NCBI GenBank assembly: GCA_947307265.1
Contig: CAMZIP010000002.1
Location: 1-41,418 of the forward strand
Source: an uncultured Bacteroidales bacterium
GTDB lineage: Bacteria; Bacteroidota; Bacteroidia; Bacteroidales; UBA932
DNA length: 41,418 bases
Direction of reading: 5' to 3'
The notes beneath the pieces are model-generated. The model was given only the letters and a program-made list of their open reading frames with translations, searched no databases and was not told the origin of the DNA. The position numbers and the translations under genes were made by a program. Within the stretch, counting starts at the first letter, position 1; each line of letters starts with the position of its first letter. Shown one piece after another: positions 1 to 41,418 of this stretch.

Positions 1-73
1 GTGAGATTGATCGTAGTCAATCAAGACATATGTTTTGTTGGTGTGGTAGCGGGAGCGGGAGCCACGCTCCGCT

Positions 74-96
74 AGCCCGCTGAGGCGGGCCTTTTT
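74..96 (+). terminator. Rho-independent terminator-like hairpin (GCCCGC-TGAG-GCGGGC + CTTTTT)
   Basis: Perfect 6-bp GC stem, 4-nt loop, T tract; a second hairpin (GGAGC-CAC-GCTCC) lies just upstream. Confidence 0.7.
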
Positions 97-232
97 ATTG
101 GATTATAAGGGTTTCCCATTTGTTATTCTGAGGCCGGAGGCCGAAATGAAGGTCATTGTGCCTGCATAAGAGTAGGCATCGTCCAGTAATGCATTAATCC
201 ATTATACTGAAATTGGGAACAAGGCCAAAGTG

Positions 233-583
233 CTAGTTGTCCGTGTTGTCGGAGAGCAGGGCTGTGACTTCTTTTTTGAGTTTGGGTAGGTCGTTAATGA
301 CTATTTTCCACATAACATCATCTGTCACCGCCGCATAATCGTGTATCACACGGTTTCTGGTGGCGATGATGGCTTTGGCGTGAGTGATCGCAATCTCCGG
401 ATTATCTTTAAGGAGTTTGTTCGTGGCTTCTCCGATGATGCCGATATTCCTTTCTATGGCGCGTCGGAGCATCAAATTCTTCTGGTACTCGTCAAAACGC
501 CGGGGGACCAGTTCGAAGAACGAATAGACTTCATCGATGGCAACATCGATGTCGTATAAGTATGCCTTAAGATGCCTGTCCAT
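233..583 (-). CDS. HEPN-domain protein (HepT-like, DUF86), putative toxin
   Basis: 116 aa; RNRVIHDY matches the HEPN R-x(4-6)-H motif; overlaps an upstream MNT gene by 17 bp. Confidence 0.85.
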   Translation of the reverse strand: MDRHLKAYLYDIDVAIDEVYSFFELVPRRFDEYQKNLMLRRAIERNIGIIGEATNKLLKDNPEIAITHAKAIIATRNRVIHDYAAVTDDVMWKIVINDLPKLKKEVTALLSDNTDN

Positions 584-881
584 AGATCAGTTGTTTTGTT
601 TCATCAAGTTCTTCCTTGAAGTAGGGGTTCTTGATGGCATTATATTCCACCAAATCTACATCCCGCTTCAGAAGGTCTTCCAGGGCAAACTTAAATTCAA
701 AATAGTTTTCTCCGTAAACAAGCAGAGGCAGGGATTTGCGATCAAAGATGACGGTGAAATCTACATCGCTGTCTTTGGTGAATTTGTCCGTCAGGATGGA
801 TCCGAAGACATATAGCTGCAGAACCTTGTGCTTTTCGCACAAGGCTGCAATCTGAGCCATATTTCTTCGTATCAATCTCAT
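567..881 (-). CDS. MNT-type minimal nucleotidyltransferase, putative antitoxin
   Basis: VFGSILTDKFTKDSDVDFTVIF matches the GS-x(n)-D-x-D nucleotidyltransferase motif; paired with the HEPN ORF. Confidence 0.85.
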   Translation of the reverse strand: MRLIRRNMAQIAALCEKHKVLQLYVFGSILTDKFTKDSDVDFTVIFDRKSLPLLVYGENYFEFKFALEDLLKRDVDLVEYNAIKNPYFKEELDETKQLIYGQAS

Positions 882-918
882 AACAACACAAAGATAAGCA
901 ATATAATATCAGAAACAA

Positions 919-1905
919 CTACTCGGGTATGGTGGCGGAGACGCGGTAGATGTTGCCGCGCTCGAGGGTGAAGTCAGAGGTGAAGACTCTGGTGCCCGGA
1001 GCGGAGTAGGCGTCGTCCACGCAGATACTGAAGTTCCATTTGGTGCCCGCTTTGATCGGCGCAAATAGATGGTTGGCAAAGTAAAGTGTCACCTGGCCGC
1101 TTTCGGGGATTATGATATCCGAATAAAGATATGCTTCATCTTTATAGCTTCCACCTGCTCCCGTGATGTGATTGATGGGGATATTTACATATTCCCAGGT
1201 TGCCGCACGGGCGAAATCTTCCGTATTATCCTCGCTGTCAAAAGCCTCGATTTTCAGTATCTGCAGCTGTTTGCCTTTGTAGGCATCAGGCACGGTGAGA
1301 TGAATCTTCAGGACGGTCATCTCGTTTTCCAGAGATGCGGTCAGAATATTGTTCTTGATATCCGAATCATCGGCAATGCCCGACATCACGCAGTAATTGC
1401 GAAGATGCGAGGCATCATCGTCAGCCACCTGTCGCAGGGGCTCCGCGTAGCCGCCGTCAAAGTAGTAGTAGCCTATGTGGGTGCGATCAAGAGTACTTAG
1501 CATATTGCCATTGTAATCCTTGTACGGCGCCGTGCTGTAAATGCCAGGTTCGACTTCCTGGAGCGCCGGGTAGAGGACCATAATGCCGGAGAAATCTTCC
1601 GGTCCCGTGAAAGTGCCGGTAAACTTGGCCGTGGTGCGCCCTGCCTCGCCGGTTGAGGTAAAGTTGTCAATGCTTGCGACTTCGTGGTCATCAACGCTGA
1701 AGGAAATGACGGAAATGGTCTCTTCGGCCTCCCAGAAGGTCTTGAGGACATTCCCGTCAGGCGTATAAGTAACCCTGGTATCATCGCCGATGCTTGCCAG
1801 CAGAGTCATCTGTACGCCCTCGTTCTCAGGTACGGTATTGTTATTCTTCTGGCAGGAAATGGCCAGAGTGGCAGCAAAAGCTGCAAAAATCATAAACTTT
1901 CTCAT
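919..1905 (-). CDS. Fimbrillin-like lipoprotein
   Basis: Start trimmed to MRKFMIFAAFAATLAISC (lipobox) preceded by AGGAGG; fimbrillin-like N-domain (DDTRVTYTPDGNVLKTFWEAEETISV). Confidence 0.7.
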   Translation of the reverse strand: MRKFMIFAAFAATLAISCQKNNNTVPENEGVQMTLLASIGDDTRVTYTPDGNVLKTFWEAEETISVISFSVDDHEVASIDNFTSTGEAGRTTAKFTGTFTGPEDFSGIMVLYPALQEVEPGIYSTAPYKDYNGNMLSTLDRTHIGYYYFDGGYAEPLRQVADDDASHLRNYCVMSGIADDSDIKNNILTASLENEMTVLKIHLTVPDAYKGKQLQILKIEAFDSEDNTEDFARAATWEYVNIPINHITGAGGSYKDEAYLYSDIIIPESGQVTLYFANHLFAPIKAGTKWNFSICVDDAYSAPGTRVFTSDFTLERGNIYRVSATIPE

Positions 1906-2057
1906 AGCTGAAATCCTCCTCCTGCATTGAATAAAAGATCCAGGTCGCCGCCGTCTCCGAAATCGGGGGCGGAAAGGCCGCTCTGCGCGATAAGCGATCC
2001 TGCGGCCAGAGATATCGCAACGCACTCAGGCGTCGAGTATGTTTCTCTTTTAGTCAT
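1902..2057 (-). CDS. Small protein (51 aa), MTKRETYSTPECVAISLAAGSLIAQSGLSAPDFGDGGDLDLLFNAGGGFQL, coupled to the downstream lipoprotein
   Basis: Hand translation; TGA overlaps the ATG of the 919-1905 lipoprotein (ATGA); shares a motif with the small ORFs at 3575 and 13188. Confidence 0.7.
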   Translation of the reverse strand: MTKRETYSTPECVAISLAAGSLIAQSGLSAPDFGDGGDLDLLFNAGGGFQL

Positions 2058-2181
2058 AAGATTATACAATATACTTATACAATATACGTTGCAAAACTAC
2101 AAAAAAACCAAAATGGTTTTTCATTATCAGAAAAAAACAGTACTTTTGAGGTTAAGAGTTTAGCTACAAATGATTAGATCT

Positions 2182-2418
2182 ATGAAGAAAGTTTTTTTGT
2201 TCGCAGTCGCTGCGACCATTATGGTCGCCGCTGTAAGTTGCAAGAGCAACGATTCCAAGAATTCTGAGGCTGAGCAGACTGCTACCGAGGTTGTTGTTAA
2301 TGATGAGGCAACCCCCGCGGATAACGCAGCTCCGGTTGACAATCCCGACGGTACAGGCCCTCTGGGCACTGAAGCTACAGGTCCCCTCGGCACCGAAGGC
2401 ACAGGCCCGCTCAACTAA
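2182..2418 (+). CDS. Small lipoprotein with TGPLGTE-type C-terminal repeats
   Basis: MKKVFLFAVAATIMVAAVSC lipoprotein signal; repetitive C-terminus; terminator follows. Confidence 0.65.
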   Translation: MKKVFLFAVAATIMVAAVSCKSNDSKNSEAEQTATEVVVNDEATPADNAAPVDNPDGTGPLGTEATGPLGTEGTGPLN

Positions 2419-2447
2419 TTGGAACCGAGACCAGGCAATATAACACC

Positions 2448-2477
2448 ATCCGGACTCGTGCAGAGTCCGGATTTTTT
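2448..2477 (+). terminator. Rho-independent terminator
   Basis: ATCCGGACTC-gtgca-GAGTCCGGAT followed by TTTTTT. Confidence 0.85.
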
Positions 2478-2553
2478 ATCGGCAGAGGCATCCGATAAAC
2501 TTGCTCAGTTCAACGAAAACAACTATCTTTGTCCCAATAAAACAAATAAAGAT

Positions 2554-2862
2554 ATGAACCTCAGAGTCATTAAGAAAGATATCGAGTTCCTCATCGATGA
2601 TTTTGTAGAGGATTGCATTATGCTGGCGTGGATGCGTCGCGACAAGAACGTAGTGGACGAAGTCAACGTTCTTATGGACGAGGCTTATGACCTTGGCGAC
2701 TCCCTTCTGGATCGCGTCAATAAGGCTCCCCACATTAAGAAGGGTGAGACCAAGAAAGAGCATTCAGTTGCAGTTAAGGCGCACTTCAAGGCCATTAACG
2801 ACGATATGCTCAAGGGTTTTGACGGCCTTTTCGACCGCCTCTCCGAAGTATCAAAGAAGTAG
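2554..2862 (+). CDS. Conserved hypothetical protein (~102 aa)
   Basis: Internal ATG at 2554 is the plausible start (MNLRVIKKDIEFLIDDFVEDC...); the upstream ORF extension runs through the terminator. Confidence 0.6.
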   Translation: MNLRVIKKDIEFLIDDFVEDCIMLAWMRRDKNVVDEVNVLMDEAYDLGDSLLDRVNKAPHIKKGETKKEHSVAVKAHFKAINDDMLKGFDGLFDRLSEVSKK

Positions 2863-3465
2863 TTGCCCGAGCACCGGACAGCAGTAAATTTGGATCTGGA
2901 AGTGCCGGGAGGTGCTTCCAAGATTCTTTTGCACTGCTGCTGCGCACCCTGCAGCGGAGCCATAGTCGAGACGCTGGTCCGCAAAGGCGTCGAGCCGGTA
3001 ATTTTTTTTAGCAATTCCAATATCACACCTCTGTCCGAGTACGAACTGCGCCGGGCGGAGGTCGTTCGTTATGCAGACCTGTTCGGCCTGCAGGTGGTCG
3101 ATGACGTATATGACCACGACGGCTGGCTGGAGTGGGTAAGGGGCCTCGAGGATGAACCCGAACGCGGCGCTCGCTGCCTTGCCTGCTTCCGTTTCCGCCT
3201 TAAGAGGGCTGCCCGGTATGCGGCAGATCACAATCTTGGCGTGCTTGCGACGACGCTTGCCTCCTCTCGCTGGAAGGATCTTGCGCAGGTGGACGAGGCC
3301 GGTCGCGACGCCTGCTCAGAGGTCAATGCCGCCTCTGACGGCCATAAGGTGCTCTGGTGGGGACAGAACTGGCGCAAAGGCGGACTGCAGCCCAGACGCG
3401 ACGAGATTATCCGCGAGCAGGATTTCTACAATCAGGCATACTGCGGATGCGAATTTTGTAAATAA
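2863..3465 (+). CDS. queH: Epoxyqueuosine reductase QueH (DUF208 family)
   Basis: LLHCCCAPCSGA, CLACFRFRLKRAA and C-terminal YCGCEFC motifs; TTG start abutting the previous stop. Confidence 0.85.
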   Translation: MPEHRTAVNLDLEVPGGASKILLHCCCAPCSGAIVETLVRKGVEPVIFFSNSNITPLSEYELRRAEVVRYADLFGLQVVDDVYDHDGWLEWVRGLEDEPERGARCLACFRFRLKRAARYAADHNLGVLATTLASSRWKDLAQVDEAGRDACSEVNAASDGHKVLWWGQNWRKGGLQPRRDEIIREQDFYNQAYCGCEFCK

Positions 3466-3574
3466 CTGACAATTATACAGTTGATGTGTTTTTTCGGGGC
3501 ACTGTGTGCGAGTCGAAAAAATTTCTTATATTTGCACCTTACCATATTGAATATTCTTTAATATCCATTCATAT

Positions 3575-3727
3575 ATGAAGAAAACTTACTTGACACCCGC
3601 AATGGACGAAGCAGGGATGATGGTCGGACGCATCATCTGCCAGAGCGGCAATTCGGGTAACACCGAAGATTTTGGAAAGGGAACAGGCTTCTCGTTCGAC
3701 CTGTTCGAAGGTTTCAAGCCATTCTAG
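3575..3727 (+). CDS. Small protein (50 aa), MKKTYLTPAMDEAGMMVGRIICQSGNSGNTEDFGKGTGFSFDLFEGFKPF, upstream of a BspA-like lipoprotein
   Basis: Hand translation; stop codon embedded in TAGGAGG 12 bp before the next ATG; motif shared with the ORFs at 1902-2057 and 13188. Confidence 0.75.
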   Translation: MKKTYLTPAMDEAGMMVGRIICQSGNSGNTEDFGKGTGFSFDLFEGFKPF

Positions 3728-3739
3728 GAGGGACGCATT

Positions 3740-6007
3740 ATGAAGAAGATTTTAATGGCAATCGTAGCCGTAGCGTCGGTGATGCTGACGGCTTGCTCAG
3801 TAGATCAGCCTCAGGCTCCCGTAAATGGTGGCAAGACCTACAAGGTCGTCATTGATGACGCTACCAAGACTACCCTCAATATGGACGGTGACGTCTATAA
3901 GCTCTCTTGGGTTGTCGGTGACAACATCGCAGTCACTGACGGCTCTAGCACCGCTATCTATACCGTTGCTCAGGCACAGGGCGGCGAAGCGACTATCGTC
4001 TATGCAAGTGGCGACGAGCCCACGGGTATGGCTACCGCTTACTATCCGGCATCTCTTATCGACGGTAAGCTTCCTTACGAGCAGCGCTATCTTGAGGCTC
4101 TCGGCGATGTTTTCGAGTCTCCGATGGTAGGTGTCGTAAGCGGCACTCACATTACTTTCAAGAACCTCTGCGGTGTAATTAAGTTCAGCGTCACCTCATC
4201 CCAGACCGATGTCAAGCTCACCAGCCTCCAGCTTACGGCTGACCAGCCTATGTCCGGCGCTTTCGTGGTTGACGATGCCGCTACGGGTACCTGCCACCTT
4301 ACCGGCGCTACCGGCACTACGATGGATGTTCCCAACATCGAGCTCGGTACAACTCCCGCCAATTTCTATTTCCTCGTGGCTCCCGCTACCTACACCAACC
4401 TCAAGATCACAGCCAAGGCTCTTGACGGCCGCAGCCAGGTCCTCAAGATGAAGGCAGATGCTTCTCTCACAGTTGAAAGGTCAATGGTCCACGAAGGCAG
4501 CATCGAACTCAACAACTTCATCGAGCCCGCTTCCGGTACCGCTCTCCTGCCTCCGGGCCAGGACTTCATCGTTGCTATCAAGCAGCTCGCTGATCCCGAT
4601 GCAGTTTACAACACCGACGTGTTCATCACCCGCATCTCGCTCAACGTCAACAATCCTTCCACCGAAGGTGTGATCGTTTCCGATCTCTTCTCCGAGGTTC
4701 CTGTCTACGCTGTTTACGATGATGTAACCGGTCGTCTGGACATCAACACCGCAGCAAGCGAGATCTGCACCGGTGAGGATGCGTCGTATTTGTTCTCATA
4801 TCTGTTCCAGTGCGAGGCCATCGACAACCTGAACGTACTCAATACATCTGCAGCAACGACGATGTTCTCAATGTTCAACAACTACACCGATGACAGCCTT
4901 GTCAACGAGAAGATTTGTATGACTTCACTGGATGTGAGCCACCTGAACACAGAGAACGTTACGGTCTTCACCAATATGTTCAACAACTGCCGCAAGCTCA
5001 CCTCTCTCGATCTCTCGTCGTTCAATACTTCCAACGCTACGAACATGCAGTATATGTTCTCGCGTTGCGAGAGCCTTGAATCGCTCGACCTGAGCAACTT
5101 CGACACCCAGAACGTCGTCAACTTCAACTATTTCGTCAGCCGTTGCCTTAGCCTGACTTCGCTCAACGTCTCGACGCTCAATACTTCATCCGCAACATCG
5201 ATGACTTATATGTTTAACCACTGTAGATCGCTACCTTCGGTTGATCTTTCAAGCTTCGACGTCTCTGCAGTAGAGGGTGACGGTCTGAAGTATATGTTCA
5301 ATCACTGTGAGTCGATGACATCTATTGATATTAATCATTTCAACCTCGAGAATGCTACATCGCTGACATACTTTTTAGCCTCAATGTACGCACTCGAGAG
5401 CCTTGATTTGAGCGGTCTCGATACCTACAACATTACGAGCATGAGTTATATCTTCTATGGACAGACCGGTCGTGTGGCAATCAAGCTGGGCGGCAAGTTC
5501 ACCACGGAGAATTGCACAACATTGGCATATATGTTCTATGACAATGACGCTATGGTAGAGTTCAATGCTGGTGACCTTGACATATCATCTTGCACTAAAT
5601 TAGACTATTTATTCAAAGGTTGCGATGTGCTTCAGAAGATAGATTTTGGTGACTTGGACACTTCATCTGCACCCACTCTTACCCATATGTTTGAGTGTGT
5701 TCCGAATCTGACTGAAATTCGCTTTGGAGAATACTTTGTTTACAGCAAGACTCCTGCTAATTTCTTCACTGCCTCCACTCATGCTCCTGGTGTACGCACA
5801 TCATCCAACCCCGGCGTCCTGACCATTTACTGTGACCAAGACCAAGCTGACTGGTTAGCTACTACTAATCTTCGCTTCTTGTACTGGGGTTACTATGGTG
5901 AGACCACGAGCACGGCAGTCATCGACGGTTGCCCGAGAATTACGATCAACTTCAAGGATCGTGATACGGGTGCTGATATCGGTGTTGACTGGCCGGCTCC
6001 GAAATAG
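3740..6007 (+). CDS. Surface lipoprotein: fimbrillin-like N-domain plus BspA-like DUF285 leucine-rich repeats
   Basis: Lipoprotein signal MKKILMAIVAVASVMLTAC; repeats such as LTSLDLSSFNTSNATNMQYMFSRCES. Confidence 0.85.
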   Translation: MKKILMAIVAVASVMLTACSVDQPQAPVNGGKTYKVVIDDATKTTLNMDGDVYKLSWVVGDNIAVTDGSSTAIYTVAQAQGGEATIVYASGDEPTGMATAYYPASLIDGKLPYEQRYLEALGDVFESPMVGVVSGTHITFKNLCGVIKFSVTSSQTDVKLTSLQLTADQPMSGAFVVDDAATGTCHLTGATGTTMDVPNIELGTTPANFYFLVAPATYTNLKITAKALDGRSQVLKMKADASLTVERSMVHEGSIELNNFIEPASGTALLPPGQDFIVAIKQLADPDAVYNTDVFITRISLNVNNPSTEGVIVSDLFSEVPVYAVYDDVTGRLDINTAASEICTGEDASYLFSYLFQCEAIDNLNVLNTSAATTMFSMFNNYTDDSLVNEKICMTSLDVSHLNTENVTVFTNMFNNCRKLTSLDLSSFNTSNATNMQYMFSRCESLESLDLSNFDTQNVVNFNYFVSRCLSLTSLNVSTLNTSSATSMTYMFNHCRSLPSVDLSSFDVSAVEGDGLKYMFNHCESMTSIDINHFNLENATSLTYFLASMYALESLDLSGLDTYNITSMSYIFYGQTGRVAIKLGGKFTTENCTTLAYMFYDNDAMVEFNAGDLDISSCTKLDYLFKGCDVLQKIDFGDLDTSSAPTLTHMFECVPNLTEIRFGEYFVYSKTPANFFTASTHAPGVRTSSNPGVLTIYCDQDQADWLATTNLRFLYWGYYGETTSTAVIDGCPRITINFKDRDTGADIGVDWPAPK
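4919..5720 (+). repeat. DUF285-type ~24-aa protein repeat array
   Basis: Recurrent LxSLDLSxFNTxxxTxMxYMFxxC units. Confidence 0.75.
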
Positions 6008-6050
6008 TCGTTCATAGTTCTGGACGCAAGTTCAGAATATAATACCAGCA

Positions 6051-6086
6051 GATGCGGGTTCCATTCGGGGCCCGCATCTTATTTTT
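6051..6086 (+). terminator. Rho-independent terminator
   Basis: GATGCGGG-ttccattcgggg-CCCGCATC followed by TTATTTTT. Confidence 0.8.
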
Positions 6087-6145
6087 GCGGCCGCATATAT
6101 TGGGATATTTCTTATATTTGTACGATATATCCTAACTGCGCGCGT

Positions 6146-7012
6146 ATGAAGAGGCTGCTTATACTTGCGATTGCGATGATGTCCCTTGCTTCCTGCAACT
6201 GGGTAGAGGACGTCCTGCGCTATAATCCTGACCCGAAGGTCGCTTCGGTCGGCGGCAATACTTTGCGCAAAAGCGAGTTGGACCTGCTTATTCCCGAGGG
6301 AATATCACCTGAAGACAGTGCGAGGATGGCCGAAAGGTATATCCGCACCTGGGCGATGGGCTGCCTTCTCGAGTCCCGTGCAGGCGAATATCTTCCCAAA
6401 GAGGAAAAGAACGTTTCCCGTGAAGTCGAGGAGTTCCGCCGCAACCTGCTCGGATTCCGTTACGAAAAACTCTATGTCGAAAGCCGCCTGGATACGGTCG
6501 TGACGATGGAGGAGGCTTCCGCTTATTTCGAGGAGCATAAGAGCGACTATCTTCTGTCGGAGACTCTGGTCAAGGCGCGTGTCATCAGCATTTCTAAGAA
6601 ATCCCCTTACTATGATATGATCCGCTCTGAGTATTGCGTGACCGAGCCGGAGGATGTACGAATCCTCGAAGATGCCTGCGCGACCTCTGCCGATTCTTAC
6701 GAGAATTTCGGAAAACGGTGGATCAGCCTGCAGCAACTTGCTTCTACGCTCGGCATTACGCCCGAAGCCTGCCGCAAGGACATCGTATCCAAGGAATCGT
6801 GCGAGACGGACATTGACGGCCGTCATTACCTGATTTGCATTACCGACAAGGCGGAGAAAGGCACTCCAGCCCCGCTCGAATATGTCTATGAATCGGTCTC
6901 CGATATCATCATAGGCCGAAGGAAGCAGCAACTTCTTTCGACTTTGGAACAAGAGTTGTTTGATGAGGGCCTTGAAAAAGGCACCTTAAAGATTTATACG
7001 AATGAAAAATAG
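6146..7012 (+). CDS. Lipoprotein, probable SurA-like/PPIase-associated envelope protein
   Basis: Signal MKRLLILAIAMMSLASC; overlaps the SurA-like gene by 11 bp. Confidence 0.6.
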   Translation: MKRLLILAIAMMSLASCNWVEDVLRYNPDPKVASVGGNTLRKSELDLLIPEGISPEDSARMAERYIRTWAMGCLLESRAGEYLPKEEKNVSREVEEFRRNLLGFRYEKLYVESRLDTVVTMEEASAYFEEHKSDYLLSETLVKARVISISKKSPYYDMIRSEYCVTEPEDVRILEDACATSADSYENFGKRWISLQQLASTLGITPEACRKDIVSKESCETDIDGRHYLICITDKAEKGTPAPLEYVYESVSDIIIGRRKQQLLSTLEQELFDEGLEKGTLKIYTNEK

Positions 7013-8363
7013 TATCATTACGCTTTGCATCTTCGCCCTTTTGCTGGTTCCTTTCTCCCTGGGCGCGCAGAAATACGACGGCGTCGTCGAAAAGTCGGTC
7101 GCTGTCGTTGGCAACGACGTCATTATGCTCTCTCAGATTGAGTCCGAGGCACAGATGATGCGTATGCGCGGCCTTCAGGTGGATAAGAACATCCGTTGCG
7201 AGATTCTGGAGCAACTGCTCACTTCCAAGTTGTTCTACGTCCAGGCGCAACTGGACTCGCTGACGGTTAACGATGCCAACGTCGAGGCTGCCCTCGAGAA
7301 CCGTTTGAACGAGGTTTATTCGTCGCTCGGCGGTGAAAAGCAGACGGAGGAGTATTTCAATAAGCCCATCCACAAACTCCGTCAGGAATGGAAGGAGGCT
7401 CTCACGGAGCAGTCCCTCATCCAGGAAATGCAGCGCAATGTTACGAGCAATACGCCCCGACTGACTCCTCAGGATGTCAGGGAGTTCTACGAGAGCACTC
7501 CGAAAGAGGACCTGCCGATCATTTCGACAAAGTACCGTTTCCGTCAGGTGGCGCTCTATCCTGACCGCGAAGCAGCCAATCTGGCCGTCAAGGAAAAGTT
7601 GATTTCGCTGCGCGAGCGTATTCTCGCAGGTGAGAAGTTTGCGACATTGGCGCGTCTCTATTCGCAGGATCCGGGCAGTATGACCAAGGGCGGCGAGCTC
7701 GGTATGATGTCCAAGAATGTCTTCTGGCCCCAGTTCTCCGATGCGGCAATGTCCCTCAAGGTGGGGCAGGTTTCGCAGGTCGTCGAGACTCCGGACGGAT
7801 TCCACATCATTCAAATGATCGAGAAAGACGGCGATATGTTCAACGCCCGCCACATCCTCATCAAGCCCTCATACGGCACGGAAGACCGCAACGCGGCTTT
7901 TAACCGCCTCGACAGCATCCGCACTGCGGTCATAGACGGCAGCATCACGTTCTCCGATGCAGCCAAGTATTATTCGCAGGACCGTTCGACAGCCACGGCC
8001 GGCGGCCTTATGGCGGACTCATACACCGGTTCTTCCTACTTCGAAAAGGACCAGCTCAAGCCGATGGACTACGCGGTGCTCAAGGATATGAAGGTCGGCG
8101 ACATTTCGGAGCCTTTCGAGTCGCTTGACAACGAGGGCCGCAATGGCAACACGATCTACAAGATCATCTATCTCGAGAAGATAATTCCTTCGCATACGGC
8201 TACAATCGAGGATGACTACAACGATCTTCTGCAGGAACTGCAGGAGAAGAAGGCCCACAAGGCTATCGAAGAGTTCATACTGTCCAAGCAGAAGACAACT
8301 CACATCAGGATTGACCCTATGTTCCAGGGATGCCCGTTCGAATATTCAGGCTGGATCAAATAA
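7002..8363 (+). CDS. SurA-like periplasmic peptidyl-prolyl isomerase (parvulin type)
   Basis: Rotamase motifs FATLARLYSQDPGSMTKGGELGMMSKNVFWPQFSDAAMSLKVGQVSQVVETPDGFHIIQMI. Confidence 0.9.
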   Translation: MKNSIITLCIFALLLVPFSLGAQKYDGVVEKSVAVVGNDVIMLSQIESEAQMMRMRGLQVDKNIRCEILEQLLTSKLFYVQAQLDSLTVNDANVEAALENRLNEVYSSLGGEKQTEEYFNKPIHKLRQEWKEALTEQSLIQEMQRNVTSNTPRLTPQDVREFYESTPKEDLPIISTKYRFRQVALYPDREAANLAVKEKLISLRERILAGEKFATLARLYSQDPGSMTKGGELGMMSKNVFWPQFSDAAMSLKVGQVSQVVETPDGFHIIQMIEKDGDMFNARHILIKPSYGTEDRNAAFNRLDSIRTAVIDGSITFSDAAKYYSQDRSTATAGGLMADSYTGSSYFEKDQLKPMDYAVLKDMKVGDISEPFESLDNEGRNGNTIYKIIYLEKIIPSHTATIEDDYNDLLQELQEKKAHKAIEEFILSKQKTTHIRIDPMFQGCPFEYSGWIK

Positions 8364-8369
8364 TACCCT

Positions 8370-11366
8370 ATGAAAAACACGCGAATCCTCGTTACAGTCC
8401 TTTCGGCAGCCGTTCTGCTGACCTGTACGCTTGCTTCCGGCAACCGCGGCAGGAAGGAGGATTCGTATGTTCGTCTGGTGAGTGCCGACGAGGCGCGCCA
8501 GTACGTCCAGTGGGGCACCAATTACCGCAAGGTCAAGGGTGATGCCCGTTTCTTCCACAACAATACCTATCTGCTCTGCGACTCGGCCCTATGGAACGTG
8601 GATTCGCGTTATATCGAGGCATACGGCAACGTGCGCATCATCCAGGACCGCACGCAGCTGCGCAGTGATAATCTCTACTACGACATAGACGAGAATACGG
8701 CCCGTTTCAGCGGCGGAGTGGTGGAACTCGAGGACAAGGACGGCAACCGCCTCCGCACCCGCAGGCTCGAATACAATACCCGCGACAGCGTGGCGACCTT
8801 CTTCAACGGCGCGGCGCTGATGAGCCAGGACGGCAAGGTCATCGAGAGCCTCAAGGGCAATTACGACGCTAAAGTTTCGACGTTTACCTTCGAAAAGGAA
8901 GTCGAAATATATATGGATTCCATCTTTATGAAGATGGATAACGTGGTCTATCTGGCAAATGAAGACAAGGCGGTCTTCGGCTCCAATACCCGCACCTGGC
9001 GCGGCAACGGTTTCATCGCTTCGCAGGGCGGTTCGTATTCGCGTCCGGACAGCTTGCTTTGCTATCGCGAGGATGTCTATATGTTCGATCCGGACTACGA
9101 GGCCTGGGCCGAGGAGGTGGATTACAGGATGCGCGTCGGCGAGATTGAAATGCGCGACCAGGTGAAGGTGCTCGATACCGCCGACAAGATGATTATTCTT
9201 GCAAACCACGCTTTGTATGAGCAGGATTCGTCTCGCGCAACGCTTACCGAGAACCCCGCCGTAGTCTATTTCGGTGAGAATGAGAAACACGAGGTAGATA
9301 CGGTCTATGTGGGTGCCGATACGCTGCAGTATTTCACGGTTTATAAGTTCGAATACTCACAGGAGGAGCAGAACGCCGCCGTGAAGCACCGCGAGGACCT
9401 GATGTTTGACGCTATTACGACGCTTCGCGAAAAGCAGGCCGAGGCCCGCGCGAAGAAGTACGAGGAAGATATGCGTGCCTCCGGCAAATTGCCTCCGCTG
9501 GGGTCGGCGGCCGATTCGCTGGCGAAGGCAAAGGCACTTGCAGACAGTCTTGCAGCGCTGGGAATCGTTCCAGGTGCCGACAGTACCGGAACAGTACCGG
9601 GTATGACGGACGGCGACTCTACGGGAGTTCAGCCCGGCGTGATAGCGGGAGAGCCCGCAGGAGTACAGACCGGCATTACAGTAGGTGATTCCACTAAGAC
9701 CGTAATTCCCGACCCGATCGGGAATCCCGGCGATATGCTGCGCGAAAACGGCCTGAACAGGACCGTTGAAAAGACCGTCGAAGACGACAAGACAACCGAG
9801 CCGGGCAAGACCGACGATAACGGCAATACGGACGATGCGAACAAGACCGCAACCGACAGTACGGCTACGGCAACTGTGGATTCCACGGTTCTGCGCCGTC
9901 TCCGCGCCTGGAACAATGTCAAACTCTACCGAGCTGACACGCAGGCTGCCTGCGACTCGCTCGAATTTACCGAACTCGACTCGATTGCGGTTCTTTACGG
10001 CCGCCCGATTCTCTGGAACGCAGTCCGCAACCAGCTCACCTCCGAGACGATGCACCTTCTGCTGAAGGACGGGCAGTTGCACCGCGCTTCGATGCAGACC
10101 GACGCGCGCATCACGTCCCAGCAGGACGAACAGTATTTCAACCAGATAAAGAGCACGGAGATGCTCAGTTATTTCCGTGACAACGACCTTTACCGTTTCG
10201 ACGCTCTCGGCGGCGTTACGGCTATTTTCTATATGGTTTCCCACGAACGCGTGGCAAATGTCAACCTGAAGGAGGCCAAGCAGATGACGGCGCTCATCAA
10301 GGACGGTACGGCACGCAGGCTGTTCTACCTCGAAGAGACCAAGAGCGATGCCTATCCGGTGCTTGAACTGCCCGCGGACCGCCACCGCCTCAAAGGTTTC
10401 GAGTGGCGTGCGGAAGAGCGGCCCCAGTCGCCTGAGGACATTACCTCGATGTCCCTGCCCGAGAGCGGGCGGGATTTCGGCCTCGACGCTACGAAACCCC
10501 GTTACCGCGAGACCAATCTCTACTTCGACAACTATATGAAGGACATCTGCAAGAAGCTGCTGCCTCCCGACAAGCCTCGCAATACGCATCCCAAGGTGCA
10601 GAAAACGCGTCCGGTGAATATCGGCAGCAACGACGACGATGAAGAAGTAGTTCCCGTGCCAATACGTGATGAAATAGATATGGAACCTGAAACAGTCAAT
10701 GATCAGGAAGTCCCCGAGGTCCTGAGTTACCAGACTCCGATGGGCGAATTGATCGTCAAGCCGCTCGGCCACGCATCCATAATGATGGAAGTTGCCGGAA
10801 AGCGCATTTACGTCGATCCGTACGGCGAAAAGACGGATTTCTCGTCATTCGAGCCGGCCGGTCTCGTACTGATAACCCACAGCCACAGTGACCACTACGA
10901 TCCGCAGGTGCTGGATATGCTCGTGACCGACGAAACTGTGATCGTGGCACCTCCGGATATCGAGGATGAGCGTGGCATCTGCCACCATATGGCTAACGGC
11001 GAAGGCTGGGTATATGAAGGCATCGGCATCCGTGCCGTTCCCGCATACAACGTCGAGCACGTGCGCGAAAACGGCCAGCTCTTCCATCCGGAAGGGTTCG
11101 GCAACGGTTATGTGCTGGATCTGGCGGGATTCAGAATCTATATCGCCGGCGATACGGAGCCGATTCCCGAAATGGACGAACTGACGGATGTCATCGACCT
11201 GGCATTCCTGCCCAAGAACCTGCCGTACACTATGTCTGACGAGCAGTTTGTAGAGGCGGCAAACCGCATCCGTCCGAAGTACCTCATACCGTACCATTTC
11301 TTCGAGATAGACAACGATGCCCTGCGTCGTATGATAGACCCTGAAATACACTTGATTAGAAGATAA
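8370..11366 (+). CDS. OstA/LptA-like protein fused to a C-terminal metallo-beta-lactamase-fold domain
   Basis: N-terminal signal and OstA-like beta-repeat sequence; low-complexity linker; C-terminal GHASIMMEVAGKRIYVDPY...LITHSHSDHYD...IAGDTEPIPEM. Confidence 0.8.
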   Translation: MKNTRILVTVLSAAVLLTCTLASGNRGRKEDSYVRLVSADEARQYVQWGTNYRKVKGDARFFHNNTYLLCDSALWNVDSRYIEAYGNVRIIQDRTQLRSDNLYYDIDENTARFSGGVVELEDKDGNRLRTRRLEYNTRDSVATFFNGAALMSQDGKVIESLKGNYDAKVSTFTFEKEVEIYMDSIFMKMDNVVYLANEDKAVFGSNTRTWRGNGFIASQGGSYSRPDSLLCYREDVYMFDPDYEAWAEEVDYRMRVGEIEMRDQVKVLDTADKMIILANHALYEQDSSRATLTENPAVVYFGENEKHEVDTVYVGADTLQYFTVYKFEYSQEEQNAAVKHREDLMFDAITTLREKQAEARAKKYEEDMRASGKLPPLGSAADSLAKAKALADSLAALGIVPGADSTGTVPGMTDGDSTGVQPGVIAGEPAGVQTGITVGDSTKTVIPDPIGNPGDMLRENGLNRTVEKTVEDDKTTEPGKTDDNGNTDDANKTATDSTATATVDSTVLRRLRAWNNVKLYRADTQAACDSLEFTELDSIAVLYGRPILWNAVRNQLTSETMHLLLKDGQLHRASMQTDARITSQQDEQYFNQIKSTEMLSYFRDNDLYRFDALGGVTAIFYMVSHERVANVNLKEAKQMTALIKDGTARRLFYLEETKSDAYPVLELPADRHRLKGFEWRAEERPQSPEDITSMSLPESGRDFGLDATKPRYRETNLYFDNYMKDICKKLLPPDKPRNTHPKVQKTRPVNIGSNDDDEEVVPVPIRDEIDMEPETVNDQEVPEVLSYQTPMGELIVKPLGHASIMMEVAGKRIYVDPYGEKTDFSSFEPAGLVLITHSHSDHYDPQVLDMLVTDETVIVAPPDIEDERGICHHMANGEGWVYEGIGIRAVPAYNVEHVRENGQLFHPEGFGNGYVLDLAGFRIYIAGDTEPIPEMDELTDVIDLAFLPKNLPYTMSDEQFVEAANRIRPKYLIPYHFFEIDNDALRRMIDPEIHLIRR

Positions 11367-11393
11367 ACCAACAGCAAAACCTCAAAACCAAAT

Positions 11394-13175
11394 ATGAAAC
11401 GCGAAATCAAATTCTCCCTCATATACAGGGATATGTGGCAGTCCTCCGGTAAATACACGCCGAGAGTGGATCAACTTCTGGAGATAGCACCCGTCATCAT
11501 CGATATGGGATGCTTTGACCGTGTAGAGACCAACGGCGGTGCTTTCGAGCAGGTCAACCTCCTCTATGGACAGAACCCTAACGTGGCTGTCCGCCAGTGG
11601 GTGGCACCTTTCAAGAAGGCCGGCATCCAGACCCATATGCTCGAGCGCGGTCTGAACGCTCTGCGTATGAATCCGGTTCCAGAGGACGTACGCTACCTGA
11701 TGTTCAAGGTCAAGAAGGCCCAGGGCGTTGATATTGCCCGTTCGTTCTGCGGCCTCAACGATCATCGCAACCTCAAGGCTTCCGTCATCGGTGCCAAGCA
11801 GGCCGGAATGATCTCGCAGGCATCCCTCAGTATCACTTATTCGCCGGTCCACACCGTCGAATACTATATGGACGTAGTTGACCACCTGGTAGAGTACGGT
11901 TGCGACGAAATCTGCCTCAAGGATATGGCAGGTATCGGCCGTCCCGTATTCCTCGGCCGTCTCGTCAAGGCCATCAAGGACAAATATCCGCACATCATCG
12001 TGCAGTACCACGGCCATTCCGGTCCCGGTTTCTCGGCAGCATCTATGCTGGAGGTTGCACGCGCAGGTGCGGACGTGCTTGACGCAGCCATCGAGCCGCT
12101 TTCCTGGGGTAAGATTCACCCGGACGTGATAACTCTCCGCGAGATGATGATCGACGCAGGATTTGCCGTCAAGGACATCAATATGGACGCATATATGGAG
12201 GCCCGTTCCCTCACACAGAAGTTCATCGACGACTTCCTGGGCTACTTCATCGAGCCTACCAACCGTTTCTGCTCGTCGCTGCTTATCGGCTGCGGTCTTC
12301 CCGGCGGTATGATGGGTTCGATGATGTCCGACCTCAAGGGCTTCCACAACGCCATCAATATGTCGCTGCGCAACCAGGGCAAGCCTGAACTGACTCTCGA
12401 CCAGCTTGTCGTCAAACTCTTCGAGGAAGTCGAGTACGTATGGCCTCGCCTGGGATACCCGCCGTTGGTGACTCCGTTCAGCCAGTACACCAAGAACACG
12501 GCTCTGATGAACCTGATGCACACCCTCAAGGGCGAGGAGCGCTGGAAGACCATCGACCCCGATACGATGAATATGATCCTCGGCAAGACCGGCAAGTTGC
12601 CCGGTCCTCTTGCTCCGGAGATCATCCAGCTCGTCAAGGAGAAAGGTCTCGAATTCTATACCGGCAACCCTCAGGATGCATATCCCAACGAACTTCCGAA
12701 GTTTATCAAGATGATGGAAGAGGAAGGCTGGGACCGCGGCCAGGACGACGAAGAACTCTTCGAGTTCGCAATGCACGAGCGTCAGTACCGCGACTACAAG
12801 AGCGGTGTTGCAGAAAAGCGTTTCCAGGATGCCCTCGAGGCTGAAAAGGAGAAGGCCGGCGCACCGAAGATCGTGGTCCGTCCCGTCGTTGAGGTGCCCA
12901 AGTTCGATGCAGAAGCATATATGGAGAAGCATCCCAATGCACATCCCGTCCAGTCCACCGCAGCCGGTCAGCTGATTTGGAATGTCGATCCCGCCCAGGA
13001 ATCCGTTGCTCCGGCAATCGGTACTCCCGTCACCGAAGGTCAGACCATTTGCCACGTACAGGCATATTACGGCCTCGAGCCGATCAAGGCTCTCTTCAGC
13101 GGTAAAATCGCTTCTGTCAATGCCCGCCACGGCGAAAAGGTAGCCAAGGGCGAGGTGTTGGGATTTATTGAATAA
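11394..13175 (+). CDS. Carboxyltransferase of the oxaloacetate decarboxylase alpha / pyruvate carboxylase B type, with degenerate biotinyl-like C-terminus
   Basis: HMGL-like TIM-barrel motifs RSFCGLNDHRN, EICLKDMAGI, VQYHGHSGPG; C-terminal SGKIASVNARHGEKVAKGEVLGFIE. Confidence 0.85.
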   Translation: MKREIKFSLIYRDMWQSSGKYTPRVDQLLEIAPVIIDMGCFDRVETNGGAFEQVNLLYGQNPNVAVRQWVAPFKKAGIQTHMLERGLNALRMNPVPEDVRYLMFKVKKAQGVDIARSFCGLNDHRNLKASVIGAKQAGMISQASLSITYSPVHTVEYYMDVVDHLVEYGCDEICLKDMAGIGRPVFLGRLVKAIKDKYPHIIVQYHGHSGPGFSAASMLEVARAGADVLDAAIEPLSWGKIHPDVITLREMMIDAGFAVKDINMDAYMEARSLTQKFIDDFLGYFIEPTNRFCSSLLIGCGLPGGMMGSMMSDLKGFHNAINMSLRNQGKPELTLDQLVVKLFEEVEYVWPRLGYPPLVTPFSQYTKNTALMNLMHTLKGEERWKTIDPDTMNMILGKTGKLPGPLAPEIIQLVKEKGLEFYTGNPQDAYPNELPKFIKMMEEEGWDRGQDDEELFEFAMHERQYRDYKSGVAEKRFQDALEAEKEKAGAPKIVVRPVVEVPKFDAEAYMEKHPNAHPVQSTAAGQLIWNVDPAQESVAPAIGTPVTEGQTICHVQAYYGLEPIKALFSGKIASVNARHGEKVAKGEVLGFIE

Positions 13176-13187
13176 AACTTAAAAACG

Positions 13188-13322
13188 ATGCAAGTGATGG
13201 ATGCACGTATCAGGCAGGCATACACGCCGCCGCAATGTGAAACCTTCCCGGTCCGGGAAAGAGAGACGCTGTGTACCAGCAGTTTCCCCGGTATCGGTGA
13301 TTTTGACCCCATTTTCTGGTAG
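13188..13322 (+). CDS. Small protein (44 aa), MQVMDARIRQAYTPPQCETFPVRERETLCTSSFPGIGDFDPIFW, upstream of a BspA-like lipoprotein
   Basis: Hand translation; stop embedded in TAGGAGG 12 bp before the next ATG; motif shared with the ORFs at 1902-2057 and 3575. Confidence 0.65.
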   Translation: MQVMDARIRQAYTPPQCETFPVRERETLCTSSFPGIGDFDPIFW

Positions 13323-13334
13323 GAGGAAGCAGTT

Positions 13335-16286
13335 ATGAAATACAGATTTATCATCTCAGCCATTCTGCTCTCCGCCATTATTGCGGCCTGCACGCCGAAA
13401 GAGCAGTTCCCTGTCAATACGGCATCCGGCACTTATATCCGCGTTTCGCGCGGCGAAATGACCAAAGTCTCGCTCACCCAGGAGGAGGATTATACCCTTA
13501 CCGCACGTTGGGACGAGGCCGACAGCATCGCCGTCATTTACCGCGACGCGGTCGATGCACTCATCTGCGAGAAATTCCTCATCGACCCCGCAACCATCAG
13601 CGGGGACGGTAAATGGGCGGTTTTCTCCAATATGGAAAGCGGCATCCCCGCACTCGAAGCAGAAACCACTTTCACGATTCTGTATCCTTATTCCGACGCC
13701 GTACAGAACGATAGTATTGCGCTTGATATTGCAGCGCAGACCGGCGCTCTGGCCGACCTTGGCCACTGCGACGTAATGTCATACACCGGCACCGCGGCCA
13801 GCCTGCCTACGGACATCACCCTCACGCAGCATTGCACCATCCTGCAATTCCCTGCAGGTACGATGACGGCAATGGGCGTAACCGATAACGATGCAACCGT
13901 GCAGTTGATTCACATCGACGGTGATATCGACCTTCGCACGGCATTCTTCGCTGACGGCCACGAAGCCGTCACCGGAGGAGGCACCGATACCGTCACCGTA
14001 AGCGGCGTGGCTCTGGAAGAGGGCCGTCTGGCAGATGATCTCTTCATAGCGTTCGGCCAGGATACTACGGACCGTCACCAGCAGTTCAAACTGAAGATTG
14101 TCTCGCTTGAAAAAGAGTACGACATAACGCTCCCCAAGCGTTCATTCCTCAATGGCAAACTGTATGTGGTTCAGACGGCTCTAGAGCCGATCCCCGGACC
14201 GTATATCGTGTTTGCCGATACGCTGGTAAGAGATATTTGCCTCGCTGCAGGATGGGATACCGACAATGACGGTCACATCCAGAAAGAAGAGGCAGAGGCA
14301 GTTACCGAAGTGCTGTTCAAGCAGGTGTTTATGGGCTCCAAGATCGAGAGTTTCGACGAGTTCAAGTATTTCACCGGCATTTCGACGCTTCCCGGACGTG
14401 CATTCAGCAACTGCAGCACGCTGGTCAGCATTTCCCTGCCTGAGAGCCTCGAGAAAATAGATTATCAGGCTTTTGCTTCGTGCGCTTCGCTGCAGTCCAT
14501 AATCCTGCCGCCCGCATTGGAATCCACCGGTTCGGCGGCATTTGCAGGCTGCAAATCCCTCACGAACCTGACCGTCCGCAGCAAGTCATTCACCCCCGGA
14601 GAGGCCGCATTTGCGGATTGCCCCGCGCTCGTAAACCTGAAGACCAACGATACTTCCATCAAACTGCTCGATCATTACTTCCTGATCGACAAGGGCGGCA
14701 AGGTGACGGTCAACAGTTTTATGTCCGATTCGGTCACGCTCACCATTCCCGACGGTATCACGGACATCGGGTTCGATGCCTTCAACCGTGCCAAGTCGCT
14801 CAAGAGAGTGGTGTTCCCCGCAACTATCGCATCTTTCGGCCGTTACGCGTTCAACGGCGCCAAGAGCCTTGATACCCTCAAGTTCCTGGGCCGCACCGTA
14901 CCGAAGATCGACGATACTTCATTCCCCGAGCCGCATCCTGCACTGATTTATGTGCCGTTCGGGACAAAAGAGGCATACTCTGCAGTATTCAGCTGGAGCG
15001 ATTCGCATATCCTGCATCAGGCTCTCCTGCCCGTAGGCCAGGCGTTCAATTCGGCACTCAAGAAGCAGGCTGATCCTTCGGCGCTCGCATCCACTATGGA
15101 TAAGCATATCCGTCGTATAGTGATGCGTACTGACGATTTCTCGACTGACGGAACAGTTGTTTCGCTTGACGGATCGGAGATTCCCGTATATGCTACATTC
15201 GATGCCGAGAGCGGCGTGCTGACGCTTACCACTCCAGCATCTGAAATGTGCACGGGCCAGGACGCTTCGCAGATGTTCGCATACTTCAACTGCCTGGAGG
15301 GCTTCGACGGCCTTACGGCGCTCAATACTTCCGAGGCCGTGACGATGGAGGCAATGTTCAACCAGTACGGAGCAGATTCGCTCAGCCAGGCGCTGACGGC
15401 CCTCGACCTGAGCGGCTTCAACACCGCGAAAGTGACCAACTTCCGCAGTATGTTCAATACCTGCCGCAAACTCGAGTCTCTCGACCTGAGTTCGTTCGAT
15501 ACCGGCAATGCGCTCAACTTCATAATGATGTTCGCCCGTTGCTTCGACCTCAAGTCGGTCAATCTGAGCAGTTTCAATACCTCCAAGGCCGCTTCGCTCT
15601 ACTGTATGTTCTACCAGTGCGAGAGCCTGGAGTCGGTGGACCTGAGTTCCTTCAATACCGCGAACGTGACGGACATGTCCTATATGTTCTCCTATTGCAA
15701 GAGCCTTAAGTCCCTTGACCTGAGCAACTTCAATACTGCGAAGGTGACCACGATGGACAATATGTTCGCCCACAATTCATCCCGTACCTCCCTCAAGTTG
15801 GGTGAAGGATTCAATACTGCTTCGGTTACGACTATGCGCGGTATGTTCCAGTACAACAACAAGATGGAGTCGTTCTCGCACGCATTCGACCTCTCTTCGT
15901 GCACCAATCTGGCATACTTCTTTGCCGGCTGCTCGACACTTACGAGCGTCGATCTGACAGGATTCAACGCATCTAATGTCAAGACGATGGACTGTATGCT
16001 CTATCACGTGCCGATGCTGAATGAAATCAGGATGAACGGCAATTTCCGCGCGCCGGGAGCCACTACTGTGTGGATGTTCTGCAATGCGGACGACGTTGCG
16101 CCCGTCAGGACGTCTTCGGGTGTGAGTTCGCTCATCATCCGTTGCACGCAGGAAGTCGCCGACTGGCTCGTGCAGGGCGACCTGCGCTGGATCAACAGCG
16201 GTTATCGCGAGTGCACGCCGACAACGGTAGGTTTCCGCGACCTTGTTACTGGCGCGGACCTTCCGGTTACCTGGAGACCCGATTAG
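13335..16286 (+). CDS. Surface lipoprotein: fimbrillin-like N-domain, LRR_5/BspA segment, DUF285 repeats
   Basis: Signal MKYRFIISAILLSAIIAAC; C-terminal two thirds paralogous to the 3740-6007 protein. Confidence 0.85.
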   Translation: MKYRFIISAILLSAIIAACTPKEQFPVNTASGTYIRVSRGEMTKVSLTQEEDYTLTARWDEADSIAVIYRDAVDALICEKFLIDPATISGDGKWAVFSNMESGIPALEAETTFTILYPYSDAVQNDSIALDIAAQTGALADLGHCDVMSYTGTAASLPTDITLTQHCTILQFPAGTMTAMGVTDNDATVQLIHIDGDIDLRTAFFADGHEAVTGGGTDTVTVSGVALEEGRLADDLFIAFGQDTTDRHQQFKLKIVSLEKEYDITLPKRSFLNGKLYVVQTALEPIPGPYIVFADTLVRDICLAAGWDTDNDGHIQKEEAEAVTEVLFKQVFMGSKIESFDEFKYFTGISTLPGRAFSNCSTLVSISLPESLEKIDYQAFASCASLQSIILPPALESTGSAAFAGCKSLTNLTVRSKSFTPGEAAFADCPALVNLKTNDTSIKLLDHYFLIDKGGKVTVNSFMSDSVTLTIPDGITDIGFDAFNRAKSLKRVVFPATIASFGRYAFNGAKSLDTLKFLGRTVPKIDDTSFPEPHPALIYVPFGTKEAYSAVFSWSDSHILHQALLPVGQAFNSALKKQADPSALASTMDKHIRRIVMRTDDFSTDGTVVSLDGSEIPVYATFDAESGVLTLTTPASEMCTGQDASQMFAYFNCLEGFDGLTALNTSEAVTMEAMFNQYGADSLSQALTALDLSGFNTAKVTNFRSMFNTCRKLESLDLSSFDTGNALNFIMMFARCFDLKSVNLSSFNTSKAASLYCMFYQCESLESVDLSSFNTANVTDMSYMFSYCKSLKSLDLSNFNTAKVTTMDNMFAHNSSRTSLKLGEGFNTASVTTMRGMFQYNNKMESFSHAFDLSSCTNLAYFFAGCSTLTSVDLTGFNASNVKTMDCMLYHVPMLNEIRMNGNFRAPGATTVWMFCNADDVAPVRTSSGVSSLIIRCTQEVADWLVQGDLRWINSGYRECTPTTVGFRDLVTGADLPVTWRPD
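15385..16050 (+). repeat. DUF285-type ~24-aa protein repeat array
   Basis: Recurrent LxSLDLSSFNTxxxTxMxxMFxxC units. Confidence 0.75.
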
Positions 16287-16300
16287 GGAATAGATTTACT

Positions 16301-17697
16301 TTACAGCGGCGAAATATCGGAGCGCAGGAGTTCCGTATATTCGTCGATCTCCCGCATCCTGGCAGGGATTCGTATTCCCTGCGGGCAATGCGGCGTGCAA
16401 TGTCCGCAGCCGATGCACTTGTCGGCCTGGCGGAGCCGGTCGATGCTGCGGTCATAACCCACGAGGAATTTGCGGCGGGCCTTTCGGTACTCCTTAGTGC
16501 CCTTTTCGCGGTTTACGGAGCCTTCATTTACACACTTGTTGTAATGTGCGAAAATGCCGGGGATATCAAGTCCGTAGGGGCAAGGCATACAGTACTGGCA
16601 CGCGGTGCACATTATGATGGGGAAGGACTCGAATTCTTCGGCCACCTCGTTTTCAAGCCACGAGACTTCTTCGGGCGTGAGCGGTTTGAGCGGCGCGAAA
16701 CTGTTCAGATTGTCCACGAGGTTTTCCATATAGGTCATACCGCTCAGCACCGTCATCACGTTGGGATAGGTGCCGCAGTAGCGGAATGCCCACGAAGCGA
16801 CGCTGCGCGAAGGTTCGCGGGTCAGCATTTCGGTCGTCAGGTGGTCGTTGAGGCTGGCCAGCTGGCCTCCGAGCAGGGGTTCCATTATCACCACGGGAAT
16901 GCCGAGTTCGGTCAGGCGCTCATACATATATGAAGCATCTGACTGCGGACGGGGTTTTTGCTGTCGCTGTGATGCTTCCAGTCCACGTAGTTCATCTGTA
17001 TCTGAACGAAGTCCCAGTGCACTTTTTCGTGATAGGAGAGGAAGTAGTCGAATCCGTCGTCCTGTCCGTGGAACGAGAATCCCAGGTGGCGTATGCGGCC
17101 GGCCTCGCGCTCTTTCATCAGGAAGTCCAGCATTCCGTTTTCGATGAAACGCTTGTCAAATACCTCCTGCGCGGTCAGGTCGCGTCGCGTTCCGCCGATG
17201 GTATGCAGCAGGTAGTAGTCGATATAATCGACCTTGAGGCGCTTGAAGGACTGATGATACATTTCCAGCGCGGCCTTGCGAGAATAGTCGTTCGTATTGG
17301 TCATCTTGGTCGCGATGAAATACGAATTGCGCGGGTGGCGCTGCAGTGCGGTGGCGGTGGCTTCCTCGGAACGGCCCTGGAGGTAGCGCGGAGCAGTGTC
17401 GAAATAGTTGACTCCGTGAGCCAGTGCGTAATCCACGAGTTGATTGACGGCCTCCTGGTCGATAATATCCTCGCCATTTTCATTCTTTGTCATCGGCCAG
17501 CGCATACAGCCGTAGCCGAGCAGCGAGACGCGGTCTCCCTTGCCGGAGGAGCGGTAGGTCATCTCACCCTGCTCCCCGTCTTCTTCGGAAAAAGGATTTT
17601 TGGCGCCTAATGTGGTTGCAGCTGCGAATGTTGCGGCGCTGCCGCCCAGAGTCTTCAGAAACTGGCGGCGGTTTATGTTGTGCAGTAACTTTTCCAT
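16301..17697 (-). pseudogene. Tat-exported aldo/keto reductase with C-terminal 4Fe-4S domain, split by a frameshift near 16955
   Basis: 17697-16912 has the N-terminus (NRRQFLK, AKR barrel); 16927-16301 has the C-terminus (MYERLTELGIPVVIMEPLLGGQL, CIGCGHCTPHCP); contiguous but in different frames. Confidence 0.75.
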
Positions 17698-17709
17698 ACT
17701 TGTAGTTTC

Positions 17710-19206
17710 TTAGATCTGGTTGTGAATGAGGTGTCCTTCTACGTATATTGCAGGATACGGCCTTGCGGGGCAATGATATTCGCAGGAACCGCAACCGATG
17801 CAGAGTTCGGTATTGACTGCCGGAATCTTCTGATCCTTCGGTCCGTCAACCATCGTAATCGCTCCGGTAGGGCAGTGGCGCGAGCAGTTGCCGCAGGGCT
17901 GTCCTTCGCTTCCGGGCAGGCAGTTGTCGAGTATCACAACTGCGTGTCCGATGCGGATGGAAGTCTTTTCTTCGGGAGTTATTGGCTTAATCGCACCTGC
18001 GGGGCAGACCTGCGAGCAGCGGTTGCAACTGGTGCGGCAGAATCCCTTCTCGAAGTTCATCTCAGGCTGCATCAGCGTTTCGAGCGAAGTCGAGGGAGAG
18101 AGTACTCCGAACGGGCATTCGGTAACGCAGAGCTGGCAGGCCACGCAGTTCTTGCTGAAATGCTTGAGGCTCTGTGCGCCTGCAGGCTTGAGCGGCACTT
18201 CGCGGTGAGGTTTCTTTTTCTCCTCGATAGCAGCAAGTCCGCCGTCGGCGTCCTTCTTCTGTGCGTTGAGCGTTACCGCTCCGGCTGCCAATACGGCTCC
18301 GGTAATGAATGCGCGGCGGCCGCCGTTGACCGAAGTATCTGCTTCAGGCTTGCTTTCGGTCGGTTCCGTCTTGGTCTTGCAGCTCTTGCAGGGGGCCTTG
18401 GCTATGGTGATGGCTCCGTGCGTGCAGTTCTCGAGGCAGTCCATACACATCACGCAGCGGCTGTAGTCGATGCTGTGCTCCTTCGGATTGATGCAGGAGG
18501 CCTTGCAGCCGCGTGCGCAGATACCGCACGAGATGCACTTGGAGTTATTGATTACAGGTTTGAAAATAGCGAAACGCGAAATCAGGCCGAGCACCGTGCC
18601 GACGGGGCAGACGGTGTTGCACCAGAGGCGTCCGCCGATTCGCGCGAAAGCGAAAATCACGACGAAACTGACGGCTGCCACGATGAATGTCGGCAGGCTG
18701 CGGACGGCCACCTGAACGGGGTAGAACGTCACGCTGCCGTTATGCTCTGAAATGGAAGCCAGGATGTTGTTGCACCAGCCGTAGAGGGGCGCGAACAGTT
18801 CGGTCATCATACGGCCGAATGCGCCGTAGGGGGCTATGAGTGCGGCAATTGACGTGCATCCGAGGATGATCAGCAGTACGAAAACGCCCAGAATGCCGTA
18901 ACGCAGCCAGGGGAGTTCCTTTTTATAGGAGAAACGGTTGCGGTGTTTGCGGCTGCCGGGTGCGGATATTATGTCCTGCATAATGCCCAGGGGGCAAATT
19001 ACGGAGCAATAGACGCGGCCGAATAAGAGGGTGACCAACACGAGGGCTACGATAACCAGAACGTTGAGGGCCAGAACGGCCTCCAGGGCCTGTATGCTGG
19101 CAAGGAAACTCAACTTCGGCGACCATACTCCGGTGAAGTCCAGGAACAGCAGGCTGAGGCAGATAAATACCACTGCTGCCACTACAATGCGGATTTTTCT
19201 GAGCAT
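17710..19206 (-). CDS. Membrane polyferredoxin, NapH-like with multiple 4Fe-4S motifs
   Basis: N-terminal TM segments, CSVICPLG, CNTVCPVG, CISCGICARGC, CVMCMDCLENC, CVACQLCVTECP, CIGCGSCEYHCP. Confidence 0.85.
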   Translation of the reverse strand: MLRKIRIVVAAVVFICLSLLFLDFTGVWSPKLSFLASIQALEAVLALNVLVIVALVLVTLLFGRVYCSVICPLGIMQDIISAPGSRKHRNRFSYKKELPWLRYGILGVFVLLIILGCTSIAALIAPYGAFGRMMTELFAPLYGWCNNILASISEHNGSVTFYPVQVAVRSLPTFIVAAVSFVVIFAFARIGGRLWCNTVCPVGTVLGLISRFAIFKPVINNSKCISCGICARGCKASCINPKEHSIDYSRCVMCMDCLENCTHGAITIAKAPCKSCKTKTEPTESKPEADTSVNGGRRAFITGAVLAAGAVTLNAQKKDADGGLAAIEEKKKPHREVPLKPAGAQSLKHFSKNCVACQLCVTECPFGVLSPSTSLETLMQPEMNFEKGFCRTSCNRCSQVCPAGAIKPITPEEKTSIRIGHAVVILDNCLPGSEGQPCGNCSRHCPTGAITMVDGPKDQKIPAVNTELCIGCGSCEYHCPARPYPAIYVEGHLIHNQI

Positions 19207-19351
19207 TTTGCGGGGGGATTAAACGGTTGTGATTCACACAAATTTACAATTATTTGATTTTTATTGCAAAATTTTTCATATCTTTGAGTTTACTAAACTT
19301 TGGCTAAGTGTGTGTCATTGAGGACATTAATATATTTAAACATTATAAAAG

Positions 19352-20809
19352 ATGAAGAAAATCAGCAAATTGTTGGCAGCCGTCACACTCGGACTCGTTG
19401 CAACATTCACTGCCGTTGCTAATCCTTTTAAGATTTGTAATGACAATGTAGAGATGAAGATCGTCAGCCTCGTTCCCTCGACTGACGGTAAGTGCCTCCT
19501 CGTCGATTATCAGTTCACGGTCAATCCCGCGGCTGTAGAAGAGTGCGGTACACTGCTGCTTACTCCTGTTATCAAGAAGGACCCCAACAAGCACCTCATC
19601 GAGGTCATCGCAGTCAACGCTCCCGGCCGTACCGGTCTTGAAAAGTGGCTCGAGAAGAAGATCTATGGTGTTTGCGATCCCAACTACGTTCGCGTTTTCA
19701 CCATTAAGGAAGGCGAGAACCTGGTTATCAAGACCCAGAGGCATATCCCTTACGAGGAGTGGATGGACGGTGCACGCCTGATGGTTACTTCCCAGAAGGC
19801 TACCTACTCCCCCAACTGCATCGAGGGTTGCCCGGGCGAGGAAGACATCTGCGACGTTCCTTTCTATGAGGAGCCCCTCCAGATCAATCCTGAGTTCGTC
19901 GAGGTCAAGCCTGACATCGAGACCGGTGACGTTCACAAACTCCAGACCCGCCTCTACTATCCGGTCAACGTTACCCGCAGCGTAGAGAGCTATATGGAGA
20001 ACAAGGAGGCCCTCAAGATTATGACTACCATCGACGAAGGTAACTTCGAGGTTCTCGAGGTTGCAGTCGAGGGTTGGGCATCTCCTGAATCCCCCGTTAC
20101 CTACAACCAGGGTCTTGCTGACAAGCGTGCCGCTACCGTCAAGAATATCATTTCCAAGAAGTACGGTTTCGGTGACGATGTCTTCCAGACCGTCGGTCTC
20201 GGTGAGTACTGGGCAAATGCAGAAGAGTTCATCAACAGTACCGATGTCAAGGTCGTTGCTGACAACCGCGAGGCTCTCCTCGACGCACTCAAGATCGAAG
20301 ATCTCGATGCACGTGAGGCTGCTATCCGCAAGGTTGCAGGCGGCAAGGCTTACAAGGCAATCTTCGACAACACCTATCCTCGCAGCCGTTTCGCTGACTG
20401 TGTGATCTCCTACAAGATGCGCAGTTATGCAGTCGAGGACATCCTGGCTCTCTACAATGTCGATCCGATGAACATCGGTCCTGCAGAGTACGCTATCCTG
20501 GTTGCAAACGGTGCAGGTGACGAGATTCTGAACCAGGGTCTCGAGCTCTATCCGGACAGCGAGGCACTCAACGCATTTGCTGCTGAGCGCGCACTTGCTG
20601 ACTTCAACGTAGCAAAGGCTATCGAGCACTACAAGAAGGCCGGCTCCACCGAAGAGGTTATGAACAACCTCGGTGCTTGCTACCTCCTCGTCGGTGACGC
20701 AGACGCTGCTGAGGCTTGCTTCGCAAAGGCCGGCAACTTGCCTGCTCTCGAGAAGAACTACGAGGAACTCGACAAGGTCCGCATCAACAACAAGTACTTC
20801 CCCAAATAG
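19352..20809 (+). CDS. Exported OmpA-like/TPR protein, related to the DUF3868-type fimbrial protein
   Basis: Signal peptide; EGWASPESPVTYNQGLADKRAATVKNII OmpA-like segment; C-terminal TPR-like region. Confidence 0.65.
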   Translation: MKKISKLLAAVTLGLVATFTAVANPFKICNDNVEMKIVSLVPSTDGKCLLVDYQFTVNPAAVEECGTLLLTPVIKKDPNKHLIEVIAVNAPGRTGLEKWLEKKIYGVCDPNYVRVFTIKEGENLVIKTQRHIPYEEWMDGARLMVTSQKATYSPNCIEGCPGEEDICDVPFYEEPLQINPEFVEVKPDIETGDVHKLQTRLYYPVNVTRSVESYMENKEALKIMTTIDEGNFEVLEVAVEGWASPESPVTYNQGLADKRAATVKNIISKKYGFGDDVFQTVGLGEYWANAEEFINSTDVKVVADNREALLDALKIEDLDAREAAIRKVAGGKAYKAIFDNTYPRSRFADCVISYKMRSYAVEDILALYNVDPMNIGPAEYAILVANGAGDEILNQGLELYPDSEALNAFAAERALADFNVAKAIEHYKKAGSTEEVMNNLGACYLLVGDADAAEACFAKAGNLPALEKNYEELDKVRINNKYFPK

Positions 20810-20834
20810 TTATTTGAGGACCCAAGGACATTTT

Positions 20835-20866
20835 GAAGACCGGTCACAACAGGCCGGTCTTCATTT
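20835..20866 (+). terminator. Rho-independent terminator
   Basis: GAAGACCGG ... CCGGTCTTC followed by ATTT. Confidence 0.75.
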
Positions 20867-20952
20867 GCCCGGGTGGTGAAATCGGTAGACACGCGGGACT
20901 TAAAATCCCGTGGCCAGGAATGGCTGTACGGGTTCGATTCCCGTCCCGGGCA
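20867..20952 (+). tRNA. tRNA-Leu (anticodon UAA)
   Basis: GCCCGGG/CCCGGGC acceptor, CGGGA-CTTAAAA-TCCCG anticodon arm, long variable arm, GGTTCGATTCC T-arm. Confidence 0.95.
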
Positions 20953-20967
20953 CCTCTTTACCTAGAA

Positions 20968-21804
20968 TTATCTTTCAGCCTTTAGACGTCCGGCGTCCTC
21001 CCAATCGAGGACGCTGATCGTAATTTCAGCAGGTGAGATATTGACCTGAAGGTGGATGTCCGGAAGCCAGGCCGCGTCAAAGTCGTATCCTGCACGTTCC
21101 AGATACCAGCCCATCGGGACCGTAATGCCCTCGGTGGAGCCTTTCCATCCAGTCACCTTCAGGATGATACCTGCATCCAACTGCCTCGGCATACGGAATG
21201 TCAGTTCTCCGTCGCGGGACCTTTCCTTCAGGTCGCATTCGAATGCCCCTTCGAGGGGTTCCATTTTCTCCGCGTCAAACCCCGCAACCGTTCCGACTGC
21301 CTTGAAGAAGAGGTCCTCAGGCGCTGCACCGCCGATGGCCTTTCCTTCCGTATCGGTTGTAATCACCGAGATATAGACCGTAGAGAATTGCTTATAGAGA
21401 TCCAACTCTACGCGGGCCTCCTCGCCCCGCGTATCCACTACTGCACGGCACGCGTAGAGGGAATCCGCCTGTTGTCCGGTTTCGATATAGGCCTTTCCTC
21501 CCGTTATGCGCTTCGGACCGGGCAGAAGAGTACCGATAACCTGCACTCCGCTCCGCGGAACGGTCTTTTCCAGAAGTGACGGGCAGGAAGAGAGCATATA
21601 CGTCTCTGCTGAAAGGTACTTGCCTTCACAGATGCAGTCTATGCTGAGCATTCCATTTGTCATATCGCGGAAGTTCTCGCCGCTGAGTATGTTTTGCAAA
21701 TCCACCTGCAGGATGCACGGACACTCAGTCCTGTCTTCCTTGACGGAGCAGGCCGCTGCGGCTGCGAGGAGTGCCAAAACGGGCAGAAAGGCCTTGTTTT
21801 TCAT
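20968..21804 (-). CDS. FimB/Mfa2-like fimbrial anchor lipoprotein
   Basis: Signal MKNKAFLPVLALLAAAAACSVKEDRTECPC; position after the fimbrillin-like gene. Confidence 0.65.
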   Translation of the reverse strand: MKNKAFLPVLALLAAAAACSVKEDRTECPCILQVDLQNILSGENFRDMTNGMLSIDCICEGKYLSAETYMLSSCPSLLEKTVPRSGVQVIGTLLPGPKRITGGKAYIETGQQADSLYACRAVVDTRGEEARVELDLYKQFSTVYISVITTDTEGKAIGGAAPEDLFFKAVGTVAGFDAEKMEPLEGAFECDLKERSRDGELTFRMPRQLDAGIILKVTGWKGSTEGITVPMGWYLERAGYDFDAAWLPDIHLQVNISPAEITISVLDWEDAGRLKAER

Positions 21805-21814
21805 CTTTGTATGC

Positions 21815-22861
21815 TTAAATGTTTTCTACGATATCATCGTCATTATCCCATTTCGAAATGCCGATAGTAAGTTCTGCCGAGCCCTTCAATACCGGGACGT
21901 CAGGATCATTGGAACCGACTCCGCAGATGTTCAGATAGACGTCATAAGCCTGGTTGGGCTGCAGGTCGGGCATAGTGACCGGATAGAAATACTGCTGTCC
22001 GCCGATGGTCGCAGCAAGCACGAGTCGTGTCTGGCGCGGGATATAAGTCTGCATAAAGCCTGTCGTATCGCTTTCGGTCGGGTTGGGGTAGCAGAAGAAT
22101 GTCAGGGCCTGGCGGTTGTAGTTCCTCTGGGTGAGGGTTTTGGTTCCGGTATAAGCCCCGAATGTGACCTTGGGTCCGCTTGCAAGGTAGTTTTCACCGT
22201 CGATGATATGAGTCGATTCCTGCGGAGTCTCGTCGGCGCGTCCCATCTTGTTGTACCACGATGTATCGATGGCTTGGCCTCCCAGCGTGCGTCGGCTAGA
22301 AACGTTGACAAGCATCGCATAGTCAAGCGTGATGTCGCCCAGACCGGGTGAGAGGTTATTGTAGATTTCCTTGAGCGTGATCTTGGAGCAGATGTGCGAA
22401 AGTTCAACCTCGCATTCGTTGTTGACGCCCGGCAGGATGTTGACCTCATCCGAACCGATCATACAGAAGCCGAAATAACCCATATGGTAGGAGGCAAGGT
22501 CGGCCTCATAAGCCAGAATGTCGTCAATCGTCTTTGCCATACCGATATTGGGACCGTTGGCCACAACCCAGAGCGTTCTGTGTCCGGCCTTGATGTCCAT
22601 CGTGAATTCGGAAGTAGAACTGGGATAGAAGATGCCGTATTTCTCGACGGTTCCGTCATCGAACAGGGAGATAACCTCCAGTTTCTTGATGTCGGTTTCG
22701 GTGCTCGTCTTGTTGACGCTCTTGGTTTCCAGGTTGTCGTTACGGATTTTGATCGAGACTGTCCCGTAACCTTCCGGGAGTTGGTTGATCTCAGTCTTGT
22801 TGCAGGAGCAGAGAGTCGCTGCGGCCACGGCGATAATGCCGGCAAAAAACAGTTTTTTCAT
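21815..22861 (-). CDS. FimA/Mfa1-like fimbrial subunit lipoprotein
   Basis: Signal MKKLFFAGIIAVAAATLCSC; VELSHICSKITLKEI and C-terminal YDVYLNICGVGSNDPDVPVLKGSAELTIGISKWDND, typical of P. gingivalis FimA-type proteins. Confidence 0.75.
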   Translation of the reverse strand: MKKLFFAGIIAVAAATLCSCNKTEINQLPEGYGTVSIKIRNDNLETKSVNKTSTETDIKKLEVISLFDDGTVEKYGIFYPSSTSEFTMDIKAGHRTLWVVANGPNIGMAKTIDDILAYEADLASYHMGYFGFCMIGSDEVNILPGVNNECEVELSHICSKITLKEIYNNLSPGLGDITLDYAMLVNVSSRRTLGGQAIDTSWYNKMGRADETPQESTHIIDGENYLASGPKVTFGAYTGTKTLTQRNYNRQALTFFCYPNPTESDTTGFMQTYIPRQTRLVLAATIGGQQYFYPVTMPDLQPNQAYDVYLNICGVGSNDPDVPVLKGSAELTIGISKWDNDDDIVENI

Positions 22862-22901
22862 TGATGTTTGGTATAAAAAGTTAATAATAAGGGTGTCAGG
22901 A

Positions 22902-24857
22902 TTATTGTCCGTACCGTCGTATCATCTGCGATATCTCCGGATCCAGATTACCTCGGTGGACGTATGCCGGATCTTCCCGGCAGGCTTCCCGGTAACATTC
23001 CATCGCCTTTAGTTCATCTCCGTTTCTGGAGTATAGCAGGGCGAGCATATAATTGACACGGGCGGTCCGCTCCATTGTCTCAAGCAGTTCGAGGGCCGAA
23101 CGGTCTCTTCCTGCGGCACAGTACGCCACGGCTGTATTGTAGTCGCCGTATGGTCTCAGAATTGAGGCTGCGCGCGGGTAGTCGCGTTCTTTGAGGGCCA
23201 TCAATCCGCTGCGGTACACTGTGTCCGGCACGGTGGTCTGGATTGTGTCCTGGACCATTCCCCTGCGGTGCAGGTGGAAATCGAACCGGACCGTTCGAAG
23301 GCGCGGATAGAGTTCCTGCCGGATATAGGCGTAACTGCGGTTATGCTTCATCTGAGACTCGCGCAAATCCTCGTTTGCCGCTCCGGCGCAGGCGAAATAT
23401 GCCGCCCGGTCAATCTCCGAAAGCGAGGAGTCGAAGCGGACGAGACTGTCCAGAACCGTCCAGTTTTCGGCTAAAATGCGAACGCTGAACGGAATCTCGT
23501 CCGCAGAACGACTCTTTTCGGGTATGCTGTCCGCATCTGCCAGGCCTATCATCAGTGGAGCCTCTCGGCGAATGCTGTCGGCCCACCGGCGCATCTGGCT
23601 TCCGAAGTAGCGGCAGACGCTTTCTCCGCGCTTGCGGGACAGTAGCGCATTGTAGGTGCTGGCCCCTTCCGGGGAAGCCGAGGCAGTGACCAAAATGGAG
23701 TCGATTTCCAGTTCTCGGCTCTCGAGCAACTGTCTCAGGTTTTGGCTTATGCGTATCAGTTCGACCTGATTGCCGGCTACTTCGGGGCGCAGATCGTGTC
23801 TTCCGGACTCGAATGCCAGGGTATAAGTGGCCCCGATGCATATCTGACGGCCGATTATCTGCGTCAGGTAGCGTTCCCGCTCTTCTGCCAGCGTGCTCAG
23901 CGAGGAGACGTAGAAGGTCAGCGGCTCCGCTGCAGGGATGCGGTAACATTCCTTTTCCTGCTCGTACAACGCGCCTTCGAGCGTAACGCCGACTTTGCGC
24001 AGCGTAGGACTGGTGTCAAGCGTCAGCGAATAGTCGTAACTGAAACTGTCAGTGTGCCGGATAACCGTGTCCAGCCGCAATCCCTCGCTTCGGATGGGTA
24101 CTTTCACGAGCCGGGCGAATACCTTGTCGCGGTTTTCGATCCGGTGACGGTTGTAGCGGATTATCCATTCGTTGGTATAATGCTTCAGGGCTTCTTCGCC
24201 CGTTACGCCGAAGGCGGATGCAAACTTTTCGTCGGAGACGTATGTAGAATCGTTGCGGAGTGCGTACAGTTCGGGGATATTGCGGCTGATAAAGCGGTCA
24301 AGTTGGTGCCGGAGCACGAAGTAGAGCGAGTCCTGGGCAAGTGAGCGCAGGTAGCGTTCGTACTGCTGGTAGCCGCGCAACTGGGTCTTGCGGTATTCCT
24401 GTCCCGTGATGTAAATCTCTTCGAGTGGAACGTTCCCGTCCGGAAGAACCAATACCGGCGAGAAACGGAGTTGCCAGCGGCTGTCCAGCAGGTCTGAGGG
24501 CACATTTATACGGAATGCGATATTGATCTTGCCGAAACGCTCTGCCACGTGCCGGAACCGGGCCGTAACGGTCGCGGCCTGGATGACGTCGCTTGCGATC
24601 ATCTCTCCGCTGGCTTCGTCCCGCACGGCATTCATTACGAGCACGCTTCCTCCGTCGAAATCCCGTGTCACGAGCGTGTCGCTGTCGGTCGCAATCGTCT
24701 CTGCCGCTATTTCGGCAGGGTCGCGGCGGGCCGGTGCGGCTGTCTCGGGCAGTACCAGTTCTGCGGTGGTCTGTTTCTGCGTCAACTGCGTCAGCCGGGA
24801 AGGCGTGCAGGTGGCTGCGAGAATCGCCAGAAGCGTTATGATAATCAGTTTGCGCAT
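22902..24857 (-). CDS. DUF3868-type OmpA-like outer membrane protein of a fimbrial locus
   Basis: VTASASPEGASTYNALLSRKRGESVCRYF OmpA/DUF3868 motif, TPR-like C-terminus; adjacent DUF3575 gene. Confidence 0.7.
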   Translation of the reverse strand: MRKLIIITLLAILAATCTPSRLTQLTQKQTTAELVLPETAAPARRDPAEIAAETIATDSDTLVTRDFDGGSVLVMNAVRDEASGEMIASDVIQAATVTARFRHVAERFGKINIAFRINVPSDLLDSRWQLRFSPVLVLPDGNVPLEEIYITGQEYRKTQLRGYQQYERYLRSLAQDSLYFVLRHQLDRFISRNIPELYALRNDSTYVSDEKFASAFGVTGEEALKHYTNEWIIRYNRHRIENRDKVFARLVKVPIRSEGLRLDTVIRHTDSFSYDYSLTLDTSPTLRKVGVTLEGALYEQEKECYRIPAAEPLTFYVSSLSTLAEERERYLTQIIGRQICIGATYTLAFESGRHDLRPEVAGNQVELIRISQNLRQLLESRELEIDSILVTASASPEGASTYNALLSRKRGESVCRYFGSQMRRWADSIRREAPLMIGLADADSIPEKSRSADEIPFSVRILAENWTVLDSLVRFDSSLSEIDRAAYFACAGAANEDLRESQMKHNRSYAYIRQELYPRLRTVRFDFHLHRRGMVQDTIQTTVPDTVYRSGLMALKERDYPRAASILRPYGDYNTAVAYCAAGRDRSALELLETMERTARVNYMLALLYSRNGDELKAMECYREACREDPAYVHRGNLDPEISQMIRRYGQ

Positions 24858-24860
24858 TGT

Positions 24861-25409
24861 TTAGAAGATGTAAACGATTGATGCCTGGATTTCGTGAGGC
24901 TCGATAAATCCGCCTATTCCGCGTTCTATGACGCGTCCGCAATGCGGGCAGGAATACTTGGTAAAACTCCGTCCTCCGCCCCACAGTCCTGCTCCCAGGT
25001 CAAGGTTGAAATGCTTGCCCAGCATCCAGGCATACCCGGCCGAGAGGCCCGCTCCGTATGCGTCGCCTTCTTCCGCCCACGTCATACGGGCGGTGTGTCG
25101 GCTGTATTCTTCGTAGCGGGCCTTCAGGCCGAGCCACCATCCTGAATGTGCATTCCAGGCCCAGTAACGGACTCCGGCAGATGCTCCGCGGCACTTATTG
25201 TAACGCGGATCCTCCTGTGCGGTGTTCTCCCACGGGTTGTAACGGCCGGAGGCATTTAGTGAGAAATGCCGGTCGAAGGCCCAGGAGATTTCCGTGTTGA
25301 CTGTCCCTGTTGCACAGTCCAGGACATTGGTGGATACCGAAAGTGTCTGTGAAGTAGCCGGGATTACTCCCAGGCATATAATGGCTATTGTTAAAGAGAG
25401 TGTTTTCAT
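24861..25409 (-). CDS. DUF3575-like outer membrane protein
   Basis: LSVSTNVLDCATGTVNTEISWAFDRHFSLNASGRYNPW; beta-rich, ends YIF; locus context. Confidence 0.7.
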   Translation of the reverse strand: MKTLSLTIAIICLGVIPATSQTLSVSTNVLDCATGTVNTEISWAFDRHFSLNASGRYNPWENTAQEDPRYNKCRGASAGVRYWAWNAHSGWWLGLKARYEEYSRHTARMTWAEEGDAYGAGLSAGYAWMLGKHFNLDLGAGLWGGGRSFTKYSCPHCGRVIERGIGGFIEPHEIQASIVYIF

Positions 25410-25414
25410 TATTG

Positions 25415-26647
25415 TTACGGTCTTATATACAGGAAACAGGTATCGCTTTTCGCGAAATCGGCAGTGCTTATGACTACGCAGGTTTCGCAGTGGTCGGGAT
25501 CATATCCGTCACAGTAGATTATGAGGTTGTCCGCCATCAGCATAAACTCCAGTTGACAGTTGTCGAAGTCCGGGCCCTTGCTTACCAGGTAGTCGACATC
25601 ACGCGGGAATACTTGCCAGAGGAGTGTTACAGAACAGAATTTGCTGAGATGAAACTCGCGGTTACTGAACCTCACGGACCTTTTATCGTTGACATATCCT
25701 CGAGATACCTTCCAGGATTCGGCCAGCCTGGCCGCCGAATCGCTCAGTTTGAGCGTCAACTGGTGCGCGGTGCCGCGTTCGATATTGAAATCAGTACAGT
25801 TGTCGCGGCCGAGGAAGCACCTGTATCTCAGGTCATAAATGTCGCACCAGTCTGAGCTGTAGTCGCCGGTTACTTCCAGATAGGTGCAGAGTTCTCCGCC
25901 ACCGATGTTCTCCGGGACTTTGTTCCAGGGATTGCGGTTGTATGGCAGGAGCCGGCCCTGAAGGTTTTCCGGTACTATGCAGGAAACGGTGTCTCCCCGG
26001 TTGAGGAGTGCGGCTGCACCGGGATATTCGTAACCTATGGACGATACGCTGTCGGCTTTCCAACTGCCGAAAGCCGGGAGCCGTAGGGCGGCCTGTCGCA
26101 GAGTTACTCCTGTGACGGAAAAACTGCCTTTGAGCCCGGTGCGGTTGATGTTAAGGCGATAGTTGGAGAACATCGGGTTCATAGTGAGGGATGTCAGTTT
26201 AGTTCCCGGAATAATCTCCGCGTAGCCGCTCTGGGGATAGCGGTCAACGGATACGGCTCCTTCCGGCCATCGGTATGAAGAATTGAATGCTTCGTCAAGT
26301 GTTTGCGGCACCGGGATCGAATCGCCCCAGTCTGCAAAAGCCACGATGGTATAGGGCTGCCGCCGGTCCAGCCGGTCAAACGTATAATTGGCCGAACTGC
26401 CGCTGCCTTCGGCCACCAGATGCCCATAGCGGTTATATGCCATAATCCTGAAAGGACTTTTGAAAATGGGTTTAATAATTGCTTTTGTGGGCGTCGTGCC
26501 GTCATCTTCGCGCATAGGCGAGGTCTGCATCATTACAGTAAGGCTGTCGTCGCCCGCGCCCTGGCTTCCCATATCGGCGCAGCCGGTCGGCAATGTCAGG
26601 GTTGTGAGGAGTGCGGCACTCATCGCCGCCGTTTGGATTCGTTTCAT
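25415..26647 (-). CDS. Uncharacterised lipoprotein of a fimbrial locus
   Basis: Start trimmed to MKRIQTAAMSAALLTTLTLPTGC; first gene of the 5-gene minus-strand operon. Confidence 0.6.
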   Translation of the reverse strand: MKRIQTAAMSAALLTTLTLPTGCADMGSQGAGDDSLTVMMQTSPMREDDGTTPTKAIIKPIFKSPFRIMAYNRYGHLVAEGSGSSANYTFDRLDRRQPYTIVAFADWGDSIPVPQTLDEAFNSSYRWPEGAVSVDRYPQSGYAEIIPGTKLTSLTMNPMFSNYRLNINRTGLKGSFSVTGVTLRQAALRLPAFGSWKADSVSSIGYEYPGAAALLNRGDTVSCIVPENLQGRLLPYNRNPWNKVPENIGGGELCTYLEVTGDYSSDWCDIYDLRYRCFLGRDNCTDFNIERGTAHQLTLKLSDSAARLAESWKVSRGYVNDKRSVRFSNREFHLSKFCSVTLLWQVFPRDVDYLVSKGPDFDNCQLEFMLMADNLIIYCDGYDPDHCETCVVISTADFAKSDTCFLYIRP

Positions 26648-26898
26648 CGTCTGAGGCGTTTGGGACGGCAAAAGTAATGCGGCCCAAAAGGGTTTGTAAC
26701 GCCCCGAAAAAAGCGGTTTGAAGATTTGCCGATTAACGAGAAAAACTGCGCGAAAGCGGTTTTAAAGGCATTTTTTGAAGCGGAAAAACGGAACTCGCGA
26801 AGCGAAAAGCGAAAGAGTCAAAAATCCGGCATTATCCGATTCCGCAAATAATCCAAAACATTGAATAATTGCCGTTAAACTGCCTTGTCTGCCGAAAT

Positions 26899-26929
26899 TT
26901 TGACAAATAATAAAATTGTAATATATTTG
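26899..26929 (+). promoter_or_regulatory. Bacteroidota-type promoter for acpP
   Basis: TTTG (26899-26902), N19, TATATTTG (26922-26929). Confidence 0.75.
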
Positions 26930-26987
26930 TGTTTTACAATAATAAACCCCGGACTCCGCGAGAGTCCCTACTAAAACACTAAACACT

Positions 26988-27227
26988 ATGGAAGAAGTAG
27001 TAGAAAAAGTCAAGAAGATCATCGTCGACAAACTTGGTGTAGATCCTTCAGAAGTTACCGAGGATGCAAGTTTCACCAATGATCTCAGGGCAGATTCCCT
27101 TGATACCGTAGAGCTGATTATGGCTTTCGAGGAGGAATTCAAGATTGATATCCCCGACGAAGTTGCTGAGAAGATCTCGACGGTTAAGGATGCTATCGAT
27201 TACATCCAGTCTGCTGTCAACGCTTAA
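26988..27227 (+). CDS. acpP: Acyl carrier protein
   Basis: [20 protein letters not shown] phosphopantetheine motif (DSL). Confidence 0.97.
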
Positions 27228-27253
27228 TCAGACTTTATTCCTGCTGGAACGAA

Positions 27254-28501
27254 ATGGCACAGAGGCGCATAGTTATTACTGGTCTTGGCACTATCAATCC
27301 CCTCGGGGACAATATCGCTACGTTTTTTGACAACCTTGACAAAGGCGTGAGCGGTGCTTCGCCTATCACCATTTTCGATGCGACTCTCTTCAAGACACGG
27401 TTTGCCTGCCAGGTTCCGGATTTCGATCCCGCCAATTACGGGTTTGATCGCAAGGAGGCCCGCAAGACCGACCGGTTCGCCCTGTTTTCTTCGATAGCGG
27501 CGGACCAGGCGGTTGCGGACAGCGGTCTTGACCTGGAAAGCGAGGACCGAAACCGTATCGGCGCCATCGTGGCTTCCGGCGTGGGTGGACTTGAGACTAT
27601 CTATCAGGAGATTCAGGCCTATGTTCCCGGAGAAACCCCTCGTTTCAGCCCGCTTCTCTGCCCCAAGATTATATCCAACATCGCCGCCGGCCTTATTTCC
27701 ATAAAGTATGGCCTGCACGGTCCCGGTTTTTCAGTCGCGTCGGCCTGCGCATCCGCAGCCCACGCCTGCATAACCGCGGCGCTTTTCATCCGCAGCGGCG
27801 TTGCGGATATTATGATTGCAGGAGCATCGGAAGCACCCATCACTCCTCCCGGTATCGGAGGATTCAACTCTATGCACGCGCTCTCCGTCAACAATGACGA
27901 ATATGCATCGGCTTCGCGTCCTTTCGACGCAACGCGCGACGGTTTCGTTCTTGGCGAGGGAGCCGGCATTATGGTGTTCGAAGAATATGAGCACGCTGTC
28001 CGCCGCGGCGCGAAGATTTACGCTGAGCTGGCAGGTTTCGGCCTTTCTTCGGACGGATACCACCTTACGGCACCCGAGCCGAACGGTACCTTTGCAGCGC
28101 TGTCGATGTCATCGGCGCTGAAGGATGCCGGGCTGACTCCTGCGGATGTCGATTATGTCAATGCCCACGGTACTTCCACGCGTCTGGGCGACGTCGCAGA
28201 ACTCAATGCCATCAAGGCAGTTTTTGGCGATGCGGCATACAAGGCAAGCATCAGTTCCACCAAGTCGATGACCGGCCACCTGCTCGGTTCGGCAGGCGCC
28301 ATCGAGGCTCTGGCGTGCATCCACGCTATCCGCGACGGTATCGTTCCGCCCACCATCAACTTTGCCAACGAGGATCCCGAGATCGATTATAAGCTCGACC
28401 TGACCCTCAACAAGGCACGCAGCCGCAAGGTCGGTGTTGCTTTGAGCAACAATTTCGGCTTCGGCGGACAGAATGCTACACTTGTTTTCAAAGCAATCTA
28501 A
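27254..28501 (+). CDS. fabF: Beta-ketoacyl-ACP synthase II
   Basis: VASACASAAHAC active-site Cys, NAHGTSTRLGD, KSMTGHLLGSAG, NNFGFGGQN. Confidence 0.97.
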   Translation: MAQRRIVITGLGTINPLGDNIATFFDNLDKGVSGASPITIFDATLFKTRFACQVPDFDPANYGFDRKEARKTDRFALFSSIAADQAVADSGLDLESEDRNRIGAIVASGVGGLETIYQEIQAYVPGETPRFSPLLCPKIISNIAAGLISIKYGLHGPGFSVASACASAAHACITAALFIRSGVADIMIAGASEAPITPPGIGGFNSMHALSVNNDEYASASRPFDATRDGFVLGEGAGIMVFEEYEHAVRRGAKIYAELAGFGLSSDGYHLTAPEPNGTFAALSMSSALKDAGLTPADVDYVNAHGTSTRLGDVAELNAIKAVFGDAAYKASISSTKSMTGHLLGSAGAIEALACIHAIRDGIVPPTINFANEDPEIDYKLDLTLNKARSRKVGVALSNNFGFGGQNATLVFKAI

Positions 28502-28504
28502 TCA

Positions 28505-28527
28505 ACACCCGAAAAGGGTGTTTTTTG
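28505..28527 (+). terminator. Rho-independent terminator
   Basis: ACACCC-GAAAA-GGGTGT followed by TTTTTT. Confidence 0.85.
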
Positions 28528-28538
28528 TTACCCATACT

Positions 28539-30227
28539 ATGAAGAAGATTTTATTATCCGCAATCCTGCTGTTTGCGACAGTCTATGGTTTTGCCTGCAC
28601 CAACCTCATCGTCACCCGCGGCGCTTCCGCCGACGGCTCGGTGATGGTGACCGATGCGGCCGATTCTTTCACGCGTTACGGCTGCCTTGCGTTCATTCCG
28701 GCAGCAAACCACCGCAAAGGTGAGATGCGTCCCGTAATCCAGTGGGGCAGTGACTCCAAGGGCGCTTTCCGTCTTAACGGATATGTCGCAGAGGTGCCGC
28801 ATACCTACAATGTAGTAGGCAATATGAACGAGCATCAGGTCGTAGTGGGCGAGACCACCTGGAACGGCGTAGATATCGAGCACGACGAGGCTGACATCGT
28901 GGATTACGGCTCGGCTATGTGGATTGCCATCCAGCGCAGCCGCACCGCCCGCGAAGCCATCGAGACCATAGCACGCATTACGGATGAATACGGCTACAGT
29001 TCGACCGGCGAGTCCATTTCGGTCGCAGACCCCAACGAGGCCTGGATTATGGAAGTTTTTCCGCGCAAGCCTAAATACGTGGACGGAGTAAATGTCAACA
29101 AGGGTCTGGTCTATGTGGCTATCCGCATTCCTGACGGCCATATCTGCGCTCACGCAAACTGCGCCCGTATCACCACCTTCCCCAAGGACGATCCCGAAAA
29201 CTGCCTCTATTCGCCGGATGTGGTGCAGAATGCCCGCGACCTCGGCCTCTACGAAGGCAGCGACGAGGATTTCAGTTTCACGGATGCATATTGCCCGCTG
29301 ACTTATTCGATGCTCAGGGCCTGCGAACTCCGCGTCTGGAGTTTCTTCAACCGTTTCGGCGCAGTCGATATGAACCAGTATCTCGATTTCGTGACGGCTG
29401 AGAATCCGAAGCACCGTATGCCGCTTTCGGTGCCTGCGAAGCAGAAGATTTCTGTCCTGGAACTCGCTGATATGATGCGTGACCACTACGAAGGCACTCC
29501 GTTCGATATGCGCGAAGGTATTGCTGCAGGTCCTTCTTCCATCCCTTACCGCTGGCGCGAGGCCAATTTCGAGGTTGACAGCGTCAAATACCGCCACGAG
29601 CGCCCGATAGCAGTGCAGCAGACCGGTTTCTGGTTCGTCAGTCAGAGCCGCGGTTGGCTGCCTGACGAGGTCGGCGGCCTGCTCTGGTTTGCAGTGGACG
29701 ATGCCGGCACGGCTCCGCTGACTCCGGTTTATACCTGCTCGACGAAAATTTCGCAGCACTATGCATTCGGCAACGGCAGTATGGTCGAATATTCACCGAC
29801 CTCAATGTTCTGGATGGTCAACCGTGTCGCCCATTTCGCTTATTACCGCTATGATCCGGTGGGTCTCGAGGTCCGCGACGTGATTAACAAGCACGAGGCC
29901 GATATGGTCGAGAAAGTGGCTGAAATGGACCGCGAGGCAGTTGCTCTCTGCGCGACCTCGCCCAAGAAGGCTGTCAAGAAACTGACGGAATTCTCCGTAA
30001 ATGAGGCAGATGCCCTCTTCGAAGAATGGGACAAACTCGACAAATACCTGCTTATCAAATATATGGACGGCGCTACGAAGCGCCAGTTGCCTGACGGCTC
30101 GTTCGAAACTCATTCGCACTCCAACTGGGTGCCCCTCTCGCCCAAGTCAGGTAACTCGACAGAGGTTTACCGTCGCGCCATTATCAACGAGACGGGAGAT
30201 TTCTTCGCCGTAAAGAAGGTAAAATAA
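28539..30227 (+). CDS. Peptidase C69 family dipeptidase
   Basis: Signal then CTNLIVTRGASADGSVMVTDAAD; start trimmed to MKKILLSAILLF. Confidence 0.85.
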   Translation: MKKILLSAILLFATVYGFACTNLIVTRGASADGSVMVTDAADSFTRYGCLAFIPAANHRKGEMRPVIQWGSDSKGAFRLNGYVAEVPHTYNVVGNMNEHQVVVGETTWNGVDIEHDEADIVDYGSAMWIAIQRSRTAREAIETIARITDEYGYSSTGESISVADPNEAWIMEVFPRKPKYVDGVNVNKGLVYVAIRIPDGHICAHANCARITTFPKDDPENCLYSPDVVQNARDLGLYEGSDEDFSFTDAYCPLTYSMLRACELRVWSFFNRFGAVDMNQYLDFVTAENPKHRMPLSVPAKQKISVLELADMMRDHYEGTPFDMREGIAAGPSSIPYRWREANFEVDSVKYRHERPIAVQQTGFWFVSQSRGWLPDEVGGLLWFAVDDAGTAPLTPVYTCSTKISQHYAFGNGSMVEYSPTSMFWMVNRVAHFAYYRYDPVGLEVRDVINKHEADMVEKVAEMDREAVALCATSPKKAVKKLTEFSVNEADALFEEWDKLDKYLLIKYMDGATKRQLPDGSFETHSHSNWVPLSPKSGNSTEVYRRAIINETGDFFAVKKVK

Positions 30228-30239
30228 ACTTTCCGCAGC

Positions 30240-31655
30240 TTACCGCAGCACCGTGTAGGTGATGTGGAGTTTCGGATGACGCAGCGCCCGGGTGCCGTTG
30301 AAATGGCCCTGGGCGTAGTTTTTCGTATCCGCGTAATAATAAGTGGTGCTGCTTTCGGTCGGGTCGTATCCGTAATAATAGTAGTAATAATACGAATAGT
30401 AACTCGACGATGCGGACGAGGTCGTAGTCGTGTACGAAGTCGTAGGCATCATATAGATATCGTAATCTCTGGGCACTTCATCCACTTCCTTGCGGATCAG
30501 ATTCTGCAGGTAGAGAGCCACGTCGGGACGATAGAGACTCAGGCTGCGGTTGATGCTGCCGTTATTGTAGGAAGAGTTGTATATCTCCGAGATAGGAGTA
30601 TAGACGGTATATCCTGAACCGGATGCGCGCAGATGCGGGTACAGGTTCTCTGGATAGTGCTTCAGTTGATCCGGGTCGCCCAAATAATCAAACGGGAATT
30701 CCATCGTCGCGTGCGTGATCAGCACGTTTTCGTGGTTGAGGCCGTCGCGCTGCAGCCAAATGTCAAGTGCCTGGCGCAGACGCGTGCCGTTGATATACGG
30801 CTTGATGCCGTTATAACCCTGGTAGAGCAGGACATCGGTAGCCTCTGTGCATTCGTCTTCCTTCCTTCCGGCCTCGATCGAGAGCACGCTGGTGCTCGAA
30901 CCGAGCACAAAATAGACCGTGGTGTCGCGGCGTATGCCGGCATCGTTGGTGGAAGTGAACATCATCGTCACGTAGCTGCCGCTCATATCGAAACTGTTGA
31001 TACGCCCACCGACACGGCCTTCTTCCTGCCTGTCGCAGGTGATGTAGATGCCGTGGAACTTCTCGAGGAACAGCTCGGTGCTGTCCAGCGCTGCATTGTC
31101 TATATCAAACAACTGCTTGCCGAATGCCTCGGTAAAGCGCAGAATCGTGGTATCGCCCATAAAGAGGCAGGTGCCCGAATTGATCAGTTCTGTACCGTAA
31201 TCCGAAGGCTTGATGGAGCAGCAATACATATCCGTGCTGTCCATCTGGCGGTTGAGTTGATATACGTAGAAGTTCTGCGGTATATGCTTCTGGTCGTCTT
31301 CCATCGTGTATGTCGATGAGGGAGCCAACTGCACGTACATCGACTTGAAGACGGGATTGACACCCCAGCGGATGGAATCATAGAGCGGGGTTATGGTCAT
31401 AGCGGTGCCGATATGTACGCCGCCGAACTCTTCGGTGTACAGGGAGCCTACGACGGCCGAGTATGACATCGAGGTCTGGAGGCTGTCAGCCAGCTTGAGA
31501 CCTACGGGGATGTCGATATCTACGGTATGAATCAGGATATCTTCTTCGTTCGGGACGTACTGTCCGCCGAGAGAGTAATCAGTATATACGCAGCCACCTG
31601 CGAGCAATCCAAGTCCGGCGATGAGGATGGCGGCTATATAGTTTCTAACGTGCAT
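30240..31655 (-). CDS. DUF4270 family lipoprotein
   Basis: Start trimmed to MHVRNYIAAILIAGLGLLAGGC; next to a glycogen-synthase-like gene as is common in Bacteroidota. Confidence 0.75.
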   Translation of the reverse strand: MHVRNYIAAILIAGLGLLAGGCVYTDYSLGGQYVPNEEDILIHTVDIDIPVGLKLADSLQTSMSYSAVVGSLYTEEFGGVHIGTAMTITPLYDSIRWGVNPVFKSMYVQLAPSSTYTMEDDQKHIPQNFYVYQLNRQMDSTDMYCCSIKPSDYGTELINSGTCLFMGDTTILRFTEAFGKQLFDIDNAALDSTELFLEKFHGIYITCDRQEEGRVGGRINSFDMSGSYVTMMFTSTNDAGIRRDTTVYFVLGSSTSVLSIEAGRKEDECTEATDVLLYQGYNGIKPYINGTRLRQALDIWLQRDGLNHENVLITHATMEFPFDYLGDPDQLKHYPENLYPHLRASGSGYTVYTPISEIYNSSYNNGSINRSLSLYRPDVALYLQNLIRKEVDEVPRDYDIYMMPTTSYTTTTSSASSSYYSYYYYYYYGYDPTESSTTYYYADTKNYAQGHFNGTRALRHPKLHITYTVLR

Positions 31656-32478
31656 TTGTCGCGAGAATCTTGTCGTAAAACTCATTGTAAGCGTTGATGT
31701 AAGCTGTATCTCCCACGGCAGCGGGTACATAGGGAAGGACGGGGACGGTGCGGCCTGCAACAGCCTCTGCAAGTGCAGGATCGAGCGCCTTTTCGCCTTC
31801 GATGATGCCGTCGGCATACTGGATTGCCATCTTGGCAAGATTGATGCCATCAGCCTTCTCGAGGAGTGCTACATCTTTCTTTTTGATATTTCCGCCGATG
31901 ATTTTGTTCTTCAGCTCGGGATTGAACTCCATCGCAAGGTTGTCGTTGTAGAGCGACAGGACGACTTTGGTGTCTTCGAACAGCGGATCGGTATGGTACA
32001 GTTTCTTGAGGAAGAGCGGAAGCGGGTGGGACATCCAGCCGATGCAGTGGATCAGATCGGGTTTCCAGCGCAGTTTCTTAACGGTCTCGAGGATGCCGCG
32101 GACGAAAAATACGGCGCGTTCGCCGTTGTCTGCGAAGTACTTGCCGTCAGCGTCGGTAAATGTTGCCCGGCGCTGGAAGAAGTCCTCATTGTCAATGAAA
32201 TAGACCTGCATTCGCGCATTCGCGACCGAAGCGACCTTTATAACCAGAGGAAGATCGACTCCACCCAGGACGATATTCATACCCGAGAGGCGGATTACTT
32301 CGTGAAGCTGGTTGCGGCGTTCGTTGATGCACCCGTAGCGGGGCATAAATGCGCGGATTTCGCGTCCGCACTCCTGGATACCCTGGGGCAGATAACGGCC
32401 GATGGTCGATATCGTACTTTCGGGCAGGTAGGGCGTAATTTCCGAATTGACAAAGAGAATGCGCTTGAGCTGTTCCAT
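31645..32478 (-). CDS. Glycogen/starch synthase-like protein (GT5 N-terminal-type, short)
   Basis: MEQLKRILFVNSEITPYLPESTISTIGRYLPQGIQECGREIRAFMPRYG; ~277 aa only. Confidence 0.75.
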   Translation of the reverse strand: MEQLKRILFVNSEITPYLPESTISTIGRYLPQGIQECGREIRAFMPRYGCINERRNQLHEVIRLSGMNIVLGGVDLPLVIKVASVANARMQVYFIDNEDFFQRRATFTDADGKYFADNGERAVFFVRGILETVKKLRWKPDLIHCIGWMSHPLPLFLKKLYHTDPLFEDTKVVLSLYNDNLAMEFNPELKNKIIGGNIKKKDVALLEKADGINLAKMAIQYADGIIEGEKALDPALAEAVAGRTVPVLPYVPAAVGDTAYINAYNEFYDKILATNAR

Positions 32479-32549
32479 AAGAGCAATAGTACCGATAAGT
32501 TCCTACAAAGATAATAAAAATTTGATTACCTTTGGCATCGGTAACCGTT

Positions 32550-33428
32550 ATGTCTAAAAAAGAGAAGAATATAATCCGTCGCAGGCTCGTCCGTTCGTAC
32601 GTCGCATCGGTCGTCAGCATAGCTCTCGTGCTTACTCTCGCGGGTGCAATAGCCCTGTTCTGGGCTGCCGCCGGCGGGGTTGCGTCGTATTTCAAGGAGA
32701 ATATGACGGTCTCGGTTATCTTCCGCGCCGAAGTTGAGGAAGATGCAGCCCGGGCATATACCGGGAAACTGGCTGCGCGGCCGGATGTCAAGGAGGCGAG
32801 GTTCGTTTCCCGCGAAGAGGGTGAAAATGAACTCAAGCAACTCCTGGGCGAGGATTTCCTCTCTGTTTTCGAGACTACTCCGGTGCCGCTTTCGGCGGAT
32901 ATCCATCTGTCGAGCGATGTCGTCAGCAGCGAGTCGCTGGCAGCATTGCGCACCGAACTTGAGAAGGATTCGATAGTGGGCGAAGTCTCCTATCAGGAGT
33001 CGCTCGTCGAGGCGCTCAACTCCAACCTGACACGGATTTCGATAATACTTTCGGCAGTTGTCGTGGCGCTGCTGATTATCTCTTCTGCGCTGATTACCAA
33101 TACGGTCCGGCTCAACCTGCACGCGCGTCGCTTCACCATTCTCACGATGCGTCAGGTTGGTGCGCGGGATTCGTTCATTCGCCGTCCGTTTATGCGTCAG
33201 GCAATGCTGCAGGGTGCCGTGGCGGGACTTATAGCGGCAGTGGTGCTTATGGTGGGCATCCTGTATATCAAGAACGGCCATCCGATGGTCTATGCGATGC
33301 TTACGCCCGAGCGGATGCTGCCGGTGCTTGCGCTGCTCATTCCTACGGGAATGCTGGTATGTTATATTTCGGCCTTCCGGGTGGTGACGCGCATCATCCA
33401 CGCCGATAAAGATGATTTTTATTATTAA
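32550..33428 (+). CDS. ftsX: Cell division permease FtsX
   Basis: N-terminal TM, periplasmic domain, three C-terminal TMs with RRFTILTMRQVGARDSFIRRPF. Confidence 0.88.
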   Translation: MSKKEKNIIRRRLVRSYVASVVSIALVLTLAGAIALFWAAAGGVASYFKENMTVSVIFRAEVEEDAARAYTGKLAARPDVKEARFVSREEGENELKQLLGEDFLSVFETTPVPLSADIHLSSDVVSSESLAALRTELEKDSIVGEVSYQESLVEALNSNLTRISIILSAVVVALLIISSALITNTVRLNLHARRFTILTMRQVGARDSFIRRPFMRQAMLQGAVAGLIAAVVLMVGILYIKNGHPMVYAMLTPERMLPVLALLIPTGMLVCYISAFRVVTRIIHADKDDFYY

Positions 33429-33438
33429 TCAAACAGAT

Positions 33439-33672
33439 ATGAGCAATTTTTCACTTCCTTCGAAGAACGTCCGTTTTATCCTCATCGGCCTTCTGGTGAT
33501 GGTGGCAGGCTATATTCTTATGATTGGACCTGCACAGACTGATCCCAACGTCTTCAACGAGTCGATGTTTGATTTCAGGCGGATCGTCGCTTCGCCCGTG
33601 CTGGTCGTGCTCGGAATAGTGATTATCATAGTTTCCATTATGCGCACTCCGCGCAACGAGGGGGAGGACTAG
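33439..33672 (+). CDS. DUF3098 family membrane protein
   Basis: Small two-TM protein between ftsX and uppP. Confidence 0.7.
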   Translation: MSNFSLPSKNVRFILIGLLVMVAGYILMIGPAQTDPNVFNESMFDFRRIVASPVLVVLGIVIIIVSIMRTPRNEGED

Positions 33673-33675
33673 TCG

Positions 33676-34470
33676 ATGAGTTGGTTTGAAGCCGTAATTC
33701 TCGGTCTGGTTCAGGGCCTTACTGAGTTCCTTCCGGTCAGCAGCAGCGGCCACCTGACCATCGCGAAGCAGTTGTTCGGCATCGAGACCGGCGACCTGAC
33801 ATTCGAGATTGTGGTCCACGCCGCGACGGTGCTTGCGACTATCGTGGTCTTCCGCAAGGAGATTCTCAACCTGCTGCAGGACCTCTTCAAGTTTCGCTGG
33901 AACGGCGGTACGCGTTATTTCGCAATGATCTGCGTATCAATGATTCCGGTCCTTGTCGTGGGTCTTTTCCTGAAAGATAAAGTGGAGGCCGTCTTCGGAA
34001 GCGGCCTTGCAGTCGTCGGCGCCTGCCTGCTCGTGACAGCGGGCCTGCTGATGCTCAGCGAGATACTTGCCGCACGCGCCAAGAAGGAAGGCGAGATGAA
34101 TTTCAAGACTGCCGCGTGGATGGGTGTCGCACAGGCCGTGGCGGTCCTGCCGGGACTTTCCCGTTCGGGCAGTACTATTGCAACCGGTCTGATGTGCGGT
34201 ACCAAGCGCTCAGAAGTGGCTCAGTTCTCGTTCCTGATGGTGCTCGTACCGATTCTCGGAGAAGCTTTCCTGGATCTCGTAGGCGGTGAAATGACTGCCA
34301 GTTCAGGTATCGGCACGATGCCGCTGATACTCGGTTTCCTGGCGGCATTCGTTTCGGGCGTTTTCGCCTGCAGGGTGATGGTCGCCCTTGTCCGCCGCGC
34401 GAAACTGAAGTGGTTTGCAATCTATTGCTGCATAGTCGGCCTGGCCTGCCTGATCAGCCAGCTGTTCTAA
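33676..34470 (+). CDS. uppP: Undecaprenyl-diphosphatase
   Basis: GLTEFLPVSSSGHL and PGLSRSGSTIATGL motifs. Confidence 0.95.
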   Translation: MSWFEAVILGLVQGLTEFLPVSSSGHLTIAKQLFGIETGDLTFEIVVHAATVLATIVVFRKEILNLLQDLFKFRWNGGTRYFAMICVSMIPVLVVGLFLKDKVEAVFGSGLAVVGACLLVTAGLLMLSEILAARAKKEGEMNFKTAAWMGVAQAVAVLPGLSRSGSTIATGLMCGTKRSEVAQFSFLMVLVPILGEAFLDLVGGEMTASSGIGTMPLILGFLAAFVSGVFACRVMVALVRRAKLKWFAIYCCIVGLACLISQLF

Positions 34471-35184
34471 ATGGAGATTGCCGGCGGCAAATATTATTTC
34501 GTAGCGGATGTGCATCTCGGGGCCGGTCCTGACGCCGCCCTGAGGGAGCGTCTGTTCGTGGACTATCTCCATAATCTGCCGGAAGATACGGAGGCTCTGT
34601 ACATTCTCGGCGATATGTTCGATTTCTGGGCAGAATACCGCGATGTGGCTCCGCGTGGCTTCGTGCGCGTGCTCGGCGCGCTGGCGGCTCTTTCCGACCG
34701 CGGAGTGAAACTGGTCTTTTATCCCGGCAATCACGACTGGTGGCTGAAAGGTTATCTGGAGAGCGAACTCGGAATGCGCGTGGTCTGCGCCCGCTATGCC
34801 GTGGAGGAAATCGGAGGCTTGAAAGTCTGCATCGGCCACGGTGACGGAGTGGGAGAGCGCAGTTCGCACGAGCGACTGATGTACAAGATGTTCCGCTCGC
34901 GCATTCTGATTGCGCTGCTGCGTTCGCTGCACCCTCGCTGGGTGTTCGGATTTGCGAAGCGCTGGTCTTCTTCAAGCCGCCGTCATCACGATACTAATCC
35001 CTGGTACGGTGAATCGCCGGTCGTCGGCTTCGCACGCGAATACGCGCGTGACCATAAGGTAGATGCGTTCGTTTTCGGCCACGATCACGTGGAGGGGAAA
35101 GTGCTGCTGGAGGACGGTACGCCAGTCTATTTGCTCGGTGATTGGGCGAAATCCCAGTCCGGCTTGAATTTCTCCGGGAAATAG
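34471..35184 (+). CDS. lpxH: UDP-2,3-diacylglucosamine diphosphatase-like metallophosphoesterase
   Basis: FVADVHLG, ILGDMFDFW, YPGNHDWW, IGHGD, FGHDH metallophosphoesterase motifs. Confidence 0.8.
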   Translation: MEIAGGKYYFVADVHLGAGPDAALRERLFVDYLHNLPEDTEALYILGDMFDFWAEYRDVAPRGFVRVLGALAALSDRGVKLVFYPGNHDWWLKGYLESELGMRVVCARYAVEEIGGLKVCIGHGDGVGERSSHERLMYKMFRSRILIALLRSLHPRWVFGFAKRWSSSSRRHHDTNPWYGESPVVGFAREYARDHKVDAFVFGHDHVEGKVLLEDGTPVYLLGDWAKSQSGLNFSGK

Positions 35185-35825
35185 AGTTTCGGCCTTGCCT
35201 TGCCGAAAATAGTATAGTAGAGCCGGTCGAACAGCCCTGCGTTCCATACCGTAACCAGTTCTTCAAGGTCCTTGTCTTCGCCGAAACGGTCGTATGGCTG
35301 CTTCAGGTTGCCTTTGTAGAGTTTTGCGACGCCCTGCCAGAATGCGGCCGTAGGGCCGTCGAGGTAGCGCTTTAGAATATAATACGGCGTCTGGCCGACC
35401 TCGCGGTCGATGAGTCGGATCATCATAAGTCCCTGCTGCAGCGTAAGTCCGCGGAAGATCGGCTCGAATTCGCGCAGCAGTTCGTTTTTCAGGTTTGACA
35501 GGTAGCGGTCCTGCTGGCGGCGGGTGTAATTGTCCGCGATGAACAGGCTGTCGGTTTCCTTGATGGTCTTGGCGATGCACAGCGCGTAAGGATAAGCCTT
35601 GCTGAAATTATGTACGCGCATATAATATTTGCGCCATTCGCGCTGGCTGGTCTTCTTGTTCGGCTTGACTACGGCGGGCCGGATGTTGTCCAGGAAGATG
35701 GTGTCGCCCTGATGTATGACGTACGGCAGAACTGCAGGCTCGCTCTTGGTCTTCTGCCCGTGGCAGGGGACCGCGATCAGCGCTGCAAGTACGCACAAGA
35801 GTATGTAGAGGCGGCTATTTTTCAT
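35127..35825 (-). CDS. DUF4294 family protein
   Basis: GDTIFLDNIRPAVV...REWRKYYMRVHNFSKAYPYA; start trimmed to MKNSRLYILL. Confidence 0.75.
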   Translation of the reverse strand: MKNSRLYILLCVLAALIAVPCHGQKTKSEPAVLPYVIHQGDTIFLDNIRPAVVKPNKKTSQREWRKYYMRVHNFSKAYPYALCIAKTIKETDSLFIADNYTRRQQDRYLSNLKNELLREFEPIFRGLTLQQGLMMIRLIDREVGQTPYYILKRYLDGPTAAFWQGVAKLYKGNLKQPYDRFGEDKDLEELVTVWNAGLFDRLYYTIFGKARPKLYFPEKFKPDWDFAQSPSK

Positions 35826-35936
35826 CTTTTTGGTTCTCGCCGGCAAAGGTAATAAGAAAAATTAGTTAACTTAGCGAGGTTTTAACGAAAGTGAATGCTT
35901 TGCATTCGCAGTTATTGATACAAAATAATTTACAAT

Positions 35937-37310
35937 ATGTTCAACCTTACAACTTTCACGCCGTGGCAATTGTTCTGCGATGCCGGCGTAATCTTCGGCC
36001 TCCTGCTGATAGGCAAACTCTGCAGGGCTAAAATCAAGGCTATTCAGTCTCTTTTCATACCGCCGTCCCTGATAGCGGGCGTGCTGGCGCTGGCATTCGG
36101 CCCCAACGGCCTCGGCTGGCTGCCGCTCTCCAACAACCTGGGCACTTACTCCGCAATCCTGATTGCGGTTGTCTTCGCCGCCCTGCCTCTCGCGTCTCCG
36201 ACGATGAAAATGAAGGAGATAGGCTCGAAACTCGGTCCTATGTGGGCTTATTCCCAGTTCGGTATGTTCTTCCAGTGGGCTGCGATAGGCCTCATCGGTA
36301 TCCTGTTGCTTACGCCGTTATTCGGCGTGGCCGAGCCGTTCGGCATTATGTGCCCTGTCGGATTCTACGGCGGACACGGCACCGCGGCGGCGATGGCATC
36401 AGAGTTCGGTGAGAATTTCCCGCAGAGCGAGGCGCTCAGCCTGGGTATGACCACCGCAACGGTCGGCGTCGTGCTGGGCGTTATTTTCGGCGTGATGATC
36501 ATCAAGATAGCCACCAAAAAGCACCAGACCAACTACGTCACCGATTTCGCTGAGCTTCCCGACGAACTGCGCAGCGGCCTCATTCCCGAGGAGAAGCGTG
36601 ACGGTCTGGGCAAGGCTACGGTCTCTTCGATTTCCATCGACCATTTCGCAATGCACCTGGGTATCGTCATTTTCGCGGCATACTGCGGCTATCTGCTCAG
36701 CGACGTGCTTCTCAAGGGCACGCTGAAGATCAGCGGCGTTCCCGTGTTCCTGACCGCATACGTTGTCGGTATGATCTTCAAGGTGCTGCTGGACGCCACC
36801 AAGGCAAGCCGTTTCGTGGAGCAGAGGACCATCAGCAACATCAGCGGTACCGCAACCGACCTGCTGGTCACCTGCGGAGTGGGTGCCATCAACCTTAAGG
36901 TCGTGACCGACAACTGGCTCCCGCTGGTAGTGCTGCTCGTCATCGGTATCGGCGTAACGGTGTTTATGTGCTTCTTCTTCGCCCGCAAGCTTTACAAGCA
37001 GGACTGGTTCGAGAAGGCCATCTTCGCCTGGGGCTGGTGGACCGGTACAATGGCTATCGGTATCGCGCTGCTCCGAATCGTGGATCCGAAGAATGAGAGC
37101 CACGCCCTCGACAACTACGCAATGGCATTCCTGCCTTGCGCTCCGATAGAGATTCTGCTTATCTGGTCCGTGCCCGTGGCATACAAGGGCGGCTGGCTGC
37201 TCTGGCTGTGCGTTGGATACCTCGTGCTTTCGCTGCTTATCCTCCTGTTGGCCAAGCTGCTCGGATGGTGGATTCCTTCATCGGCGCTGAAGGCCAAAAA
37301 AGAGGCATAG
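35937..37310 (+). CDS. Sodium:glutamate symporter (GltS-like)
   Basis: Polytopic; GFYGGHGTAAAM motif typical of the ESS/GltS family. Confidence 0.85.
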   Translation: MFNLTTFTPWQLFCDAGVIFGLLLIGKLCRAKIKAIQSLFIPPSLIAGVLALAFGPNGLGWLPLSNNLGTYSAILIAVVFAALPLASPTMKMKEIGSKLGPMWAYSQFGMFFQWAAIGLIGILLLTPLFGVAEPFGIMCPVGFYGGHGTAAAMASEFGENFPQSEALSLGMTTATVGVVLGVIFGVMIIKIATKKHQTNYVTDFAELPDELRSGLIPEEKRDGLGKATVSSISIDHFAMHLGIVIFAAYCGYLLSDVLLKGTLKISGVPVFLTAYVVGMIFKVLLDATKASRFVEQRTISNISGTATDLLVTCGVGAINLKVVTDNWLPLVVLLVIGIGVTVFMCFFFARKLYKQDWFEKAIFAWGWWTGTMAIGIALLRIVDPKNESHALDNYAMAFLPCAPIEILLIWSVPVAYKGGWLLWLCVGYLVLSLLILLLAKLLGWWIPSSALKAKKEA

Positions 37311-37367
37311 CATTTTTGTCGAAAAGTGCAGAAAGTTGAGTTCGATTGAACTCGGCAACCATTTGAA

Positions 37368-37397
37368 AATAGTCACGTTAGGTGGCTATTTTTTTTG
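37368..37397 (+). terminator. Rho-independent terminator after gltS-like gene
   Basis: AATAGTCAC-GTTAG-GTGGCTATT followed by T tract. Confidence 0.75.
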
Positions 37398-37427
37398 TCG
37401 AAAATATCGAAAAAAGTCTCGAAAAAG

Positions 37428-37458
37428 TTTGTTATTTCGATTAAAGTAACTATCTTTG
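37428..37458 (+). promoter_or_regulatory. Bacteroidota-type promoter upstream of rplP
   Basis: TTTG (37428-37431), N19, TATCTTTG (37451-37458). Confidence 0.75.
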
Positions 37459-37536
37459 CATCCCTTATCTTATGCCGTGAAGTGGCCAAGATATTGGAAA
37501 TGAATGACTTAGTATTATTTTAAAAGTAATAGAGAG

Positions 37537-37956
<420 letters not shown>

Positions 37957-37973
37957 TCAAAATCTGGAATGTG

Positions 37974-38168
37974 ATGAAAACAGCTGAAATCAGGGAAATG
38001 TCCCTCACGGACCTGCGCGAGCGCATTGAGACCGAGAAGATGAATCTCAACCGTATGAAGATGAATCACGTGATCTCCCCGCTTGAGGATACGTCCAAGA
38101 TCAAGAAGGCAAAGAACGACATCGCCCGTATGATGACGGTCCTTGCGGAGAAAGAAAAACAGAATTAA
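37974..38168 (+). CDS. rpmC: 50S ribosomal protein L29
   Basis: [25 protein letters not shown]. Confidence 0.95.
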
Positions 38169-38182
38169 AAACAATTGTCATA

Positions 38183-38437
38183 ATGGAAAGAAATCTTCGT
38201 AAAGAGAGAATAGGGGTTGTCACCAGCAACAAGATGGATAAGTCCATCGTGGTTGCCGTCAAGACCAAGGAGAAGCACCCCATTTACGGAAAGTTCGTCA
38301 ACAAGACGACCAAGTTCGTCGCTCAGGATGACAAGAACGAGTGCAGCGAGGGTGATACCGTCCGCATTATGGAAACCCGTCCACTGAGCAAGACCAAGCG
38401 TTGGAGATTAGTAGAAATCGTAGAAAAAGTTAAGTAA
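38183..38437 (+). CDS. rpsQ: 30S ribosomal protein S17
   Basis: [29 protein letters not shown]. Confidence 0.98.
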
Positions 38438-38439
38438 AA

Positions 38440-38805
38440 ATGATACAGCAAGAATCACGTTTGATGGTAGCGGACAACAGCGGTGCTAAGGAAGTCCTTT
38501 GCATCCGCGTCCTCGGCGGTACCCGCCGTCGCTACGCAGGCGTTGGCGACAAGATTGTCGTCGCCGTCAAGAGCGCCATTCCCGGAGGCAACACCAAGAA
38601 GGGTTCCGTCTCCAATGCAGTCGTCGTCCGTACGAAGAAGGAAATCCGTCGTCCCGATGGTTCCTACATTCGTTTCGATGACAATGCTTGCGTGCTGCTG
38701 ACCAAGACCGACGAGGTCGTTGGTACCCGTATCTTCGGCCCTGTAGCCAGGGAGCTCCGCGAAAATTATATGAAAATTGTCTCACTTGCCCCCGAGGTAC
38801 TTTAA
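38440..38805 (+). CDS. rplN: 50S ribosomal protein L14
   Basis: [27 protein letters not shown]. Confidence 0.98.
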
Positions 38806-38818
38806 GGAGGAAAGAACT

Positions 38819-39139
38819 ATGGCAAAGTTACACATTAAGAAAGGCGATATGGTCTATGTCAACGCCGGCAACGACAAGGGCAAGACCGGTCGCGTGCTTT
38901 CGGTGGACACGGAGAAGAGCCGTGCCGTCGTTGAAGGTGTCAATATGGTCACCAAGCACACCAAACCCAACTCTAAGAACCCTCAGGGTGGTATCGTGAA
39001 ACAGGAAGCAGGCGTGCACATTTCCAATCTGCAGGTCGTCGATCCCGTTAAGGGCGGCGCTACCAAGATCGGCCGTCGTCTCAATGACAAGGGCAAGCTC
39101 GTACGCTACGCTAAAAAATCAGGAGAGGAGATTAAGTAA
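38819..39139 (+). CDS. rplX: 50S ribosomal protein L24
   Basis: [25 protein letters not shown]; start trimmed. Confidence 0.97.
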
Positions 39140-39747
39140 TGGCAAAGGAAAAGAAAGCAGAGGCTCCCAAGGGGCCTACGATGGAGCAAATAGGATACGT
39201 TCCTTCTCTCCAGAAGAAGTATAAGGAAGAAATCATCGACAAGCTGACCAAGGAATTCGGTTACACTACCGTTATGCAGGTTCCCAAGCTCGTCAAGATT
39301 ACCATCAATGAAGGTGTCGGCAGCGCTACCCAGGACAAGAAACTTGTCGAGGTTGCACAGCAGGAGCTCACCACCATCACCGGACAGAAGGCTGTCCAGA
39401 CCACTTCCCGCAAGGATATTTCCAACTTCAAACTCCGTAAGGGTATGCCCATCGGAGCAAAGGTTACCCTCCGTTCGACCAAGATGTACGAGTTCCTCGA
39501 GCGTCTGATCGCTATCGCCCTCCCGCGTATCCGCGACTTCAAGGGTATCAGCGAGAACTTCGACGGCCGCGGCAACTACACCCTCGGTGTCAAGGAGCAG
39601 ATCATCTTCCCGGAGATCGATATCGACAAGATCACCAAGGTTATGGGTATGGAGATCACCTTCGTTACCACCGCAGCTACGGATAAAGAGGCTTATGCAC
39701 TCCTCCGCGAATTCGGTTTACCTTTCAAAAACATAAAGCACAACTAA
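39139..39747 (+). CDS. rplE: 50S ribosomal protein L5
   Basis: [34 protein letters not shown]. Confidence 0.98.
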
Positions 39748-39748
39748 T

Positions 39749-40018
39749 ATGGCAAAGGAATCAATGAAGGCCCGCGAAGTAAAGCGCGCCAAGTTATGTG
39801 CCAAGTATGCCGAGAAGCGCAAGGCGTTGCGCGAAGCAGGCGAGTGGATGGCTCTCGACAAACTGCCGAAGAATGCATCTCCCGTCCGTCAGCACAACCG
39901 CTGCTCGATCACCGGCCGTCCGAAGGGCTATATGCGTCAGTTCGGTATCAGCCGTATCCAGTTCCGCGAGATGGCTTCCAAGGGTCTGATCCCCGGCGTT
40001 AAGAAGGCAAGCTGGTAA
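39749..40018 (+). CDS. rpsN: 30S ribosomal protein S14 (zinc-free form)
   Basis: [16 protein letters not shown]...[26 protein letters not shown]; no CxxC pairs. Confidence 0.98.
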
Positions 40019-40094
40019 TACCTATTTATAATAATATAAACCTAGTTGGATATCGGGCACCTCAGGTGTCGAATCAACACAAAAAGAAAAAACA

Positions 40095-40490
40095 ATGACT
40101 GATCCAATTGCAGATTTTCTCACGAGAATCAGGAATGCATACCTCGCAGGTCACAAGACCGTTGAGGTTCCTGCATCCAAGATGAAGGTGGAGATCACGC
40201 GCATCCTCCACGAGAAGGGTTACATCCTCGCTTACAAGGTAGTCGAGGGTACCCCCGTCAACACCATCAAGATTGCGCTCAAGTATCATCCCGAGACGAA
40301 GAAGGCGGCTATCAAGAAGATCGGACGCATCTCTACTCCCGGTCTCCGTCAGTACACCGACGTGGCTTCTATGCCGCGCGTCCTGAACGGTCTGGGTATC
40401 GCCATCCTCTCCACCTCGAAGGGCATCATCACCGACAAGGAAGCACGCGACCTGAACGTCGGCGGCGAATTGCTCTGCTATGTTTACTAA
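40095..40490 (+). CDS. rpsH: 30S ribosomal protein S8
   Basis: MTDPIADFLTRIRNAYLAGHKTVEVPASKMK. Confidence 0.98.
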   Translation: MTDPIADFLTRIRNAYLAGHKTVEVPASKMKVEITRILHEKGYILAYKVVEGTPVNTIKIALKYHPETKKAAIKKIGRISTPGLRQYTDVASMPRVLNGLGIAILSTSKGIITDKEARDLNVGGELLCYVY

Positions 40491-40516
40491 CAGTTAACGA
40501 TTAAAAAACTACAATA

Positions 40517-41077
40517 ATGTCTAGAATTGGAAAATTACCTGTACACCTGCCCGCAGGCGTTACCGTAACAGTCGGTAACGACAATGTGGTTAAGGTTAAA
40601 GGCCCGCTCGGAGAACTGTGCCAGAAAGTGGATTCTGACATCAAAGTTTCCGTAGAGGGAGCGACAGTAACGGTAACCCGCCCTACAGACAATCCACGTC
40701 ATCGTTCTATGCACGGACTTTATCGCGCCCTCATCCACAATATGGTTGTGGGCGTTTCCGAAGGTTTCACTACCCGTCAGGAACTCGTCGGTGTCGGTTA
40801 CCGCGTTGAGGTCAACGGTCAGATCGTGACCCTCACCCTCGGTTATTCACACGATATCCAGTTCGAACTCCCCAAGGAAGTCAAGGGCGAGGCCGAGCCG
40901 GTCAAGAAGGGTCAGAACCCTGTGTTAGTCCTCAAGAGCCACGACAAGCAGCTCCTCGGAATGGTCGCTGCCAAGGTTCGTTCACTGCGTAAGCCTGAAC
41001 CGTATAAGGGTAAGGGTATCAAGTTCGTCGGTGAGCAGCTTCGTCGCAAAGCCGGTAAGTCGGCAGGTGCTAAATAA
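40517..41077 (+). CDS. rplF: 50S ribosomal protein L6
   Basis: [19 protein letters not shown]...[15 protein letters not shown]. Confidence 0.98.
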
Positions 41078-41091
41078 TAGGAGATAAAGTT

Positions 41092-41418
41092 ATGGCATTG
41101 ACAAAAGAAGAAAGAAGACAGAGAGTACACTTCCGCATCCGCAAGGTTGTCAACGGTACGCCTGAAAGGCCGCGCCTGGTTGTGTTCCGCAGCAATAAGC
41201 AGATCTACGCACAGGTCGTCGACGACACCAAGGGCGTAACACTCGCATCTGCTTCCTCCAATGACAAGCTCCTCAAAGAGCAGTGCGCCGGCAAGAACGG
41301 TTGCGAGGCTGCAGCCGTAGTCGGCAAGGCTATCGCAGAGCGCGCAATGGCTAAGGGTATCGAGACCGTGGCATTCGACCGCGGCGGTTACCTCTATCAC
41401 GGAAGAGTTAAAAGTTTG
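41092..41418 (+). CDS. rplR: 50S ribosomal protein L18 (truncated by window end)
   Basis: [45 protein letters not shown]; no stop before 41418. Confidence 0.95.

Follow-up and report, generated by a model that had tools for sequence, protein, structure and literature searches.

Short YxxP proteins encoded beside fimbrillin-like lipoproteins of Bacteroidales: candidate precursor peptides of an LPP-like RiPP system

The 51-aa protein encoded at positions 1902-2057 of the minus strand of the window (the whole stretch of 41,418 nucleotides, contig C2 of G000, a 1.44-Mb MAG of 178 contigs) is a member of a large family of small proteins under purifying selection, whose genes are paired with lipoprotein genes and co-occur with a conserved cassette encoding a PqqD/RRE protein, an HprK-like kinase, a peptidase and an ABC exporter. 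We propose, with a probability of about three in four, that these small ORFs encode RiPP-type precursor peptides of a system in Bacteroidota that resembles the linear polyphosphorylated peptide (LPP) pathway. Precursor peptides were one of three options offered by the first-pass annotation of the window, next to leader/coupling peptides and cytosolic partners of the lipoproteins, and it is this option that is favoured by cassette co-occurrence, linkage and the YxxP motif. To our knowledge, short Y-x-x-P proteins are a common sight in gut Bacteroidota and have no assigned function; the RRE/kinase/peptidase/exporter cassette provides this family with a concrete, testable biochemical hypothesis. 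If the prediction is true, the LPP-type pathway extends to another phylum, many dispersed precursors share a single cassette, and RiPP chemistry is linked to fimbrillin-like adhesins of gut Bacteroidales. Searches of the open-licence literature returned no paper on the small-protein family or on the cassette in Bacteroidota.

The small-protein family

The features of the window on which the analysis is based are as follows.

1902..2057 (-): small protein 1, precursor-like, 51 aa, the main finding
2028..2039 (-): YxxP leader motif of small protein 1, codons Y7-S-T-P10, whose Y and P do not vary in the alignments of the family
1980..1988 (-): codons A24-Q25-S26 of small protein 1, S26 being the conserved Ser (Tyr+19)
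1915..1923 (-): AGGAGGAGG, Shine-Dalgarno-like, within the last codons of small protein 1
919..1905 (-): partner lipoprotein 1, 328 aa, fimbrillin-like, with a low-confidence model that resembles Bacteroidales fimbrillins
3575..3727 (+): small protein 2, precursor-like, 50 aa, with a class a tail and Y5, P8 and S24
3740..6007 (+): partner lipoprotein 2, 755 aa, with DUF285 repeats (Pfam)
13188..13322 (+): small protein 3, precursor-like, 44 aa, or 41 aa if the ATG at 13197 is the start
13335..16286 (+): partner lipoprotein 3, 983 aa, with a weak Mfa_like_1 match, LRR_5 and DUF285 (Pfam)

Translation of the 51-aa ORF reproduces the residues quoted in the first-pass annotation, and the two similar ORFs reported there at 3575 and 13188 are present, each 5' of a lipoprotein gene. 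None of the three small proteins has a match in Pfam or NCBIfam scans, and a simple regular expression run over the window was uninformative. Their likeness is real: a 14-member profile recovers the family in 33 of the 40 genus genomes, with E-values down to 1e-18 and a maximum of 28 matches in one genome. The ORF had been described as the founder of a local three-member family; a wider profile (A3, 33 sequences, five of them taken from RRE loci) finds at least 14 members in the window's own MAG, and the proposed profile search of relatives recovered a dispersed, multicopy family across the genus and the GTDB family. One class a member gave no plasmid match.

The Y and P of the YxxP motif are invariant in the small-protein alignments A1 and A3. 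The residue that follows P-x is mostly I, V, L, A or F, with C, T or M in several members (C in small protein 1), and a conserved Ser lies at Tyr+17 to +22 in 70 of 70 small proteins, mostly at +19 or +20. This residue (S26 in small protein 1) is our proposed modification site, but it may also be that cleavage follows it, as residue -1 of a site of the small-x-small type. The tails fall into four classes: (a) NEDFGKGTGFSFDLFEGVKPF, (b) LPDVGDGGDAW, (c) NEDFGxKxGTYDFLKP and (d) GDFNF or GDFTL; W or F stands at the C-terminal end in 52 of 58 distinct sequences. The small ORFs are under purifying selection and conserved at the amino-acid level: the dN/dS analysis of orthologues, suggested earlier, gave a pooled ratio of 0.22 over six pairs between G000 and G032 (Fisher p=4e-8), and in class a tails the synonymous positions vary while the amino acids are kept.

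Several other loci of the window deserve mention. A HepT-like ribonuclease adjoining a Polbeta/MNT nucleotidyltransferase (233-881, minus strand) constitutes a HepT/MntA-type toxin-antitoxin pair, and a small lipoprotein-like ORF at 2170-2418 (plus strand) carries C-terminal TGPLGTE-type repeats and has no Pfam match. A 998-aa ORF at 8370-11366 (plus strand), in which OstA/LptA-like domains are joined to a beta-lactamase-superfamily hydrolase domain, is either a fusion or a gene-boundary oddity. The region 20968-26671 (minus strand) is a fimbrial-type cluster with a FimA-family protein, DUF3575, DUF4906 and TPR proteins.

Pairing with lipoproteins and translational coupling

Among sampled genus loci, the next gene downstream on the same strand encodes a lipoprotein for 54 of the 60 small ORFs with a callable downstream gene, vs 26 of 145 background genes (18%) taken from other genus loci (p=9e-23). 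At L082 one further small ORF precedes a lipoprotein which the regular expression missed. The class d exceptions have a lipoprotein upstream and a secreted protein downstream. The earlier statements that the small proteins have no signal peptides and are tied to fimbrillin-like lipoproteins are both supported. Among individual loci, L052 (2505-3072) contains two small ORFs head to head on opposite strands, each followed by its own lipoprotein, and L068 contains two class d small ORFs (2510-2650 and 6526-6666, plus strand), with a lipoprotein before them and secreted proteins after them; one of these secreted proteins we take to resemble a C10-type peptidase.

The arrangement around small protein 1 is compatible with a different role for the ORF, namely that of a translated leader (uORF), whose termination raises or regulates translation of the lipoprotein and whose sequence is of minor importance or acts by stalling. 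Inspection of the window confirmed that the TGA of small protein 1 (1904-1902) overlaps the ATG of lipoprotein 1 (1905-1903) in an ATGA, and that AGGAGGAGG lies inside the last codons of the ORF. In class a the stop-GGAGG-ATG spacing is fixed at about 13 nt, an SD-like GGAGG stands before 22 of 52 paired vs 6 of 39 unpaired lipoproteins, and Bacteroidetes are among the groups in which short leader genes have been suggested to act by reinitiation (PMC4833913). Translational coupling, as suggested by the first-pass annotation, is therefore plausible for the window pairs and class a, in which alone the coupling geometry is present. It does not extend to the whole family: class b members lie 22-175 nt upstream of the lipoprotein and have no SD, and class d members are on its 3' side. 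Because the SD geometry is absent from class b, coupling cannot be what holds the family together; besides, a leader role would leave unexplained both the conservation of amino acids under synonymous change and the co-occurrence and linkage with the RRE cassette described below. As a general explanation a leader or coupling peptide fails on these points, and we regard it as improbable.

The lipoproteins themselves are diverse. Their C-terminal parts comprise DUF285, LRR, Lcl_C/Fib_succ-type, PPC and other domains. Partner lipoprotein 1 has no Pfam match, and its AlphaFold model, of low confidence (pLDDT 59), finds mostly Bacteroidales fimbrillins and putative adhesins as best structural matches. 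The N-terminal 250 residues are similar within tail classes (median 142-208 bits) and dissimilar between them (0-35 bits), whereas the C-termini of class b lipoproteins are largely unrelated (median 19 bits). Single-linkage clustering on the C-termini failed to separate classes a and b, which were separated by pairwise N-terminal scores. That the class of the small-protein core tracks the N-terminal domain of the lipoprotein fits a peptide acting on that domain, but the correspondence may also stem from plain joint duplication of adjacent DNA.

The pairing, being one to one, would also suit the last of the options listed earlier: the small proteins would then act on the lipoproteins as cytosolic partners or chaperones, and their co-occurrence with the RRE cassette would be due to shared ancestry only. 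This would turn the YxxP motif, the spacing of the Ser and the embedding of small ORFs in the cassette into coincidences; the option is not supported, and we consider it very improbable indeed.

The RRE/kinase/peptidase/exporter cassette

Since YxxP is a leader motif bound by RREs, a search was made for PqqD/RRE proteins and their neighbours. As the small proteins contain no conserved stretch of 7-10 alignment columns, the RRE was used as the query for the contig scan. PqqD/RRE (PF05402) is present in 12 of 12 genus genomes tested, and the order HprK-S26-PqqD(-NTase)-ABC is kept in the genus, the family and wider Bacteroidales. In the window's MAG the cassette lies on another contig (G000:C7), out of sight of the first-pass annotation, and no precursor is linked to it.

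Within 6 kb of the RRE and on the same strand, the peptidase is found in 13 of 15 genus, 18 of 20 family and 71 of 80 wider Bacteroidales loci, the HprK-like kinase in 13 of 15, 19 of 20 and 45 of 80, and the ABC exporter in 8 of 15, 19 of 20 and 45 of 80, respectively; since the local profiles stem from the genus and the scanned loci, the counts for distant kinases and exporters are probably too low. A regular expression identified the S26-type peptidase in 78 of 93 loci. The labels HprK-like and S26-like derive from weak profile matches: the kinase is a P-loop protein with weak HprK-related NCBIfam matches, while the peptidase has an invariant Ser-His-Asp triad (S35, H79 and D94 in alignment A4) and a confident model (pLDDT 88.9) with structural matches to the LexA/UmuD/signal-peptidase fold. 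The exporter is an MsbA-like ABC transporter with no C39 peptidase domain. Directly behind the HprK-like kinase there are genes that we take to be PiT-type phosphate transporter- and PhoU-like (L092 10848-12565, L093 10435-12152 and L096 10740-12431, all on the minus strand), a suggestive neighbourhood given the proposed phosphorylation.

The comparison of the RRE profile with solved structures identified TfuB1 as the best match (E 2.9e-5), followed by LppB (9x8z, E 0.1), with weak matches to TbiB1 and PbaB1; these four are RREs that bind leaders. The two LppB residues shown to fix the YxxP motif, N33 and D70 (PMC13381572), align with N in 96% and D in 84% of 109 RREs.

The small ORFs and the cassette occur together. 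In 120 family genomes the RRE was detected in 49 of 53 with small ORFs vs 23 of the 67 that lack them (p=3e-11 by Fisher's test, phylogeny ignored and profile A3 including the five sequences from RRE loci); the four genomes with small ORFs and no detected RRE (G013, G213, G221 and G232) reflect either MAG incompleteness or a real absence. Co-occurrence was evaluated at the family level because the small-ORF profile reaches other families poorly and the order level is too weak: over the order, the profile detects members in only 9 of 158 genomes, vs 102 of 158 for PqqD, and the RREs there have either other substrates or precursors diverged beyond detection.

Ten of the 120 genomes have a small ORF at most 8 kb from the RRE on the same strand, against a rough Poisson expectation of 0.75 calculated from an assumed genome size and copy number (p about 8e-9). 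In about ten family genomes a small ORF lies inside the cassette or adjoins it, and in most cases a fimbrillin-like lipoprotein comes next. The ABC exporter, the small ORF and the lipoprotein follow one another in L187, L188 and L189, and the peptidase, the small ORF and the lipoprotein do so in L186; a small ORF and a lipoprotein stand ahead of the cassette in L184, L190, L191 and L192, and in L194 the small ORF directly precedes the kinase, with no lipoprotein between them.

From this combination of genes we infer a pathway in which the YxxP leader at the N-terminus of the small protein would be captured by the discrete PqqD/RRE protein, whose gene lies at another genomic site, the HprK-like kinase co-encoded with the RRE would phosphorylate the conserved Ser, and a cytosolic S24/S26-type peptidase would remove the leader. 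The MsbA-like exporter would then secrete a linear core of about 20-28 aa, often rich in Gly and Asp and usually ending in W or F. One or two maturation cassettes per genome would serve precursors that have been duplicated to many sites, each of them coupled to a single surface lipoprotein of the fimbrillin-like kind. The product would most likely serve the N-terminal domain of its lipoprotein as a dedicated cofactor or ligand. Our confidence in this function is much lower than in the precursor role. The broader idea that the modified peptides are parts or ligands of adhesins and not diffusible antibiotics or signals, with each peptide matured by one shared cassette and then acting on the fimbrillin-like domain at the N-terminus of the neighbouring lipoprotein, is offered tentatively and is rather doubtful.

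Or perhaps the small proteins could be precursors of the same cassette undergoing another chemistry, e.g. the transfer of a nucleotidyl or glycosyl group, or cyclisation by an enzyme not linked to the cassette? NTP_transf_5 (PF14907), a strong match, is indeed found beside the RRE in some loci (4 of 15 genus and 8 of 20 family loci), with unlinked copies in G000 and G032, and the final products of LPP pathways are likewise not established. However, the HprK-like kinase and the peptidase are the most regular neighbours of the RRE in genus and family, and no lasso B2 peptidase scores above the cut-off in 12 genus genomes, so this alternative seems unlikely to us.

Comparison with known systems

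The partner lipoproteins share fimbrillin-like N-terminal domains with the FimA/Mfa-type fimbrillins of Bacteroidales, for which literature searches on fimbrillin systems found no comparable small precursor gene. Short precursors and an ABC exporter are also features of the Bacteroidales double-glycine RiPPs with PCAT exporters (PMC10352776), but the small proteins have no GG leader motif and no NCBIfam match, and their exporter has no C39 domain; membership in that group was ruled out on the lack of NCBIfam matches for the three window ORFs. Lasso peptides (fusilassin/TfuB1, paeninodin) resemble the present system in that a YxxP/WxxP leader is recognised by a PqqD-like B1 protein, and paeninodin clusters have HprK and an NTP transferase in common with the cassette. 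Lasso membership was considered for the YxxP motif and dropped, as the B2 peptidase (PF13471) is not above the cut-off in any of 12 genus genomes; among the RRE neighbours there is no Asn-synthetase-like cyclase.

The closest parallel is provided by LPP, the linear polyphosphorylated peptide RiPP of Paenibacillus and other Bacillota described in 2026, with a core cluster set of LppA, K, B, S, D and N (PMC13381572). In both lasso and LPP pathways, RREs hold on to YxxP in the leader; the LppA core begins AQSNWK and is phosphorylated at S3 by LppK, and LppS removes the leader with the help of the RRE (PMC13381572). LPP is stated to be restricted to Bacillota, and "Bacteroid" does not occur in the paper (PMC13381572). 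The small proteins carry the YxxP leader mostly in the form that defines LPP precursors, [Y/W]xxPx[L/V/I/F/A], and their Ser, mostly at Tyr+19/+20, lies one or two residues beyond the Tyr+18 of LppA; small protein 1 even has AQS, as at the start of the LppA core. Further similarities are the discrete RRE with LppB-type Asn and Asp, the SpI-like S-H-D peptidase next to it (by catalytic residues and fold), the HprK-like kinase and MsbA-like exporter, and a core set that, like that of LPP, contains no lasso cyclase or B2; the NTP transferase, linked to the RRE in only some loci, may be another. The differences concern the host, here Bacteroidota, the large number of precursors, most of which are not linked to the cassette, the pairing of each with a fimbrillin-like lipoprotein, the residue at -1 (T in LppA, hydrophobic here) and the core, which is 45 aa in LppA and shorter here. 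Judged from gene anatomy, the prediction that this putative pathway works like LPP is well supported.
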